From the NCBI GenBank assembly GCA_026692865.1, contig JAPLNI010000050.1, positions 124,001-188,000 on the forward strand: a stretch of 64,000 nucleotides of DNA, given 5' to 3'. A program made the translations under genes and the position numbers. Numbering within the stretch: position 1 is the stretch's first letter; every line of letters begins with the position of its first letter. Source of the stretch: Planctomycetota bacterium. GTDB lineage: Bacteria > Planctomycetota > Planctomycetia > Pirellulales > Pirellulaceae. Below, in pieces: positions 1 through 64,000 of this stretch. Below the pieces are notes generated by a model that saw only the letters and a program-made list of their open reading frames with translations, did no database searches and was not told the origin of the DNA.

Positions 1-1
1 A

Positions 2-808
2 GACGACCTTCCTGGACTTGGTAAAACGACTCTTGCGAAAGCGACTGCCGATTGCTTTGGTGCCAAGTTTGCTCGAGTACAATGTACGCCCGATTTGTTG
101 CCAACTGATGTTACGGGCTTTAACTTGTTCAATCAAAAGTCTCGCGAGTTCGAGTTTCATGCGGGACCTGTCTTTTCAGATATTTTGCTTGCCGACGAAA
201 TCAATCGCACCACGCCAAGGACTCAAAGTGCCCTCTTTGAAGCGATGGCTGAACGGCAAGTGACTATCGACGGCCAGTCTCGCATTTTATCTCCTTCGTT
301 CTTCGTGATCGCGACACAAAATCCGATCGACTCGCACGGCGCGTATCCATTGCCCGAAGCACAGTTGGATCGATTTGCGATGAAACTCGCGATAGGCTAT
401 CCCGACAGCAATGCCCAAATGGCGATTCTTGAGTCAGCCGGAAAAAGCCGGATCGCTAACGATGCGCGACAAACTCCCATCCTTGCAACAAGTGGCTTAG
501 AACGATTGCAAGCCGAGGTCGACGCAATTCACGTCGCCCCGGATATCCAGCGTTACATTGTCGAATTGTGCGAAGCCACACGCTCGCATGAGAGTATCGT
601 GCTCGGGGTGAGCCCTCGCGGGATGCTTCTTTGGCAACAAGTCGCCAAGAGTTGGGCGATGCTCCAAGGTAGATCCTTTGTCATTCCGGAAGATATTCAA
701 ACGGTTGCGGAACCGGTGCTTTCCGTTCGTCTGGTTACGCGATCGCAGCAACCGCAAGCTCTGATCGAAAATATCATCTCTTCCATCAAGGTCCCAACTT
801 ACCGATGA
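2..808 (+). CDS. MoxR-family AAA+ ATPase (5' truncated by window start)
   Basis: The reading frame is open from the first bases of the window, so the true start lies upstream. The first codons give a Walker A segment (DLPGLGKTTLAKA). Further on come a Walker B/DEIN segment (LLADEINRTTPRTQSALFEAM), the MoxR signature ATQNPIDSHGAYPLPEAQLD, and a C-terminal lid segment with SPRG. MoxR ATPases are chaperone-like and often help insert cofactors or assemble proteins handled by DUF58 and VWA partners. Here the next gene is a lipoprotein gene that overlaps by four bases (ATGA), not an obvious DUF58 gene. The family call is secure; the substrate is unknown. Confidence 0.93.
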   Translation, partial: DDLPGLGKTTLAKATADCFGAKFARVQCTPDLLPTDVTGFNLFNQKSREFEFHAGPVFSDILLADEINRTTPRTQSALFEAMAERQVTIDGQSRILSPSFFVIATQNPIDSHGAYPLPEAQLDRFAMKLAIGYPDSNAQMAILESAGKSRIANDARQTPILATSGLERLQAEVDAIHVAPDIQRYIVELCEATRSHESIVLGVSPRGMLLWQQVAKSWAMLQGRSFVIPEDIQTVAEPVLSVRLVTRSQQPQALIENIISSIKVPTYR

Positions 809-1296
809 GAACGCTTTACATTCAAATCATGTTCGCTCGTTGTTGCTTGCCGACTATTGGAATTATTCTGAGTTATGGAATGATCGTCTCGGGAATCGTG
901 GGTTGCGAGGCAAAAGGTACTTCGTTGAAAGAACGCGAATCGTTGCACGAAATCGATCACGACCTGCCTCCATATTGGCCCAGCAGCATGAACGATGCTG
1001 CTACAAAAATTGAGGCACGATTGCAACGATTAAGGGCAGATTCGTTAAAGGACGAAGAGAAGGCGAAGCTGTTCGTCGAACTCACCGATTTGATTGAATG
1101 GACTCCCGAGGTTGCCGCAGATACGCGCCTCAAGGAATCCCATTGGATCCCAATCTATGAAGCTAGCGAAGCCATTCGAAAACAACTACCTCTCAATGAA
1201 GTTTCGTTCAAGCAAGTTTATCAACCCCTAGAAGGCTTGATTCAATTGCTTCGTAAATCCGATTCCTTTGAGCTCGCGACGAGAGGTTCCAAATAA
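805..1296 (+). CDS. Putative lipoprotein of unknown function
   Basis: This 163-residue protein starts on an ATG that overlaps the stop of the MoxR gene. Its N-terminus has a hydrophobic stretch ending in a lipobox-like sequence (S-G-I-V-G-C, Cys near residue 34), which suggests a lipid-anchored exported protein. The mature part is charged, predicted mostly helical, with no family I recognise. Its stop overlaps the start of the permease gene (TAATG), so MoxR, lipoprotein and permease are probably translated as one unit. Being placed between an ATPase and a permease, it may be an accessory factor of the transporter; this is inference. Confidence 0.7.
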   Translation: MRTLYIQIMFARCCLPTIGIILSYGMIVSGIVGCEAKGTSLKERESLHEIDHDLPPYWPSSMNDAATKIEARLQRLRADSLKDEEKAKLFVELTDLIEWTPEVAADTRLKESHWIPIYEASEAIRKQLPLNEVSFKQVYQPLEGLIQLLRKSDSFELATRGSK

Positions 1297-2885
1297 TGGA
1301 AACAGCAATTGCAGGGGGCGTTATTCGGGGAATTCAAGGGGTAGCTTCGGCATCCGCAACGATATTGATTGGGTTATTCATCGCAACTGTTTTACGTTTC
1401 TACCTCGGTCCGTTGGGGACCAAGCGATTATTTGGAGGCGAGACGGTTCGTTCACTTCCTCAATCTTGGCTGATCGGCATGTTGTTGCCGGTTTGCTCAA
1501 TCGGAGTCATCCCGATGTTGATCGAGATGAAGCGGATCGGCGTTCGACGCGGTGCTATCACCGCATTTGCCTTGGCCGCACCACTCTTTAATCCTTTGTC
1601 GATATTGTATGGATTAACGCTCTCGCGGCCGGTTATCATCATCGGGTTCGCGGCTGCATCTCTTTTGGTAGTCACTGTTATTGGCATCATCTGGGATTCA
1701 ATTACCAAATCTAATGGTATTGAAGAGCCTGTTGTCGAAGATGAAAGCAAAGTCATTGGTATGCGGCGTATTTTTGCGTGTGTCGTCTTTGCGGCCCGCG
1801 AATTGGCTGGACCGACTGGTGCGTATGCGTTCATTGCGATACTGGGTCTAGTTTTCCTCGGCAGCGTTCTACCACATGGTGCGCTCCAAACGTCGGTGGA
1901 GCAAGGCGATATTTGGGCACCATTGAAGATGGCGATCATTGCAATTTTTATTTACGCCCCGCCGATGTTGACCATGAGTCAACTTGGGATGATGTTCGAC
2001 CATGGTAATTCTCCTGGTGCATCGTTTTGTTTGTTGCTGCTTGGTACAGGTATTAATCTTGGAACGATCGTCTGGACTGCTCGCAACTATGGAATTCGTC
2101 AAACCCTCGTTTGGTTGGTTTCACTTACGGCTATTGTTATCGCCTTGGCCTACGGGATTAATAAGCCCTTGATCCCAGTGGGCATCAAACCTGCGGGACA
2201 CACACATGCTTTCGATATATACACAAATCCGTTGATTCAGGGGACCGCGATATCCGCAAGCCAATTCTATGATCTGTCGATTCGTGATCTATCGATTGTA
2301 GACAAGTTCGGACTTGTTGCGTTAGCGATCATGCTTTGTTTTGGAGTTGCATCGCGAACATTGTTTTTCGGTACGATAGAAAGGCTGTTAGCAGCTCCTG
2401 CGAATAAGGAAGATCATATCGGTAGTCACGGCTTCCAAATGATTGTTCCAAAACAGGTGGTAGGATTGACTGGATTGATTGGACTGGTTGTCCTGAGTGT
2501 CGTTGGATGCTTTGCTTATTATCCGAAGCCGTCGGAAGTACTTGAGGAAATGAAGATCGCGCGAGTGGAGGTACTCAGCAACGCTCTCTCGGGTAATTAT
2601 GAGGCCGCTTTACGATGGATTCCGGTACTGGAGGAGTGGTCACGAAGGCTGGAGGTGGGCTCCGCGATTCGTCGGCGTGAATTGCGGCCCTATCAACAGG
2701 CGCAAACGCATCTGCTACGTACGAAACTGGAACTTTTGGAGCATTTGCTGGAACATGAGCTAGACGATCGGCAGGCCAAGTCGAACGACCACAATCACAA
2801 ACCACATAGCGATAGCGATGAGGTCAAGACGATGATCCCTAGCATTAGTCTCACAAGTGAAAACATTGTGAAGGCCTACGAATGA
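1296..2885 (+). CDS. Permease of the YraQ/ArsP (DUF318) type with C-terminal extension
   Basis: The protein has 529 residues and about eight or nine hydrophobic segments. The first half carries the features of the YraQ/ArsP_1 permease family, including LLPVCSIGVIPM near residues 63-75 and a later APLFNP motif. Members of this family export arsenicals or unidentified solutes; the substrate here cannot be read from sequence. A last membrane segment near residue 385 is followed by a soluble helical tail of about 130 residues that ends in a His/Asp-rich stretch (DHNHKPHSDSD). A loop also holds GHTHAFD. Such stretches often bind metal ions, so metal handling is possible. The gene overlaps the lipoprotein gene by one base. 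Confidence 0.8.
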   Translation: METAIAGGVIRGIQGVASASATILIGLFIATVLRFYLGPLGTKRLFGGETVRSLPQSWLIGMLLPVCSIGVIPMLIEMKRIGVRRGAITAFALAAPLFNPLSILYGLTLSRPVIIIGFAAASLLVVTVIGIIWDSITKSNGIEEPVVEDESKVIGMRRIFACVVFAARELAGPTGAYAFIAILGLVFLGSVLPHGALQTSVEQGDIWAPLKMAIIAIFIYAPPMLTMSQLGMMFDHGNSPGASFCLLLLGTGINLGTIVWTARNYGIRQTLVWLVSLTAIVIALAYGINKPLIPVGIKPAGHTHAFDIYTNPLIQGTAISASQFYDLSIRDLSIVDKFGLVALAIMLCFGVASRTLFFGTIERLLAAPANKEDHIGSHGFQMIVPKQVVGLTGLIGLVVLSVVGCFAYYPKPSEVLEEMKIARVEVLSNALSGNYEAALRWIPVLEEWSRRLEVGSAIRRRELRPYQQAQTHLLRTKLELLEHLLEHELDDRQAKSNDHNHKPHSDSDEVKTMIPSISLTSENIVKAYE

Positions 2886-3052
2886 GTCCCCTCAACTAAG
2901 ACATCTATAGCTATTCGAAACAACCGGCCTTCGATTCGCTCTTTCTTGTTCCTGTTTCATGCCGTGGCTGGTTGTATAGCGAATCTTGATGTGGCAACTT
3001 AGAACCAAGGTGTCGTGATTACAGCCAGCCAAAATAGGACCGAGGTTTTCGA

Positions 3053-3607
3053 ATGAGCATCGTGACTACCATGACCACGGAACAACTGTTGTCGATACCC
3101 GAAGACGGGATGGAACGGGACTTGATTCGTGGCGAATTGCGAGAAAGGACTCGAGAAAAAACGATGACGAAACGAAATCGATTTCATACTCGCACGGTCT
3201 CACGAATAGCGTATCTTCTAGAAACTTGGCTAGAAGGCCAACCCTCTCCCTGTGGTGAAGTTCACACGGGTGAGGTTGGGACAATTTTGCGACGTGAGCC
3301 GGATACGACGGTGGGTATCGATGTCGCTTTTTTTTCTGCGGAAGTCATCGCTCGGCAATCGGACCAAACGACGCTTGTTGAAGGTGCACCGCGACTGGCC
3401 GTCGAAGTCTTGTCGCCATCGGACAAGCTGGAAGAGACTCGCGAGAAAGTGATCGAGTATCTCGCGGCTGGAGTCGAGCTTGTTTGGATTGTCGATCCTT
3501 ATTTCCAAACGGTTCAGATTCACCGTCGCGGTTTGGCTCCGGAAACGTTTAACCGTGATCATCGTATCGATGGCGGTGTGTACTACCGGGACTTGAGTTT
3601 GCAGTGA
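3053..3607 (+). CDS. Uma2-family (DUF820) putative endonuclease
   Basis: This 184-residue protein matches the Uma2 family, a PD-(D/E)XK nuclease-like fold common in cyanobacteria and planctomycetes. The visible core is DTTVGIDVAFF followed by the strand LAVEVLSPSDK and a conserved Lys in REKVIEYLAAGVELVWIVDP, the usual E-V-x-S-x-x-D arrangement. The start ATG has GAGG seven bases upstream. The biological role of Uma2 proteins is not established. It stands alone, between the permease and a strong hairpin, and faces the convergent csrA. Confidence 0.85.
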   Translation: MSIVTTMTTEQLLSIPEDGMERDLIRGELRERTREKTMTKRNRFHTRTVSRIAYLLETWLEGQPSPCGEVHTGEVGTILRREPDTTVGIDVAFFSAEVIARQSDQTTLVEGAPRLAVEVLSPSDKLEETREKVIEYLAAGVELVWIVDPYFQTVQIHRRGLAPETFNRDHRIDGGVYYRDLSLQ

Positions 3608-3653
3608 TTGACGTTTTTCAACGCACCAATCATCAATAACCAGACCCGCTAAC

Positions 3654-3722
3654 GCAAAAAGCCTTTTTCGGTTCGCTTCTACGGGTTCGAGTCGTAGTGA
3701 GCGTAACGAAAAAGGCTTTTGC
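3654..3722. terminator. Imperfect inverted repeat between uma2 and csrA, possible bidirectional terminator
   Basis: The arms 3654-3676 and 3701-3722 are nearly complementary (left core AAAAGCCTTTTTCG, right core CGAAAAAGGCTTTT). The element lies between the 3' ends of two convergent genes. The A/T-rich arms would give U-rich tails in both directions, which fits a bidirectional terminator. Confidence 0.6.
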
Positions 3723-3784
3723 AAATCCCAAAATTCAGTTTTGTTCGTCAAGAAGTTAAAAGTGCCTGAGCGTCCACCTTCAAA

Positions 3785-4015
3785 CTAAGAGGCAGCGCCC
3801 GACTCACCCAAGCCGCGCAGTTCGCCCGGTTGAATGTGATTGGCTTTGCGATTCTCACGTTTGATTGCTTCGTAAACTTCTTGGCGGTGTACGGGAATGT
3901 CGCTAGGAGCTTGGATACCAAGCCTAACTTTATCACCGCGAATATCGACGATCGTAATGACGACGTCATCACCGATCATGATACTTTCATCTCGATGTCG
4001 CGACAGCACCAGCAT
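3785..4015 (-). CDS. csrA: Carbon storage regulator CsrA
   Basis: The product starts [18 protein letters not shown] and continues with [25 protein letters not shown], the classic CsrA/RsmA fold. CsrA is a small RNA-binding dimer that blocks or stabilises mRNAs by binding GGA motifs and often controls flagellar and carbon-storage genes. The start at 4015 is chosen because it gives the canonical N-terminus and has a strong ribosome site (AAGGAG) six bases upstream; a longer frame to 4036 would bury that site. The 76-residue length is slightly above the usual 60-70 because of a C-terminal tail. It fits with the lone fliN-like gene near 60 kb as a sign of a motile organism. Confidence 0.95.
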
Positions 4016-4021
4016 GAGCGA

Positions 4022-4027
4022 CTCCTT
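4022..4027 (-). promoter_or_regulatory. Ribosome binding site of csrA
   Basis: On the minus strand AAGGAG stands six bases before the ATG at 4015 and decides the csrA start. Confidence 0.8.
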
Positions 4028-4500
4028 TTCTCGCAAGGGCTACATCCCGTGTAGCCTGATGTGTGATAGTAAACGGATAGGGGCGTAAATCAGCTTTTCA
4101 GACGCAGACTTACGAGAGTTAGCTCCCATTCGACCTGAATCCTTCCAGCCAAGGATTTATCGACGTTGCTTGCTAATCAAATGAGCAACGGGAATCGGTT
4201 TCCGGCGTTTACGTCAAATCCGAGTGTATCGGTAATCCGGAAATGGGCAGCTCTGACGATTGCTCACGGCTCTAACGAATCTTTTGAAAACTCGGATCAA
4301 AATTGTTGTAAAGGTTGCAAGATCAGCAATCGGTAAAGTCTACGTAGTCGTGATACTTTGACTCGCCGGTAAGGGTTCACAACATCCGATAGCCAGTTCT
4401 GTCGTCCGCTGTTGTGGTGTCCAGCTCTCCAGATTCGCTGGTCTACTAGGCAACGCGCTCCATCGATCCCGCTCGACAATATAGAAATACCGGTCTGATT
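4028..4500. other. Intergenic region between divergent csrA and the PP2C phosphatase gene
   Basis: No convincing coding frame, RNA gene or strong hairpin was seen. It presumably holds the promoters of both divergent genes, but no promoter motif could be assigned. Confidence 0.5.
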
Positions 4501-6558
4501 GTGAACCCACGCCGCCCATCGCACCTCCGTCTCCACACCGAAGATATCAACGTCCAAGCTCCCAATGAAGCAGCGAAAACGCCTAGCGATCGCTCACAGA
4601 AAAGAGTAACGGAGCCGATGGCGATTGCCAAAAGTTCTGACGCGGTTAGTCACGGTACAAGTGTCCCGCCTGCGAATCGCTCGCAAGGAAGTAAGACTTC
4701 CAAGCCGGTTGGTCCAACAAGCTCAACAAAGTCCGCATTGAACTCCGAAGTCAACGACATGCGGTCCACGAAATCGCAATCGCCGGTTGATAACCTCAAG
4801 CCATCACTTCGGAAGATTTCTCAGGATGACTCAGATTCGGATCGGTCACAATCCACTTCGCAACCTGGTCAACATGCAGATCGGTCGCATCACCATTCCA
4901 ATATGTTTCAATTGGATGATGTTGCAGCGTGCTTGCGGTCGTTTGCCCAAGCAACCGGATGGGCTATCCGTTCAACCGCACCGAGAAGCTATTCAAATGA
5001 TTCATCAGCAAGCGGTGCGATTTTCCCTGGATCCAATTCCGGTGGCTCTCGATCGGGAAGTTTCCAGTCCGGTGATTACTCAGGCAATCAATCAGACCCA
5101 TCCGGTAAGCCGCGATGGCGTTTGGTAGATGCTTCACCACAAGACGGCATCCTGTCTGCGGATGATTTAGCCCACTTTCCAACAGTCACATTGGAGCATG
5201 CTGAAGACCTGTTGAGTAGGATCGAAGGCCTCGTGACGAGACTAGAAGCCGCCGAGCAGGCCGTTCGGCGCCAAGAGGCCGAACTAGCCACCAGTGTCAG
5301 CATTTCGCGTCAACCAGATGAACAGCAAGAGTTAGCTGATCGTCTGGAGGCAATCCTGGCAAGTGCAACCAAGTCCATTCATGCAACTGCCTGTGCTGTA
5401 TACCTACTTGATGAAACCACCTCCGAACTCAAGTTGCGATCTCGATACGGGCTTCCCATTTCACGACTTACAGATCCTTCGCGACCTTTACGCGGATCGC
5501 TTGCTGACTTGGAAGCACTTATGGGCAACGCTGTGTTATTGGAAGATACGTTTTCGATGCCTGCTTGGAAAAGCCCCGAAGACTTTCCATCAGCGATTGT
5601 TGTTCCGATAGGTTCCAGTTCGATGCCACACGGTACGATCTGGTTCTGGTCAAACGAGGCGAGAAAGTATACGACAGCCGAAGTTGAGATCGCAAACCTT
5701 ACAGCCGGACGCGTTATGGGCGAGCTTGAGCAAACGATCCTCGGCAAAGAAGTCCAACAAGCCAAACGACTTCGAAACCAAGTTGATAAAGCTGCCACAG
5801 CCCAAGCAGCAAGGCTTCCCGATGGACAGCCGCTTCATCGAGATTTTGATTTCGATGGTTGGACCTATCAGGGCGACTCGCTGGGCGGGGGCTTTCACGA
5901 TTGGGATGTTACACCATCGTCGATGTTGGTTGCGTCGGTCGGAAGTGCTGGTAAGACGGGTACCGAAGGAGCATTGATTGCTTCGTCAATCCAGTCCGCC
6001 TTTCGCACGCTGTGGCCGACGAAATCGATACCCGCACAAATGATGCAGTTCGCCGCCGACATGATGTTTGGAATTCATCCAGACGATTGGACCGCTTCGG
6101 CAGCGTTGCTTCAGTTGAATCCTGAGTCGGGCTATGGAATGCTATCCACCGCCGGCAGCGTGCAAGCGTTCATCATTTCGCAACGAGGTTTCCGGCCGAT
6201 TGGTTCGGTTGCTCCAGCACTTGCCTCGCAACCCGATGCATCCTATAAAAATCATCGATTCATGCTCCAACCGCAAGAAGTCCTGGTAGCCTTTAGCGAC
6301 ACGGTTGTTCGAGGAATCCCCACGTTTCAGGAACCGCGAAATGGTCGACCGCTCGACCGATCTCAAACAGCTCGCAACAGGCGTGCGATCGTCAAGTCGC
6401 TCGATCAAAACGAACTGCTACAAGGCATTCGCGAGCGGATCGGCGACTCGGCATCTCTGATAGCGGGAAATCTTGCAAGGATGCTCCCAGCCTTTGTCGA
6501 AGCAGCAAACGCGACCGACCGATCGCTGATCGTGATCAAGAACAAGCGTAAGGAGTAA
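4501..6558 (+). CDS. GAF domain plus PP2C/SpoIIE-type phosphatase
   Basis: The 685-residue protein begins with about 240 residues rich in Ser, Asn, Gln and Pro that look disordered. A short coiled segment (residues 240-275) leads to a GAF-like domain at about 278-420 (ACAVYLLDETTSELKLRSRYGLP). From about 445 comes a SpoIIE/PP2C-like domain (DFDGWTYQGDSLGGGFHDW, later LVAFSDTVVRG), which in this family dephosphorylates phosphoserine anti-sigma antagonists or related partners. The metal-binding acidic motif is present but unusual (GGGFHDW in place of the typical GGDFYD), so activity should not be assumed. The GTG start at 4501 has no clear ribosome site; ATG 4618 is an alternative. Confidence 0.75.
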   Translation: MNPRRPSHLRLHTEDINVQAPNEAAKTPSDRSQKRVTEPMAIAKSSDAVSHGTSVPPANRSQGSKTSKPVGPTSSTKSALNSEVNDMRSTKSQSPVDNLKPSLRKISQDDSDSDRSQSTSQPGQHADRSHHHSNMFQLDDVAACLRSFAQATGWAIRSTAPRSYSNDSSASGAIFPGSNSGGSRSGSFQSGDYSGNQSDPSGKPRWRLVDASPQDGILSADDLAHFPTVTLEHAEDLLSRIEGLVTRLEAAEQAVRRQEAELATSVSISRQPDEQQELADRLEAILASATKSIHATACAVYLLDETTSELKLRSRYGLPISRLTDPSRPLRGSLADLEALMGNAVLLEDTFSMPAWKSPEDFPSAIVVPIGSSSMPHGTIWFWSNEARKYTTAEVEIANLTAGRVMGELEQTILGKEVQQAKRLRNQVDKAATAQAARLPDGQPLHRDFDFDGWTYQGDSLGGGFHDWDVTPSSMLVASVGSAGKTGTEGALIASSIQSAFRTLWPTKSIPAQMMQFAADMMFGIHPDDWTASAALLQLNPESGYGMLSTAGSVQAFIISQRGFRPIGSVAPALASQPDASYKNHRFMLQPQEVLVAFSDTVVRGIPTFQEPRNGRPLDRSQTARNRRAIVKSLDQNELLQGIRERIGDSASLIAGNLARMLPAFVEAANATDRSLIVIKNKRKE

Positions 6559-6952
6559 CCCATCTCCCCGAATTTTTCATCTGGTGGATTCAACTTCGAT
6601 TTCTGCACGTGCATCCACCTCGAATTACTCATTCATTTCAACCGATATTTGCGTGAATGCAGCTTTTGATAAGGCAACCAAGGAGAAGAGAGTTGGGCCG
6701 AAAGTAACCTCGTTCGTTTTTGCTGCCCCAATATTTTTGCTACCCAATAGAGGAAGTTGCTATTTTGAGTCCGACTAATATAAAGGACCTCGACGCTAAT
6801 CAGCTATCCAAGTACGAGATTCCAAGCGATACTTAGCGATTTACGGATTCAGTCCAGCAGCGGCTCTATTTCTTACACCGGGCCTCGAGCTTGACTCGGG
6901 AGGAAATGACCTGCCGCGAACATGTAACGATCCTGCGTTAGAATACGCCATC
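6559..6952. other. Intergenic region, nothing recognised
   Basis: A short open frame at 6584-6778 has no family resemblance and no ribosome site. No RNA gene or strong inverted repeat was seen. Confidence 0.5.
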
Positions 6953-7246
6953 ATGAACTCACCCGACCCCAACATCCATAACACGCCTGGTGCATTGAAA
7001 GCCCTCCAAGATGACATCTACCGCGATAAAATCTTGCGGGCAAGGCACATGACATCAGTCGAACGTTTGGAGCAAGTTTTTTCACAATCAGCAATTCAGT
7101 TCGGGATGATGTTAAGTGGTGCGATGTATCGGCTAAATACAACGGATACGGCATTAGGCTGGCAAGAAGTCAGAAGATGGTTAACACGACTAGATCGCGT
7201 TCATGACCATGGAAATTACACAATCGAAAAACCGACAGAATCATGA
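6953..7246 (+). CDS. Small conserved partner of the downstream nucleotidyltransferase
   Basis: This 97-residue protein contains DDIYRDKILRARHMTSVERLEQVF and a C-terminal segment with GWQEVRRWLTRLDRVHDHG. From memory of the family, similar small proteins with an MT-x-E-E-R-L motif occur just before nucleotidyltransferase-fold genes in cyanobacteria and planctomycetes. Its stop overlaps the ATG of the next gene (ATGA), so the pair is very likely translationally coupled. Function unknown; the layout resembles a two-component module such as a toxin-antitoxin or substrate-adaptor pair, but that is inference. Confidence 0.72.
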   Translation: MNSPDPNIHNTPGALKALQDDIYRDKILRARHMTSVERLEQVFSQSAIQFGMMLSGAMYRLNTTDTALGWQEVRRWLTRLDRVHDHGNYTIEKPTES

Positions 7247-7806
7247 CCCTCGAAGAAATAGCCATCAAGGTAATCGAAGCAACTGAGATGGCTGGAATGT
7301 CTTACATGACCGTTGGAGCGATTGCGGCTGGGACTCATGGCATTCCTCGATCGACAAGTGATGTTGATTTGCTCATTGACATCAAAAGTGGAAAGGGAAT
7401 CAATACGATTGTCCAGAATCTCGAACCGTATGTACGATTCAGTCCGCAAGTCGTTTTCGATACTTTTACTTGGGGCCGTCGCCATATCGGAAAGAGCAAA
7501 TTTGAGCCTCCATACGGCGTTGAATTGTTCGAAACCTTTGACGATCCATTTGTTCATTCCGAATTCAGTCGACGTTATCACCAGTTTGTTCCATTGTTAG
7601 GTCGCAAGACTTGGCTTCCCACCGCTGAAGACGTAATTGTCCAAAAGCTACGATGGGGACGATCGAAAGATCTTGATGACGCACGAGACGTCTTGGCAGT
7701 TCAAGGGCCAGAGACGCTCGATATGGTTTACATAAACCATTGGTGTACCGAACACGGCACGATCGGTCGCTTGCAAGCCGCTCTGGACAGCATTCCACCG
7801 CTATGA
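7243..7806 (+). CDS. Nucleotidyltransferase-fold protein (DUF6036/AbiEii-like)
   Basis: The 187-residue protein shows the minimal nucleotidyltransferase signature: AAGTHGIPRSTSDVDLLID, where G and the D-x-D pair correspond to the metal-binding hG(S/T)..DxD motif. A later segment TAEDVIVQKLRWGRSKDLDDARDVL is typical of AbiEii/DUF6036-type proteins, in which K and DxxD sit in the helical half. Such proteins transfer nucleotides to RNA or protein targets, and some are toxins. It is coupled to the 97-residue gene upstream. Whether it acts in defence, as a toxin or in housekeeping cannot be said. Confidence 0.78.
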   Translation: MTLEEIAIKVIEATEMAGMSYMTVGAIAAGTHGIPRSTSDVDLLIDIKSGKGINTIVQNLEPYVRFSPQVVFDTFTWGRRHIGKSKFEPPYGVELFETFDDPFVHSEFSRRYHQFVPLLGRKTWLPTAEDVIVQKLRWGRSKDLDDARDVLAVQGPETLDMVYINHWCTEHGTIGRLQAALDSIPPL

Positions 7807-8155
7807 CGCAATAGCCCCGATTGCCATGTGGACGCTGCATTGCCAGTGCTAGCCTTGTCGAAACGACTATTCGCCCGCTTACGCTGCAACGCCCAACGAC
7901 GCAGCTGATGATAAAAAAACGGTTTTGATAAAAAGTAGAAGCCATTGGGCTAACGCGTGCGGCTCAATTTCACCGGGTGAATAATTCGGGCTTGCGATGA
8001 GAAAGAAGAGTCCGCTTTTCCTTGGGATTTTATAGCTGGAGCAAATCCTATGCGGATGTTACAATATGAGAAAGAAGAATTTTTCGAGAATTTCTTTCTC
8101 GGTTATTTCGATAATCCCATCCGAGCCTCGCATACACTCTGGAGTTGAAATTAAT
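7807..8155. other. Intergenic region, nothing recognised
   Basis: A/T-rich patches occur around 7912-7940 and 8060-8110, but no coding frame, hairpin or RNA gene could be supported. It may hold the promoter of the small basic protein gene. Confidence 0.45.
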
Positions 8156-8458
8156 ATGGCAGCCGCCGCCAAAGTACCTCGCAAGAAAAAGGCCGTTGTA
8201 GAGTCCGATGAAGTAGTGGATGGTGAAGGCGCAGTAGCCGCTCCAAAGAAGGTCAAGAAGGCAGCCGTCAAGCGAACGCGAAAGGTTGCGGAGCCACCTC
8301 GAATCAAACTCTATTGGGGTGTATTCAATCAAAATCTCAAGCGCGTTGCCGTATTCGAGTACGAGCAAAAGAAAGATGCCGAGAAGCACTGCAAAGAGCT
8401 CTCCAAAGGCGGGGCTGAGCATTTCCTACAAAAGGTTCGAGAGACCATCGAGAACTAG
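8156..8458 (+). CDS. Small Lys/Ala-rich basic protein
   Basis: The likely start MAAAAKVPRKKK gives about 100 residues. The first 45 are rich in Lys, Ala, Val and Arg (KKVKKAAVKRTRK), like tails of histone-like or DNA-binding proteins. The rest (PRIKLYWGVFNQNLKRVAVFEYEQKKDAEKHCKEL) looks like a small folded domain. The frame is open further upstream to 8066, but that N-terminus looks non-coding in character. A nucleic-acid-binding role is plausible from charge only. Confidence 0.65.
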   Translation: MAAAAKVPRKKKAVVESDEVVDGEGAVAAPKKVKKAAVKRTRKVAEPPRIKLYWGVFNQNLKRVAVFEYEQKKDAEKHCKELSKGGAEHFLQKVRETIEN

Positions 8459-8637
8459 TCGCGTTCCGATCGCTACTCTCCGATAGCTACTCTTAGCTGT
8501 GTTCGGTTGAACATCGTCGCAGCCATCAACCTTGTCTTTTAAAGCTGCTTGCTTCCGCTCGGATTCGATTCGCGGTGATACCCGAGCGGACGAGCATTGT
8601 GGGGGAATACAGAATCTTGGCAACGAATCCAGAAGAG

Positions 8638-10176
8638 ATGCCCTCCATTCGCTGTTCGGGTTGCGGGAAGAGGCTGAAGTATCCCGCGAAACTCGCCGGT
8701 AAGCAAATTAGTTGCCCAAAGTGTGATACCAAACTTCTGCTGCCGCTGACAGAAATAGAAGATGTCGCAAACAGTCTTGCTAGTTCGTTGGAAGATGATG
8801 ATGACGAATTCCGACTTGCGCCCGTCGAGACAACGATTCCGAAAACAGTCGGTAAGCCAGCTTTGACAGTCAACCCGCTGGATGATTTTGATCTAGGGGA
8901 CTTTGACAATCTTGCTCCGCTAGTGGAATCTAGTCTCGGCGTAGACTCGGCTAAAAGTGCTGCCGCCAACACGTTGGCCGGGGCCGACTCGAGTCAGCGA
9001 AGTGCGAAGCCTGTCGCTAGCCAGTTAAAGAAAGTCTCATCACAAGATTCCGCTCCGCTTCGAACTGACTTCCGCTATCCGTGTAAGGTTTGCAGTACGT
9101 CGATGTACGCCGACATCAAGGAAGTTGGAAACAATGTGCGCTGCCCCGATTGCTACACCGAGTTCTCGATCCCGAGTCCTCCTCCAGGTTGGAACAAACC
9201 CAAAAACATCGGGCCAACTTCTTTAGATGACGGTGCCGCGATGCCGCTTGCTGCTGCTGAAGGACGCGGCGTCCGCACTTCCGGGCCGACAACAAGTACG
9301 GCTGAAGTGATGATGGAACGAGCTGCCGCATCGCTGGCCGAGGATGATGAAAAGACCCGTCGAGAGATTTACGATTTTGAAAGCTCCGGCTGGGCCATCC
9401 GTAATTTTGGGTTCCTCAAGGATCCTTCGGTGATAGTTATCGCTCTTGTAACGGGCGTCTTCTTGGGTGGTGCATTAGTTGGTGCCTTAACCATAGGAGG
9501 CATGGCTGCCAACAGCACGACCGATCCCGAGCGCAAGGAATCCATTCGCGCTATCGCCAGTAATTTGGCACTCGCGATTTTAGCGGCACCGATTTTCTTG
9601 GGTGCGTTGGCCAACGGTGTCGCTGTTTTGGAAGCCGCCGCTAATCAACTGCAACGCATCGCAAGATGGCCCGCATTCAACATCGGCGAGGCAATGGATG
9701 AAGTGATGGTGGTTGCTGCTGCGTTTGGGATTGCCGCACTACCAGGAGCATTGCTTCAATGGTTTGCGTCGTCGATCGGCGTCCCTGATATACTCGCGAC
9801 GATCGTGATGTTGCTAATAACTTGGTTCGCTTTCCCGGTCCTACTTCTCAGCATGTTGGACAACCAAGCGGTCACCGAACCCATCTCTCAAGACGTCATT
9901 AAATCGATGCAGTCACGACACAACGCGTGGGGTGCCATGTACATGATGACTGCGATGGCGTTTCTTTTTCTGTTCGGTTTGTACTTGCTTCAGACAAACG
10001 ATCGTTCCGGCTTGCGATTCACCATTGGACTCATCACACCCATACTGATCTTTTTCGTATTTCATCAGTACGGTTTACTCGCTGCCCGAATCTCGTCAGT
10101 CACCGAACTTGGCTTTGAAAGTATCGAAGATGATGACGAAGATCAATTAGAAGACCTGGACGAAGAAGCCAAGTAA
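8638..10176 (+). CDS. Membrane protein with two N-terminal zinc ribbons
   Basis: Starting at ATG 8638 (MPSIRCSGCGKRL) the protein has 512 residues. Two CxxC...CxxC zinc ribbons are visible: CSGCG...CPKC at residues 6-30 and CKVC...CPDC at about 147-171. An acidic, Ser-rich linker lies between them. The C-terminal half has about six hydrophobic segments, from VIVIALVTGVFLGGALVGAL to TPILIFFVFHQYGLLAARI, and an acidic tail. Double zinc ribbons ahead of membrane segments recur in planctomycete proteins of unknown function. The gene converges on the 868-residue gene with only 12 bases between stops. Confidence 0.72.
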   Translation: MPSIRCSGCGKRLKYPAKLAGKQISCPKCDTKLLLPLTEIEDVANSLASSLEDDDDEFRLAPVETTIPKTVGKPALTVNPLDDFDLGDFDNLAPLVESSLGVDSAKSAAANTLAGADSSQRSAKPVASQLKKVSSQDSAPLRTDFRYPCKVCSTSMYADIKEVGNNVRCPDCYTEFSIPSPPPGWNKPKNIGPTSLDDGAAMPLAAAEGRGVRTSGPTTSTAEVMMERAAASLAEDDEKTRREIYDFESSGWAIRNFGFLKDPSVIVIALVTGVFLGGALVGALTIGGMAANSTTDPERKESIRAIASNLALAILAAPIFLGALANGVAVLEAAANQLQRIARWPAFNIGEAMDEVMVVAAAFGIAALPGALLQWFASSIGVPDILATIVMLLITWFAFPVLLLSMLDNQAVTEPISQDVIKSMQSRHNAWGAMYMMTAMAFLFLFGLYLLQTNDRSGLRFTIGLITPILIFFVFHQYGLLAARISSVTELGFESIEDDDEDQLEDLDEEAK

Positions 10177-10188
10177 ATCGGTGGCGAC

Positions 10189-12795
10189 TTATCGAACAGT
10201 CTGCTGCTGGTTCAAGAGTGCAACGTGTGGCGATTGGCTTTCGCTGATTGCAATCGCCAGCCATCCATCTTCCATAATGATTTGTGATACCGCGAGGCCT
10301 TCTGCTCTCGAGTCGCTCAAAAGTTGCGGGCTGACAAGCGGAACCACTGGACGAGCTGCGAACACGCGTGCAAAGATCGCTCGCAGTGGAAGTCGCTCGC
10401 GAATGCTCAGCCTATCACCATCAACACTTATTGCACCGTCTCTCACAAGAGCCGCGTCCAGTCCGTTAATTGCCGGAACATAAGACGTTCGGATGACGAA
10501 ATCCGAAAGCTCGATTCGACCTGGCTGTGAAAGTTTTGCAATGCGTAATGTGAGCCACATGCGTCCTTCCAAGAACTCCATTGTGACCGGTCGATCATCA
10601 GCGAACTGAATCACGACATCTTCGGGAACATCCTGTGTGACGACTTCTTTTGGATCTTGGCCAAGTTGCTCGGCAATCTTGGTTCCAAGTTCCGCTAGCG
10701 TCCATTGCTTATTGGATAGACCAATTTGCGAGAAACCGTTGTTCATCGCTGATTGATGCATTTGCATGCTCAGTAGCGAATCTCCCGGAGCTTGAGGCCG
10801 TGGTGTACTTGCACCCAAGCAATCGTCACACGCAATGCGATAGCGAGCGATCAAACGATCTGATGTCGTGCTCAGATCGGTCAAACTTGGGTTGAGGTTC
10901 AAGCTACGAAGCGGTCCGAGCAATCGTTGGTCGAGAGCATTGCTTGCTTGTTTGATGTTGGAGTTGAGCTGACTGTCGAACTCTTGATCGGTTTGCGTAG
11001 CGATCACACGTTGCATGATTTTGCGAGCTGGTCCACGCTGCTCGTTAAACTCGCGATGAGCGAAGTATCGCACCATCTCTCCGACAATTGGCAGCCCGTC
11101 AAAATCGGTGTCGAGCCCACGTAGCGAATCCTTGGAGCGAACATTCGCAGTGGAGCCTTGGATATCGATTCCGTTTGGAGTGATTTTCAACGTTCGCGAG
11201 GATGCGATTGCTGTTTGAGATGCGTTGTAGAAGTTGGCAGGTCCGCGCGAGCTTCGTGTCGAGCTTTGGACTTTACCATCAAGTGCAAGTTGCAGATTCC
11301 ACGCATTGGGATCAGGAATCAATTTTACTTGAAGAGTTGTGTTGATATCGCTGGTGCCACGAGTGTCGGCTCCGAGAATGATTTGATGGACTGGTCGCTT
11401 TGTTAGCTTGTCTTTGGGTAGAAGTCGGTTGATCAATGCCGCGGACAAAGCAATTCGAACATTGGAATTACGATAATTCTTTTCAATCGCTTGGCTTACC
11501 GCGACTTGATCCGGATCTTCTGCGTAACGGAGTGAATGCATAGCAGACACTAGCGAGATGCGTGCGCGATGCTCTGAATCCGCTTCCAGCATTTCAAGAT
11601 CGGAAAGGAGAGAACGGAAATCAACTGGGCTAGCTGCCATTGGCTGAAGCAATGTGGCTAGCTGCCGAACGCTTGACGAATCCAAGAACTCGCGTTGCAC
11701 CGAGCTGACTTGTGCAAACAAAACTCGATTGAGGAAAGTCTGGGCAGTTACCGTCGCGTGTCCAACTTCGTACACACTTCCGTTGGCAATGCTTGTCAAA
11801 TCATCAAGCACAAGGAATTGCCTCCAACCATCAGCGTCACCGGTCTTCAAGGAATCGGCGATGACTTGGCTGATTGCCGAACCAATTTCATGCATGTCGA
11901 TGATTCCGGAAGACTTTTCGACGACGACGAAATCTGTCTTGTAGATGCAACGATAAACACTCTTCCATACTTCGACTCGGCGACTAAGACCAAATGCGAC
12001 TTTGGTTGCCAATTGTCGGTGGTCAAGCTCGAGTCGTTTCGGAAGGACTTCATCTAAAAGCCAACGCGATGAAACTTCGAGTGAGTTCAAGATTTCTTCA
12101 ACGCGTGGATCACTCAGGGAATTGCAAGTGCTCAAGTCTGTTAGCGAGTCTCGAATCTCCAAAGCCCATGGGCGAATGCTAAAGGCGTCGTCACTTTCGG
12201 ATGAGATCGACTCGCTCTCGCCAATGATCTGATTGAGCTCTCGAAGCAGTCCGACTGGTTGTGGCCACCCACTGAGCTTGGTGCTGTTGCCGAAGTTCAA
12301 CTGCGAGAAGTATGGTTTGGAAATCGCATTCCCGTTCAGGGAGTCTTGGTTACCAAAGTTCTGGCCGGGAATATAACTGACGACCGAATTTGAAGTGGTC
12401 GCGTTGGTTCCGGCGGCCGATCGCTGGTAGTGAGCGATTGCCGATTCCAATGCGGCGACGTCAGGCATCTGAATCGGAGCTGCAAGTCGTGCAGTTCGAG
12501 TTGGTTCAACGATCGATACCAAAGTCGAAGCAGGGCGGCTTCGATAAGCTTCCCATTCGTCGGTCGAGAACTCGAACTGAGTCTCTACGGGCTCCATTCG
12601 AATGTTCTGAGTCGCAATGTTGGGTGGGGCTTTTGTTGTCGCCGAGACAATGTGGGTTGTGCGTCGCGAGTGGTAATACTCGGGGCCAAGCTTCTGCGAC
12701 AAATTTAGCAGCGACCACAATACGCCTGTCAGAATTATCGCCAGCCCTAAAGCAAGCGACCATCCTCGCAATCGTCCACGTGAGCTAAATGTCAT
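10189..12795 (-). CDS. Large membrane-anchored hypothetical protein
   Basis: The 868-residue protein has one membrane segment near the N-terminus (SLALGLAIILTGVLWSLL, residues 13-30), so most of it should lie outside the cytoplasm. The rest is a mix of helices and strands with no catalytic motif that I can see and no recognised domain; a CxxC pair occurs in a segment with ARYRIACDDCLGAS. A short open frame ends three bases upstream of its start, which suggests it is the last gene of a transcription unit. Function unknown. Confidence 0.7.
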   Translation of the reverse strand: MTFSSRGRLRGWSLALGLAIILTGVLWSLLNLSQKLGPEYYHSRRTTHIVSATTKAPPNIATQNIRMEPVETQFEFSTDEWEAYRSRPASTLVSIVEPTRTARLAAPIQMPDVAALESAIAHYQRSAAGTNATTSNSVVSYIPGQNFGNQDSLNGNAISKPYFSQLNFGNSTKLSGWPQPVGLLRELNQIIGESESISSESDDAFSIRPWALEIRDSLTDLSTCNSLSDPRVEEILNSLEVSSRWLLDEVLPKRLELDHRQLATKVAFGLSRRVEVWKSVYRCIYKTDFVVVEKSSGIIDMHEIGSAISQVIADSLKTGDADGWRQFLVLDDLTSIANGSVYEVGHATVTAQTFLNRVLFAQVSSVQREFLDSSSVRQLATLLQPMAASPVDFRSLLSDLEMLEADSEHRARISLVSAMHSLRYAEDPDQVAVSQAIEKNYRNSNVRIALSAALINRLLPKDKLTKRPVHQIILGADTRGTSDINTTLQVKLIPDPNAWNLQLALDGKVQSSTRSSRGPANFYNASQTAIASSRTLKITPNGIDIQGSTANVRSKDSLRGLDTDFDGLPIVGEMVRYFAHREFNEQRGPARKIMQRVIATQTDQEFDSQLNSNIKQASNALDQRLLGPLRSLNLNPSLTDLSTTSDRLIARYRIACDDCLGASTPRPQAPGDSLLSMQMHQSAMNNGFSQIGLSNKQWTLAELGTKIAEQLGQDPKEVVTQDVPEDVVIQFADDRPVTMEFLEGRMWLTLRIAKLSQPGRIELSDFVIRTSYVPAINGLDAALVRDGAISVDGDRLSIRERLPLRAIFARVFAARPVVPLVSPQLLSDSRAEGLAVSQIIMEDGWLAIAISESQSPHVALLNQQQTVR

Positions 12796-12798
12796 TCG

Positions 12799-12984
12799 TT
12801 ACACCAAGTAAAAGTGCGATTGCGTACGGCCAAACCAAAGCTCGACCAATTCAAACACATTGGCCGAACTACCACTGGGGTTTTGGGCAAAAACCCGAAC
12901 GACGTTGTCATCGGCGGTTTTTAGGAATGGAGTCAAACGAGGTTTGAAGTTTTCCGCTGGAAAATAGCCAAAGCGAACGCTCAA
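12799..12984 (-). CDS. Small hypothetical frame directly upstream of the 868-residue gene (possible gene remnant)
   Basis: The 61-residue frame begins at TTG 12984 and ends three bases before the next gene. Its sequence looks protein-like (NVVRVFAQNPSG, FELVELWFGRTQSHF), but no ATG is available: the frame is closed by TAG shortly upstream. The TTG overlaps the stop of another frame (TTGA). It may be translated by coupling, or may be the second half of a frameshifted gene together with the upstream frame. Low confidence. Confidence 0.35.
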   Translation of the reverse strand: MSVRFGYFPAENFKPRLTPFLKTADDNVVRVFAQNPSGSSANVFELVELWFGRTQSHFYLV

Positions 12985-13256
12985 AGATCGACTCTAACGG
13001 TTAGCAGATCAAAGCGGGCTCTCCCGGCATCGTCCGGATACGCGGAATAATAAATCTCAGAATTACTCAAGTCTCTCGAGAGTTCCGTTTCCTCAGGACC
13101 ACCCTCGGCGTACGATAGAGATACGAATAAGCAACCGGGCCGGAGATTACGCCGCACCTGGTAGTGGCATGGGCTCAGGAAAAATGCTTTTTTTATCATC
13201 GTAGGCTGGGACCATCGTTCCGTCCTGATGAAACCTGAGCCGATGGCGCTAGTCAC
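12981..13256 (-). pseudogene. Possible 5'-disrupted coding remnant
   Basis: Downstream of about 13170 this frame reads like protein (GCLFVSLSYAEGGPEE, SEIYYSAYPDDAGRARFDLL). Its 5' part, including both possible ATG starts, lies inside dispersed intergenic repeats, so no credible start exists. The 3' end overlaps the next frame by four bases. The simplest reading is a small gene whose front was lost to repeat insertion and which may also carry a frameshift near 12982. It could equally be chance. Confidence 0.3.
13172..13199. repeat. Short dispersed repeat, copy 1 (CTCAGGAAAA...TTTTATCATC)
   Basis: The segment CTCAGGAAAAATGC followed by TTTTTTTATCATC recurs in altered form at 13304-13331 as CTCAGGATAAACAC plus CTTTTTTATCATC. 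The two copies flank the 13228-13276 hairpin repeat. Confidence 0.55.
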
Positions 13257-13276
13257 GGGTCAAGAGTTTGCCACAA
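13228..13276 (+). repeat. Dispersed 49-bp hairpin repeat, copy A1
   Basis: This segment aligns with 59777-59825 over 49 bases with few differences. The core CCG-A-TGGC-GCTA-GTCA-CGG can fold as a stem of CCG/CGG and TGGC/GTCA (one G-T pair) with a single bulged base. Shorter copies of the hairpin occur inverted at 17011-17048 and 61115-61148. Confidence 0.75.
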
Positions 13277-13291
13277 TTTGCCTTACGGCAC

Positions 13292-13309
13292 CTGAGGCAA
13301 TCGCCTCAG
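13292..13309. repeat. CTGAGGC hairpin, copy 1
   Basis: CTGAGGC, four-base loop AATC, GCCTCAG. The same 7-bp stem with loop AGAA stands at 55511-55528; both are followed by GAT. Confidence 0.6.
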
Positions 13310-13394
13310 GATAAACACCTTTTTTATCATCAAACAAACATCAGAAACATCGTTTCCGGCGGGCCACCGTCGATTTCCTTTTGCATCTTCCATC

Positions 13395-15149
13395 GTGAAC
13401 AGTCCTCTTAACTTCCGTATTCTGTGTACATGTGGGAAGCCGCTGGAGGTGAGTCGCGCGAACGTCGGAAAAACTGGTCGTTGCCCTACCTGCAAAACAA
13501 TGTTTGTAATCCCCGCTCCCCCAAAAGAGCAGGACCCGCGAGCATCGCAAAAGTCGAGCTCAGATGACGATTCTATTGAGCTTGAAATCGACTTGCCTGC
13601 TCCATCTGCAAAGGAGCGAGCAAGATCGACGAAAGGGCAACGCTCGGCGTTCAGCGAACCGATCGCCGCGATTCCATTAGGCTCGCAGTGCCCCTCGCAA
13701 CTAAACGCGACTCCAAAGTTTGAATCGAATTACCACCATAGTGTGAAGGCTAAGTCTTCGAGTTCGCGAGCTTTGCTTCTTACGCTCTTTATAATCGCAT
13801 CCATAATGCTTGCCGGTGGAGCGATCGCTGGAGCTGTAGTAGTAACGAAGTCGTTTATGGCTTTCATGCCCAGGGCGGTCGCTGTACCCAAACTGGGTAC
13901 CGACGTTTCGGACGCAGAGGCGAGCGAAGCTGCTTCCAAGTGGATTCAAAACGCTTTTACAACCGCGCTTACGCCGCTTCGTGAAGATCCGACGTTAGAT
14001 GAGGCGACGCTGCTTGCCATCGCTTTAGACAAAATCTCACTGTCACCTGCAGTTCGCGAGGGAATGCTCGACAAGATGAAACCGCTCGTTAAGTCCGTTT
14101 GCGATGTGAAGTTCGACGCCGATGACTGGGGTGTCTTGCAGACAACAACGGACAAGACTCAGCCATCGGTATCGATCCGCCTACGTAAGGCTTCTACGGG
14201 AGAGTTGGCTTATGTACGAGTTCGTTGTCGTCGATCGCAAGATTTTGAAGTTCGAGTATGCGATGTCGATTGCCTAAACGGACAAGGCTGGGCAAGCGAG
14301 CAACTGAAGCGAAACTTGATCGCGACTCCAAGTGCCCGCCAAGCAGTCATCGATACCTTTGCGCCGGTCGATGGCTTTGCAGAAGATTCGATGGTCGAAA
14401 AATTGGCAACCATTTGTGCGATTCCAAGCGGTCCCGTATCGAGTCGTGTTTTAGCTTATAAAGGACTTTTAGCTTCTTACGCACGTCAACCGTCTATCCA
14501 CCGCTTGCATGTGATGAGTTGCTCCGAACGCGAGAGTGGTGAAAACTTTTCCGCCGCATATTCGAATTACAAATCGATGCACCCAAGTGATAATGATTTA
14601 TCACTCTTCGCGATCGATTATCTTTCAATGCAAGGCGTTTACGACTCGCTGGACAGCGACATCGATGCACTCGAGCAGATTGTTGGAAAGGATCCTTATC
14701 TAGATTGGTATCGAGCCCTATCGGCGATTGCTAATAATCGATATGACGCTTCTGTAAGTTTGCTGGAAAAGGTCGCGTCGCAATCGTGGGCTCCACAAGC
14801 CGCCAAAGTGCTTCTCGCCTACGCAAAAGAGCCTATGGAACTCCGGCCTTCAGTTTCCGTACCGCTCTTGGGTGACCGCCTAGCCATGATGAAAAATCTT
14901 CTAGTCAAACCCAAGTCGTCAGAAGAAATGTCTATCGGAGCAATGGAAGCGTACAACAAATCGCAATCAGAAGAATTCGCTCGTGAAGCGGATTCAGCTC
15001 GTCGCGATCGCTTGCGCGAGCAAAGGGAATTAGAAGCCTATGATCGCTCGCAAGCCGAAAGCATGCCAGCTGAAATCCCTCCTACGAGCGAATATGGCCC
15101 AAATTACAAGCCATCCGACGAAGCGTCGCCTGCACTGGTGCTTCCCTAG
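13395..15149 (+). CDS. Zinc-ribbon protein with one membrane segment
   Basis: The 584-residue protein starts on GTG and opens with a zinc ribbon (CTCGKPLEVSRANVGKTGRC, then PTC) at residues 11-33, like the two ribbons of the protein at 8638. A Ser/Asp/Pro-rich linker leads to one membrane segment at about residues 133-155 (LLTLFIIASIMLAGGAIAGA). The long C-terminal part is helical and may include TPR-like repeats. The tail (residues 515-584) is rich in Glu, Arg and Ser. No enzyme motif is visible; function unknown. Confidence 0.7.
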   Translation: MNSPLNFRILCTCGKPLEVSRANVGKTGRCPTCKTMFVIPAPPKEQDPRASQKSSSDDDSIELEIDLPAPSAKERARSTKGQRSAFSEPIAAIPLGSQCPSQLNATPKFESNYHHSVKAKSSSSRALLLTLFIIASIMLAGGAIAGAVVVTKSFMAFMPRAVAVPKLGTDVSDAEASEAASKWIQNAFTTALTPLREDPTLDEATLLAIALDKISLSPAVREGMLDKMKPLVKSVCDVKFDADDWGVLQTTTDKTQPSVSIRLRKASTGELAYVRVRCRRSQDFEVRVCDVDCLNGQGWASEQLKRNLIATPSARQAVIDTFAPVDGFAEDSMVEKLATICAIPSGPVSSRVLAYKGLLASYARQPSIHRLHVMSCSERESGENFSAAYSNYKSMHPSDNDLSLFAIDYLSMQGVYDSLDSDIDALEQIVGKDPYLDWYRALSAIANNRYDASVSLLEKVASQSWAPQAAKVLLAYAKEPMELRPSVSVPLLGDRLAMMKNLLVKPKSSEEMSIGAMEAYNKSQSEEFAREADSARRDRLREQRELEAYDRSQAESMPAEIPPTSEYGPNYKPSDEASPALVLP

Positions 15150-15244
15150 ATCTCTGATCACCAAGAGCGAAACGATTGATCATTCGCTATATGATTAAAG
15201 TTGCTTGCTATCTTGTAGCAAATTGTTCGGCTATGCTATTCCTT

Positions 15245-15273
15245 TGCAGAGAATTTCTACGCACTTCTCTGCA
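15245..15273. promoter_or_regulatory. Hairpin in the leader of the sulfatase gene
   Basis: TGCAGAGAA (15245-15253) and TTCTCTGCA (15265-15273) form a perfect 9-bp stem with an 11-base loop, about 80 bases before the sulfatase start. It may be an operator, a leader structure or the terminator of the upstream gene; no U-tract follows. Confidence 0.45.
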
Positions 15274-15350
15274 TAGGTGTGATTAATGAAACACCGATGA
15301 AGTATTGAGCAACTTGTATAAGTCATGCAGCAACTTTGAAGAGGTGGATT

Positions 15351-16874
15351 ATGAACAGGTGTTTTTTTGATCGGTTGTACTTTTTCGCATTCCTTGTGAC
15401 TTTCGGCATAGTTGTTTCGGGATCTGCTTTGGGAAGCAAGGATTCCAAACGAGAGCAAGTATCCAAACCCAACATTCTTTTGATCATCACCGACGATCAA
15501 GGTTATGCCCCGGTTGGTCGACATGGGCATCCATGGCTCAAGACGCCCAATCTTGATTCGCTGTATGACCGAAGCATTCGAATGGATCGATTTCTTGTCA
15601 GTCCCACTTGTGCTCCTACGCGTTCAGCAATCATGACTGGACGCTATCCGATGCGAAACGGGATTACGCATACAATACTCGAGCGAGAACGATTGACGCT
15701 CAACGCAACGACCCTGCCGCAGACGCTCAAGAAAGCTGGATATACAAGCGGTATCTTTGGGAAGTGGCATTTAGGAGACGAGCCTGAGTACCTGCCTTCA
15801 GCCCGAGGCTTCGACGAATCGTTCATTCACGGGGCAGGTGGAATCGGACAGAAGTACGATGGAAGTTGCGCGGATGCTCCAAACAATACTTATTTTGATC
15901 CGTACATCCTTCGTAATGGTTCCTTTGTCAAAACGCATGGGTTTTGTACGGATGTGTTCTTTGAGACGGCCACCCAATGGATGATCTCTAAAAGCAAGGA
16001 GAAGCAACCCTTCTTTTGTTATTTGGCAACCAACGCACCCCACTCTCCGTACATCGCACCTCCAGAAAACAAGAAGCGATTCACTGACATGGGCTTCGAC
16101 GATGGTCACGCGGGTTTCTACGGAATGATTGAGAACATCGATGCCAATGTTGGCACGTTGATGCATTCGATGGAGTCGAAGGGATTGCTGGAGAGCACCG
16201 TCGTTATATTCATGTCTGACAACGGAATGGCAGGTTTTCCTGGGAATGCTAAATCAGCGCTTGGCACTGCACCGGATGGAACGCAACGGACAACCTTTAA
16301 TGCGGATATGAAAGGCTTGAAGGGATCCGTGGATGAAGGCGGGGTGCGCGTGCCGTTTTTCATCAGTTGGAAAGGGAAGCTCGTTGAAGGCAAATCGCTT
16401 ACTCAGATCGCATCCCAAATCGATATCTTCCCAACGCTTGCAGAGATCGCCGGAGCGGAACTGCCAGAAAAACAAGTCGAAGGACGAAGCTTCCTTTCAC
16501 TACTCCGCGATGATCAATCGCCGTGGCCTGATCGCTATCTGTTCGATCATGCAGGTCGCTGGCCACTGAATGCAGAGCCAAATGATTTCCAGTGGAAGCA
16601 ATACAGTGTCCGCAATGATCGTTTCCGATTCGTTGAAGATAAATTTCTTTACGACATGCAATCAGATCCTGGGCAGACAAAGAATTGCATCGCTGATCAT
16701 CCTGAGGTCGTCGCGGAGATGCGTGCTGCTTATGATTCGTGGTGGAAGGAGACTCGACCGATGATGGTAAACGAAATGCGACCACTATCGCCATCGCGTC
16801 CATTTCATGATTGGTTTCACAAGCAGCAAAGCGAATCAGGCATCCCCGATTGGCCACTTGTAAAAGGCAACTAG
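15351..16874 (+). CDS. Secreted sulfatase (alkaline phosphatase superfamily)
   Basis: The start ATG at 15351 is preceded by GAGGTGG and gives a signal peptide (CFFDRLYFFAFLVTFGIVVSGSALG). The mature protein has the sulfatase metal site ILLIITDDQGY, the formylglycine signature C-A-P-T-R followed by SAIMTGR near residue 92, GKWHLG, and MSDNG. The Cys must be converted to formylglycine before the enzyme can hydrolyse sulfate esters, typically of algal polysaccharides. At about 507 residues it has normal length. Planctomycetes carry many such enzymes. It is a single-gene unit; the SUMF1-domain gene 3.6 kb downstream lacks the cysteines expected of a true activating enzyme. Confidence 0.95.
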   Translation: MNRCFFDRLYFFAFLVTFGIVVSGSALGSKDSKREQVSKPNILLIITDDQGYAPVGRHGHPWLKTPNLDSLYDRSIRMDRFLVSPTCAPTRSAIMTGRYPMRNGITHTILERERLTLNATTLPQTLKKAGYTSGIFGKWHLGDEPEYLPSARGFDESFIHGAGGIGQKYDGSCADAPNNTYFDPYILRNGSFVKTHGFCTDVFFETATQWMISKSKEKQPFFCYLATNAPHSPYIAPPENKKRFTDMGFDDGHAGFYGMIENIDANVGTLMHSMESKGLLESTVVIFMSDNGMAGFPGNAKSALGTAPDGTQRTTFNADMKGLKGSVDEGGVRVPFFISWKGKLVEGKSLTQIASQIDIFPTLAEIAGAELPEKQVEGRSFLSLLRDDQSPWPDRYLFDHAGRWPLNAEPNDFQWKQYSVRNDRFRFVEDKFLYDMQSDPGQTKNCIADHPEVVAEMRAAYDSWWKETRPMMVNEMRPLSPSRPFHDWFHKQQSESGIPDWPLVKGN

Positions 16875-16924
16875 TTAAGTCACTTAGACAACAACCATAG
16901 TCAAGTCTCTCTGAGGCTTGAGTC

Positions 16925-16947
16925 GCAGTGCTTCGGAGAGGCACTGC
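16925..16947. terminator. Hairpin downstream of the sulfatase gene
   Basis: GCAGTGC and GCACTGC form a 7-bp stem with a 9-base loop, 50 bases after the sulfatase stop. No clean U-run follows, so a terminator role is only possible. Confidence 0.35.
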
Positions 16948-17010
16948 TACATGGGCTGATGAAAAGTTCATTTTCCTGAGCCTTAGCATTAAGTGCGAAA
17001 TGCAAGTCTT

Positions 17011-17048
17011 TGCAAAATCGACACCCGTGGCTACCGCCAACGGCTCAG
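17011..17048 (-). repeat. Dispersed hairpin repeat, copy A2 (inverted)
   Basis: On the minus strand CCG-T-TGGC-GGTA-GCCA-CGG, followed by a TCGATTTTGC segment shared with copy 59777-59825. The stem is identical to the other copies while the bulged base and loop differ. It lies between convergent genes. Confidence 0.7.
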
Positions 17049-17076
17049 TATTTATTAGCCAATCGCGACGTTGGCG

Positions 17077-18294
17077 CTAGACAGCAATCGGTTCGGGGGT
17101 TCTTTCCAAGCATGCTCCGATTTGGCGGACAGCTTGTCGAAGTCGGTTTTCGTTCTCTACCAGAGCCATTCGCAAGTACTGGTCACCTGACGGGCCGAAG
17201 CCAGCACCTGGGCTTACGGCCACGTTGCCATGTTCGAGCAGGTGCATAGCGAAATCGATAGAACCCATTTTCGATCGCCATGGTTGTGGGATCTTTGCCC
17301 AAACAAACATTCCCGCGCGTGGCTTTTCAGCTTCCCAGCCGAGTCGATGCAGACCATCCAAGAGCACATCGCGTCGGCCTTGGTAGATCTTCGATTGGCG
17401 TTCGACAGTAGCTTCCGTGTCACGAAGTGCGACGATGGCTGCAATCTGGATTGCTTGGAACATGCCGTAATCGTAGTAGCCTTTGATACTTGCCAAGCCT
17501 CGAACCATGTCGGCGTTACCGGCGCAAAAGCCGATTCTCCATCCGGCCATGTTGTAGCCCTTGCTCATCGTGGTGAACTCGACCCCGACATCTTTTGCGC
17601 CCGGTGCGGACAAAAAGCTCGGGGGAACATAACCGTCGAAGGCAACGTCGGCGTACGCAAAATCGCTGATCACGTAGAAGCCATATTTCTTTGCGAGCTT
17701 GACAACTTCGACGTGAAACTCGGGCTCGATAGTAACTGTCGATGGGTTGTGTGGATAATTAATAATCAACAGTTTGGGACGCGGGTAGAACGTCTCGCAT
17801 GTGTAAGCAATGCTCTGAAGATATTTCTCGGTATCAGCTACTTCCAAGGCTACGACGTTCCCAGAAGCCAGCACTACGCCATACTGATGGACAGGAAAAA
17901 AAGGTGCGGGGATCATCGCGGTGTCGCCCGGGCCCATCAGGGCCAGGCACATGTGAGAGAAGCCTTCTTTGCTTCCAAGACAAACGATCGCCTCTGTTTC
18001 CGGATCCAAGCGAACGCCGTATTTCCGCAAGTACTTGCTAGTTAGCTCACGCCGCAAATTTAGAATACCGTTGCTTTTGCTGTAGCCATGATTCGTCACA
18101 TCGGCAGCCGCTTCGGAGAGTTTAGCGATGACAGCTGGATCTGGTGGATCGGAAGGGTTTCCCATTCCCAGATCGATAACGTCTTGGCCATTGCGTCGCT
18201 TTTGGTAGAGCATGTTATTAATGCGACCAAATAGATACGGAGGCAATTTATGCACTCGTCCAGCAAATTCAACAGGCGGCATTTTTTCTAACAT
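17077..18294 (-). CDS. alaC: Pyridoxal-phosphate aminotransferase, AlaC-like (alanine transaminase type)
   Basis: The protein of about 405 residues resembles E. coli AlaC along its length: [20 protein letters not shown] at the N-terminus, [39 protein letters not shown], and the PLP-lysine segment [15 protein letters not shown]. AlaC makes alanine from pyruvate with glutamate as amino donor; related enzymes act in diaminopimelate synthesis, so the substrate is not fully certain. ATG 18294 is chosen because AAAAGG lies just upstream; a TTG at 18312 would add six residues. It is transcribed alone. Confidence 0.88.
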
Positions 18295-18478
18295 AGCCTT
18301 TTTAGATCCCAACCTTTTAAGTCTTGGGGTTCAACGCGGGTGATTCAGTTGTGTGACTCGATGACAAGCCGATCCGTTGCAAAGTTCGCGAAACTAATAT
18401 TTGCGACTAATCAGCGGAAAACTCTACTGATTGCGAAGGCCGAAATTGTATCGAACAAGACATTATAGTAGATGAAAA

Positions 18479-18526
18479 CCCCAGAGGGGCGGAAGCAGGA
18501 CTTGCCAACGCCCCTCTGGGGTTTTT
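18479..18526. terminator. Strong bidirectional terminator downstream of tig
   Basis: CCCCAGAGGGGCG (18479-18491) and CGCCCCTCTGGGG (18509-18521) form a perfect 13-bp stem with a 17-base loop. A T-run follows on the plus strand, and TTTTC follows on the minus strand after the tig gene, so it can end tig transcription. Confidence 0.85.
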
Positions 18527-18556
18527 CTTTACTCAAAGTGCGGCTGCAAAAACGTA

Positions 18557-20032
18557 CTAAGCTTGCAATTTAACCGTGGCACCTTCTGGTTGCCCATCGG
18601 ATGCTTTGTTGTCGTATTTTGCTTCTGGGATATCAGCAGCCATCGGCGCGACCGTGTATTCAAGTGCTGCGTCATCAGGGATTCCGCTGAGGAAGGATGC
18701 GTCCTCTACGTCGGTGACTTTTGCTTCAGCAACGATTGCCTCGATGACTCGTCGCTCAATGATTTGATTACGAAGCGTGTCCATTTGGCCGGTTCGTTCC
18801 AGTCGAGCTCGAACGCTTCTAACGCTGGAGTTCGAGTTCGCGGCGATCAGTTCGATTTCGGATTCGTATTCATCGGCAACGGGCTCGATCGAGAGGTCTT
18901 CTGCGATTTTTTCGAGGACAAAGTGCTCTCGGAGAGCTGCGACCGTCATCTCCTGGGCATTTCGACGGCCAGCGTTGAGGTAGCTTCGAATCTCATCATT
19001 GCCGAAGCCGCTTCGTTGGAGCTCCATCGCTCGTCGTTGGAGTTCTCGGTTGGTCTGACGGTCGACGAGTGTCTTAGGCATGTCCCACTGAGCATCTTTG
19101 GTAAGGACTGCGGTGACTTGCTTGCGGATTTCTTGCTGTTGGAAGTAGCCAAGTTGCTTTTCAAGTTCTTCACGAACGAAAACTCGAAGTTCGCTTGGGT
19201 CCGAGAATCCGAGTTGGTCTAGAACCGACTCACGCAATTCATCGACAACTTGGCGGCGTACTTCGATAATTGAAATAGCGACATCGACTGTCTTCCCACG
19301 ATATTCTTCGTTTTCGGAAGTCTCAGCAACTTTCAAAGTTGTCGTGACTGTGTCGCCTTCTTTTGCACCGATGACAACTTCACCGAAGTTTTCTAGGACA
19401 GCATCAGCGAAACTTAATCGCTTACGCACGGCGACTTTTTCTTCTTCGATAGTGCCGATTTCTTTGCCTTCAAAAGCAAAAGTGATGTCGACCGTAAGAT
19501 TGTCGCCAAGTTCTGCTGGGGCATCGATTGCGATTCCCTCGGAGAAGCGAACAAGCGTCTTTGCGAGTTGTGTATCGACCTCTTTGTCAGAAAGCGCGTG
19601 AACGGGACGAGAGAGTGAGAGCCCCTTCCAATCTGGCGTATCAAACTCAGGACGAACTTCGATTTTGAATTCGTACTTGAAATCGCCAGTCTTTGGGATT
19701 TCGACAGCACCGTAATCCATGTCTGGTTCGCTAATCGCAGAGAATTGGCCACTTTCGGTGACTTGTTGCAGCGAATCCATTACCAAGCTGGACTTCACCT
19801 GATCCGTGATTTGTTCGCGAAATTTGCTTTCGAGCAGCTTGCGGGGTGCTTTTCCAACGCGGAAACCTGGCAATTCAGCCTTGGGACCAAGCTCGTCGAA
19901 AGCCACTTTCATGTAGCGGTCGACTTCTTTGCGAGGCACTGTCACAACCACATGGCGTTCGCAGGTGCTCGGTTTGTCAACTTGTACATCGAGTTCTAAT
20001 TTGGCTGCTACGGGCTCGGTTGCGGTGGACAT
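18557..20032 (-). CDS. tig: Trigger factor (ribosome-associated chaperone and prolyl isomerase)
   Basis: The protein of about 491 residues has the three-part trigger factor layout: an N-terminal ribosome-binding domain with the signature GFRVGKAPRKL near residue 57, an FKBP-like segment at about 155-245 (LGDNLTVDITFAFEGKEI), and a long helical C-terminal arm domain. It meets nascent chains at the exit tunnel. ATG 20032 (MSTATEPVAAKLEL) is preferred over a TTG six bases upstream. Trigger factor is often followed by clpP-clpX, but here it is followed by a terminator and an aminotransferase. The tRNA-Gly gene lies upstream in the same direction. Confidence 0.95.
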   Translation of the reverse strand: MSTATEPVAAKLELDVQVDKPSTCERHVVVTVPRKEVDRYMKVAFDELGPKAELPGFRVGKAPRKLLESKFREQITDQVKSSLVMDSLQQVTESGQFSAISEPDMDYGAVEIPKTGDFKYEFKIEVRPEFDTPDWKGLSLSRPVHALSDKEVDTQLAKTLVRFSEGIAIDAPAELGDNLTVDITFAFEGKEIGTIEEEKVAVRKRLSFADAVLENFGEVVIGAKEGDTVTTTLKVAETSENEEYRGKTVDVAISIIEVRRQVVDELRESVLDQLGFSDPSELRVFVREELEKQLGYFQQQEIRKQVTAVLTKDAQWDMPKTLVDRQTNRELQRRAMELQRSGFGNDEIRSYLNAGRRNAQEMTVAALREHFVLEKIAEDLSIEPVADEYESEIELIAANSNSSVRSVRARLERTGQMDTLRNQIIERRVIEAIVAEAKVTDVEDASFLSGIPDDAALEYTVAPMAADIPEAKYDNKASDGQPEGATVKLQA

Positions 20033-20112
20033 AATCAATCAATTCCAGTGAAAAACAAAAACATAGCAACGAAAAAGGGCAAACCATACTGTCGTACAAC
20101 GAAGACAATGAA

Positions 20113-20184
20113 AGCGGGCGATGGGGATCGAACCCACGACAACAACGTTGGCAACGTTGTGCTCTACCACTGAGCTACGCCCGC
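20113..20184 (-). tRNA. tRNA-Gly (anticodon GCC)
   Basis: Read on the minus strand the sequence folds as a cloverleaf: acceptor GCGGGCG/CGCCCGC, D arm with AGCTCAGTGGTAGAGC, anticodon stem CAACG/CGTTG around loop TTGCCAA, and T arm GTGGGTTCGATCCCCAT. The anticodon is GCC. The CCA end is not encoded. The anticodon arm lies in an extended self-complementary run (ACAACG...CGTTGT). Confidence 0.97.
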
Positions 20185-20444
20185 AAGACACGTCAAACGA
20201 CTCGGTTTGCCCGATTCCTTAATAAACAGTTCCTAGTCACAGGGGATTTTTATCTGATTTGTCCCCTGCGGAAGCGGAATTGTAGAATCTTGTCGATTCA
20301 ATGCAAGAGCTATAAATCTGGTTCGACGTTTTTCAAAGTGAGGTTACAATCGGTGGCTTGGCTTGTGCCCTTCTTGCGATTTCATTCGAATTAGGGGGCA
20401 AGTTTTCGGTTTTCCCTCCAAATAACCAATCGGCTTTTCAATTT

Positions 20445-21650
20445 ATGAGAATTCGCTTCGATCTGATTATTGCCTGCAATTTTGCATTAGCGGCAGCTTT
20501 TTCAATCATCTTAGGCAACGTATCCAACGCCGAAAATCCAACTGGCCTCGCTTTGGGGATTGAAAAGTCGAAGCCTACCAGCGGCCCGTTTGTGGCCATC
20601 GATGAAGGCTTCATGGTTCCCTACAGCGTCCAGATTCCAGGCACCACGATCGCATTCGAAATGATTCCGATCCCGGGCGGAACCGTTAAACTAGGCACTC
20701 CTGATGATGAAGCGGGGCGGTCAGACGATGAAGGTCCTCAAGCATCTGTCAAAATCGATCCGATTTGGGTTTGTAAGACTGAGCTGACTTGGGGCGAGTA
20801 CAAGACCTACATGGGGCTCTATAAGATTTTTAAAGACTCGAAGAAAATGAGTGGGACTCGAAAGGTCAGTGCAAAAAATCGCGTGGACGCGATTACTGCT
20901 CCAACCCCGCTCTACATGCCAACACATACGTTCGAATTCGGCGAAGACCCACAACAGCCCGCAGTCACGATGACTCAATATGCGGCCAAGCAGTATACCA
21001 AATGGATCTCGGGAATGACCGGTGCTCAGTACCGATTGCCAACCGAAGCCGAGTGGGAATATGCCGCTCGAGCCAACACAACGTCAGCATATTCGTTCGG
21101 CAACGATGCATCTCAGTTGGAAGGTTATGCTCACTTCGATAGCAACAGTCCCGACGGAGCCGCAGCGGTGGGTTCCAAAAAGCCGAATCCATTTGGCTTG
21201 CATGACATGCACGGAAACGTTTGGGAATGGACTGTCGACGGATACTCCGAAAAAGGATTCGCGAATCTTGGCGATGACGTGAAAACGATGCAAGAAGCGA
21301 TCCAATGGCCAACTAAAGCCGATTCACGAGTCGTCCGCGGTGGCGGTTGGCAAGACGCAGCAGAGCGATGCCGAAGCGGTGCCCGGATGAGCAGCCAAGA
21401 CGAAGACTGGAAAGGTGAAGATCCGAATTCGCCACTGAGCCCATGGTGGTACACCACGGACCCGGCTCGAAGTGTTGGGATGCGACTGGTTCGGTCGGCG
21501 GCTCCGCTTTCAAAAGAACTCATCACCAAGTTCTGGGAATACGACCACGAAGATATTGGGTCAGACGTTGAATTCCGAATTCAAGAAGGCCGAGGAGCTC
21601 TTGGCCTGCCAACACCCGAACTTGCTGAAGATATCAAAGCGAATCAGTAA
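20445..21650 (+). CDS. Exported SUMF1 (formylglycine-generating-enzyme-like) domain protein
   Basis: From ATG 20445 the protein has a signal peptide (FDLIIACNFALAAAFSIILG) and about 401 residues. The SUMF1/FGE fold is clear: MIPIPGGTVKLGTPDDEAG, TELTWGEYKTYM, QYRLPTEAEWEYAARAN, NPFGLHDMHGNVWEWTVDGY, SRVVRGGGWQDAAERCRSGAR and GMRLVR. True sulfatase-activating enzymes have two Cys shortly after the RGGS motif; here only one Cys is present, in the later CR position. It may therefore be a SUMF1 relative with another role, such as binding or another oxidation, not the sulfatase activator. Confidence 0.85.
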   Translation: MRIRFDLIIACNFALAAAFSIILGNVSNAENPTGLALGIEKSKPTSGPFVAIDEGFMVPYSVQIPGTTIAFEMIPIPGGTVKLGTPDDEAGRSDDEGPQASVKIDPIWVCKTELTWGEYKTYMGLYKIFKDSKKMSGTRKVSAKNRVDAITAPTPLYMPTHTFEFGEDPQQPAVTMTQYAAKQYTKWISGMTGAQYRLPTEAEWEYAARANTTSAYSFGNDASQLEGYAHFDSNSPDGAAAVGSKKPNPFGLHDMHGNVWEWTVDGYSEKGFANLGDDVKTMQEAIQWPTKADSRVVRGGGWQDAAERCRSGARMSSQDEDWKGEDPNSPLSPWWYTTDPARSVGMRLVRSAAPLSKELITKFWEYDHEDIGSDVEFRIQEGRGALGLPTPELAEDIKANQ

Positions 21651-21798
21651 GACGGAAATTCCGCGTTTCAAAAAATGGCTCTTCTGTTAAACTGAGCCCC
21701 TAAAATGTGAATACGAACCCGGCGTGTGAGTCGGGTGTCACGGCTCTAGGTCGAATTGGTTTCTTTTTTTCTATTTGTCTCCTTTCGTTGGATGATTT

Positions 21799-23226
21799 AT
21801 GTCGGCAATATCCGGTTCGAGTGCTCCTCGGACGATGTTCGAAAAGATTTGGGATCAGCATGTTGTACACAGCGAACCAAAGAAGCAAACGATCCTCTAC
21901 ATCGATCTTCACTTAGTGCATGAAGTAACGAGCGCTCAGGCTTTCGAAGGTTTGCGACTTGCCGGTAGAAAAGTCCGTCGCCCTGGCCGCACCATTGCAA
22001 CTCCTGATCACAACGTGCCAACCGATAATCGACATCTGCCGATTGCCGATCCCATTTCTCGTCAACAAGTCGATACGCTTCGTAACAATTGCAAAGAGTT
22101 CGGCATCCGGCTTTACGATCTCAACGATCGCAACCAAGGGATCGTGCACATTATCGGGCCCGAGCTTGGATACACTCAGCCCGGCATGACGATTGTTTGC
22201 GGCGATAGTCACACTGCAACTCACGGAGCATTTGGTGCTCTCGCGTTTGGAATCGGTACAAGCGAAGTGGAACACGTTCTGGCAACTCAAACATTGCTTC
22301 AGTACTTGCCTAAAACCTATGAGCTTCGCGTCGATGGAAGTCTCGCTCATGGTGTCACGGCAAAGGATTTGATCCTCTATCTAATCGGCAAGCTGACAAC
22401 GTCCGGCGGAACCGGTTATGTTCTCGAATACACTGGTGAAGTCATTCGAAATCTTTCGATGGAAGAACGTATGACCGTTTGCAACATGTCGATCGAAGCG
22501 GGTGCTCGAGCCGGAATGATCGCTCCTGATCAAACGACTTTTGATTACTTGCGAGATCGTGAGTTCGGTCCGCAAGACTATGATGCAGCCGTTGCGAAGT
22601 GGAGGAGCTTGCCTTCGGATCGTGGTGCAAAATATGACAAGGTTGACGTCTATCGCGGTGAAGACATTGAACCGCAAGTGACTTGGGGAACAAACCCTGG
22701 CCAAGTGACTTCGGTGTCCAGCAAAGTTCCTTCGCCAACTGATTTTGCTGATGAAACGGAAAGAAAATCGACAGCAGGTGCACTCGAATACATGGGGCTG
22801 AAAGCCGGTGTCCCACTGACCGATGTTTCTATCAACCGCGTCTTCATTGGATCTTGTACGAACGCTAGGATTGAAGACTTAAGAGCTGTCGCGAAGGTTG
22901 TTCATGGCTATCGCGTTAGCTCGGCTGTCAATGCGATGATTGTTCCCGGAAGCGGATCTGTTAAAAAGCAAGCCGAACAAGAAGGCCTCGATCGAGTCTT
23001 CAAGGAAGCTGGCTTCGACTGGCGCGAGGCCGGTTGCAGTATGTGCCTTGCAATGAATCCAGATCAACTGTCACCTGGCGAACGTTGTGCTTCCACCTCG
23101 AACCGAAACTTCGAAGGACGCCAAGGAAAGGGTGGACGCACTCACTTGGTCTCACCAGCAATGGCCGCCGCAGCGGCTATCGAAGGCCGCTTCGTAGATA
23201 TTCGTGGCTGGGAATACAAAAGCTAA
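21799..23226 (+). CDS. leuC: 3-isopropylmalate dehydratase large subunit
   Basis: The 475-residue protein is Leu[13 protein letters not shown] near the start, [21 protein letters not shown], the [4Fe-4S] ligand segments [14 protein letters not shown] and [13 protein letters not shown], and the substrate segment [16 protein letters not shown]. With LeuD it isomerises 2-isopropylmalate to 3-isopropylmalate in leucine synthesis. The small-subunit gene follows after 39 bases, so both are one operon. The 120-base leader has an A/T-rich stretch and a short CCCGGC hairpin, but no leucine-rich leader peptide could be recognised. Confidence 0.97.
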
Positions 23227-23265
23227 TTGAAAGAAACCACTGCCAACTGCCCACTGAAAACTCCT

Positions 23266-23853
23266 ATGACTCCATTTGTACAACATTCAGGTATCGCGGC
23301 CTTTATGGATCGCGCTAACGTCGATACAGACCAAATTATCCCGAAGCAATTCCTCAAGCGAATTGAAAGAACAGGCTTCGGTCAGTTTCTGTTCTTCGAT
23401 TGGCGTTTCCTTCCAGACGGTAAGGTCAATCCTGAGTTTGAATTGAACTTGCCACGAAATGCAGGCACATCGGTTTTGATCGCGAGACGAAACTTTGGAA
23501 GCGGGTCTTCTCGCGAGCACGCAGTATGGGCAATCGAAGACTACGGAATTCGATGCGTAATCGCGCCGTCGTTCGCGGATATTTTCTACAACAACTGCTT
23601 CAAGAACGGTACGCTTCCGATCGCTCTTACTGAAGCAGAAGTTGATAAGCTGTTCGAGAACTTTTTGAAGCACTCGCCATATCGACTCGTGATCGATCTG
23701 GAAAAGCAAACCGTCCAAGATGAACACGGTTTCTCGGCGAGCTTTGAAGTTGAGCCGTTCCGAAAGCACTGCTTGCTACTTGGACTGGATGATATTGCCC
23801 TCACGCTTGAGCACGAAAGCAAGATCACGCAATACGAAGCAAAAATGTCGTAG
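23266..23853 (+). CDS. leuD: 3-isopropylmalate dehydratase small subunit
   Basis: Starting at ATG 23266 ([20 protein letters not shown]) the protein has 195 residues, normal for LeuD. It carries [17 protein letters not shown], the conserved [21 protein letters not shown] and [14 protein letters not shown]. It forms the swivelling half of the isomerase active site with LeuC. A longer in-frame start (TTG 23227) would add 13 unrelated residues. Confidence 0.96.
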
Positions 23854-23940
23854 ATTGTTTTGGCAATTGCTGAAAGTCAATGACATCCTAACTGATTGCG
23901 GCTTACTCGCTGAATTTTTTATTCGTTATCGCGGTCTATT

Positions 23941-24040
23941 CGTACTCGTACTTCGCCATCGTCGGTACTCATACTCCTACTCGATTGAAATAACTCCATC
24001 GAGTAGGAGTATGAGTACCATTTAATTGAGTACGAGTACG
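23941..24040. repeat. Nested perfect inverted repeat after leuD
   Basis: The inner arms 23964-23985 and 23998-24019 are perfectly complementary over 22 bases (GGTACTCATACTCCTACTCG plus AT) around a 12-base loop. The outer arms 23941-23952 and 24029-24040 (CGTACTCGTACT / AGTACGAGTACG) add 12 more pairs. The arms are built from GTACTC/TACTCC-like words. It lies between convergent leuD and the UDP-xylose synthase gene. It may end transcription, but no U-run follows; a mobile hairpin element is equally possible. Confidence 0.85.
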
Positions 24041-24192
24041 ATTGAAAGCAAAACTCTGGGGGTGTTCGCCGAGAAGGTTCAAAGTAATTGCGACGTTGCC
24101 CATCGCGTGGGTTAGGAAGATGCTTGATTATCTAGTGCCGAAGTGACGACAGATTCCTCTGGGGACAGTAAGTTCCAGAATTGCATACGATG

Positions 24193-25167
24193 TTAGTAGT
24201 TCGGCGTTGGCGGACGGTATTGGTCCATATCGACGGTTTTAAACCAAGCGATTGTTTTTGCTAAACCATCCCTGAGAGGAATCGTGGGTTCCCAGTCAAG
24301 ATGTTTCTTAGCGAGCGTGATGTCGGGCCGTCGACGCGATGGGTCATCGGCTGGTAGCGGCTTGGTAACTAACTTTACCTTGGCTCCGGTCGTGGCAATC
24401 ACCAACTCGGCAAGTTCACGAATCGTAAACTCGCCTGGGTTTCCGATGTTAACTGGTCCGATGAAGCTATCGGGTGCATGCATCATTCGGACAAATCCTT
24501 CTACCAAGTCATCGCGGTAGCAAAACGATCGCGTCTGGCTGCCATCACCGAAGATGGTAATGTCGTTGCCCGTGATTGCTTGGCGAATAAAGTTCGAGAC
24601 GACTCGACCATCGTATGGATGCATTCGCGGTCCGTACGTATTAAATATTCGAACGATTCGAATGTTGACTTTGTTCATGCGATGATAGTCCATGAACAAA
24701 GTCTCCGCGGCTCGTTTGCCTTCGTCATAGCAAGAACGAATACCGATTGTGTTGACGTTTCCGAAGTAGCTCTCGGGCTGTGGATGCACATGAGGGTCAC
24801 CGTAAATTTCGCTGGTGCTTGCCAACAAAATTTTCGCTCCACATCGCTTGGCCATGCCGAGCATGTTAATCGAGCCGATGACCGAGGTCTTCATCGTCTT
24901 GATGGGGTTGAATTGGTAGTGCCCCGGTGCGGCGGGGCAAGCGAGGTGATAGATCTCGTCGACTTCCAAGTAAATCGGAAGCGTCACATCGTGCCGAACG
25001 AACTCGAAGTTTTTCTTTCCGAGTAAATGCTCGATGTTATATTTTTGGCTTGTGAAGAAGTTGTCCAAGCAAATGACATCGTGACCTTCGGCGACGAGTC
25101 GTTCGCAGAGATGGGAGCCGAGAAAACCTGCGCCGCCGGTTACGAGAATTCGCTTAGTCGCTGTCAT
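24193..25167 (-). CDS. UDP-glucuronate decarboxylase (UDP-xylose synthase), SDR family
   Basis: The 324-residue protein is an extended short-chain dehydrogenase: NAD-binding [30 protein letters not shown], and the catalytic pair in [13 protein letters not shown], where Y-D-E-G-K is typical of UDP-xylose synthases. [20 protein letters not shown]-like sequence ([20 protein letters not shown]) and [12 protein letters not shown] also match. It converts UDP-glucuronate to UDP-xylose for envelope or exported polysaccharides. No sugar operon surrounds it. Confidence 0.93.
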
Positions 25168-25235
25168 GTATTCCTACGTTCGTGAGATAAAGTTTGGACG
25201 GCAATCGAAATGTAGCTGGATTGTTACACACCGAT

Positions 25236-26636
25236 TTACCGAACGCGTTGGTTACCAACCTTCATGGCTGCGGTCCAAAACTGATTGTCTCGATAAACAT
25301 AAAACTTGGCACTTGGAGAGGCAGCGAATTCTTCATTATCTAAGATCCAGCTTAACGACTTCAGGTTTGGAGTCTGCCACGCCATGATACCCACAATGAT
25401 GTCGCCGCGAGCGATCTTTTCTCGTGCAGCCGGTGAATTGCTGCGAACTTCAACAACTTTTAACCCGCCCGAGAATTTTTCGCTTCCTACCCCCGATTGC
25501 ACGGACGATTTTGGAACCGCAACCAGCTTAACGCCAAGCCTCTCCCAGGTGTCTTTGGCAAGCGATTGATCAGCCTGCGATGTCGTAGTTGAAATCAAGC
25601 TCAATGACGATTCCAATGATTTCCCGTCGCGTTTGACAACGATGGGGAGCGAGTCACCGCTCTGCTGACCGACCAGGCTTAACAAAGCGTCCAATCGGCT
25701 GTGTACTTCTTTTCCATTAATCGATTCGATGACATCGCCGACTGCTAGATCGTTATCGGTTTTCACTTCGTTGACCGATTCGCTATCGACAGAACGAACA
25801 ACGGCAGTAGTCTTCGAGTCGTTGTAGTTAGTTTCGACAGTTATCCCGAGCGAGAGATCTTTGGCCGCCGCTGCAGCGATCAAATCGGCCATCACTTCAC
25901 AAGCCGCATCGATAGGAATTGCAAAGCCAATGCCTTGAGCACCGACTCGTACCGCCACATTGATGCCGATGACGCGGCCTTCGATGTTTACTAGCGGGCC
26001 ACCAGAATTACCTGGGTTGATGTCCGCGTTGGTTTGGATCAAGTCGCGATACTCTTGTGTACCGTTCACAGGGATGTTGCGATGGAGCGCACTGATGATC
26101 CCGACGGTTACTGAGTGCTGATATCCAAACGGGTTGCCGATGGCGATGACTGATTCGCCTCGCATCAAATCGTGGCTTGAACCCATCGGTATTACAGGCA
26201 ACGCCTTATCCGTTGGAATGCGTATGAGTGCCAAATCCGTATCCGGATCGTAGTTCAACAACTTAGCAATGCTAACCGTACCATTGGAAAGTGTGACTTC
26301 GATGTTCGAAACGTCTTGTACCACGTGCAAGTTGGTAATGATGTAGCCGCGAGGGTCGATAATTACCCCCGTCCCCATCCCGTTTACTTCTTGTCGGCCA
26401 GGAGAAACGCCGCCCGCAGTTGTTGCTGCTGTTGCAACTGTTTTGTTGCCTTGGATGTTGACGACAGCCTCTTCGCAATTTCGAATCGCTCGAACGACAG
26501 GCGAAACGCGAACGAGATGTCCCGCATCGTCTACTGAGTCAACCGCCTGTAACGATTGACAGCAGGAGTACCCTACGAGCAGGAAACCAACAAGACCGAT
26601 CGCAGTCAGTCGGGCAACACTTTTCTTAAGAGCCAT
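25236..26636 (-). CDS. HtrA/Deg-like serine protease with PDZ domains
   Basis: From ATG 26636 the protein starts MALKKSVARLTAIGLVGFLLVG, a signal or lipoprotein-type peptide ending near YSCC. The trypsin-like domain shows the complete triad: His in ITNLHVVQD, Asp in DTDLALIRI and Ser in NPGNSGGPL. A PDZ domain follows at about residues 265-350 (LAVGDVIESINGKEV) and a second PDZ-like segment nearer the end (NSPAAREKIARGDIIVGIM). Such proteases clear or refold damaged envelope proteins. The frame is open upstream to 26810, but those residues would precede the signal peptide. Confidence 0.92.
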   Translation of the reverse strand: MALKKSVARLTAIGLVGFLLVGYSCCQSLQAVDSVDDAGHLVRVSPVVRAIRNCEEAVVNIQGNKTVATAATTAGGVSPGRQEVNGMGTGVIIDPRGYIITNLHVVQDVSNIEVTLSNGTVSIAKLLNYDPDTDLALIRIPTDKALPVIPMGSSHDLMRGESVIAIGNPFGYQHSVTVGIISALHRNIPVNGTQEYRDLIQTNADINPGNSGGPLVNIEGRVIGINVAVRVGAQGIGFAIPIDAACEVMADLIAAAAAKDLSLGITVETNYNDSKTTAVVRSVDSESVNEVKTDNDLAVGDVIESINGKEVHSRLDALLSLVGQQSGDSLPIVVKRDGKSLESSLSLISTTTSQADQSLAKDTWERLGVKLVAVPKSSVQSGVGSEKFSGGLKVVEVRSNSPAAREKIARGDIIVGIMAWQTPNLKSLSWILDNEEFAASPSAKFYVYRDNQFWTAAMKVGNQRVR

Positions 26637-26942
26637 CGTCGGTGTCACGAAGGTTTCAACGTCCGATCGTTGCATGCTGGGGCATTCTGTTAGAGTCCAG
26701 GTGCAGGTGTCGCCAACAATGAATGGTTCTCGACACGCTTTTGCTTCCGCGTAGGGGTTGGATCGGTTGCAAGAGCGACAACGCATGAAGAGGCTCAATC
26801 GCGTGGGCAAACTCTACCAATCTTGCCGAAACCACCTAGATTTTCCGAAACACCTGTTCGTCAACCTGAAACGAGTATGTTGAGGTGGTGATCAGACTTC
26901 ACAGCACGCGAAGAATCTTAGCCCATTCGGCATTATTCAACT
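26637..26942. other. Region upstream of the protease gene
   Basis: No coding frame beyond the N-terminal extension of the protease frame was supported. It holds the protease promoter by position and leads into the repeat at 26943. Confidence 0.4.
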
Positions 26943-27024
26943 CGTAGCAGATGTCGTAAGAAATTTAAAGAAAGCAGCAAATTTGAGTAATTAAATCTAA
27001 ACCTGAATTCTTACGAATGCAGCC
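26943..27024. repeat. REP/BIME-like dispersed element, copy B1
   Basis: A left arm at 26944-26966 (GTAGCAGATGTCGTAAGAAA plus TTT) and an inverted right arm at 27004-27024 (TGAATTCTTACGAATGCAGC). TCGTAAGAA on the left and TTCTTACGA on the right are exact reverse complements. The same arms recur at 55630-55713 and 60301-60385. Confidence 0.75.
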
Positions 27025-27077
27025 AAGCCAAACTTGAATTGGGATGTTAGCACAAGAAATTCGCACCGACGCCGCGA

Positions 27078-28529
27078 TTACTTTGCTGGTTCGGTTGGCG
27101 GTTTTGAAGCGGAAGCATCCGCTTTAGCTGTCAATTTCGATTCCGCTTTTTCAGCCTTGGGTGTGCTGTTTTCAACCGTAGGCTCGCGAGTCGCTTTCAC
27201 GGGAAAGCTATCACTGGTCATGAGGCCTCGATCGACGATCCAAGCGTTACGAAATCGAACTGGGCAGTCGTGATCTTGCAGGAGAGTGGGAAGCAAAGAT
27301 GGTTCCTCGGGCTTGCCGTGTCCGGTGCTGCTGGGAACATCGACATCATCTTGAACCTTCACACCGTTTAGCCAGCTAGAGATTTTCGCGTTGCGAATTT
27401 TTGTTTTATTAGCTGCCCAACGAGGTGCAGTGAAGCGGACGTCGTAGGTTTGCCACACAAGCGGCGGAAGACACATGTTTACGTCAGCAGGCTTGAACAA
27501 ATAGATGGCACCACAGCTGTTGTTAACGGCCTCTTGGGCGAACGAATCCAGGATCTGGCATTCGTATCGACTCATAATGTAGATGCCGCTGTTGCCTCTT
27601 CCTTGCCCTTCCTTTTTCGGCATGTAAGGGAGCATGAACTCCAGGTGCAAGTCGAAGTCTTGAATCATCGGCTTGAGGTCCGCACCTTCTTCGAGAAGGC
27701 CATCTTCGGTCATGGTCGCCTTTTGAAACTGCTCAGTTCCCGATCCATCAAAAAGTACGATCGCGTGCTCCGGTGGTTTCGCACCGAGGGTTGGGCTTTG
27801 ACGTTCAACGCGTGTCAATCGCCCGAGCGGTTTGCCTGTCTTGTCGACCAAATTACAACCATCTTTATCAACAAAGATCGCCCAAGGGCCACCTGAGAGG
27901 ACCAAGAAATCTCCCGATCGACGTCCAATTAGCTTCATCGGCTTAGGGCGATGAGCCTTCTCACCAGGCAATCCGCCGTAGAAAGATAGCCCTTCAAAAT
28001 TTTCGCCGCCAACGACGCGCAATTGCAGACCCAGAACCTTCGATTCAGGGGTAGGCTTCGCGAGCGCGGCGTCTTTTGCTTCGCCAACAGAGTTGTCTTT
28101 CGAGCTATCAACCGGAGCGACAGGTGCGGGGACGATTACCTCACCGATGAACTCGCCTTGTAAAGTGTATGACAAGTCATCCGATGGTGGCTGCGTGTAA
28201 ACCGAATCCAGGTCTTTAACTTTCTCGACTGAAGGTTTCTCGACAGAGTTCTTTTCGACGACGATTTTCGCGATTGTGGGTTTCTCGGTTGAAGCTTTTT
28301 CAACAGCGACCTTTTCGACTGCGGTTTTCTCGGATGCAGCTTTTTCAATTGAGGCTTTTTCCACAACAGTTTTTTCGACTAAAGTTTTTTCGATAGCTTT
28401 GCTCGCATCTTGTGCTAAGCCGACGCTTGGAGCCGCAACAGCCAGGGACGAGCAGATCACAAACAGAGCAGGCCGAGTCATTCTGCTGAAACGAAAAAAC
28501 GGCTGTAGAAATCGAAGTTGCATAAACAT
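27078..28529 (-). CDS. Exported DUF1080 (3-keto-disaccharide hydrolase-like) protein with Val-Glu-Lys repeats
   Basis: The protein has a signal peptide (RPALFVICSSLAVAAPSVGLAQ) and then a roughly 60-residue run of degenerate hexapeptides of the type VEKxxx (VEKTVVEKASIEKAASEK and so on), probably an extended or coiled spacer. The C-terminal half is a DUF1080 domain with IVLFDGSGTEQFQ, DLHLEFMLPYMPKKEGQGRG, NSGIYIMSRYECQILDSF and a YDVRFTAPRW strand, a concanavalin-like fold found in many planctomycete sugar-active proteins. The exact start is uncertain: ATG at 28529, 28523 or 28481 are possible and none has a good ribosome site. Confidence 0.85.
   Translation of the reverse strand: MFMQLRFLQPFFRFSRMTRPALFVICSSLAVAAPSVGLAQDASKAIEKTLVEKTVVEKASIEKAASEKTAVEKVAVEKASTEKPTIAKIVVEKNSVEKPSVEKVKDLDSVYTQPPSDDLSYTLQGEFIGEVIVPAPVAPVDSSKDNSVGEAKDAALAKPTPESKVLGLQLRVVGGENFEGLSFYGGLPGEKAHRPKPMKLIGRRSGDFLVLSGGPWAIFVDKDGCNLVDKTGKPLGRLTRVERQSPTLGAKPPEHAIVLFDGSGTEQFQKATMTEDGLLEEGADLKPMIQDFDLHLEFMLPYMPKKEGQGRGNSGIYIMSRYECQILDSFAQEAVNNSCGAIYLFKPADVNMCLPPLVWQTYDVRFTAPRWAANKTKIRNAKISSWLNGVKVQDDVDVPSSTGHGKPEEPSLLPTLLQDHDCPVRFRNAWIVDRGLMTSDSFPVKATREPTVENSTPKAEKAESKLTAKADASASKPPTEPAK
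28215..28405. repeat. Degenerate in-frame 18-bp repeats encoding VEKxxx units
   Basis: Within the DUF1080 gene about ten units of 18 bases, each with a TTTTTCGAC- or TTTCTCGAC-like word on the plus strand, encode (V/I/S)EK(x)3 hexapeptides. Repeat number may vary between strains. Confidence 0.7.
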
Positions 28530-28877
28530 AGAGGCGAGTGCCAAAAAGGGAGGATTTGCGACCAGAACACTGAAAACGGCAGCGACATATCCTGGCTACT
28601 GCAGCTGGGAGCCGCGACCGTGAAACCACTACGAATCTCACCTAATCTTAGTTCCACTTCGCCCCATTTACCACTGAGTTGACTTGGATTCCCAGAATAG
28701 AAAAGCCGCAAATCAGGAGAAATTCATATCGGGAAAATACGTTCCGACAGCGTCCGAGTCTAAATACGCTCAATAAAATGGAGTTGAGTCTTAGGCAGGG
28801 GGGCTTCGCCTCAATTCGCCATGTCGCACTGCAGGCCACTGCCAATGGTTCAGGAAAATAAATTTTTTATTCAGTTC
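28530..28877. other. Intergenic region, nothing firm
   Basis: Short open frames here lack family resemblance. Near 28852 a TTCAGGAAAATAAATTTTTT segment resembles the short repeats at 13172 and 13304. Confidence 0.4.
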
Positions 28878-30527
28878 CTAGCGAATAACGGAGCCATCTC
28901 CGAGCGAGGAAGGGGAGCTGGAGAGTTGTGCTGTTTGTTTGGGGGCTTCCAGCATTTGCATCAGAGCGGGTGAAGGGTTGGGAATTGAAATCGTTCTTTC
29001 GTGCCCAGACGCGTCGCGAATTGTTGCGGTAATGCTGGAGGTCGCGACGAGCGATGCGGAGGCCGCTGCGATTGCTGAAGCATTGCTTCTCGCTAGTTGA
29101 GCTGCCTGGTCGACCGTTTGTTGCCAATCCTGTGTGTTTCGGTCGCTTCGTGATTGCGAGCGAGGGTCGCGTCGCATTTGGTCAGGAAAAAGATTTTCGC
29201 TCGCTACGGTTCCCGTTTGCGGATTTGCTGGCGCTAGGTTCGGGGTAGGTTGCCCGCCGCGAGCAATCAGATTGTTTGCGAGGTTGTTTGTCGGCGTGTC
29301 GTTAGCTGGACTCGGTTCAGAATAGAGTCGCGTCAGTCCTAATCTTGCAAGTTGCGAGTAGACGACTTCCGGTCCGCTATAGAGTCCTTCATCTAGCTCC
29401 TTGTCAGCCGCATAGCAAACGCCGATCAGTTGACCCGCTTGATTGAATAAGCCTCCTCCACTGCGACCTTGAACGGGTGCCTTTGCTACTTCGACGTTAG
29501 AGGGGCCTAAATACCGATTGAGTTTCGTGATATGCGAATCGCGTCTCGTTGGATCTGCACCACCATCGCAACCGAAGCTTGCAACTGATTCACCCTCGCG
29601 CAGAGCTGTTCCACGTGGCAGAAGTCTTGCGACGGAGACATCGACTCCTACTTTGAAAGATAGCAGTCCAATATCTGTTTCGTCGCACTGGTAATCGATT
29701 ACGGTGCCAGCGAATTGACCAAGTTGACCATTGACTGGTGCTTCAACAATGATCCGCGTCGTCGGTTTCAGGTCTCGGAAAAGATGTCCGCAGGTGATAA
29801 CAAGCACCTCGCCGTTGACTTGATCGATCATCGTCCCAGTGCCATAGGCCATGCTGCTTTCGTCTTCGGTCTTGATTCGAACTGTAGTCGACAGTGGGTC
29901 CACTGGCGGTCTTGTGGCTTCTTGGCTCAGGGGTGCTGTTGGGCTCAGGGCTGTTGAGCTGGATGTTTGATTGTTCGTCTTGTTGATCGCTCTGATGTTG
30001 CTTTGACTGCTACTGGTCGATGGAGAAGCATTTTGGGAAGCGAAGGTAGCGTTAGGGCGATCTAGCTGGGATTGATTTTGCTGAGATTGATTAAGCTGAG
30101 AATCATCAGGATTGGCTTCCAGCATGGGAAATGGTTCAAGCGTTGAAGTTGCCATGTCGAACGGTTTTGCTTCGGGTTGAGAAGCTGGCGCCGAGCGAAT
30201 TGCGGCGGGTCGACTGTCAATTGAAAGAAGTTTTGCGAGTTCCGGATAAGTGTGAACGCCGGTGATGCGATCTGTTTCGCGACCATTCTTTAAAATCAAT
30301 AGTGTTGGAAGGTGGCTAACTTTCATCCGCTGGACAATCGATTTTTCCAGGTCCACATCGACGTTGCGAATAACCCAGCCTTGTTGTGCGAGCTGTTCGA
30401 TGGCCGGTTGCATCTCCTTGCAGGGTTCGCACCATCTTGCGGTAAACTGCATGACTACGAAATCGGATGGCTTGCCCGAGGTGATCCCCAGGAGCAGAAC
30501 GGTTGCGATAGAACTTAGAAATGACAT
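28878..30527 (-). CDS. Exported thioredoxin-trypsin-like protease fusion
   Basis: From ATG 30527 (MSFLSSIATVLLLGITSG, GGAGG 11 bases upstream) the protein has a short signal peptide and about 549 residues. Residues 20-110 are a thioredoxin domain with the redox motif W-C-E-P-C-K and the cis-Pro segment HLPTLLILKNG. A Ser/Gln/Asn-rich linker follows to about 205. A chymotrypsin-fold domain follows with GTGTMID, His in ITCGHLFRD, Asp in CDETDIGLLSF and Ser in QGRSGGGLFN, so the triad looks complete. The last 150 residues are rich in Asn, Gln, Ser and Ala. It likely acts outside the cytoplasm; a disulfide-sensing protease is inference. Confidence 0.85.
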   Translation of the reverse strand: MSFLSSIATVLLLGITSGKPSDFVVMQFTARWCEPCKEMQPAIEQLAQQGWVIRNVDVDLEKSIVQRMKVSHLPTLLILKNGRETDRITGVHTYPELAKLLSIDSRPAAIRSAPASQPEAKPFDMATSTLEPFPMLEANPDDSQLNQSQQNQSQLDRPNATFASQNASPSTSSSQSNIRAINKTNNQTSSSTALSPTAPLSQEATRPPVDPLSTTVRIKTEDESSMAYGTGTMIDQVNGEVLVITCGHLFRDLKPTTRIIVEAPVNGQLGQFAGTVIDYQCDETDIGLLSFKVGVDVSVARLLPRGTALREGESVASFGCDGGADPTRRDSHITKLNRYLGPSNVEVAKAPVQGRSGGGLFNQAGQLIGVCYAADKELDEGLYSGPEVVYSQLARLGLTRLYSEPSPANDTPTNNLANNLIARGGQPTPNLAPANPQTGTVASENLFPDQMRRDPRSQSRSDRNTQDWQQTVDQAAQLARSNASAIAAASASLVATSSITATIRDASGHERTISIPNPSPALMQMLEAPKQTAQLSSSPSSLGDGSVIR

Positions 30528-30635
30528 GACAAGCGGATCCTCCATGATCCGGTTATGATAGAACGACAGACGGAGCGGAGTTTCTCTTTTGAGCCCACTT
30601 TGTCACAAGATCAAACTTGAGCCAAACTGAAGAGA

Positions 30636-31571
30636 ATGTCCAAAAAAGAAATGACCTTGACGCAAGCCTGGGAAGTCAAAACAACTCTTCCCAACGAAAC
30701 TGCTGCCAATGCAATGGCCAAAGATTTAGTCGAATCCAAACTCGCTGCCTGCGTGCAAATTGCTGGTCCGGTTCGGAGTGTCTATCACTGGGAAAACGTT
30801 GTGCAAAGCGAGCTTGAATGGACCCTTGCGATCAAGACGCTTGAAAGTAAACTCGATTTGTGCAGAGCTCGAATAGCCCAACTTCACACGTACAAAGTCC
30901 CCGAGATTCTTGCCAATCCCATACATAAACTGAGCGACGACTATCAGCAATGGCTTCACGATGAGCTCTCGGAAGCGAGTCTCTCAGATGATGAACCCGA
31001 TACTGAAGCCGATGTAGATCTAGATCTAATTCATATGCAGCAAGAGCCATGGCATCTTCAGATTCAAGCGATGGGAAGTGGTGCCCAGAAGCATGGTACC
31101 GTTGTCTTGCGAGGCCTCCCGCAACACAAGTTGTTCACGTTCGAACAGTGGTCACAGCCGAACGGCCCAAGTCCGCTACGCATCAGTTTCGAAGCCATCG
31201 CGGACCAGCTCACGCCATGGCCGGGGATGTACTTCGAAATGGACGGATCCTTTGTTTGGGTTTCAACGGAACGGGACCCGGCAGGTGTGGCACGCTGGCA
31301 GCTTGACGGAATGATTTACGATCGTGCTGGAACGGTCCAATATGTCGAACTCAAAGGTCGTTGCGACCGTAATGCTTGGACCAAATTAGTTTCCGTTTTA
31401 AATCCGAATGAACCGATCGCACCCTCCGAAGATTACCTTCAAGCAACGGATTCAGCGATGACAACGGTAGGCCGAGATCTTGCCCCAGATTTACACGCCC
31501 CGCTTTTGGTTCATCTAATTCAAGTATCCGCTTGGGTTCTCGAAACTGAATTTAGGAAAACGCTCTCATGA
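30636..31571 (+). CDS. CutA-like protein with an unknown C-terminal domain
   Basis: Residues 8-112 form a CutA1 domain: WEVKTTLPNETAANAMAKDL, SKLAACVQIAGPVRSVYHWE, EWTLAIKT and HTYKVPEILANPI. CutA is a trimeric protein of about 105-110 residues, historically linked to divalent cation tolerance. Here an acidic linker (about 113-130) joins it to a C-terminal domain of about 180 residues (WHLQIQAMGSGAQKHGTVVL to LIQVSAWVLETEFRK) that I do not recognise. The stop overlaps the start of the PQQ propeller gene (ATGA), so the two are coupled. Confidence 0.82.
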   Translation: MSKKEMTLTQAWEVKTTLPNETAANAMAKDLVESKLAACVQIAGPVRSVYHWENVVQSELEWTLAIKTLESKLDLCRARIAQLHTYKVPEILANPIHKLSDDYQQWLHDELSEASLSDDEPDTEADVDLDLIHMQQEPWHLQIQAMGSGAQKHGTVVLRGLPQHKLFTFEQWSQPNGPSPLRISFEAIADQLTPWPGMYFEMDGSFVWVSTERDPAGVARWQLDGMIYDRAGTVQYVELKGRCDRNAWTKLVSVLNPNEPIAPSEDYLQATDSAMTTVGRDLAPDLHAPLLVHLIQVSAWVLETEFRKTLS

Positions 31572-32707
31572 TGATTAGTATGAATAAACTGCTTGCTCAA
31601 TTTTTTACAATTGCCGTCGCATGCGCATTCTTATTTTCTGCTAACGCGACGGATGCGTCGGATGCAAACTCCTGGCCAGTCTCGCGTGGAAATGCTGCTT
31701 CGCAAGGTACTAGCGAATCAAAGATGCCAGACAAACCGCGGTTGCTGTGGACTTTCTCGGAGCCGTCGACCTCTTTCGAAGCTACTCCTGCAATCACCAA
31801 CGGACACGTCTTTATAGGTGACTTGGACGGTGGAGCCTATGCGTTGGAGCTTGAAACGGGCAAACTAATTTGGCGCAAAAAGTTCGACGACGGTTTCTCT
31901 GCATCACCCGCTTACAAAGATGGTCATGTTGTAATGGGTGACTATGAGGGGCTGGTACGTTGCCTGGATGCGATGACCGGAGAGACGCGTTGGGAATTTA
32001 GCACCGATGCTCAAATTGACGGGGGAGCAAACTTTTATGGCGAGCTGGTGCTAATCACAAGCGAGGACGGTGGACTTTACGCGATCAATCTCAAATCGGG
32101 CGAGCTTGTCTGGAAGTTTGCGACAAGTGATCAATTGCGAGTCGCTCCAACGATCGCCGGCAATAAAACTTTTCTAGGAGGTTGCGATGGGAAGTTGCAT
32201 GTCATTGACTTGGATACAGGCAAAGAAATTGGTGACGGGTTTCCGCTACAAAGTCCTACGGGTTCGACTCCAGCAGTTGCGGGCGACTACGTGTTCGCTC
32301 CGACGCATTCGGGAAACGTCTTTGCTATAAATCATGCGACGCTTCAGCAAGAGTGGCTATTTTCCGACGCTCAGCGTTCACAAGAAATTCGATCGTCACC
32401 AGCAATCAGCGACGGTAAGCTTTTTATTACGACTCGCAACAAACGTCTTCTGGCGATCGATAGCAAGACTGGAAAACTTGCTTGGGAGTATGTCTTCAAG
32501 AAGCGTTCGGAAGCCTCGCCGGTTGTCTGTGATGATCGCGTGTGGGTCGGTTCAGGCGACGGGCGGCTTGTGTCGCTCAAACTGGCAACAGGCGAAGAGC
32601 TTTGGCAAAGCGAACAGACAGGAGCCTTCAACGCTTCTGCAGCAATTGCCGGCGGAAAGTTGGTTATCGCGAATGACAAAGGAAGCGTATACTGCTTCGG
32701 AGAGTAA
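31568..32707 (+). CDS. Exported PQQ-type beta-propeller protein (BamB-like)
   Basis: The 379-residue protein has a signal peptide (LLAQFFTIAVACAFLFSANA) and then six to eight propeller blades, each with the pattern G-x-x-YALxxxTGxxxW (for example GAYALELETGKLIWRKKF and LVRCLDAMTGETRWEF). BamB-like propellers act as outer-membrane assembly scaffolds or in exported enzymes; no catalytic residues can be assigned. ATG 31568 overlaps the CutA-fusion stop; ATG 31571 and 31580 are alternatives. Confidence 0.87.
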   Translation: MMISMNKLLAQFFTIAVACAFLFSANATDASDANSWPVSRGNAASQGTSESKMPDKPRLLWTFSEPSTSFEATPAITNGHVFIGDLDGGAYALELETGKLIWRKKFDDGFSASPAYKDGHVVMGDYEGLVRCLDAMTGETRWEFSTDAQIDGGANFYGELVLITSEDGGLYAINLKSGELVWKFATSDQLRVAPTIAGNKTFLGGCDGKLHVIDLDTGKEIGDGFPLQSPTGSTPAVAGDYVFAPTHSGNVFAINHATLQQEWLFSDAQRSQEIRSSPAISDGKLFITTRNKRLLAIDSKTGKLAWEYVFKKRSEASPVVCDDRVWVGSGDGRLVSLKLATGEELWQSEQTGAFNASAAIAGGKLVIANDKGSVYCFGE

Positions 32708-32724
32708 TCGCCCCTGCCGTTGCG

Positions 32725-34152
32725 ATGACAATGGAAACGAGCACCGAAAAATTTCTAAGAGCCTCGACAATGACCAGCCTGCCTACGACTAACATAACAT
32801 CTGATACGCCGTCTCTTTCCTCGGCGACACAGTCAGGCCATTCCACCAAGACCGAAGTTGGAAGTTACTTTATCTCCAACTATCCACCCTATTCGCAGTG
32901 GAATCGCGATAGCCTGCCAGCGATCAACGCTGCGATGGATGCTCCGCCAAAAGGGGAAACGCCACAGGACACACCACTGGGGCTTTACTTGCATATTCCG
33001 TATTGCCGGAAGCGATGCAAGTTTTGTTACTTCAAAGTATTTACCGACGTGAACGCGCAGGAGATTGAACGCTACGTGTCGACACTGTCGCATGAGATTG
33101 AGATACTCTCTCGGAAAGCGATCATGGGTGAGCGTCCGTTTCGATTTGTTTATTTCGGTGGCGGCACACCAAGCTTTCTATCGCCAAAACAATTGACCAG
33201 TTTAGTCGATCGACTTCGAGCCAATATCTCTTGGGATAAGGCGGAAGAAGTTACGTTCGAATGTGAGCCCGGTACGTTAAGCGAATCAAAAATTCACACG
33301 CTGCGTGAACTGGGGGTAACTAGGTTGAGTCTTGGCATCGAGAGTTTCAGCGATGCGATACTAGAAGAAAATGGTCGTGCGCATCTTTCCAAAGAGGTCT
33401 ATCGAGCTTGGGAATGGATTGTCGCTGCGGGATTTCCAAACGTAAACATCGATTTGATTTCTGGGATGGTCGGTGAGAACTGGGAGAACTGGCGTGAAAA
33501 CATTCGTAAGACGATTGAGCTGTCACCGGAAAGTGTGACCATCTATCAAATGGAACTCCCGTTCAACACCGTGTATTCAAAGGATTTACTCGGGAACACC
33601 AAGGAATCACCCGTCGCGGATTGGCCAACCAAACGTGCTTGGGTTCAATACGCTTTTGAAGAGTTCCAAACGGCTGGCTACTCCATCAGTAGTGCTTACA
33701 CAGTTGTCAAAGATAAGAGCAAAGTCAGCTTCAGCTATCGCGACAACCTGTGGCGTGGCAGCGACCTTCTGGCAACCGGGATCGCGAGCTTCGGTCATGC
33801 ATCCGGAATTCACTACCAGAATAGCCACGAGATGGCGGACTATTTGAAGACTGTCGGTGAAGAACATCGCTTACCGATCACGCGAGCTTATGAACCATCG
33901 CAAAACCAAAAATTGATTCGCGAAATGATTCTTCAATTGAAGCGTGGCTATCTTGATGTTGAATACTTTCAGACGAAATTCGACACCGATATCGTTAGCC
34001 AATGGAAGACAACTTGGGAGCAATACGAAAGCGAAGGCTTCGTAAAATACACATCCAGCAGAATCGAACTGACCATGGATGGCTTGCTACGAGTCGACGC
34101 GTTGCTTCCGGCATTCTTCGAATCCGAACATCAGAACGTCCGTTATACGTAA
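32725..34152 (+). CDS. Radical SAM protein of the HemN/HemW (coproporphyrinogen oxidase-like) family
   Basis: The protein of up to 475 residues carries the radical SAM cluster motif in LHIPYCRKRCKFCYFKVF (C-x3-C-x2-C), followed by FVYFGGGTPSFLSPKQL, TFECEPGTL, VTRLSLGIESFSD and a C-terminal HemN-like region (LIREMILQLKRG). The family includes the oxygen-independent coproporphyrinogen III oxidase HemN and the heme chaperone HemW. The motif after the cluster is YFK rather than the C-G-C of HemN, so decarboxylase activity is doubtful. The first 45 residues are Ser/Thr-rich; the start could be ATG 32770. It follows the PQQ propeller gene by 17 bases. Confidence 0.82.
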   Translation: MTMETSTEKFLRASTMTSLPTTNITSDTPSLSSATQSGHSTKTEVGSYFISNYPPYSQWNRDSLPAINAAMDAPPKGETPQDTPLGLYLHIPYCRKRCKFCYFKVFTDVNAQEIERYVSTLSHEIEILSRKAIMGERPFRFVYFGGGTPSFLSPKQLTSLVDRLRANISWDKAEEVTFECEPGTLSESKIHTLRELGVTRLSLGIESFSDAILEENGRAHLSKEVYRAWEWIVAAGFPNVNIDLISGMVGENWENWRENIRKTIELSPESVTIYQMELPFNTVYSKDLLGNTKESPVADWPTKRAWVQYAFEEFQTAGYSISSAYTVVKDKSKVSFSYRDNLWRGSDLLATGIASFGHASGIHYQNSHEMADYLKTVGEEHRLPITRAYEPSQNQKLIREMILQLKRGYLDVEYFQTKFDTDIVSQWKTTWEQYESEGFVKYTSSRIELTMDGLLRVDALLPAFFESEHQNVRYT

Positions 34153-34218
34153 CGCATAGCGTAAGTTGGCTTACGAGCACTCGCTTCAACTATCTGAGTA
34201 CTTCCGAGTAAACCGGAG

Positions 34219-34608
34219 TTACTTGGCGTTGCTTTCGGAGCCGTCTTCGCTTTCGTCTCTCTTGTGCGGGCCGACCAAGTTGTCGATCAATTCTTCGATT
34301 TCGTCGCGATCGATTTCCATTTTCGCGGCAGCTAATGAAAACAGCCGCTTTTCAACATCGCTCAGCGAGCCATCGGCGGCCATTACTCGAATGAGATCCG
34401 ACAAAATAGCGATCTGTTCTGCATGCTCGGTAGGCAGTTTCATAACCGCCTGGCTGCTCAAGGCAAATTCTAGCGCTTTCTCCATGTCTTTTTCGCCGAG
34501 ACCAAGCTGCGCACAACGATCAACTAACAAAGCAATCTCGCGCTCCGTCAGTGATCCATCAGCCGATGCCATGATGACTAGATTTTTCAAATGGTCTAAT
34601 TGTTTCAT
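34219..34608 (-). CDS. TerB-like helical protein
   Basis: This 129-residue acidic protein has two similar halves with the TerB pattern ASADGSLTEREIALL and MAADGSLSDVEKRLF, both containing A-D-G-x-(L)-x-x-x-E. TerB-like domains are all-helical and bind metal in some proteins; many are not linked to tellurite. The start overlaps the stop of truD by four bases, so it is the last gene of that unit. Its role beside a tRNA-modifying enzyme is unknown. Confidence 0.83.
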   Translation of the reverse strand: MKQLDHLKNLVIMASADGSLTEREIALLVDRCAQLGLGEKDMEKALEFALSSQAVMKLPTEHAEQIAILSDLIRVMAADGSLSDVEKRLFSLAAAKMEIDRDEIEELIDNLVGPHKRDESEDGSESNAK

Positions 34609-35870
34609 GTTGATTCGTTATCTTCGTGAGTCGAATTTGTATCTGGGTCCATTGATTCCTCCGGAAGCAATGCGTCCTCGTCATCTGATGAATCTTGATT
34701 CGTCAGATACTTTACTATCATAGTAGCATACGCACCACGCGGAAGAGAGAAATGAAGATCGAGGCGGCTTCTAGGCGAGTTTGCGGAACTGCTTTGCTCG
34801 TCTTCTTGGAACGAATGTTGGATATCTTTGATCTCTAGCCATACGGTTCGTTCGCCTCTGGAGAAGAAAGTGTCGCGAGGAAACTTCAATCGAATTTGAT
34901 GAGGCTCCATTTGGAGATCTTGCAAGATTGGCAGCAAGTATTCGACTGTATCCTCGGGGTATGATTTCTGACGTGCTGAGGGAAGTGGAAGGCTCCAGTT
35001 GGAGAGCTGAATGTTTGCGTTTTCCTGCTTGAACGAAGCATTAGGAACAATTAGATCGCCGCACAAACTATGAATGGTCGTCCGCTGATCGCTTCGTATT
35101 TTCGCTTCAAGAATATTGCTTACCCATCGATTCCAAAGGTAGCTTTGAAATGCCGCAAGGTAGATACTTCGAAGGTCAGGCCTCAGCAATGCGATGGCTC
35201 GTTTAAAGTTTGTCGGATGATCGCACAGGAATGTTACGATACTACGACGATGGGAACGGTCGAGTCGATCTTTGCAGACTATCCATTGATTCCAACAATC
35301 GCGAAGAATCTGCTTTTGTTCTTTTTCGCGAGGCCTATCGTGCACGTTCGGTTCAGCGATCGCGAGATATAAGGCTCGTTCGTAGTCGCCCATGCACCAT
35401 GGCTGAGCAATAAACTGATTCGATATTCCAAGCGAACCAAATCTTTGGTCATCGAAATAGTTGATGATGCCGCCACTGGCGAGATTCTTGAGCCGTTCGG
35501 TTGCGAGCTGGACCGTTTCGGGGTTCAAACCACGAAGCGTTATCTCAAATCGATTGGCAACAATATCCTTAGCAACAAAGTGGCGATTGGCTTGCCCGAG
35601 ATAGGTGAGCAAAAACGATCGGTCCTCCAGATTTCGTTGCGGACCACGATAAATCGTCACGTGCTGTGTTGTTTGAGCATGACGATCTTTCAATCCACCA
35701 TGTTGAACAGCATCGCGAGGAAGATTCCAAGTCGACGAGATGGCTTGAGCTACCTCTGGAGTTCCTAATCCACTTTTCTCCAGCCGATAGAACGCAAACG
35801 AACCACCTGTGACTTGGAAATCGGTAAGTTCGTCGACAACAAAGTCTTCGGGTTGGCTTTTAAGTTTCAT
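34605..35870 (-). CDS. truD: tRNA pseudouridine(13) synthase TruD
   Basis: The protein of about 421 residues is TruD: FVVDELTDFQVTGGSFAFYR at the N-terminus, the catalytic Asp in QHGGLKDRHAQTTQ, and GIINYFDDQRFGSLG. A central insertion domain (about 150-280) is usual for the family. It makes pseudouridine at position 13 of some tRNAs. ATG 35870 is used rather than a TTG six bases upstream. The acidic C-terminal tail (DSSDDEDALLPEESMDPD) is unusual. Confidence 0.94.
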   Translation of the reverse strand: MKLKSQPEDFVVDELTDFQVTGGSFAFYRLEKSGLGTPEVAQAISSTWNLPRDAVQHGGLKDRHAQTTQHVTIYRGPQRNLEDRSFLLTYLGQANRHFVAKDIVANRFEITLRGLNPETVQLATERLKNLASGGIINYFDDQRFGSLGISNQFIAQPWCMGDYERALYLAIAEPNVHDRPREKEQKQILRDCWNQWIVCKDRLDRSHRRSIVTFLCDHPTNFKRAIALLRPDLRSIYLAAFQSYLWNRWVSNILEAKIRSDQRTTIHSLCGDLIVPNASFKQENANIQLSNWSLPLPSARQKSYPEDTVEYLLPILQDLQMEPHQIRLKFPRDTFFSRGERTVWLEIKDIQHSFQEDEQSSSANSPRSRLDLHFSLPRGAYATMIVKYLTNQDSSDDEDALLPEESMDPDTNSTHEDNEST

Positions 35871-36023
35871 TAGCAAGCGAATAGGTAAGCGGAAGCGTGT
35901 AGAGCTGAAGGAGTACGGCTGAAGGTAAAAATTGCTTCGTGTCGGGATCGCTTGGTGGTTGCGACCGCGATCGTTGGGTTGCAGTCGGCGGATGAATTAG
36001 CGGATAAATTAATTGGGAGGCGA

Positions 36024-36413
36024 CTAGTACACGTCCTTGGGGTCCACCAGGCGTTCGGCAATGATTTTAAGATTTCCGTCTTCGTACTTTCGGAAAAAGC
36101 AGCTTGCGTAACCTTCATGGCAAGCGGCTCCGGTTTGGTTGACGCTGAGTAGGATCGTGTCCTGATCACAGTCCAGGAAAATATCGACGACCTTCTGTCG
36201 ATGGCCGCTTTCTTCTCCTTTTCGCCAAAGTCGTTTTCGGCTTCGTGAATAGTAGGTAGCAAAACCAGTCTCGACGGTTTCTTGAAACGCTTCGGCATTC
36301 ATCCAAGCGACCATCAGTACCGATTTGGTCGAAGCATCTTGGGCAATCGCTACAAGTAGCCCGTCGACCCCTCGTTGGAAGGCTGGTTGATTAGTGGAGT
36401 CTGACGAATTCAT
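36024..36413 (-). CDS. hisI: Phosphoribosyl-AMP cyclohydrolase
   Basis: The 129-residue protein is His[40 protein letters not shown], then the metal ligands in [21 protein letters not shown] and GYASCFFRK. It opens the purine ring of phosphoribosyl-AMP in histidine synthesis. It lacks the HisE domain that is fused in enterobacteria. It lies 153 bases upstream of truD on the same strand, perhaps in the same unit. Confidence 0.95.
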
Positions 36414-36848
36414 CGATTTTGAAACGACCTTGCAGTGTCCCTAAGCAATTCTTGCCTCTGCAACTCTTGCAGGCGGCTGTGACTGCTTCGGACTTGGGAA
36501 ACGCGGAACCAAATGGCGAAACCAAATGATTGAGTGAGCTTAGACGTGAGTAAGCCTAGACGAATGATAGTCTCACAGGAGTCGAGTGAGAAGCCAAAAG
36601 CGCTGTCAAGCAAAGCTTGGTAAGATTACTCAAAAAATCCAGGGTATCGAAGTAGTTGTTGAATTCTTAGTTACGATCCGTCGCAAAGTGAACTGAATCA
36701 CGAATTGACCGATTCATAGCCGATTCAAACGGAGACGCGATTCCACCGCACCTTCTCTTTACATGTCGTGAGGTGCGGTGGGGTTACATCACAATTGCTA
36801 TGGCTGGTGGTGGAAAACGAGGGACTTCTTAATGAATGGTGAAAATCC
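36414..36848. other. Divergent intergenic region between hisI and the glycosyltransferase gene
   Basis: No coding frame with family support was found. It holds the hairpin at 36743-36781 and presumably promoters for both divergent genes. Confidence 0.45.
36743..36781. repeat. Inverted repeat upstream of the glycosyltransferase gene
   Basis: CCACCGCACCT and AGGTGCGGTGG form a perfect 11-bp stem with a 17-base loop, about 70 bases before the start codon. It could be an operator, a leader hairpin or a dispersed element; only one copy was seen. Confidence 0.6.
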
Positions 36849-37475
36849 GTGGAATCAGAAACGCTAAGCATCGTTATCCCTACTGCTAATCGACAAGACC
36901 AAATCGCAGCACGGTTAGAAACATTGATCGATCATGTTTCTGATCTGTGCAATCGATTACAAATTGTCATCGTGGATGATGCTTCGACTGACGCGACCCC
37001 CGAGATCCTTGAGGAGTTGCAGCGGACTTACCCACAAGTTGAGACGATCCGAAATACCAGTCGCAGAGGGCCTAAGTTTGCCGCCGAGATCGGTTTGAAA
37101 AAAGCGATTGGCACATTTGTCTTTATCCACGATTCTTACGATTGCATTGATATCCAAGCGATGCAACAGCTTTGGAGTTTGCGGAACGATCGTAATCTCG
37201 TCGTCGCACGCGCGGGAACTCGGACGCGGCGAATTGACAACGCGATGCTCGAACAGTTGGCCAAGTGGGGGAAAAAGCTCGAAGAGCAATGGCGACCAGC
37301 GACAGCTGACGTTACAGAGAATTCCGAGACCGAGCTCATGTCAGGTGGACTACAAATGGTCCGCCGCGATTCACTGTCCAGGCTTTCACGAGTCGATTCG
37401 GAAGAGTCCGCTTTCGAGGTCTCACACCTTTCGCAACGATCATTGGTTCGTTCGTCGAAGAAGCTTTCGAAATAG
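36849..37475 (+). CDS. Family 2 glycosyltransferase, possibly frameshifted near its 3' end
   Basis: The product is a GT2 enzyme: LSIVIPTANRQDQIAARLE, the nucleotide-sugar segment IVIVDDASTDATPEIL, and a DxD-like site (FIHDSYDCID). It would transfer a sugar from a nucleotide donor to an unknown acceptor. The GTG start has GGTGA nearby. At 208 residues it is a little short. Another frame, open from before 37350 to a stop at 37600, reads GSFVEEAFEIVNDS, VFCSGQWSQTTGVIG and SASRYIPGVTLVH, which looks protein-like; a one-base shift near 37400-37450 would give about 250 residues. This may be a true frameshift, a sequence error or chance. Confidence 0.75.
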   Translation: MESETLSIVIPTANRQDQIAARLETLIDHVSDLCNRLQIVIVDDASTDATPEILEELQRTYPQVETIRNTSRRGPKFAAEIGLKKAIGTFVFIHDSYDCIDIQAMQQLWSLRNDRNLVVARAGTRTRRIDNAMLEQLAKWGKKLEEQWRPATADVTENSETELMSGGLQMVRRDSLSRLSRVDSEESAFEVSHLSQRSLVRSSKKLSK

Positions 37476-37711
37476 TCAACGACAGCCGTTCGATGGAACC
37501 ATTGTCCCGTCGGGTTTTTTGTTCAGGACAATGGTCGCAAACTACTGGTGTTATTGGTAGTGCATCGCGATACATTCCAGGTGTCACGTTGGTCCATTGA
37601 AATTCGTTGTTCGCTTAAGAACGAAACCAGTTGTTGAACGTCTTCTAGTATAACTTATTCGAATCTACAAAATTACGCTCAATAAGATCCGTCCACAACG
37701 CTGCATCCTAA

Positions 37712-38578
37712 ATGCCTGAGCTCCCTGAAGTCGAAACGATGCGTCGAAGTTTGTTTGCTTCGATAGGTATGGCAATTGTTTCGGTCCATCAACCCACCTC
37801 TCGATATCGTCCCATCAAGATGGAGCCATGTATCGAGCAACTCCAAGAGCGAATCGTCAACCGCTCGGTGGTTGCAGTAGAACGACTTGGTAAGCGGGTC
37901 GTCGTGTGCTTAGACGACGATTCGCAAGTGCTATTTCAGCCGAAGATGGCTGGTTTGGTCTTAATGGACACACCGCCCAATGAGTCACACCTTCGTTTGG
38001 TGGTTGGGTTGGCGTTGCCCGATTCGGCGCTGCAAGCTTCAAAGAGTTGTGTCACCTCTCAAATTCTTTACTGGGATCAGCGGGGCCTGGGAACGATTCA
38101 ACACTGGACAGCTGAGCAGATGAAAGGCTTTCTTGATAGCGGTGTCCTTGGGCCGGACGCGTTGGATGTTGATTTCGAGACATTTTACGCGAGGTTTAGC
38201 GACGCTTTTCGGCCGGTGAAGCCTACGCTATTGGACCAATCGCGGGTTGCGGGTATCGGCAATCTTTATGCTTCCGAGATCCTTCACCGAAGCGGTGTTC
38301 ATCCCGCTCGTCGTTGCGATCGACTATCGAAGCCCGCCTGGAAAAGAATTTTTGAATCCACCAGGACGATCCTTTTGGAGGCGATCGAGCACGAAGGATC
38401 TACATTGTCTGATGGAACCTATCGGAAGTCGAAAGACGATCCAGGCGGCTACCAAAACTCGCATCGCGTGTATGATCGAGCAGACCTCCGATGCCTTACT
38501 TGCGGTCAACATTTAATTGTGCGCATTGTCCAATCACAGCGTAGTACCTTCTTCTGCAAGGGATGCCAGAAGCGCTGA
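37712..38578 (+). CDS. mutM: Formamidopyrimidine-DNA glycosylase
   Basis: The 288-residue protein starts MPELPEVETMRRSL, in which Pro2 and Glu3 are the catalytic residues of Fpg/MutM. RLGKRVVVCLDDD holds the conserved lysine, SRVAGIGNLYASEILH the helix-two-turn-helix, and CLTCG...FFCKGCQ the C-terminal zinc finger. It excises oxidised purines such as 8-oxoguanine from DNA. It is followed by a hairpin terminator shared with the convergent DUF1559 gene. Confidence 0.96.
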   Translation: MPELPEVETMRRSLFASIGMAIVSVHQPTSRYRPIKMEPCIEQLQERIVNRSVVAVERLGKRVVVCLDDDSQVLFQPKMAGLVLMDTPPNESHLRLVVGLALPDSALQASKSCVTSQILYWDQRGLGTIQHWTAEQMKGFLDSGVLGPDALDVDFETFYARFSDAFRPVKPTLLDQSRVAGIGNLYASEILHRSGVHPARRCDRLSKPAWKRIFESTRTILLEAIEHEGSTLSDGTYRKSKDDPGGYQNSHRVYDRADLRCLTCGQHLIVRIVQSQRSTFFCKGCQKR

Positions 38579-38604
38579 AGAGTCAGACAAATCGAATCAA
38601 AAAG

Positions 38605-38642
38605 AAAAAAAGCTGCCAAAGTTTCCTGAGGCAGCTTCTTTA
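38605..38642. terminator. Bidirectional terminator between mutM and DUF1559 gene 1
   Basis: AGCTGCC (38611-38617) and GGCAGCT (38630-38636) form the stem, with A-rich flanks that give U-runs mainly on the minus strand. It is nearly identical to the hairpin at 40149-40182. Confidence 0.8.
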
Positions 38643-38682
38643 TTAAAATTGTCATTGGCTCTTTATCAACAGCCGATCGCCA

Positions 38683-39993
38683 CTACGCACCAGGCATAAC
38701 ACCGACGTCATCCCCATGTCCCCGAGTTCCCAGCGCACCCCACACTCCGAACGGAGAAGGGCTATTCCAGTTGAGAGTTTGAGTCCAACCCACACCGGTT
38801 CCGCCATCACGACGTCCTGGAGCATAGTAGTCAGCAGGTGTTGCACCTGGAGCGGTGTTGGTCGTGTCAATCTCGTTTGGTACGAACTTAACCGAGTTAT
38901 CGAATGAGGCGATGTGGGCACCTCCGAAGTGGTAACTTCCGGCGCTGCGAATTGCTACTTCGGTATTGGGATTCGTTCCTGAAAAACAAGAGGCTCCATT
39001 TGGACCTATGATAGTCTGGAAACCAACGTTTTGAGCTCCTCCTTGCGCCCCACTGCGCATCCAACCATAGCCGCTGGATGCGGCAAACTGTGTGGTGCCA
39101 GTAGTTGGGGCCGGGTAGATACCGCCGCGCGTCCGGGCCTTGCATGCATTCACGTCAATTTGATTGAATGCTCCGCCTCCAGACCCAGTGATATTTTGCA
39201 GGGTAGAACCAGCAATCATTAATCCCTGAATTGCAGGATTTTGGGCATTGAACGCATTAAGTATACTTGGAACATTCGCTGTCGAAACTTCTCCGAACAT
39301 CACCGTATTTGAAGTCCCATCGGTTATCGAAGCTAAGGTCATTTGATTCATTCTCGGGAAGGCTCCGCGAGTGTTTTCCTGTTCGAAGTGTGCAACACTT
39401 GTCCCGAAGATCCCGTCGCCCATTGAGAATACGTAGTTCGTCCGGGCCAATGCAGTCGCAGACGATGGGTTCACTCGCGCGGGATCTGAAGAGCATCGGA
39501 AAAATCCAACCTGTGTTCTGGTTGGTGAATAGGTTCCGTCCCAAGGAACACGAAACGCATTTTGACCCACAACTCGTCCGTAAGGTCCCAGTACTTCAAT
39601 TGCCGTGCCAACTCGCTGCGTCAATCCACCTTCAATTTGACCGTAGAGCCCTTGCTGCTCCATGAATGGCAACAAAGCAACGAGACCGCTAAATGCACCC
39701 CCAGGATTGTAGCCAGCCCCACCGTTTACGTTGAAGCTCTGCACGAAGGTTAGTCCAGCCCTCGGATTTGAATGGCCCCACCCCAATGAGTTCGATGGAA
39801 GAAGTTTGTAGGTATATTCGTAGTTCAACAACCCAATACCAAACTGTCGAATGTTGCTGCTGCACGACATACGACGTGCAGCTTCTCTGGCTTGCTGAAT
39901 AGCTGGGAGTAACAATCCAGCCAAAATGCCGATGATGGCAATGACGACTAAGAGTTCCACAAGCGTGAAACCCTTTTGAAAAGAACGCTTCAT
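38683..39993 (-). CDS. DUF1559 protein 1 with type IV pilin-like N-terminus
   Basis: From ATG 39993, with GAGGAG upstream, the protein starts [20 protein letters not shown] and has 436 residues. The K-G-F-T-L-V-E-L-L segment is a prepilin cleavage and N-methylation site, followed by a hydrophobic helix. The rest is the DUF1559 domain (SBP_bac_10 type), with the usual [13 protein letters not shown] segment. DUF1559 proteins are hugely expanded in planctomycetes and probably form surface or periplasmic pseudopilin-like structures. The neighbour at 40231 is a close paralogue. Confidence 0.93.
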
Positions 39994-40000
39994 TTTAAGA

Positions 40001-40006
40001 CTCCTC
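40001..40006 (-). promoter_or_regulatory. Ribosome binding site of DUF1559 gene 1
   Basis: GAGGAG on the minus strand stands eight or so bases before ATG 39993 and decides the start over an upstream in-frame codon at 40008. Confidence 0.75.
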
Positions 40007-40148
40007 AAAACAGAAATGGCCGATAGAAAGACCTTAACGTCAGAATAAAGCCCCCTAATAGCCTACGCAAGCTCGGAAACGTGCCGCTCTTTGTTTTTTT
40101 AGAAATCTTTCCGCGTTTTCAACCTTAATTTCACTGTGTTAAGAAATA

Positions 40149-40182
40149 AAAAAGCTGCCAAAGTTTCCTTTGGCAGCTTTTT
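40149..40182. terminator. Perfect terminator hairpin after DUF1559 gene 2
   Basis: AAAAAGCTGCCAAAG (40149-40163) and CTTTGGCAGCTTTTT (40168-40182) form a perfect 15-bp stem around TTTC. On the minus strand the stem is followed by T-rich sequence. Its core matches the terminator of DUF1559 gene 1, so gene and terminator were probably duplicated together. Confidence 0.88.
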
Positions 40183-40230
40183 GTGAACCCGCGACTAGGC
40201 GGGCAACCGCCCATGTTGCACAATCTTCAC

Positions 40231-41523
40231 TTATGCACCAGGCAAAACACCAACATCGTCCCCGACACCGACGGTGCCCATCGCTCCCCATACACCAAAC
40301 GGAGATGGGCTATTCCAGTTGGCAGTTTGGTCCCAACCGTTGGCTAGGTTTCCTCGTCCCGGTGGGCTGTATGGCGGCACAGTTGGAACAATCGATGTGT
40401 CGGTTGTGTCGATCTCGTTTGGGATGAACTTGACCGAGTTATCAAACGTTACGACGTGAGCCCCGCCAGCGTGGTAGCTCCCGGCTGTTCGAATAGAATT
40501 TGGGGATTCAGAAGGTTGTCCAGTGTTACCAGTGCCGGTGTAGCAAGAAGCTCCATTGGGACCAATGATTGCATGGTAGCCAACCCAAGCAAGTTCGCCT
40601 CGTAACCAGACCAAGCCACCGGTTGTTCCAAATCGCGTCGTTGAGTTCGGCGTGACATAAACTCCACCTCGCACTCGCGACTTGCAATCCAAAACGTTGG
40701 TGGCGGTCATGGTGCCGCCTCCCACTCCCGTTAGTGTTAGTCTAGCAACGCCTTCGATAGCGCGACCTTGAATCGGAGGATTCACTGCGACCAATTCGCC
40801 GACGTTGTTTTGAGGCCCTGCGATGGTAGCGATTTCGCCAAACATCACCGTGTTTGATGTTCCGTCGGTTATGGCTGCTAGTGTGAGTTGGAAAGCACGT
40901 GGAAATGGTCCTCTTGTTGAGAGTTGATCCAGGCTTGCAGTTTGAGCTCCGTTGATTTGGTCACCTAAATTGAAGACGTAGTTAGTCCGTGCAAAAGAGG
41001 TAGCGGAGCTTGGGTTGATTCGTCCTGGATCGGACGGGCAACGAAAGAAGCCAACTTGAGTTCTCGAAGGATTGTACCGGGAATCCCAGATCGGTAACCA
41101 AGTCGATCCTGAGATTTGCCCATAAGGCCCGACAACCTGAGTCGTTGTCGCAGTGACTCGCCGGGTAAATCCCGAATCAATTTGGTTATAGAGTGATTGC
41201 TGTTCCATCATTGGGAGGATGCCAACATATCCTGAGAACGCTCCGGCAGGAAAGTAAAAGCCCGGATAAGCAACGTCGGTCGTACCGGCCCGCGGATTGG
41301 CATAACCAAAGCCGGCTGCAAGCGCGGGCAATAATTTGTAGCTATATTCGTAGTTCAGAAGCGCAATGCCGAACTGACGAATGTTACTACTGCAGGACAT
41401 GCGTCGAGCTGCCTCACGCGCTTGTTGAATTGCCGGCAAAAGCAAACCGGCCAAAATACCAATGATTGCGATGACCACCAAAAGTTCTACAAGAGTAAAA
41501 CCTCTTTTTTTTGCACGACTCAT
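40231..41523 (-). CDS. DUF1559 protein 2 with type IV pilin-like N-terminus
   Basis: From ATG 41523, with GGGAG upstream, the protein starts [20 protein letters not shown] and has 430 residues. The first 60 residues are nearly identical to DUF1559 protein 1 ([20 protein letters not shown]), and both end in DDVGV-x-PGA. The middle differs more, mainly in loops. The gene lies directly upstream of its paralogue on the same strand with a terminator between them, so each has its own transcript or shares read-through. Confidence 0.93.
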   Translation of the reverse strand: MSRAKKRGFTLVELLVVIAIIGILAGLLLPAIQQAREAARRMSCSSNIRQFGIALLNYEYSYKLLPALAAGFGYANPRAGTTDVAYPGFYFPAGAFSGYVGILPMMEQQSLYNQIDSGFTRRVTATTTQVVGPYGQISGSTWLPIWDSRYNPSRTQVGFFRCPSDPGRINPSSATSFARTNYVFNLGDQINGAQTASLDQLSTRGPFPRAFQLTLAAITDGTSNTVMFGEIATIAGPQNNVGELVAVNPPIQGRAIEGVARLTLTGVGGGTMTATNVLDCKSRVRGGVYVTPNSTTRFGTTGGLVWLRGELAWVGYHAIIGPNGASCYTGTGNTGQPSESPNSIRTAGSYHAGGAHVVTFDNSVKFIPNEIDTTDTSIVPTVPPYSPPGRGNLANGWDQTANWNSPSPFGVWGAMGTVGVGDDVGVLPGA

Positions 41524-41532
41524 AAACAATGA

Positions 41533-41537
41533 CTCCC
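41533..41537 (-). promoter_or_regulatory. Ribosome binding site of DUF1559 gene 2
   Basis: GGGAG on the minus strand nine or ten bases before ATG 41523 supports that start over a longer frame to 41556. Confidence 0.65.
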
Positions 41538-41990
41538 AATCAGCAAGGTATTTCAAAGACTAAGTTAAATTTGTATTAAAGTCTTCTGAAGAATGACTAC
41601 TTCTGTTTTAGAGTAGCCCTCTTGCATTTGGAAATCAATCAAGTTTTGAATTGTTTGATATCGCTTCAAACCGGCACGCAATCGCTTGCCTGTCATCGTC
41701 TCGTTAATAATGTCCAATAGTGGGGCTTAAGGGGCACAGAAAAGCGAATAATGCGGCAGAGCTTCACTTGGAAATTTTTGAAAATTCGCTGAGAAACATC
41801 TAAGATTTTGATGCTTTTCGCTGATTGCGAGTACTTGTCGTGTTTGCAGGAGCTTGAACCGTTAGTGAAATGCAAGCCGTATTAAGCCGCTGGCGTTTGC
41901 CGCGTCGTTTGGCTTTCCTGCGCAAGCAGTTGGTAAGTCGTTTGAACTCGGCTAGCGTTTAAGGCTAAATGCATCAAGCGATTGCATGAA
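41538..41990. other. Intergenic region upstream of DUF1559 gene 2
   Basis: A/T-rich at 41560-41600. No coding frame, RNA gene or strong repeat was supported. It should contain the DUF1559 gene 2 promoter. Confidence 0.45.
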
Positions 41991-42023
41991 TAAAGCCGTG
42001 GAAGAATCTGTTCCACGGCTTTA
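41991..42023. terminator. Terminator hairpin after the beta-barrel gene
   Basis: TAAAGCCGTGGAA and TTCCACGGCTTTA form a perfect 13-bp stem with a 7-base loop, 62 bases after the stop of the minus-strand beta-barrel gene. Confidence 0.8.
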
Positions 42024-42085
42024 TCAACATTCAAATGTCAATCTTGATGCTTGCGTGTTCAAAGTTGCATAACACTTCGATGCAC

Positions 42086-43642
42086 TTACCAACTGTATTC
42101 AAGTCCGAAGGTTCCACCGTGGAAGAGAACACAATCACCAGCGTCGTAGCTAGTACCTGAACCTGGATTTAAAGGTACGTATTGCTGATTGCTGACGGTT
42201 GCGACTCCTGCCAGATACATCGCTTCGTATCCAACGGTTGCTACCAAGCTAGGAAGGATTCGGTATCTGCCGATAGTTCCCAGTTGTACCATCCCAGCGA
42301 GGTCTGTAGATCGTCGGCTAGCATCGATCAAACGAGTGCCTCGGTTGAATACTTGCAGCTCACCTTCATTGAAGTTTGCAAAGACTCCCAATCGGCTTTT
42401 CGCACCGATCGACAAGCGTTGGCTGATGGGTCTCATGACATCGCTACCAATCTGAGCACCCAAGAGGAAGTTCTGAAGATCGGTTCGGAAGAATCCAGCT
42501 CCATTACCCTGTCCAACCGAATCAAACGAAAATTGTTCATTATATTGGAAGGCTCGGATTCCGATCAGCGTGCTCATGATGTCCCAAGCGAACCATTTGC
42601 GGTTCGCCTCATACGATTGAAGATTCGCTCGCATGCCTTGCAGGTGACGGAAGGAATCATTGAACGTATCGATCTGTGCTGCGGTATATCCGCCGCCCGC
42701 AGTGAGAACACTTTGAAGGGCACCACCTGGACTCAGGTGTTGGCTGGCTCTTTCCCAAGTGAACGAACCCGTGTAGACGAACTCGACCCCATCGGTGCAA
42801 TCGAACATTTGTCCGAGTGTAATGCGATGGCCAAGTTCGTATCCATTATTTGGCATCAAGTTAGACTGTGAGAAGGAGTACTGTTGGTCTCCTTCGCGTT
42901 GCATGTAGACCGCTTCATAGCCCAAGTAAAAGCGACGGCAAATTTCTGGGCTGCAGGTGTTGTTTTGGCCGCGATTGGTTGAGTAACCGCTCATGACTGC
43001 GAGCGAGGGTCGCGATCCGCCGTGGCGTTGGGGTTGGCTGTAACCATAACCCGAACTTGGCATGGCGACCGCTTCGTTGAACCCGTAACCGTCGATCACT
43101 TGTGTGCTAATTGGGGTACCATCTGGGCCGAGATCCTGTTGCGACACGATCACCGGCTCTGAGGTACTAACGATCTTGCTACTAACGATCGTCCCCTGGG
43201 GCTCCTGTCCCAAGTGGTAGGTTTGGGGGGTTGTGTCCGAGGCCGGAACGACGACTCCGCTATTGAACCCACTATTTAGGCCAGTGCTAATCCCCGTCAT
43301 AGGTAGGCTTTTAAGCTGAGGCTGATATACGCCTTGCGAAAGGGACGACGGAAACGCATTATCGCTTCCTGCCATCGCTGTGTCCTGAAGCACAGTCGTA
43401 ATGGTCGAGTTCTGCGTTAACACCCCAGCGGCAGGAGCAAACGCCTTGGGAGTGTTAGTCCGAGCAACCGTAGGCTGCTGTCCCATCAGCGACGTTTGCC
43501 CGAGAACTCCCGAAACGATGGAGCCGGCCAATATGGCGGCGGCCCATCGTCGACGACGACTTGTCGAGGCTTGAACATGACTCGTATTGTCAGATGTTCG
43601 CGTCGTTGGGCGTTTTTGGGTTATGTTGTTTGAACTTTGCAT
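42086..43642 (-). CDS. Putative outer-membrane beta-barrel protein (BBP7-like)
   Basis: From ATG 43642 the protein has about 518 residues: an N-terminal signal segment after an Arg cluster (RRRRWAAAILAGSIVSGVLG), a Ser/Thr/Gln-rich region, and from about residue 215 an alternating-strand region (YLGYEAVYMQREGDQQYSF, VEFVYTGSFTWERASQ) that ends in FGLEYSW. A terminal aromatic residue is typical of outer-membrane barrels. BBP7-family barrels are common in planctomycetes. The gene lies 67 bases downstream of the secretin-N gene, so the two are likely one envelope unit. Confidence 0.78.
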   Translation of the reverse strand: MQSSNNITQKRPTTRTSDNTSHVQASTSRRRRWAAAILAGSIVSGVLGQTSLMGQQPTVARTNTPKAFAPAAGVLTQNSTITTVLQDTAMAGSDNAFPSSLSQGVYQPQLKSLPMTGISTGLNSGFNSGVVVPASDTTPQTYHLGQEPQGTIVSSKIVSTSEPVIVSQQDLGPDGTPISTQVIDGYGFNEAVAMPSSGYGYSQPQRHGGSRPSLAVMSGYSTNRGQNNTCSPEICRRFYLGYEAVYMQREGDQQYSFSQSNLMPNNGYELGHRITLGQMFDCTDGVEFVYTGSFTWERASQHLSPGGALQSVLTAGGGYTAAQIDTFNDSFRHLQGMRANLQSYEANRKWFAWDIMSTLIGIRAFQYNEQFSFDSVGQGNGAGFFRTDLQNFLLGAQIGSDVMRPISQRLSIGAKSRLGVFANFNEGELQVFNRGTRLIDASRRSTDLAGMVQLGTIGRYRILPSLVATVGYEAMYLAGVATVSNQQYVPLNPGSGTSYDAGDCVLFHGGTFGLEYSW

Positions 43643-43709
43643 AGGAGCTGTTCCCTCATGCCTAGGGCGTTGAACTGTTGGGAATAGGTAAAAGGTCATT
43701 TTCGATCAC

Positions 43710-46076
43710 TTACAGATTCGCAATAGCGATTCTGTCCTGGACAGGAACTAGGAACATTTTGCGAACAAGCATCAGGATCTGCTTGGCCGACTCGTTTGAA
43801 GGTGCGCTTCCTTGGACAGATATTGATCCATCCGAATTTGACTTGATCACGATAGAGGAGCCTGGGAAGAGTGCCGCGATCGATTGGTTGACATCGTCGA
43901 TCGACACTGTGTTCTTTGCTGCTTGGCCCCAAGTCTCGCGAACGCTAATTTTGAAGTCTTGCGTCTCATCAGCTTTGGTCATCGGATTGGTCGACCAAAC
44001 TTTAATCTTCGATTCACCGATCGAGGCTCCGATGATCGTAAGCGTGTCGGGCTCAGTCGAGATGACTCGGCAAACGGTGTCGTCTTCGATTTCGACTTGG
44101 CTCACTTTGCCAGGTAAACGAATTATTTGCACGTTCTTGAGGGCTACTAAGATAGTGCTGGTCGCAGGTCCTGCTACAGGGCTGGGCATTGATACCAGAG
44201 CTTGGCTGTTAGATGTTTTTTGTTCGGCGATCGAGTTATCAGCGTAGGTCTGCCCGGCGTAGGTCTGCTCAGCGTACGCTTGCTCAGCGCTCCCGGCCGA
44301 CGCGTCGACCTGATTGTTGATACCAGTCGTCGCGTTTGCTCTTGGAGCAGAAGAGGAAAGGGCAACTGGAATGATCGATGTTTCGTAGCGGGGGTTCGTT
44401 CGAGCCGTTGCGGTAATCAGCTTTGGCGTCGAAGAAGCTGGGGTCGGTCCGATCGCTTTTTCTGCGAGCTCGATGGATCGACTGGCGGTTTGAGCAAGTG
44501 ATTCTGCGTTCACCGCGGTTGTCACGCGTGACAGGTTCGCCGGTTGTGGAATAGTAGACGGCAGTGATTGAAATCCGCTATTGCTCCGTATGGCAGCAGG
44601 CGTCGGTGCACTAGATACATCTGAGTGCGTCGAAGTTTGTTTCAACGATCGCGACTCAATCGATGGAGCGCGACTTTGCATCATCTGCGATTGAGCGGTG
44701 TCCAGCATCGGTAGCTCGAGGGCCGAACCGCTGCCAATAAATCCGGGAGTGGGAAGCGACATGGCTGCGGCCAGATTTGCTGTCGCATTAAAGCTGTTGT
44801 CTTTTCGGGGTATTACAGAGGCAGCCGTTGGAGGTAGCTCTGTTGTCGACGATCCGGCCCCGGTGACTACCATGCTTGGGATTCGCACGATTCCAGGAGT
44901 ACGCGAAGTCATGGGTGAATTATCAAGCAGTCTCGCTTGAAGCTTACTTGCGTTTGCTGGTTGAGAAGCAAACTTTTCGTTTGTCTTAATCTCGATGGAT
45001 TTTGATTCGCTTGGAGTCGTAAAACTTGGCTTTGCCAAACCATTAGCCGCCACGTTCGAGGTAGCGGAGTTTAGCGTTGCGGGTGTTGCAGGTGCTGCAA
45101 ACGACGGCGCTGTTTGACTTGGAATCGCGAACCCTGGTGTAGCAGAAGCAGTACTTGCGATCACTTGCGAATTGATCTGCGTAGGAGCAACATTCTCTGA
45201 CTGATTATTTGTCAGGTTATTCGGCTGGATCCGAGCAGGTGCAGTGGCCGCGATATTTGGTAAGTTCGGAAGGTTAGTTGGTCGCGATGCAGCATCAGTA
45301 GTGGTCGTTGGCGTTCCGTATGAAACTGCTGCAGGAGTGCTTGAGGTTGCAAAAGATGGAGCAGATTTCAAGTCCGCAGCAGGAGTTTGGCGGGGGGAAG
45401 TCGGCGTCGACGCGATGGTCGGCAGTGGTGCTACACCGGTTCCCACAGTCATTTTCAGATTTGTTGAACTTGGAACGGTGCTGGTGGCTGAACTGTTGGT
45501 TGGCTGCGACGATGTATTGTTTGCTGACAGGGCTGGAGCGTTGGAGCTAATTGGTTTCTCAGCAGGAATTCTAATCCGAATTCCACCGACCGAGGATTCA
45601 GATGAACCTTGAGCATTCGCGATCGCCCCTGGGCTTGCGATCACCATTGGCGGTTGAATGACATTTGGAGTTTGCTGGGTAGCTTGCTTTGCTTTGCCAA
45701 GCGTATTCAGCTTTGCTTGGCTTTCTGGAGCAACGAATCGAATGCCGACTCGTTTGAGTGCGTCGGAATTTCCAGCCTGTTGATTGTCGGCTTTTGCGTG
45801 GGCAATCGGGCCAGTTGCAATCGGAGTGCTGCCAACAGAACCGGCACCCACAGAACCGGCACCCACAGAACCGACACCCACAGAACCGACACTAACGGAA
45901 TCCGTGTGTACTGTTTTCGGTTGAGACGATGGGGGCACATCGAACGCAATCGCAGGTATTAGACAGATGGAAGTCGTTATGGCGACTCCAAGAGTCGATG
46001 CCAGATAGCAAGCTAATTGCTTTTTTCTTCGAGCCATGAAGGCTTCGGCAAGCTTTGATTTGCGATCTTTTTGCAT
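43710..46076 (-). CDS. Envelope protein with a C-terminal secretin/pilus N-domain and a long low-complexity region
   Basis: The 788-residue protein has a signal-like hydrophobic segment (LACYLASTLGVAITTSICLI, about residues 20-40) and then some 560 residues rich in Ser, Thr, Ala, Pro and Asn. The last 150 residues match the pilus assembly/secretin N-terminal type (NVQIIRLPGKVSQVEIEDDT, VCRVISTEPDTLTIIGASIG, KIKVWS), then a BON-like segment (GSISVQGSAPSNESAKQIL). No secretin pore domain follows. AAGGA nine bases before ATG 46076 supports this start. It probably spans or decorates the periplasm and works with the beta-barrel protein encoded next. Confidence 0.83.
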   Translation of the reverse strand: MQKDRKSKLAEAFMARRKKQLACYLASTLGVAITTSICLIPAIAFDVPPSSQPKTVHTDSVSVGSVGVGSVGAGSVGAGSVGSTPIATGPIAHAKADNQQAGNSDALKRVGIRFVAPESQAKLNTLGKAKQATQQTPNVIQPPMVIASPGAIANAQGSSESSVGGIRIRIPAEKPISSNAPALSANNTSSQPTNSSATSTVPSSTNLKMTVGTGVAPLPTIASTPTSPRQTPAADLKSAPSFATSSTPAAVSYGTPTTTTDAASRPTNLPNLPNIAATAPARIQPNNLTNNQSENVAPTQINSQVIASTASATPGFAIPSQTAPSFAAPATPATLNSATSNVAANGLAKPSFTTPSESKSIEIKTNEKFASQPANASKLQARLLDNSPMTSRTPGIVRIPSMVVTGAGSSTTELPPTAASVIPRKDNSFNATANLAAAMSLPTPGFIGSGSALELPMLDTAQSQMMQSRAPSIESRSLKQTSTHSDVSSAPTPAAIRSNSGFQSLPSTIPQPANLSRVTTAVNAESLAQTASRSIELAEKAIGPTPASSTPKLITATARTNPRYETSIIPVALSSSAPRANATTGINNQVDASAGSAEQAYAEQTYAGQTYADNSIAEQKTSNSQALVSMPSPVAGPATSTILVALKNVQIIRLPGKVSQVEIEDDTVCRVISTEPDTLTIIGASIGESKIKVWSTNPMTKADETQDFKISVRETWGQAAKNTVSIDDVNQSIAALFPGSSIVIKSNSDGSISVQGSAPSNESAKQILMLVRKMFLVPVQDRIAIANL
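45836..45895. repeat. 15-bp tandem repeat, four units
   Basis: Four units of ACAGAACCGGCACCC, the last two with one or a few changes, encode VGVGS/VGAGS pentapeptides near the N-terminus of the secretin-N protein. Unit number could vary by slippage without breaking the frame. Confidence 0.9.
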
Positions 46077-46835
46077 CGTCAGCGATCCTTGAGTGGTCCA
46101 ATATGGCTGTGCAGATGGGCGAATTTGTGCAATGCGGCCGCCTTGGAGCCTCCGCGATACGCCAACCCTTATATTGCGTCATGGGATCTATCGGACTGCG
46201 GGTTACGCCGAGTTTAACGATTCTTCGTAACGTAGCGTTTGTAACGCTTTTTCAGATGCATTTCCAAGTTCTGAGGCAACAGCATTAAGATGCGTAGTTT
46301 GATACTGCTTGGGGAGATCATCTCTGGTAAGGGGCTATTGTTCCTTCGTCAATAACAACAAAGAGGACGAAACCTCAAAACCAATTTTGTTCGAGTTTCG
46401 AAACGACGTTACCCCTTCGACTTCTGCATCAAAGCCTGAAAATAGATTCCACTGCCGACTGGATTGATCACAAACGCAGAAAATCCGTTGCAAATCCGCC
46501 GAAAAACAGTTGAAAACGCCGTTGAAGTTAAATCGATCGGCTGGTAGAGTACGGGGCCCGAACTTTGGCAAAACATTGTATCTATGTTGATGCATGGCCA
46601 AGATCACTGTCCTTTTTTTGAGCTCGTTTCGTCCCTTTTCAGCTCCCAAAAGATTGTCGCATCGAATTCGGTTTCTTTGAGGAATCGAATCAGGCGACTA
46701 CTACGTCCTGGTTTGGAAGTACGGAAAAGTCTCAGCAGATACTCTTTTCAGCACGTTTTTCTATCAATCAAACGGTACCTGGAGAGAGGAATGGCTACGG
46801 ATGAACGATGAGCCGCCACAGGTACTTTTCTTTTT
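46077..46835. other. Long intergenic region upstream of rpsA
   Basis: About 760 bases between divergent genes. A minus-strand open frame at 46335-46649 has no family resemblance. The part next to rpsA may be a regulated leader of S1 mRNA, as in other bacteria, but no specific structure could be drawn. The ribosome site of rpsA is weak. Confidence 0.45.
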
Positions 46836-48617
<1,782 letters not shown>

Positions 48618-48653
48618 GCGGCTGGTTTGGATCGATTGATCATTGAAACTTTT

Positions 48654-48689
48654 AACCGTTCACGGGTTTAACTCGTGAGCGGTTTTTTC
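48654..48689 (+). terminator. Rho-independent terminator of rpsA
   Basis: AACCGTTCACG and CGTGAGCGGTT pair (one mismatch) around GGTTTAACT and run into TTTTTT, 37 bases after the rpsA stop. Confidence 0.88.
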
Positions 48690-48986
48690 TCGCCTTTGGA
48701 GTGCTGGGGCCTGGCCCAGCTTTGGGGAAAACGACATCACACAAAAACCGATCCTCCCGGTCCAAGCCAAACGTCTCCGAGCCGAATCATAAAATTCGAT
48801 AGTGAATACATACGCAGCATTTTCAAAGATAGAACTTCCACCGATGCGTCAAGAAAAGCTGTGACAAGTCACAGCAGTCCAAAGATATTGCTGTTGTCCG
48901 AAACCGGACTTGGCATAGACTCGCCAAATCCACTAGACTGCCAGGGCTGATACAGACTAGCCAGTTTTTCATAAGGAAGATACGAA
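48690..48986. other. Intergenic region upstream of the YhaO-like gene
   Basis: Nothing recognised apart from a probable ribosome site (AAGGAAGA) shortly before ATG 48987. Confidence 0.45.
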
Positions 48987-50270
48987 ATGGGAAGGGAGTC
49001 CTTTCGGTTTCTCCATGCGAGCGATTTTCACCTTGAGCGTCCACTTTTGGACCTTCCAGACGTGCCGGATCATCTCCGGCCTGCGTTGGTCTCTGCACCT
49101 TGGAAGGCGGCCGAGGCGGTCTTTGAAGCGGCAATCGTTGAGAATGTCGATTTTGTGATACTTGCGGGAGATTTGCTGAATCCGATCGCCTGCGGTGCAG
49201 CCGGACCAGCGTTTTTGCTTGAGCAGTTTGATCTGCTGGCTCAGCGAAAGATACCGATCTATTGGGTTGGCGGGATTGCTGACGATCCCGAGCGATGGCC
49301 CGCCGCCGTTTCACTTCCTTCGAATGTGCATCTATTTTCAAAGCGCATCGAGGCGGTCGTGCATCGTCGCAACGGAACACCGATCGCAACCTTAGTCGGT
49401 CGATCGAGTACCGGGACGCAGACGATTCGAGCTTCCGAGTATCAAGCCGAAGCGGACGACAACTATCGAATCGCGGTTGGTTTTGGCGAGGCGGATACAG
49501 AATCTTTATCGAACGAACGCATCGATTATTGGGCCTTGGGTGGCAACCATCAGCGACTGGCCCTACGCGATGAAGGGCAACAAATGCGATATTGCGGCTC
49601 GCCTCAAGGGCGATCGATGGCCGAAGAGGGTGCTCATGGTTGTTTTATTGTCGATGTGGATGCGAGTCGCAAAGAGCAAGTGCATTCGATCGATGTTGAT
49701 CTTGTTCGCTACAGCACACAAACGATCGATGCGGAAGACACGGCGCTTGGTCGTGATATCCGTCAGATGATGACCAAGCGAATCAATCGCCTTCAGAGCG
49801 AAGCTTCCGGTCGTCACACTTTGGTACGGTGGAAAATCCAGATGGATCTGGAATCGGCAACAGTTGTTGGGCCTGCCGCACTAGAAGAGCTGATCGTTTG
49901 GCTGAGACGTGAGTTTGGTTATGGCCAGCCTTCCACATGGTCAACCGATATCGATGTGATCCCACCAAAATCACTTCCCAAGAAATGGCAAGAAGAAGAC
50001 ACGATACTCGGCGACTTCTTGCGAACTGCGATCGAGCAACGCAAGGCAGGTTCGAAGCCACTCAGCTTGGGTTCATATGTCGAGTCCGAGACGCCCGGCG
50101 GAGGGACTTGGTCGAGTGCCTTGTTGCCGATCGAATTAGGTGTAAATCAGCACGTTCTGGATCTTTCCACGCTATTGGGAGTCGATCTATTGCGAGGGCA
50201 CTCGGTCGACCTACTATCATGTACCAGGCGGTTTGGTGGTCTAGCCAACTCGGAAAAGCAATCCTCCTAG
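48987..50270 (+). CDS. SbcD/YhaO-like calcineurin-fold DNA repair protein with altered metal motifs
   Basis: The 427-residue protein has the metallophosphoesterase start FRFLHASDFHLERPLLDLP and VDFVILAGDLLNP, as in Mre11, SbcD and YhaO. The usual GNHD motif is replaced by VGGIADDPERW, and the usual GHxH motif appears as ALGGNHQR with only one His. Several metal ligands therefore seem lost or moved, and nuclease activity is doubtful unless other residues take over. The C-terminal half (about 230-427) is helical, as in capping domains. The next gene, 48 bases downstream, encodes its likely SMC-like partner. Confidence 0.82.
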   Translation: MGRESFRFLHASDFHLERPLLDLPDVPDHLRPALVSAPWKAAEAVFEAAIVENVDFVILAGDLLNPIACGAAGPAFLLEQFDLLAQRKIPIYWVGGIADDPERWPAAVSLPSNVHLFSKRIEAVVHRRNGTPIATLVGRSSTGTQTIRASEYQAEADDNYRIAVGFGEADTESLSNERIDYWALGGNHQRLALRDEGQQMRYCGSPQGRSMAEEGAHGCFIVDVDASRKEQVHSIDVDLVRYSTQTIDAEDTALGRDIRQMMTKRINRLQSEASGRHTLVRWKIQMDLESATVVGPAALEELIVWLRREFGYGQPSTWSTDIDVIPPKSLPKKWQEEDTILGDFLRTAIEQRKAGSKPLSLGSYVESETPGGGTWSSALLPIELGVNQHVLDLSTLLGVDLLRGHSVDLLSCTRRFGGLANSEKQSS

Positions 50271-50318
50271 CTGATCAACGTCGTAGCAATGCAATAATGG
50301 AATAAGGCTCCATCAACC

Positions 50319-53300
50319 ATGAAAATCAAAGACATTCAAATCGATGGATTCGGCGTTTGGTCCGGATTGACAGTCAACACATTGCCCGAAGGGATGACCG
50401 TTTTTTACGGACCCAACGAAGCAGGCAAAACGACATTGATGCAGTTCTTGCGAACGATGCTCTACGGGTTTACTCCCGAGCGTCGTCAACGTTACTTGCC
50501 CCCCGTCTTCGGAGGCAAACCCGGCGGAGCGATGCGTGTCACCGGACCGGGTGGTGGATATGAGATTACGCGACGCACACAAATTGATGACCCAACGATT
50601 GTCGGGTCGGTCGCAGTAACAAGCAGCGATGGCGTCACCCAAGGTCAGCACCGATTGACAACACTGCTTGGCAACATTGACGAATCAATCTTCACGAACG
50701 TTTTTGCAATTGGACTTCGTGAGCTTCAAGAACTGAGCACGCTCGATGATACAACGGCTGCTGATGAGCTTTATAAATTATCGAGCGGACTGGATCGCGT
50801 TTCGCTGGTAGATGTTATGCGACAGCTTAAGGGAGCACGAACTCAGATCGTTGGTCCGACTCCCGAAGAGGGCCAGATGCAGACGATGATAATGCGTCGT
50901 GAAAAACTACGCGATGAACTGGAACATCTGACCAACAAAGGACGCCGTTGGGCAGAACTTGCGATTCAAAATAAAACGCAACGAGATGAGGTCGAGGAGC
51001 TTCGAGGTCGTATCGAGCAATGGGAGCTGGAATCGAAAATTGTTGAGACAGCTCTCCAGGTTCGAAAGCCATGGTCTGAACGTGAGCAGCTTCGGCTGGC
51101 GGTCAAGGAGCTTGCAGCACGAACTGATATTCCAGACGACGCACGAACTCGATTGAATCGCTTGGAAACAGCTCTTGCTGAGAAGAAGCAATCGCTGGAG
51201 AAACTCAAGCTACAGCGGCGCGAGTTACGAACCAAAGCCATGGGCCTCCCGCTTCGAAAGGGAATTCTTGCACTCTCAAGCAAGATTGATGCCGCTGCGG
51301 AACAAGCACCATGGATCGGCTCCCTGCAAAAGCAAATCTTTCAGCTCGAGTCGCAAGTCCACGCCTGTCGCGAACAATTAATCGAAGATGCAAAGCGATT
51401 GGGGCTGAACGAAGAAGACCAGCAGTCGCTGCTCAATGATAAACGCATGGCAAACATGCCGGATCTGTCGCCACAAGCGATCAGCCAGCTCGCCGGTCCC
51501 GCTCGAGAAGTCCGCGTTAATTCAATCAAACTCAAGCAAGCCAAAGAGCACGCGCACAACGACAAAAAAGAAGTCGACCGGTTGGGTGTGAAGATTGAAG
51601 AGTTTTTGACGGCACGCGGCTTCAAAGATCTACCATCCGCAGTCGCTCATCAAAACGAATTGATCTCTGCACTTCGCCGCAACGAACAGATTGAGGAGCG
51701 TCTAGAAAAGAATCGCAAGCATCGTAAAGAACTCGAGGAAGAGGCCTTGGAGCTTGAACGTGATCAAGCGCTCCCGATGGATCACACGCTTCTCCATCTT
51801 ATGTTTGTTTCGGCGGCTGTCTTGATAGTAATCGGGCTTCTGAAAACGCTCACCGACAACTGGTTGACATTCCTTCCGGGCGACAACGGGCTTGTTTATG
51901 CGTTGCTCGGTGTTGTCTTGCTTTTCGTGAGCCTCCTAACCAAACAAGCAGACGCGAAAAACGTAAGAGGTGACCTCGCAGATTGCCTTAGCCAAATCGA
52001 TGTCATCACTAGTCAAATTCGCAAGACGGAACAAGATCGCAGCGAAATACTCAAGATTCTTCCCGAGCACGCGGGATCGCTTGAGCAAAGACTGAAGGAA
52101 GCCGAACATAATCTAGGCTTGGTCGATGGGATGCTTCCAATCGCGCACAATCACGAGGCAGCATCTCAGCGTTATCATGCAGCCCGCAAACGAGGCATCG
52201 CGGCCGCAGAAGCCCTTAAGACAGCTCGCAATCAATGGCGAAAAGTTCTCGAGCAACTCGGACTTGCTTCGTCGCTCTCTCCCAAGAGCCTTCGTATGCT
52301 AGCCGAAGGATACGAATCGTTGGTTACCGGTCGCCGCCGTTTGAAAACGCAACAAGATGAACTGGATCAGCGCCGTATCGAATTGACCACTTTGATGCAA
52401 CGTATTGATGGACTCACGCGGCAAATCTCTGTTGCCCGCGAGGGCGCTGGCGTTGAAGAAGACTTGCGAGAGATTCGCCGTGAACGACGCAGTGACAACG
52501 ATTCGCGCGATCGTGACAACCGCAAAGAGACTCAACGTAATTTGAACCCTAGTGGTTCACGAGGCAGCGATTCTCTTCCCGCGTTGAATCGCGTAACATC
52601 TAATAATAGTGGTGAAGCTGTCTCTCCAGATAGCCCTGTCGCAAAGATCCAAGAGCTTTCGGCTCTCGTCGCACAGCAGCAACAATACATTACGCAAAAG
52701 AAGCAGCTTCGATCCGAAGATGAAGAGCTCCGCAAGCGACAGAAGACCTTCCAGCGAACGATCGAAAAAATCATTCGAACGAAGAATACCCTACTCGCTG
52801 AACTGGCCGTTGAGAGTCCGGCACAACTCGATAGTCTTTTGGATACCAAGCAGCGGCACGTTAAACTGCTTGCACAAGTTGACGAGCAAGACGTTCGCAT
52901 TCGCGCAATCTTGGGCGGATCAGTTTCCTACGAAGCCGTTCAACGCCTTTTAGAAGGTGGGGCTATTCAAGGCAGTTCGACTAATACAGAGCCAAATAAT
53001 CTACAGCTAAGTCGCGACAAGAACACAACTAGTTCCTCGTCGCCAGTTGTCCCTACTCGCAAGCTAGTCGACTCCGGTACATCGAATGGTTTTGGAGCCG
53101 ATTTGGAACGACGCTGGGATTTGATTGTTCAACGAATCCAACAAGCACAAGAACGTGTTGGGCAACTCCAGCTGCGTCAAGGCGAGACGACCCAAGAGAT
53201 GAAGACACTCGCAGCCGATCGCCGGTTGGCAGAAGTAAATCTCGAGCTTGCAATGCTCGACAAACAATTGGAATTGGCTTCTGAACATTGGCGAACTTTA

Positions 53301-54224
53301 GCAGCAACCAGTGCGATGCTCGAACAAGTCTGCGATGTTTACGAAACCGAACGGCAGCCAGAAACACTTCGAGAAGCCTCCGCATTTTTAAAGCAGCTCA
53401 CCGAAGGCAAGTATCATCGTGTTTGGACACCGCTCGGGAAAAACGCACTTCAAATCGATAATGAAAAAGGTCAAAGTCTGCCTCTCGAAGTTTTGAGTCG
53501 TGGAACGCGTGAAGCGGTCTTCATAGCGCTTCGTTTGTCGCTCGCTGCCGCCTATGCTCGTCGTGGTGCGACATTGCCATTGGTCTTAGATGACGTTCTG
53601 GTGAACTTTGATACGATTCGCGCTCAGAACGCAGCCAAAGTTTTAAGAGACTTTTCAGCGTTGGGGCATCAATCGATTATGTTTACTTGCCATGAACACA
53701 TCATGCGAATGTTTCACGATATCGGCGTGCAAGTTCGAATACTTCCAGCGCACGGCGAGATCGGCGAAGCGAAGATCTACACCCCCGATCCCTCGGTTCG
53801 TTACGTTCCAGCACCGCAACCGATCTACATTGAACCGGAACCAATCCAAGTGGCACCGGTTTATGTTGCGCCAGTTTATGAAAAGCCCGTCGAGGTTGTG
53901 ATACCTGAGATTGTTCCGGAGATCGAACAAGCTCCAGTGGAGGTTGTTTACGATCGAGTGGTAGTTCCTGAGCCGATTGAAGTCATCAAAAAGCCTCGTT
54001 CGCAAAAACGTCCAAAGCGTTATGTCGAAACGAACGAAATGATCGATGTAGATCACGTTTGGTTCGATGATTCGATACCGATCGTTGAATCTGAGTTTGT
54101 TGGTAGCGAGTTGTTCGAAATGCCCAACGCCGCTTCAGCGCCTTGGATTGATGAGTCCGTTGTGCAAGACGAAGAAGCCTTGACCAACGAAGAAGCTCCC
54201 TGGTGGCGAAAGACGTCTGTATAG
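50319..54224 (+). CDS. SbcC/YhaN-like coiled-coil ATPase with internal membrane helices
   Basis: The 1301-residue protein starts MKIKDIQIDGFGVWSGL, with Walker A G-P-N-E-A-G-K-T-T at residues 31-39. Long coiled coils occupy about 180-480 and 560-1040. Two hydrophobic segments at about 490-507 and 524-541 (LMFVSAAVLIVIGLL, YALLGVVLLFVSLLT) sit at the apex where SbcC/Rad50 has a zinc hook; no hook CxxC was seen. The C-terminal ATPase half has LSRGTREAVFIALRLSLA (signature) and LPLVLDDVLVNFD (Walker B). An extra 150-residue tail is rich in Pro, Val, Glu and Tyr. It resembles YhaN, the membrane-linked relative of SbcC. Paired with the YhaO-like protein it should handle DNA ends. Confidence 0.88.
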   Translation: MKIKDIQIDGFGVWSGLTVNTLPEGMTVFYGPNEAGKTTLMQFLRTMLYGFTPERRQRYLPPVFGGKPGGAMRVTGPGGGYEITRRTQIDDPTIVGSVAVTSSDGVTQGQHRLTTLLGNIDESIFTNVFAIGLRELQELSTLDDTTAADELYKLSSGLDRVSLVDVMRQLKGARTQIVGPTPEEGQMQTMIMRREKLRDELEHLTNKGRRWAELAIQNKTQRDEVEELRGRIEQWELESKIVETALQVRKPWSEREQLRLAVKELAARTDIPDDARTRLNRLETALAEKKQSLEKLKLQRRELRTKAMGLPLRKGILALSSKIDAAAEQAPWIGSLQKQIFQLESQVHACREQLIEDAKRLGLNEEDQQSLLNDKRMANMPDLSPQAISQLAGPAREVRVNSIKLKQAKEHAHNDKKEVDRLGVKIEEFLTARGFKDLPSAVAHQNELISALRRNEQIEERLEKNRKHRKELEEEALELERDQALPMDHTLLHLMFVSAAVLIVIGLLKTLTDNWLTFLPGDNGLVYALLGVVLLFVSLLTKQADAKNVRGDLADCLSQIDVITSQIRKTEQDRSEILKILPEHAGSLEQRLKEAEHNLGLVDGMLPIAHNHEAASQRYHAARKRGIAAAEALKTARNQWRKVLEQLGLASSLSPKSLRMLAEGYESLVTGRRRLKTQQDELDQRRIELTTLMQRIDGLTRQISVAREGAGVEEDLREIRRERRSDNDSRDRDNRKETQRNLNPSGSRGSDSLPALNRVTSNNSGEAVSPDSPVAKIQELSALVAQQQQYITQKKQLRSEDEELRKRQKTFQRTIEKIIRTKNTLLAELAVESPAQLDSLLDTKQRHVKLLAQVDEQDVRIRAILGGSVSYEAVQRLLEGGAIQGSSTNTEPNNLQLSRDKNTTSSSSPVVPTRKLVDSGTSNGFGADLERRWDLIVQRIQQAQERVGQLQLRQGETTQEMKTLAADRRLAEVNLELAMLDKQLELASEHWRTLAATSAMLEQVCDVYETERQPETLREASAFLKQLTEGKYHRVWTPLGKNALQIDNEKGQSLPLEVLSRGTREAVFIALRLSLAAAYARRGATLPLVLDDVLVNFDTIRAQNAAKVLRDFSALGHQSIMFTCHEHIMRMFHDIGVQVRILPAHGEIGEAKIYTPDPSVRYVPAPQPIYIEPEPIQVAPVYVAPVYEKPVEVVIPEIVPEIEQAPVEVVYDRVVVPEPIEVIKKPRSQKRPKRYVETNEMIDVDHVWFDDSIPIVESEFVGSELFEMPNAASAPWIDESVVQDEEALTNEEAPWWRKTSV

Positions 54225-54474
54225 CTGGTTAAGCGTTCGGAACAATGGTCCCAAACGATGTGTTCATCGCTTGAGCTAAGCCGGACGCTCTCTAGCCCTG
54301 GGCTGACGAATAATGTGCTTCAGCCATTCGTTGAACGACCGCTTGATAAAATAATTGACTCGAGTTCCGGCTTTATTCGTGAAGCAAACGCTTGACAGTC
54401 GCTTCTGGAGATATCGAGTACAATCATGGATGTCGGTCTTTACTCGAGCAGTCATTTCTCTAGAAGGAAACCAA

Positions 54475-55365
54475 GTGACGAAGTTTCGTACCGTCGCTGG
54501 CGTGCAAACGAATGTTGAGTTCGCCAATTGCCAAGTTAATTTGAACCGGATGTTGGAGTGGCTTCGCGACGATCAACTCGCTGCCGCAGACCTTGTGGTA
54601 TTTCCCGAGTGCATGCTATCAGGCTATTGCTTTGAAAGCCTCGAGGAAGCAATACCACACTCGCAATCAATTCCTGGAAAAGCAACTCATGAAATTCATG
54701 AACATTGCCGTGCGACGGGCCAGCATGTCGCGTTTGGGATGCTAGAAACTGGCGAAGAAGATAACATTTATAACACATGCGTGCTCATAGGTCCTCAAGG
54801 AATTATTGCGAAGTACCGCAAAATCCATCTACCCGGATTGGGCGTCGACCGTTTTACTACCAGCGGCGGCCAGCCCTTTCAAGTTCACGAAGCGAACGAA
54901 ATGCGAGTTGGCATTCATATTTGCTACGACGGTATTTTTCCGGAATCGAGTCGAGTCATGGCTATGGATGGAGCGGACCTTCTCATCCTTCCGACAAACT
55001 GGCCACCCGGAGCTGATACTTTTGCTAAGTATATTCCTAACGCGCGGGCACTCGAGAACAACGTCTACTTCCTAGCGGTGAATCGTGTCGGAACCGAACG
55101 AGGGTTCCGCTTTATCGGTCAAAGCCGGCTTTGCGACACGAATGGAAATGTTATCTCCGAAGGACCGGCTACGCCTAGCATCAGCCCCGCCATAAACAGT
55201 CCATCCGGATCGCGAGACCACGAGGCGGTCATCATCGGAACAATCGATTTGGAAAGAGCACGCAATAAATGTCTCGTTCGTGTTCCCGGCCAGCACGTTA
55301 TCGATCGATGGGCCGATCGACATCCTGAACATTACACCCGAATCCTAGAACCGCCAACCTCCTAA
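54475..55365 (+). CDS. Carbon-nitrogen hydrolase (nitrilase superfamily amidase)
   Basis: The protein of 296 residues has the complete Glu-Lys-Cys triad: Glu in VVFPECMLSGY, Lys in AKYRKIHLPGLG and Cys in VGIHICYDGIFPESSR. RALENNVYFLAVNRVG and FIGQSRLCDTNGNVI also match the family. Members hydrolyse nitriles, amides or N-carbamoyl compounds; the substrate is open. The GTG at 54475 is chosen because AAGGA lies six to eight bases upstream and the protein then begins like its relatives (TKFRTVAGVQTN); the frame is open to 54355. It lies 250 bases after the YhaN-like gene. Confidence 0.9.
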   Translation: MTKFRTVAGVQTNVEFANCQVNLNRMLEWLRDDQLAAADLVVFPECMLSGYCFESLEEAIPHSQSIPGKATHEIHEHCRATGQHVAFGMLETGEEDNIYNTCVLIGPQGIIAKYRKIHLPGLGVDRFTTSGGQPFQVHEANEMRVGIHICYDGIFPESSRVMAMDGADLLILPTNWPPGADTFAKYIPNARALENNVYFLAVNRVGTERGFRFIGQSRLCDTNGNVISEGPATPSISPAINSPSGSRDHEAVIIGTIDLERARNKCLVRVPGQHVIDRWADRHPEHYTRILEPPTS

Positions 55366-55510
55366 ACCTAAGCTCACAACTCCCCACTCCCGATGCAACG
55401 AATCAGGGGTAGTCACACGTGAGTTGCTCAACCGGCAATGCCGCTCTTGAAAGGCTCTCGCCTCGTTTTGCCAAGAGCCATTTCACAAACGTCAGATATT
55501 TAATCGCTAG

Positions 55511-55528
55511 CTGAGGCAGAAGCCTCAG
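55511..55528. repeat. CTGAGGC hairpin, copy 2
   Basis: CTGAGGC, loop AGAA, GCCTCAG. Same stem as 13292-13309 with a different loop. Confidence 0.6.
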
Positions 55529-55590
55529 GATGGATGAGTTCCAGGCCGAGCCATAACCGGGTTGTGAAAACTGATTCTACGGTATTCGGC

Positions 55591-55743
55591 ACTAGTGCTT
55601 TGTCCAGATTCAAAACTGGAGTTCGGACTCGTAGCAGATGTCGTAAGACATCTGAAGACCCCAGATTTTGCTATTCTTTCTCGCGACGTCGGAATTCTTA
55701 CGAATTCCGCTACCCAAAAATCTAATCTGGACGGAACACTAGT
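55591..55743. mobile_element. MITE-like element with 20-bp terminal inverted repeats enclosing BIME-like copy B2
   Basis: The ends ACTAGTGCTTTGTCCAGATT (55591-55610) and the reverse complement of 55724-55743 (ACTAGTGTTCCGTCCAGATT) match at 17 of 20 positions. Inside, at 55630-55713, lie the two arms also found at 26943 and 60301. Each arm folds perfectly here: AGATGTC-GTAA-GACATCT (55636-55653) and GGAATTC-TTAC-GAATTCC (55691-55708). GTAGC and GCTAC bound the core. No coding capacity, so any movement would need an enzyme from elsewhere. Confidence 0.75.
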
Positions 55744-56042
55744 CTCGGATGCTAGCTGTAAAATTATGGCAAACCGATATTCGTGGCCAGCCTCATCGGT
55801 TTATACTCATAAACACATTAAGCCCTGGACGGCGATTTCTTTGCGTATCAAAAGTGCTTGGAAAAAATCTTCTGCAATATGAATTTCTCGCGAGTTTTTG
55901 CTCGAAATTCGGTGTCTCTCGATAAGATCTGACGTGAATCAGTTTCTAGACTTGCGAGCCATTCGATAGCCGCCAGTTATTCGGAAGAATTGAGCGTCGG
56001 AAAGACCTGAGTGTCTCTTAAATAGCAAATTGGAACTAATCG

Positions 56043-57344
56043 ATGAAGACGTTTGTCTTGTCATTACTGGCGATTGTATTTCTGGCCTCTTCGGAAACGC
56101 TCTCAGAATCCAAAGAAGACAATCTTCGATGGTACAAAGGGAACTTACACACACATACACTGTGGAGCGATGGAGACGATTTCCCAGAAATGGTGGCGGA
56201 TTGGTACGAATCACACGGCTACAATTTCCTTGCGATTTCTGACCATAACGTTCTCAGCATTGGTGATCGCTGGATGAACATTAAAGACATCGATAAAAGG
56301 AGCGGCGCGAAGGCTTTCCAAAGATACACCGATCGATTTGGTTCTCCATGGGTTGAGACGCGGGGTGATCGAGATGCAGGTACTTTCGAAGTTCGCTTGA
56401 AGCCCCTCGACGCGATCCGTCCGCTCGTTGAACGCAGCGGACAATTCTTGATGATTCCTTCGGAGGAGATCACAGAAAAAGGTGTCCATATCAACGCGAC
56501 CAACATAGGCGAAGCCATTCCCCCCCAAAGCGGCAAAAGCATCGTAGAAACGATTCAAAACACACTTAAAGCCATCGATGAACAGTCGAAAAGATTAGGC
56601 CGCGACATCATTCCGCATCTTAATCATCCCAACCGTGGAGACAAAGGTATCTCAGCCGAGGAGCTCGCCGCTTTAGTTCAAGATGAATTTTTTGAAGTGT
56701 TTAATGGTGTGGAAGGTGATGGGGATCTTGGAAGCGCAAGACGTCATAGCCTAGAAATGCTTTGGGATATCACCAGCACCCTAAGGCTTTCGGAGTTTGG
56801 TGCACCACCTTTGTTCGGTTTAGCGACAGATGATTCGCACAACTATCATGGACAACAGAAAGCGTCACCTGGGCGAGGCTGGATTATGCTTCGAGCCAAA
56901 GAACTCACTACCGAGGCAATCATTGCAGCCATGCGACGAGGTGATTTTTACAGTTCCACAGGTGTCACGCTTCACGACGTTCAATTCGACAAACTCAAGA
57001 AAGTCTACACTATAAATATCGAGCCCAAAGGCGGTGTTGAATACACAACCACATTCATCGGATCCCGGCGCAATTTTGACAAGACTTCACAGCCACGAAT
57101 AGACCCAGAGTCAGGTAAGCCTATCGAAAGAACTCGTGATTACTCAAAAGATGTCGGAATGGCATTTTTTCAAACCAAAGGCAACGTCGCTCAGTATCGA
57201 TTGACCGGCGATGAACTGTATGTTCGAGCAGTCGTTACCAGTTCAGAGAAAACATCCAATCCGACGACAGAAAGCATGCTGCAAAAGGCTTGGACGCAAC
57301 CAGTTGGATGGGATTTAGAATCCAATGATGCGAAACCCAAATAA
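56043..57344 (+). CDS. Exported PHP-domain phosphoesterase-like protein
   Basis: The 433-residue protein has a signal peptide (MKTFVLSLLAIVFLASSETL) and a PHP domain starting WYKGNLHTHTLWSDGD, followed by HGYNFLAISDHNVLS and HLNHPNRGDKG, which supply the His and Asp metal ligands. PHP domains are trinuclear metal phosphoesterases; those with signal peptides are common in planctomycetes and may act on sugar phosphates or polymers outside the cytoplasm. The C-terminal part (from about 320) is a strand-rich domain with no clear family. It is a single-gene unit. Confidence 0.88.
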   Translation: MKTFVLSLLAIVFLASSETLSESKEDNLRWYKGNLHTHTLWSDGDDFPEMVADWYESHGYNFLAISDHNVLSIGDRWMNIKDIDKRSGAKAFQRYTDRFGSPWVETRGDRDAGTFEVRLKPLDAIRPLVERSGQFLMIPSEEITEKGVHINATNIGEAIPPQSGKSIVETIQNTLKAIDEQSKRLGRDIIPHLNHPNRGDKGISAEELAALVQDEFFEVFNGVEGDGDLGSARRHSLEMLWDITSTLRLSEFGAPPLFGLATDDSHNYHGQQKASPGRGWIMLRAKELTTEAIIAAMRRGDFYSSTGVTLHDVQFDKLKKVYTINIEPKGGVEYTTTFIGSRRNFDKTSQPRIDPESGKPIERTRDYSKDVGMAFFQTKGNVAQYRLTGDELYVRAVVTSSEKTSNPTTESMLQKAWTQPVGWDLESNDAKPK

Positions 57345-57492
57345 GACACAATCGAAGCAAGCATTAAGAGTTGATCAAACAACGAGAAACAAAGAGAAAC
57401 GTCGTACCATCTGCCTTCATTCGTTTCATTCACCGTCAAAACTGCTCTTTAATATTCAGTGCCGATTCGGAATCGAGGTTCCTATTTGGATC

Positions 57493-58278
57493 TTATGTCT
57501 GCTTGGGCACATATTCACGCAAATCGATTTGATAGAAGATTTGCAATAGCTCGTAGACGGTTGGGTGGTATTCGGCCAAGAGGTGTGGTTGCTGGAAATA
57601 CAGTTCGCTTGATACGGCAAAGAATTCGCTTGGCTCGCTGAGTCCATAGTCGCCGATCAAAACTCGATAGCCATCAGCCACGATAGCCCGAGCCGCTTGT
57701 AGTTCAGCCTTCATTGACTCCCACCATTTCACCTCGTCAACATTGTGTGGCAAGGGCGGCAAGCCATCGGCAGAGGGACCGTTGATCAGATCAAGCTGAT
57801 GAGCAAATTCGTGAATGACCAAGTTATGCCCATCGTTGGCATCGCGTGCGCCCAGTTGCACGTCGTTCCAGTTCAAGATAACCGGCTTGCGATAGCCGGT
57901 CTCTCCAGCACGAACACTTTCGCCTTCGATTCCGACCGTGTATCCGCCCAGCAAAACGGGTGAGTCGCGAGCCACATAGGGTCGTGGATAAATGAGCACC
58001 GTCGCGGTCTTGTCGAAATGCCAATCTGGATATCCCACCACCATCAATCCAGCCTGAGCGGAAACCTTCCATTGCATCTCTTTGGAAACGCTCAGACCAT
58101 CACAACCCTCCCAAAACTTGTCGAAAATCAGCAGTCGAGCCCATCGAATCAATTGCTCTTGAAGATTCGGCGGCAAGTAGGTGGCCTGCCAAAGCGAATG
58201 CTTAAGCATCGTCAAATCGCTTTGGCTAATACTAAGCCTTTTAAGTTTTGAACGCCGCCAACGGCTGATGAAGCCCAT
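57493..58278 (-). CDS. mtfA: MtfA-type zinc metallopeptidase
   Basis: The 261-residue protein carries the zinc motif H-E-x-x-H in NLVIHEFAHQLDLINGPSAD and a downstream glutamate region in LSEPSEFFAVSSELYFQQP. These and the N-terminal segment FWEGCDGLSVSKEMQWKVSAQA match MtfA (Mlc titration factor A), an aminopeptidase that in E. coli binds the glucose regulator Mlc. Planctomycete homologues have normal length but no known Mlc partner. The gene converges on the PHP gene with about 150 bases between stops. Confidence 0.92.
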   Translation of the reverse strand: MGFISRWRRSKLKRLSISQSDLTMLKHSLWQATYLPPNLQEQLIRWARLLIFDKFWEGCDGLSVSKEMQWKVSAQAGLMVVGYPDWHFDKTATVLIYPRPYVARDSPVLLGGYTVGIEGESVRAGETGYRKPVILNWNDVQLGARDANDGHNLVIHEFAHQLDLINGPSADGLPPLPHNVDEVKWWESMKAELQAARAIVADGYRVLIGDYGLSEPSEFFAVSSELYFQQPHLLAEYHPTVYELLQIFYQIDLREYVPKQT

Positions 58279-58358
58279 ATGTAGTTTGAATTATGAAAAT
58301 TCGGTTTTATTTTGGGTTTAGGCCGCGCATTAGCGGAAAGAAAATGTCTATTGGGGGC

Positions 58359-58388
58359 AGATCGGTAATTAGCAGATCGGTAATTAGT
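58359..58388. repeat. Small tandem duplication
   Basis: AGATCGGTAATTAGC followed by AGATCGGTAATTAGT, two 15-bp units in the gap between aroC and mtfA. Confidence 0.7.
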
Positions 58389-58471
58389 AGTTTGTTTTCC
58401 AAATTTTATATGTGGTCTTGGTAGCGTTGCATCTCGCTCGTGAGCGTTTTTCATCCATGCAGAGCCATTAT

Positions 58472-59629
58472 TTAACGTTTGCTAGCCATCGATTGGAAAA
58501 GTTCATATCGGGCTTGCATTTCGGCAATGCTATCGCCACCAAATTTCTCTACTAACGCACTTGCTAGTTCGAATGCAACTACGCTCTCGACAATGATTGC
58601 CGCCGCCGAAACAGCACACACATCCGAGCGTTCGTAATTGGCCCGGTGCGGTTCTTTATCTTCCATACGGATTGAATCGAGCGGTTTACGAAGCGTGCTA
58701 ATTGGTTTTTTTCCGGCTCGAATGATTAGCGATTGGCCGTTCGTCATTCCGCCCTCGAGCCCGCCAGCGTTGTTGGTCGGACGCGTGTAACCCAGGGAGT
58801 GCGTGCCGGCTTGGCTGGCGTCGTAGCCGATCGGGTCGTGAACTTCGGATCCGCGTCGGACGGCTGCTTCGAACCCCATGCCGATCTCAACTCCTTTGAT
58901 TGCTTGTACAGCCATGACTGCTTGCGCGAGTTTGCCATCTAATTTTCGATCCCACTGAGCGTGCGTACCGAGCCCAAACGGGAGGCCGTCTACTCGTACC
59001 TCGACAATTCCGCCGAGAGTGTCACCTTCGTCGGCCATTTGGTCGATATAGGCTTCGATTGCTTTATCTTGGGCTGGGTTCAGCGAGTAAATACTGCTCG
59101 AATCGCGAGTTTCACGCAGGTCGGGAATCGATCGTAAAAGTGGATTAGAGGCTTGGTCGTGTACGATCGCGTGACCGCCAAGGTTAACCACGTATCCGAG
59201 TGTTTCAATTCCAAAAAGCCTCAGGAGTTGGCGAGCAAGTGAACCGGCAGCAACGCGAACGGTCGTTTCACGAGCACTTGAGCGTTCGAGCACGCCACGA
59301 ATACTACCGAGGTACTTCACTGCTCCAGTGAGATCTGCATGGCCGGGACGTGGGCGTTCAAGTTCCTTTAATCGCTCGAGCTTGTAATCGCGATTAATTA
59401 CTTGAAGTGCGATCGGCGATCCAATGGACTTACCCTGCCATATGCCGGTCAGCACATCCACTTCGTCCGTTTCGAGCTTCTGACGGCCACCACGCCCATA
59501 GCCACCCTGGCGAAGTCTCAAGTCGCGATTGATCCAGGCCGTATCGATGTCCATCCCGGCAGGGAAGCCATCAATGAGAGCCAAAAGCGCTTTTCCGTGT
59601 GATTCTCCAGCGGTCCAGTAACGCAGCAT
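58472..59629 (-). CDS. aroC: Chorismate synthase
   Basis: The 385-residue protein is AroC: MLRYWTAGESHGKALLALID at the start, RQGGYGRGGRQKLETDEV, RPGHADLTGAVKY, ERSSARETTVRVAAG and the C-terminal RMEDKEPHRANYERSDVCAV, which bind FMN and EPSP. It makes chorismate, the branch point for aromatic amino acids, from EPSP using reduced flavin. ATG 59629 gives the canonical N-terminus. It is transcribed alone, with the A-type hairpin repeat about 150 bases upstream. Confidence 0.97.
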   Translation of the reverse strand: MLRYWTAGESHGKALLALIDGFPAGMDIDTAWINRDLRLRQGGYGRGGRQKLETDEVDVLTGIWQGKSIGSPIALQVINRDYKLERLKELERPRPGHADLTGAVKYLGSIRGVLERSSARETTVRVAAGSLARQLLRLFGIETLGYVVNLGGHAIVHDQASNPLLRSIPDLRETRDSSSIYSLNPAQDKAIEAYIDQMADEGDTLGGIVEVRVDGLPFGLGTHAQWDRKLDGKLAQAVMAVQAIKGVEIGMGFEAAVRRGSEVHDPIGYDASQAGTHSLGYTRPTNNAGGLEGGMTNGQSLIIRAGKKPISTLRKPLDSIRMEDKEPHRANYERSDVCAVSAAAIIVESVVAFELASALVEKFGGDSIAEMQARYELFQSMASKR

Positions 59630-59979
59630 TCGAGTTTAATTTTCCAAGGTAAGTGACCCGAAACAAGAGATCTCGGACTCATGTTTAGTCTAGTTGCAGC
59701 GTCCACTTTGCGACAGTCTTACTTCTGGCCCGAAACCAAAGATTCGTTTTCTATGAATCGATCAAGCGGGTGGGTTGATGAAGCCTAAGCCGATGGCGCT
59801 AGCCACGGGTTTCGATTTTGCCGCATCGCTATTCCATGAGTAAACCTATTTTCGAGGTTTGGCTCAAGAATGATTCGCGTATGGTCCGAATTCAATCAAT
59901 TGGCGAGACCAATCGCTGTGACGTTTAGGTATTCGCAAGTCTCGGAGAGATTTGTTTTCGTGTAGGGAAGCTAGCCAAA
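59630..59979. other. Divergent intergenic region between aroC and the fliN-like gene
   Basis: Holds the A3 repeat at 59777-59825; otherwise no gene or RNA was recognised. Promoters of both genes should lie here. Confidence 0.5.
59777..59825 (+). repeat. Dispersed 49-bp hairpin repeat, copy A3
   Basis: Aligns with 13228-13276. The core CCG-A-TGGC-GCTA-GCCA-CGG forms a 7-bp stem with one bulged A, followed by TTCGATTTTGCC as in the inverted copy at 17011. Confidence 0.78.
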
Positions 59980-60267
59980 ATGCAGACAAACGACGCGGCT
60001 CGCGTGGATTACTGGAAGAGTCTTCTAAAAATCGAGGTTTCCGTATCCGTCCTTTTGGCCCAACGCACGATGCCCGTCGATCGAATCTTGACGATCACTC
60101 CTGGAATGATGCTACAGTTCGATAAAAATTGCGATACGCCGATGAGCATAGAAATCGATGGCCAGCCCGTCGCGAACTGCGAAGTTGTCAAAGTCGGCGA
60201 TCGGTTCGGCGTCAAAGTAATGGATGTGCTAGACAGGCCAGAGCATTGGATCCCGCTGATCAAGTAA
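59980..60267 (+). CDS. FliN-like flagellar switch protein (SpoA domain)
   Basis: This 95-residue protein is a SpoA/FliN C-terminal domain: LLKIEVSVSVLLAQRTMPVD, ILTITPGMMLQFDKNCDTPM, IEIDGQPVANCEVVKVGDRF and GVKVMDV. FliN forms the C-ring that switches flagellar rotation; SpoA domains also occur in type III secretion sorting platforms. Only the core domain is present and no other flagellar gene is near, which is usual for the scattered flagellar genes of planctomycetes. The repeat B3 begins 33 bases after its stop. Confidence 0.87.
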   Translation: MQTNDAARVDYWKSLLKIEVSVSVLLAQRTMPVDRILTITPGMMLQFDKNCDTPMSIEIDGQPVANCEVVKVGDRFGVKVMDVLDRPEHWIPLIK

Positions 60268-60300
60268 TGGATCAGCCTATCTAGCACAAGAATCTGGACG

Positions 60301-60385
60301 CGTAGCAGATGTCGTATGAAATCTGAAGGCCTCCCTGACCTATTACTATTCCCAGAGGCATCTGAATTCTAACGAATTCAGCTAC
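60301..60385. repeat. REP/BIME-like dispersed element, copy B3
   Basis: Left arm 60302-60324 (GTAGCAGATGTCGTATGAAA plus TCT) and right arm 60363-60385 with the hairpin TGAATTC-TAAC-GAATTCA, ending GCTAC. Compared with copy B2 the outer stem pair is T-A instead of G-C, so both sides changed together. Confidence 0.78.
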
Positions 60386-60409
60386 GGTCTAGTCTGAGCA
60401 GACTACCTT

Positions 60410-61006
60410 CTAATACAAATGCTCCAGGCACAACTGCGACCAAGTCTCCAGCGTTTCCTTCTGCGACTTGATTTCTTCAATCGGAAAGAAGCCCGCGTCG
60501 GCCAAGTCGGCTTCTCGAGATTTAGCATGACACGACCGCAGTTGCATCACATGTACGACTCCCAGGTGAACACGCCCAACTTCCGTGGTGTCGTCATAAA
60601 TCAAACCAACGATTCGATCATTGCGATCGCAATCCAGGGCAATTTCTTCTGTCAGTTCGCGTTCCATCCCTGTGCGATACCAGTCGTCACCAGTGGTGTC
60701 TTCGATTGAGATATGCCCACCAATTCCAAGGCTACGTTTTGCATGAAGCCGCTTCTCCCCCGAACCACCACCACGCGTGTATTGAAACAATTTTGTACCT
60801 TCGACTGTTGTGCATTCGAGTACGACGTAAGGAATCAACTGTTTGAAGCTCGGGTCGGTCTCGCATAGACTTCGAGCAATAAAAGATTGATGCTTGCGAT
60901 TAAGAATCGACGGGAGGTAGCGATCAACGTTGGCTTGAAAGCCAGAGAATGGCCCGAGTTGGTCGAGCAACGACGCCGGAACGACTAGTACTTGCTCATC
61001 GGACAT
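60410..61006 (-). CDS. Nudix hydrolase-like protein
   Basis: The 198-residue protein has a Nudix box in GIGGHISIEDTTGDDW followed by YRTGMERELTEEIAL, which preserves the R-E-x-x-E-E core needed for metal binding. The N-terminal part (VLVVPASLLDQLGPFSGF, then a YVVLECTTVEGTKLFQYTRG strand region) suits a planctomycete Nudix protein sometimes labelled phosphoesterase. Substrates of such enzymes are nucleoside diphosphates linked to another group; which one is unknown. Confidence 0.85.
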   Translation of the reverse strand: MSDEQVLVVPASLLDQLGPFSGFQANVDRYLPSILNRKHQSFIARSLCETDPSFKQLIPYVVLECTTVEGTKLFQYTRGGGSGEKRLHAKRSLGIGGHISIEDTTGDDWYRTGMERELTEEIALDCDRNDRIVGLIYDDTTEVGRVHLGVVHVMQLRSCHAKSREADLADAGFFPIEEIKSQKETLETWSQLCLEHLY

Positions 61007-61114
61007 GGTTGAATTGAGCCCTGTTTCATCAATTAGAAAAATTGCTGGAAATGCAAACGCCGATATTCTGCCGAGATGCGCTTGCTTCGGTTTTTTATCT
61101 TAGACCATCGCAAA

Positions 61115-61148
61115 CACGCAACCCGTGGCTAAAGCCATCGGCTCAGTT
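61115..61148 (-). repeat. Dispersed hairpin repeat, copy A4 (inverted)
   Basis: On the minus strand CCG-A-TGGC-TTTA-GCCA-CGG preceded by TGAG. The stem equals the other copies and the loop differs. It stands just after the ferredoxin gene. Confidence 0.68.
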
Positions 61149-61160
61149 GTTTTGCCAGAA

Positions 61161-61517
61161 CTATACCCATTCGACTGGGGCGGGTTCGATATCGTCCGCG
61201 ACAGGCGAACCGCAGTCCTTGCGACCGCTACCTTCGAGCCGGCTGATAACGCGAACCTTCATGTCGTGCTGGCAGGCGATTTGGCAGCTTAACCGGATAC
61301 CCGAGAGGCCTCGTGCTTGCAATATGTCACGCTCGGCTACTGTTTGTTCCGATGGCTCTCCGGAGACAAACTCTACACGGCAGGTCGTACAGCGTGCTTT
61401 TCCACCACACGCATGCAGTTGATCGGTACCGACGTCTTCGCGAAGGACTTTGGTCAGTCGTTTTCCAGTGGGTACTTCCCACTGGCTATCGAGCCCTTCT
61501 ACAGTGATGATAGGCAT
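61161..61517 (-). CDS. [2Fe-2S] ferredoxin
   Basis: From ATG 61517 the protein has 118 residues. The cluster ligands are visible in HACGGKARCTTCRVEF (three Cys) and RLSCQIAC (fourth), as in plant/adrenodoxin-type ferredoxins. It would carry single electrons to an unknown partner. It starts five bases after the rpsI stop, so it is probably co-transcribed with the ribosomal genes, which is not a usual partner. The C-terminal tail is longer than the core fold needs. Confidence 0.9.
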   Translation of the reverse strand: MPIITVEGLDSQWEVPTGKRLTKVLREDVGTDQLHACGGKARCTTCRVEFVSGEPSEQTVAERDILQARGLSGIRLSCQIACQHDMKVRVISRLEGSGRKDCGSPVADDIEPAPVEWV

Positions 61518-61522
61518 AGAAA

Positions 61523-61936
61523 TCAACGCTTGCTGAATTGAACGCCACGACGAGCACCACGCAAACCGTATTTCTTACGTTCTTTCATTCGCGAATCGCG
61601 AGTCAAGAATCCGTCCGCTCGTAATGGAGCGAAATGCTCTTCACTCATTCCGCACAGGGCTCGAGCAAGTCCCATACGAACCGCACCCGCTTGGCCAATT
61701 GTTCCGCCACCGGAAACATTCACAGCCACATCAACCAAATCGCGTTGACCAACGTGATTCAACGTTTGCAAAACAGCCTGCTGTTCTGCTTCGTTGACGA
61801 AGTAAGCCAAGAAATCTTTTCCGTTGACAACAATCTTGCCAGTGCCTGGTTTGATTCGAACTCTCGCAACGCTCGACTTGCGTCGACCCGTGCCAAGAAG
61901 TTCTCCGGTAATATTGTCTTTCTTGAAGGCTACCAT
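61523..61936 (-). CDS. rpsI: 30S ribosomal protein S9
   Basis: The 137-residue protein is S9: [35 protein letters not shown] and the conserved C-terminus [18 protein letters not shown] followed by VQFSKR, whose last Lys-Arg reaches the P-site tRNA. It follows rplM by 80 bases, the common bacterial pair. Confidence 0.97.
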
Positions 61937-62016
61937 GTGCGTAACTGCCAGTGCGATATTCTAAGGAAATGATTGGTTGCGGATTGTCGAGTCGGCGAAA
62001 AAACGCCTACCGGAAA

Positions 62017-62475
62017 CTACTCTTTGGTCTTCTTGTTGCCGAGGTCCAAAGCGATCGGTTGTTGTGCTTGGTGCGGGTGATCTGGACCTGCGTAGCACTT
62101 CAATTTGTCCAACATGTATCGAGCGAGTGGATTCTTTGGCAACATTCGCTTCACGGCCATGACAACCAAATCGGTTGGCTTTCGCTCTAATCGATCTGCG
62201 TAGCTCTCGAGCTTTTGGCGGGTGTAACCGTTGTACCAAGCGTAATGTCGAACTTGGAGCTTGTTGCCGCTCATCACTACCTTCTCGGCATTAATAACGA
62301 TAACGAACTCGCCAGTGTCAACGTGAGCGGTGTACTGTGGGCGATGTTTGCCCATCAAAATAACTGCGATTTCGCTTGCGAGACGACCTAGCGTCTTGCC
62401 AGAGGCATCCACAATGTACCACTTTTGATCGACTTCACCTTTTTTGGCGACGTATGTTCGTTGGATTGCCAACAT
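62017..62475 (-). CDS. rplM: 50S ribosomal protein L13
   Basis: From ATG 62475 (MLAIQRTYVAKKGEVDQKWY) the protein has 152 residues, the usual length for L13. DASGKTLGRLASEIAVILMG, NAEKVVMSGNKLQVRHYAWY and KRMLPKNPLARYMLDKLKCY are family signatures. CAGGAG lies ten bases upstream. The frame is open to 62547 but the extra residues do not resemble L13. It is the first gene of rplM-rpsI-ferredoxin. Confidence 0.97.
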   Translation of the reverse strand: MLAIQRTYVAKKGEVDQKWYIVDASGKTLGRLASEIAVILMGKHRPQYTAHVDTGEFVIVINAEKVVMSGNKLQVRHYAWYNGYTRQKLESYADRLERKPTDLVVMAVKRMLPKNPLARYMLDKLKCYAGPDHPHQAQQPIALDLGNKKTKE

Positions 62476-62640
62476 GGCAACAAATCTCCTGGGGAGGGGC
62501 AAAGCCCGAAAAACATTGGAATTTCTTCGACAAACCGTCGAATCCAATCGTGGAAAGGACCTGCTGTGGACCTTCCGGATATTGGAACGCAGAGTTTTAG
62601 TGATATTTCAAGCGGCTGGCAAGGCTTAATTTCAATGGAA
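62476..62640 (-). promoter_or_regulatory. Leader of the rplM-rpsI unit with two small hairpins
   Basis: On the minus strand TTCGAC/GTCGAA (62526-62542) and GGAAGG/CCTTTCC (about 62551-62577) can pair one after the other before the rplM start. In other bacteria L13 regulates its own mRNA through a leader, so this could be such a structure. The stems are short and unproven. Confidence 0.3.
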
Positions 62641-62749
62641 ACGAGCAGTGTAGTGGTTGGTTAAAGAGTTGGACACTGAATAGGCGGAAGGCAAAATCAG
62701 AAAAATGGTGGGAGCTACAGATTTCGGCTAACATCTCAGGCTCAATTTC

Positions 62750-63802
62750 TTACTTCTGTGGGCTTGTGTGCTCGAAAATCATGCCTGGTTCGACTGAACG
62801 GAATCCGAGGCGTTGTAGGACGCTGATGCTTTGCTGTTGGTCGGAGGACGCGACGGTGCGAACGGTCGTGAATCGCTCCAGCTGCAATTGTCGCATGGTC
62901 TCAGAGAGTAAGTAGACGCGCCGATCGTTGGCCTCCGTCTTTTCCCGCGATTGATGGTCGCGGGACATCGGGGGTGCTTGGGAGACTGTCGACTCTGCAG
63001 CGTTCATCTCTTGCTGTATTCCGGCAGCTAAAGGCATCAGCCAAAGTCTTGCGATATGGCTTCTCAACCCCGAGATGGCTGGGTCTGTGTACCAAAGCGA
63101 CGCTTCTTCGATAAAGTTGGATTGCATCCTCGAGAATAGTTGAAAGCTAATTTGCTCTGTATGCCCCATCGTGACTGCATGCCACCAATTTGAATCGGCA
63201 TCATCAAGTACTTTTCCAACCGAGGCCGTTCGTTTTACAGCAATTTGTCCGCGATCCATGGGGGCACGAAACGAGTCGAGCTCCAACTCCCAGACCTCGG
63301 TGGGGCGAATCGGATGGAATCCACCGGCAATCAGCCAATGTTGCAAACGGGAATCACGAGCGGGAACCCCCATCAATGCATCTCCAGGGGCGATGCCAAT
63401 GTAAAAGGCGTTTCGCCATTCCGCTCCGATCGAGATAACACTTTGGCAGCCCACCGCGTCGAATCGCTTCATGGCCTCGCTCAATAGTAAGTCGGAAGCG
63501 ATTTCTTCGTTTGCATTAGGTGCGATATAAAATGCGGCGAGTATCCCCGCTCGAGGATCGGGTGCGTCGTAAGCTGCATTCGCCCCGTAGGCGACATGAG
63601 CAAACCCGATAGGTCGCTCGTCGTCTTCGATAATCAGAAGGTCATCGGGTACAAAGAACGGCTTAGAAAGAACACACGATTCGAAGTGGACGGGCCGGAC
63701 GCGATGCGGCCAATTCATCGCCTCGTGATGGAGATTCCAGATCCTGGCCAGATCAGGCGTATCGGTATTGCAGTAGGGGCGAATCAAGTACGGCACAAGC
63801 AA
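62750..63802 (-). CDS. GNAT-family acetyltransferase-like protein
   Basis: The 350-residue protein opens YLIRPYCNTDTPDLARIWN, a typical GNAT start, and has a strand-helix region IIEDDERPIGFAHVAYG with GILAAFYIAPNANEEIASDL (acetyl-CoA-binding side). A second, weaker half ends SDQQQSISVLQRLGFRSVEP, which resembles another GNAT C-terminus, so it may be a tandem GNAT. Substrate unknown. The start is TTG 63802 or GTG 63796; no ATG is available. The start touches the stop of the histidine kinase gene, so both form one unit. Confidence 0.78.
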   Translation of the reverse strand: MLVPYLIRPYCNTDTPDLARIWNLHHEAMNWPHRVRPVHFESCVLSKPFFVPDDLLIIEDDERPIGFAHVAYGANAAYDAPDPRAGILAAFYIAPNANEEIASDLLLSEAMKRFDAVGCQSVISIGAEWRNAFYIGIAPGDALMGVPARDSRLQHWLIAGGFHPIRPTEVWELELDSFRAPMDRGQIAVKRTASVGKVLDDADSNWWHAVTMGHTEQISFQLFSRMQSNFIEEASLWYTDPAISGLRSHIARLWLMPLAAGIQQEMNAAESTVSQAPPMSRDHQSREKTEANDRRVYLLSETMRQLQLERFTTVRTVASSDQQQSISVLQRLGFRSVEPGMIFEHTSPQK

Positions 63803-64000
63803 CTAGCCTTTGAACGATTCACGGACTTTTTTTTGATTCCGCATACGATGATCCTTCGAGTCTTTGCTTGCACGACGATACCAAGGAAGTCGGATTTCAA
63901 GGCTGCATCCTTGGCCAGGTTTCGAGTCAATCCAGACTCGGCCGCGATGCCCTTCGACGATGCGTTGAAGCTTCGACAACCCAATGCCTAAGCCTCGTCC
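63803..64000 (-). CDS. Sensor histidine kinase, C-terminal end (runs off the window)
   Basis: Read from the window end on the minus strand, 65 codons are open to TAG at 63803. They encode GRGLGIGLSKLQRIVEGHRG and RVWIDSKPGQGCSLEIRLPW, the G2 box and last strands of a histidine kinase ATPase domain (HATPase_c), then a basic tail. The start and sensor parts lie beyond the window. The TTG of the GNAT gene follows the stop directly, so the two are probably co-transcribed. Confidence 0.85.
   Translation of the reverse strand, partial: GRGLGIGLSKLQRIVEGHRGRVWIDSKPGQGCSLEIRLPWYRRASKDSKDHRMRNQKKVRESFKG

Follow-up and report, generated by a model that had tools for sequence, protein, structure and literature searches.

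What kind of repeat occupies positions 55591-55743 of this stretch, and is it one element or two? The window (the whole stretch of DNA analyzed, 64,000 nucleotides) lies in contig C50 of the source genome, a 5.55-Mb assembly of 72 contigs referred to below as G000; a congener of the source genome is referred to as G001. An initial annotation, made from the letters alone, described a MITE-like element whose terminal inverted repeats (TIRs) enclose a BIME-like pair of hairpins. The segment stands between a carbon-nitrogen hydrolase gene (54355-55365, + strand) and a 433-codon gene without a Pfam match (56043-57344, + strand).

A DNA search of G000 returned 188 candidate places, and all 40 that were scored match. 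Thirty matches were fetched as loci, set to one strand and aligned, giving a constant unit of about 151 bp that runs from CTAG to CTAG, and a covariance model, R1, was built from the family. All 150 scored R1 candidates in G000 match (of 1555 candidates; at least 150 copies), the weakest with an E value of 9e-9, and 149 of these 150 listed matches span positions 1-151. Among 128 copies of at least 80 bits, 95 were readable at both ends; their flanks are near random and conservation begins at CTAG. In the window, the exact unit is 55592-55742 (151 bp, CTAG to CTAG), with the following parts and relatives:

55592-55742, + strand: the composite element (model match of 170.5 bits over positions 1-151; CTAG family borders)
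55593-55594 and 55740-55741: the TA dinucleotides of the composite, the part between them being 55595-55739
55592-55624, + strand: left end; its homologue is the left terminus of an IS630-type IS (against the relic end at G000:C57:185943, 31 of 33 bases agree, and 4 of 27 beyond)
55631-55654, + strand: left REP, with a GTAG tag and the hairpin CAGATGTC-GTAA-GACATCTG
55655-55689, no strand: inter-REP spacer, variable (mean conservation 0.693, columns 64-97)
55690-55713, - strand: right REP, inverted, with a GTAG tag and the hairpin CGGAATTC-GTAA-GAATTCCG
55710-55742, + strand: right end; its homologue is the 3' terminus of an IS630 transposase gene plus the right TIR (against the IS end of L446 in genome G212, 32 of 33 bases agree, and 8 of 30 before)
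26910-27056, + strand: degraded family copy (70.3 bits); G001 has one at the same place, with an alignment across to L355
60264-60409, + strand: degraded family copy (71.0 bits); the shorter gap of the congener holds no copy of at least 25 bits

The anatomy given by the initial annotation is borne out in its main points. The 20-bp outer ends match inverted at 17 of 20 positions (about 3e-8 for one 20-mer pair at equal base frequencies), both hairpins are present, and their loops, GTAA and TTAC, are reverse complements, because two REPs of one consensus stand head to head. A GTAG tag lies at the base of each hairpin, as in a REP doublet (REPIN/BIME), which supports the BIME-like label. Being short, encoding no protein and occurring in many dispersed copies, the 151-bp element also has the makeup of a MITE.

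Folding of the element is stronger than that of shuffled controls, both as DNA for the segment with 20-bp flanks (z -3.5) and as RNA for the 151-bp unit on either strand (z -6.0 and -6.6). The annotation had proposed that the RNA or single-stranded DNA could switch between two hairpins and one long helix or a kissing pair. That such a switch regulates the neighboring genes is very improbable. Although both strands fold stably and the hairpins are strongly conserved, the complementarity of the loops is forced by head-to-head REPs, and equal folding of the two strands is found in any palindrome, so that switching or kissing gained no support beyond symmetry. Moreover, copies stand between genes of all orientations, and the window copy has neither a sigma-70-like promoter nor a terminator-like site. 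An intrinsic terminator considered for the window copy was rejected, since none was found.

It had also been claimed that the inner core recurs alone near 26943 and 60301 and that the outer ends occur only at this locus. Degraded family copies do lie at both places, but the one at 26910 retains right-end remnants in the model alignment. Within the 64-kb window, well-preserved ends are indeed confined to 55592-55742, as expected if a REP pair had jumped by chance into an unrelated MITE at this one place. Genome-wide, however, the claim is wrong: a TIR-like 15-mer (up to 2 mismatches) has 78 sites against 15 for a reversed-pattern control, and ends and joints recur together in 149 of the 150 listed matches, in the congener, and in other genera with other hairpins. 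The 15-mer sites and R1 matches refute chance nesting at one locus, to which we assign a negligible probability. The idea of one repeat inside another thus holds for the composition of the element, but what is copied is a fixed fusion that behaves as one unit. A lack of further copies of the ends or core had been named as the outcome that would speak against the annotation; both have many copies. A different dispersed repeat was also seen in the window at 59771-59825, near an aroC-like gene, where about 50 bp match three other places in the congener at 89-92% identity.

How widely is the family spread? In a set of 30 genomes, own included, R1 matched 102 of 102 scored candidates in the own genome and 101 of 102 in the congener; two other genomes had 2 and 1 matches, and 26 had none at E<=0.001. 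Of 199 genomes of the bacterial family, 23 (own and congener included) have an R1 match at E<=1e-5. Nearest-neighbor identity among 114 copies reaches at most 91%, with a median of 73%, so most copies are old. Comparison of the copies marks the family as old and of high copy number, and it now looks largely dormant in the source genome. In another genus, three equal-scoring model matches lie about 349 bp apart at G191:C1:1907509-1908340, as if a longer element-bearing unit were tandemly repeated.

We compared the outer ends with insertion sequences. The left 33 bases agree with the left end of the C57 relic, and the right 33 with the 3' end of an IS630-like gene that stands where a contig begins in G212, a genome of another genus; in both comparisons identity falls away immediately inside the element. 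The matching stretch of G212 contains the last codons of the transposase (..KSLYPKI, stop), and the right ends of G000's own IS relics are more diverged. Relics at C51:109733-110369, C57:185430-185873 and C57:139253 in G000 encode pieces of an IS630-like transposase, and further relics at C56:4152-4769 and C22:184-498 carry parts of the catalytic half. HTH and DDE parts are both represented, with DDE_3 assigned to the C56 piece. Against the NCBIfam IS630 model the C57 relic scores 60 bits, under the cut-off, and the C56 relic 109 bits, over it. Only relics, and no gene covering the whole IS630 model, were found in G000 or G001; we infer the donor enzyme, because a complete IS630 transposase gene of the matching kind was found in neither genome. 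By sequence comparison, the ends are those of IS630-type ISs, and TIRs shared with an IS of that family are a further MITE property.

Sequence was read at 66 of the 78 TIR sites, a set enriched for model hits, and at 53 of these both hairpins occur within 6 mismatches. The other 13 comprise four sites in two 131-bp elements with another REP pair, two in a 63-bp palindrome, three IS relics, two composites in which one hairpin is damaged, a single-hairpin element of 86 bp, and one site that is apparently chance. As for the remaining 12 sites, eight lack a hairpin in 60 bases on each side, two fall within model hits, one marks the end of an IS relic and one was unread. The 63-bp palindrome (L040, G000:C55:73721-73783) is near-perfect and has the same ends and no REP; its right half also starts CTACCCC, and it may represent either an ancestor that lacked REPs or the result of a deletion. 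A second end subtype (GTCAACACAA...) did not emerge as a separate IS donor: it has 18 sites against 9 for the control, the best four being copies of the 151-bp element family. A test for coupling of left and right subtypes gave p 0.03 or 0.59, depending on the threshold, and carries no claim here.

We then turned to empty sites and target duplications, which the initial annotation had proposed as a check and which were found. From 113 joined-flank queries of G000, readable empty sites were obtained for three copies: L268, with CTAG (versus L330); L277, with TTAA (versus L343); and L261, with CTAG and CTAT in two related repeats (versus L355 and L384). In each of the three the whole unit is absent and a single TA is present where the insertion stands. 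The filled L277 has TA at both borders, the pattern of insertion at TA with TA duplicated, and in the filled L268 and L261 one of the two TA copies is mutated. A CTAG preference of IS630 is reportedly the subject of one study's title. At the readable sites, comparison shows the unit of about 151 bp to be present or absent as a whole. The inserted unit in these copies is bounded by IS630-type ends, and the doublet itself was not seen to be the unit that moves. Insertion at TA with duplication of the TA is described for ISY100, an IS630 relative, in PMC2170065. The L261 copy (G000:C29:149613-149762) lies inside a copy of another dispersed sequence that is element-free at two G001 places (L355, L384).

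Stretches of G001 were fetched for further comparison. Eight copies could be aligned straight across in both species, and in 16 further cases only the flanks matched: 3 of these have a copy between the flanks in G001 and 13 have no detected copy. Two of the 13, L024 and L294, provide no evidence of absence because the G001 gaps are at least as long as those of G000. The flank matches of the window copy are 507 bp apart in G000 versus 199 bp in G001, with no base-exact site readable. Gaps made the junction matches unreadable for L248 and, when the comparison was reversed, for the G001 copy in L346. With at least 150 copies, sharp CTAG borders, three readable empty sites and IS630-type ends, the annotation's MITE with terminal inverted repeats is supported.

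These observations also bear on an alternative in which a REP doublet (REPIN/BIME) is moved by a Y1 REP transposase and the outer palindrome is only its preferred target site. Such a scheme is suggested by the wording 'target palindromes' that a passage of PMC3733652 uses for Anabaena. It would fit the head-to-head GTAG hairpins without these ends that occur in the source genome, in other Planctomycetota and in Verrucomicrobiota, as well as the existence of the REP-less palindrome at C55:73721-73783. However, the insertion borders lie at the TIRs and the ends are IS630 ends, and among the 66 TIR sites, enriched as they are for model hits, 53 have both hairpins and two a damaged pair, whereas only two lie in the REP-less palindrome. 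On the TIR borders, the empty sites and the IS630 end matches, we rejected the outer palindrome as a mere REP target and consider this explanation improbable.

The REP core itself has a wider distribution than the composite. At least 95 stretches of named genomes contain the pattern GTAGCNGAATTCGTAAGA, 80 of them taken as loci, mainly in Planctomycetota, also in Opitutia and some others. Of the 80 loci, 54 were read by eye: in those outside the element family the hairpin stands mostly in an inverted pair without IS630-type ends; some hairpins are single, and a few in other phyla are chance-like. Head-to-head GTAG-tagged REP hairpins without these ends were thus recognized by eye in both Planctomycetota and Verrucomicrobiota, and one locus from an uncultured Pirellula (L103) is an apparent member of the 151-bp element family. 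The presence of GTAG REPs in Planctomycetes and Verrucomicrobia is already in print. Within G000, hairpin A occurs at 165 sites when up to 3 mismatches are allowed (0 for the control), and 88 of 100 listed sites fall in listed composites. The other 12, by eye, include singles (L434), end-less pairs (L430, L431) and one with an end remnant (L426).

In the proposed check for a REP-associated Y1 transposase, five loci of G000 gave Y1 matches, but none of the five has these hairpins within 6 mismatches, so a Y1 (RAYT) gene flanked by the same REP was not found in this genome. Thirty of the listed Y1 loci of relatives were scanned, and at one of them (L403, G035) a similar hairpin lies some 670 bp away from the gene. 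Two of the Y1 loci of G000, L031 and L032 (in C30 and C19), each have a similar GGAG-tagged hairpin (GGAGTGCTG.GACTTGTC.CAGC), perhaps a second REP type of the source genome. At L388 and L414, Y1 loci of other planctomycete genomes, the same GTAG hairpin stands on both strands, spelled in other letters; in L388 one stands on each side of the Y1 gene. Both loci are ordinary REP-transposase arrangements.

Conservation within the family is concentrated in the hairpins. In 114 copies compared with the consensus (matches below 25 bits were dropped before counting), the hairpins agree at 92% and 91% and the ends and spacer at 60-69%; mean conservation is 0.924 over the left REP (columns 39-63) and 0.908 over the right REP (columns 98-122). 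Forty-five copies picked by their ends gave 92% and 90% for the hairpins and 72% for the spacer, so hairpin conservation is not search bias only. In the 8 secure orthologous copies, 346 of 399 hairpin bases (86.7%) are kept versus 579 of 735 elsewhere in the element (p 0.001), and the 60-bp flanks, which are partly coding, keep 772 of 910 (84.8%). Given that the hairpins are not clearly better kept than the flanks, selection after insertion is weak at best; the difference between hairpin and rest dates mostly from the copying lineages. Of 11 candidate orthologous pairs, three with unmatched ends (L171, L284, L272) had been left out; all 11 pairs give 464/548 for hairpins, 712/1002 for the rest and 965/1219 for flanks.

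Between genera, the letters of the hairpins change while the design is retained. Twenty-one other genomes match, and one layout is common to the six elements inspected from other genera (6 of 6): TIR, GGGTT, 5-7 bases, GTAG hairpin, spacer, inverted hairpin with CTACCC at its end, TIR. The 131-bp elements of G000 resemble L417 and L419 of other genera. In 19 hand-chosen hairpins (two from the window, twelve from the six other-genus elements and five others of G000), the stems pair in 148 of 152 cells, and two positions show three and four standard pair types. The count was made position by position, as MAFFT misplaced the extra bases of 26-nt hairpins. The same design with differently spelled hairpins in relatives suggests that the hairpins do something.

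Could the host be what keeps them, having recruited the copies as bidirectional 3' elements that act as terminators, protect mRNA or bind protein? Sorted by flanking ORFs, which were called by length only, 112 copies comprise 45 codirectional, 37 convergent, 18 divergent, 9 overlapping an ORF of at least 100 codons and 3 that could not be assigned, as compared with 20 codirectional, 4 convergent and 5 divergent gaps in the window. The convergent excess among copies with assigned neighbors (37/100 versus 4/29, p 0.02) and the copies common to both species would fit recruitment. However, the window copy has no intrinsic terminator form, the orthologous hairpins are not clearly better kept than the flanks, and the convergent bias, which depends on genes called by ORF length alone, may reflect only the loss of harmful insertions. 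We regard host recruitment as unlikely, if less so than the target-site explanation.

The joint between the two components offers a possible clue to their origin. The right end starts at CTAC, the complement of the REP tag GTAG, and identity with the G212 IS end begins at this CTAC, inside the Leu-Tyr codons of the transposase. REP transposases act at GTAG. As REP and IS end meet at CTAC, the fusion may be the work of a REP transposase; microhomology would suffice as well.

We consider it highly probable that the element is a non-autonomous MITE of IS630/Tc1-mariner type in which a REP doublet replaces the transposase gene, because of its IS630-type ends, the TA empty sites of the whole unit, the GTAG REP core and the same plan in relatives. 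An IS630 transposase supplied in trans would have moved the element by cut and paste of double-stranded DNA, with TA as the target and usually inside CTAG. A single origin of the composite in the bacterial family is probable, through attachment of a REP doublet to an IS630 end at the CTAC/GTAG tetranucleotide of that end; a REP-type Y1 transposase may have made the join, GTAG being the REP tag. The hairpins would since have been kept as structures while their letters changed, perhaps because the element is helped, or the host shielded, by a protein that recognizes GTAG hairpins. Counted against this MITE reading are the L277 target, TTAA rather than CTAG; the single mutated TA at L268 and at L261; the window copy, whose empty site is not readable to the base; the orthologous hairpins, not clearly better kept than their flanks; the IS630 transposase genes of G000 and G001, found only as relics; and the lack of a Y1 gene beside the hairpins.

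A bolder version of the MITE reading, which we put forward tentatively as the less likely outcome, has two systems at work. IS630 (DDE) ends would move the element as double-stranded DNA, and a Y1/HUH REP transposase would have made the fusion at the GTAG site of the IS and co-evolved with the hairpins, whose letters were rewritten genus by genus in an unchanged IS630 vehicle. The palindrome-enclosed REP dimers of Anabaena would then be a second, independent case.

Comparison with known systems places the composite between two groups. RUP and Nezha are linked to IS630, and the element resembles these IS630-type MITEs in being short and gene-less, with IS630-like TIRs, TA borders, a high copy number and a presumed transposase in trans; its interior, however, is a GTAG REP doublet, whereas theirs consists of IS remnants or unrelated DNA. 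A passage of PMC3733652 names RUP (Streptococcus pneumoniae) and Nezha (cyanobacteria) as MITEs. From its ends and TA target the element is like IS630/Tc1-mariner ISs such as ISY100, as the latter is described in PMC2170065, but its 151 bp encode no protein. With the GTAG REP dimers, REPINs and BIMEs of PMC3733652, which are also the subject of PMC3116915 and PMC2817692, it shares the GTAG tag, the hairpin, the head-to-head units, the high copy number and a phylum from which GTAG REPs have been reported; here, in contrast, IS630-type ends form the borders of what moves, and a REP transposase gene next to it was not found.

A published parallel comes from Anabaena variabilis, where section 7 of PMC3733652 describes GTAG-15 dimers within long palindromes (TATAGGA...TCCTATA), again a REP dimer in a long palindrome with TA-containing ends. 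According to that section no such palindromes were found without REPs; its text, unlike our account of the present element, assigns the palindrome no transposon origin. Within one literature collection, the terms REPIN, MITE and IS630 came together in a single paper, on Pseudomonas syringae, and no description of the 151-bp element was found among the titles and abstracts compared.

REPs and MITEs are treated as separate groups of bacterial repeats, and here one element is both. Its joint can be read exactly, its copies are many, and two species are available for comparison. Two questions become testable with it: by what means REPs spread and change when no REP transposase gene lies next to them, and whether the letters of the hairpins are set by a transposase or by a host protein. 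The element also offers a concrete reading for the palindromes around the REP dimers of Anabaena.
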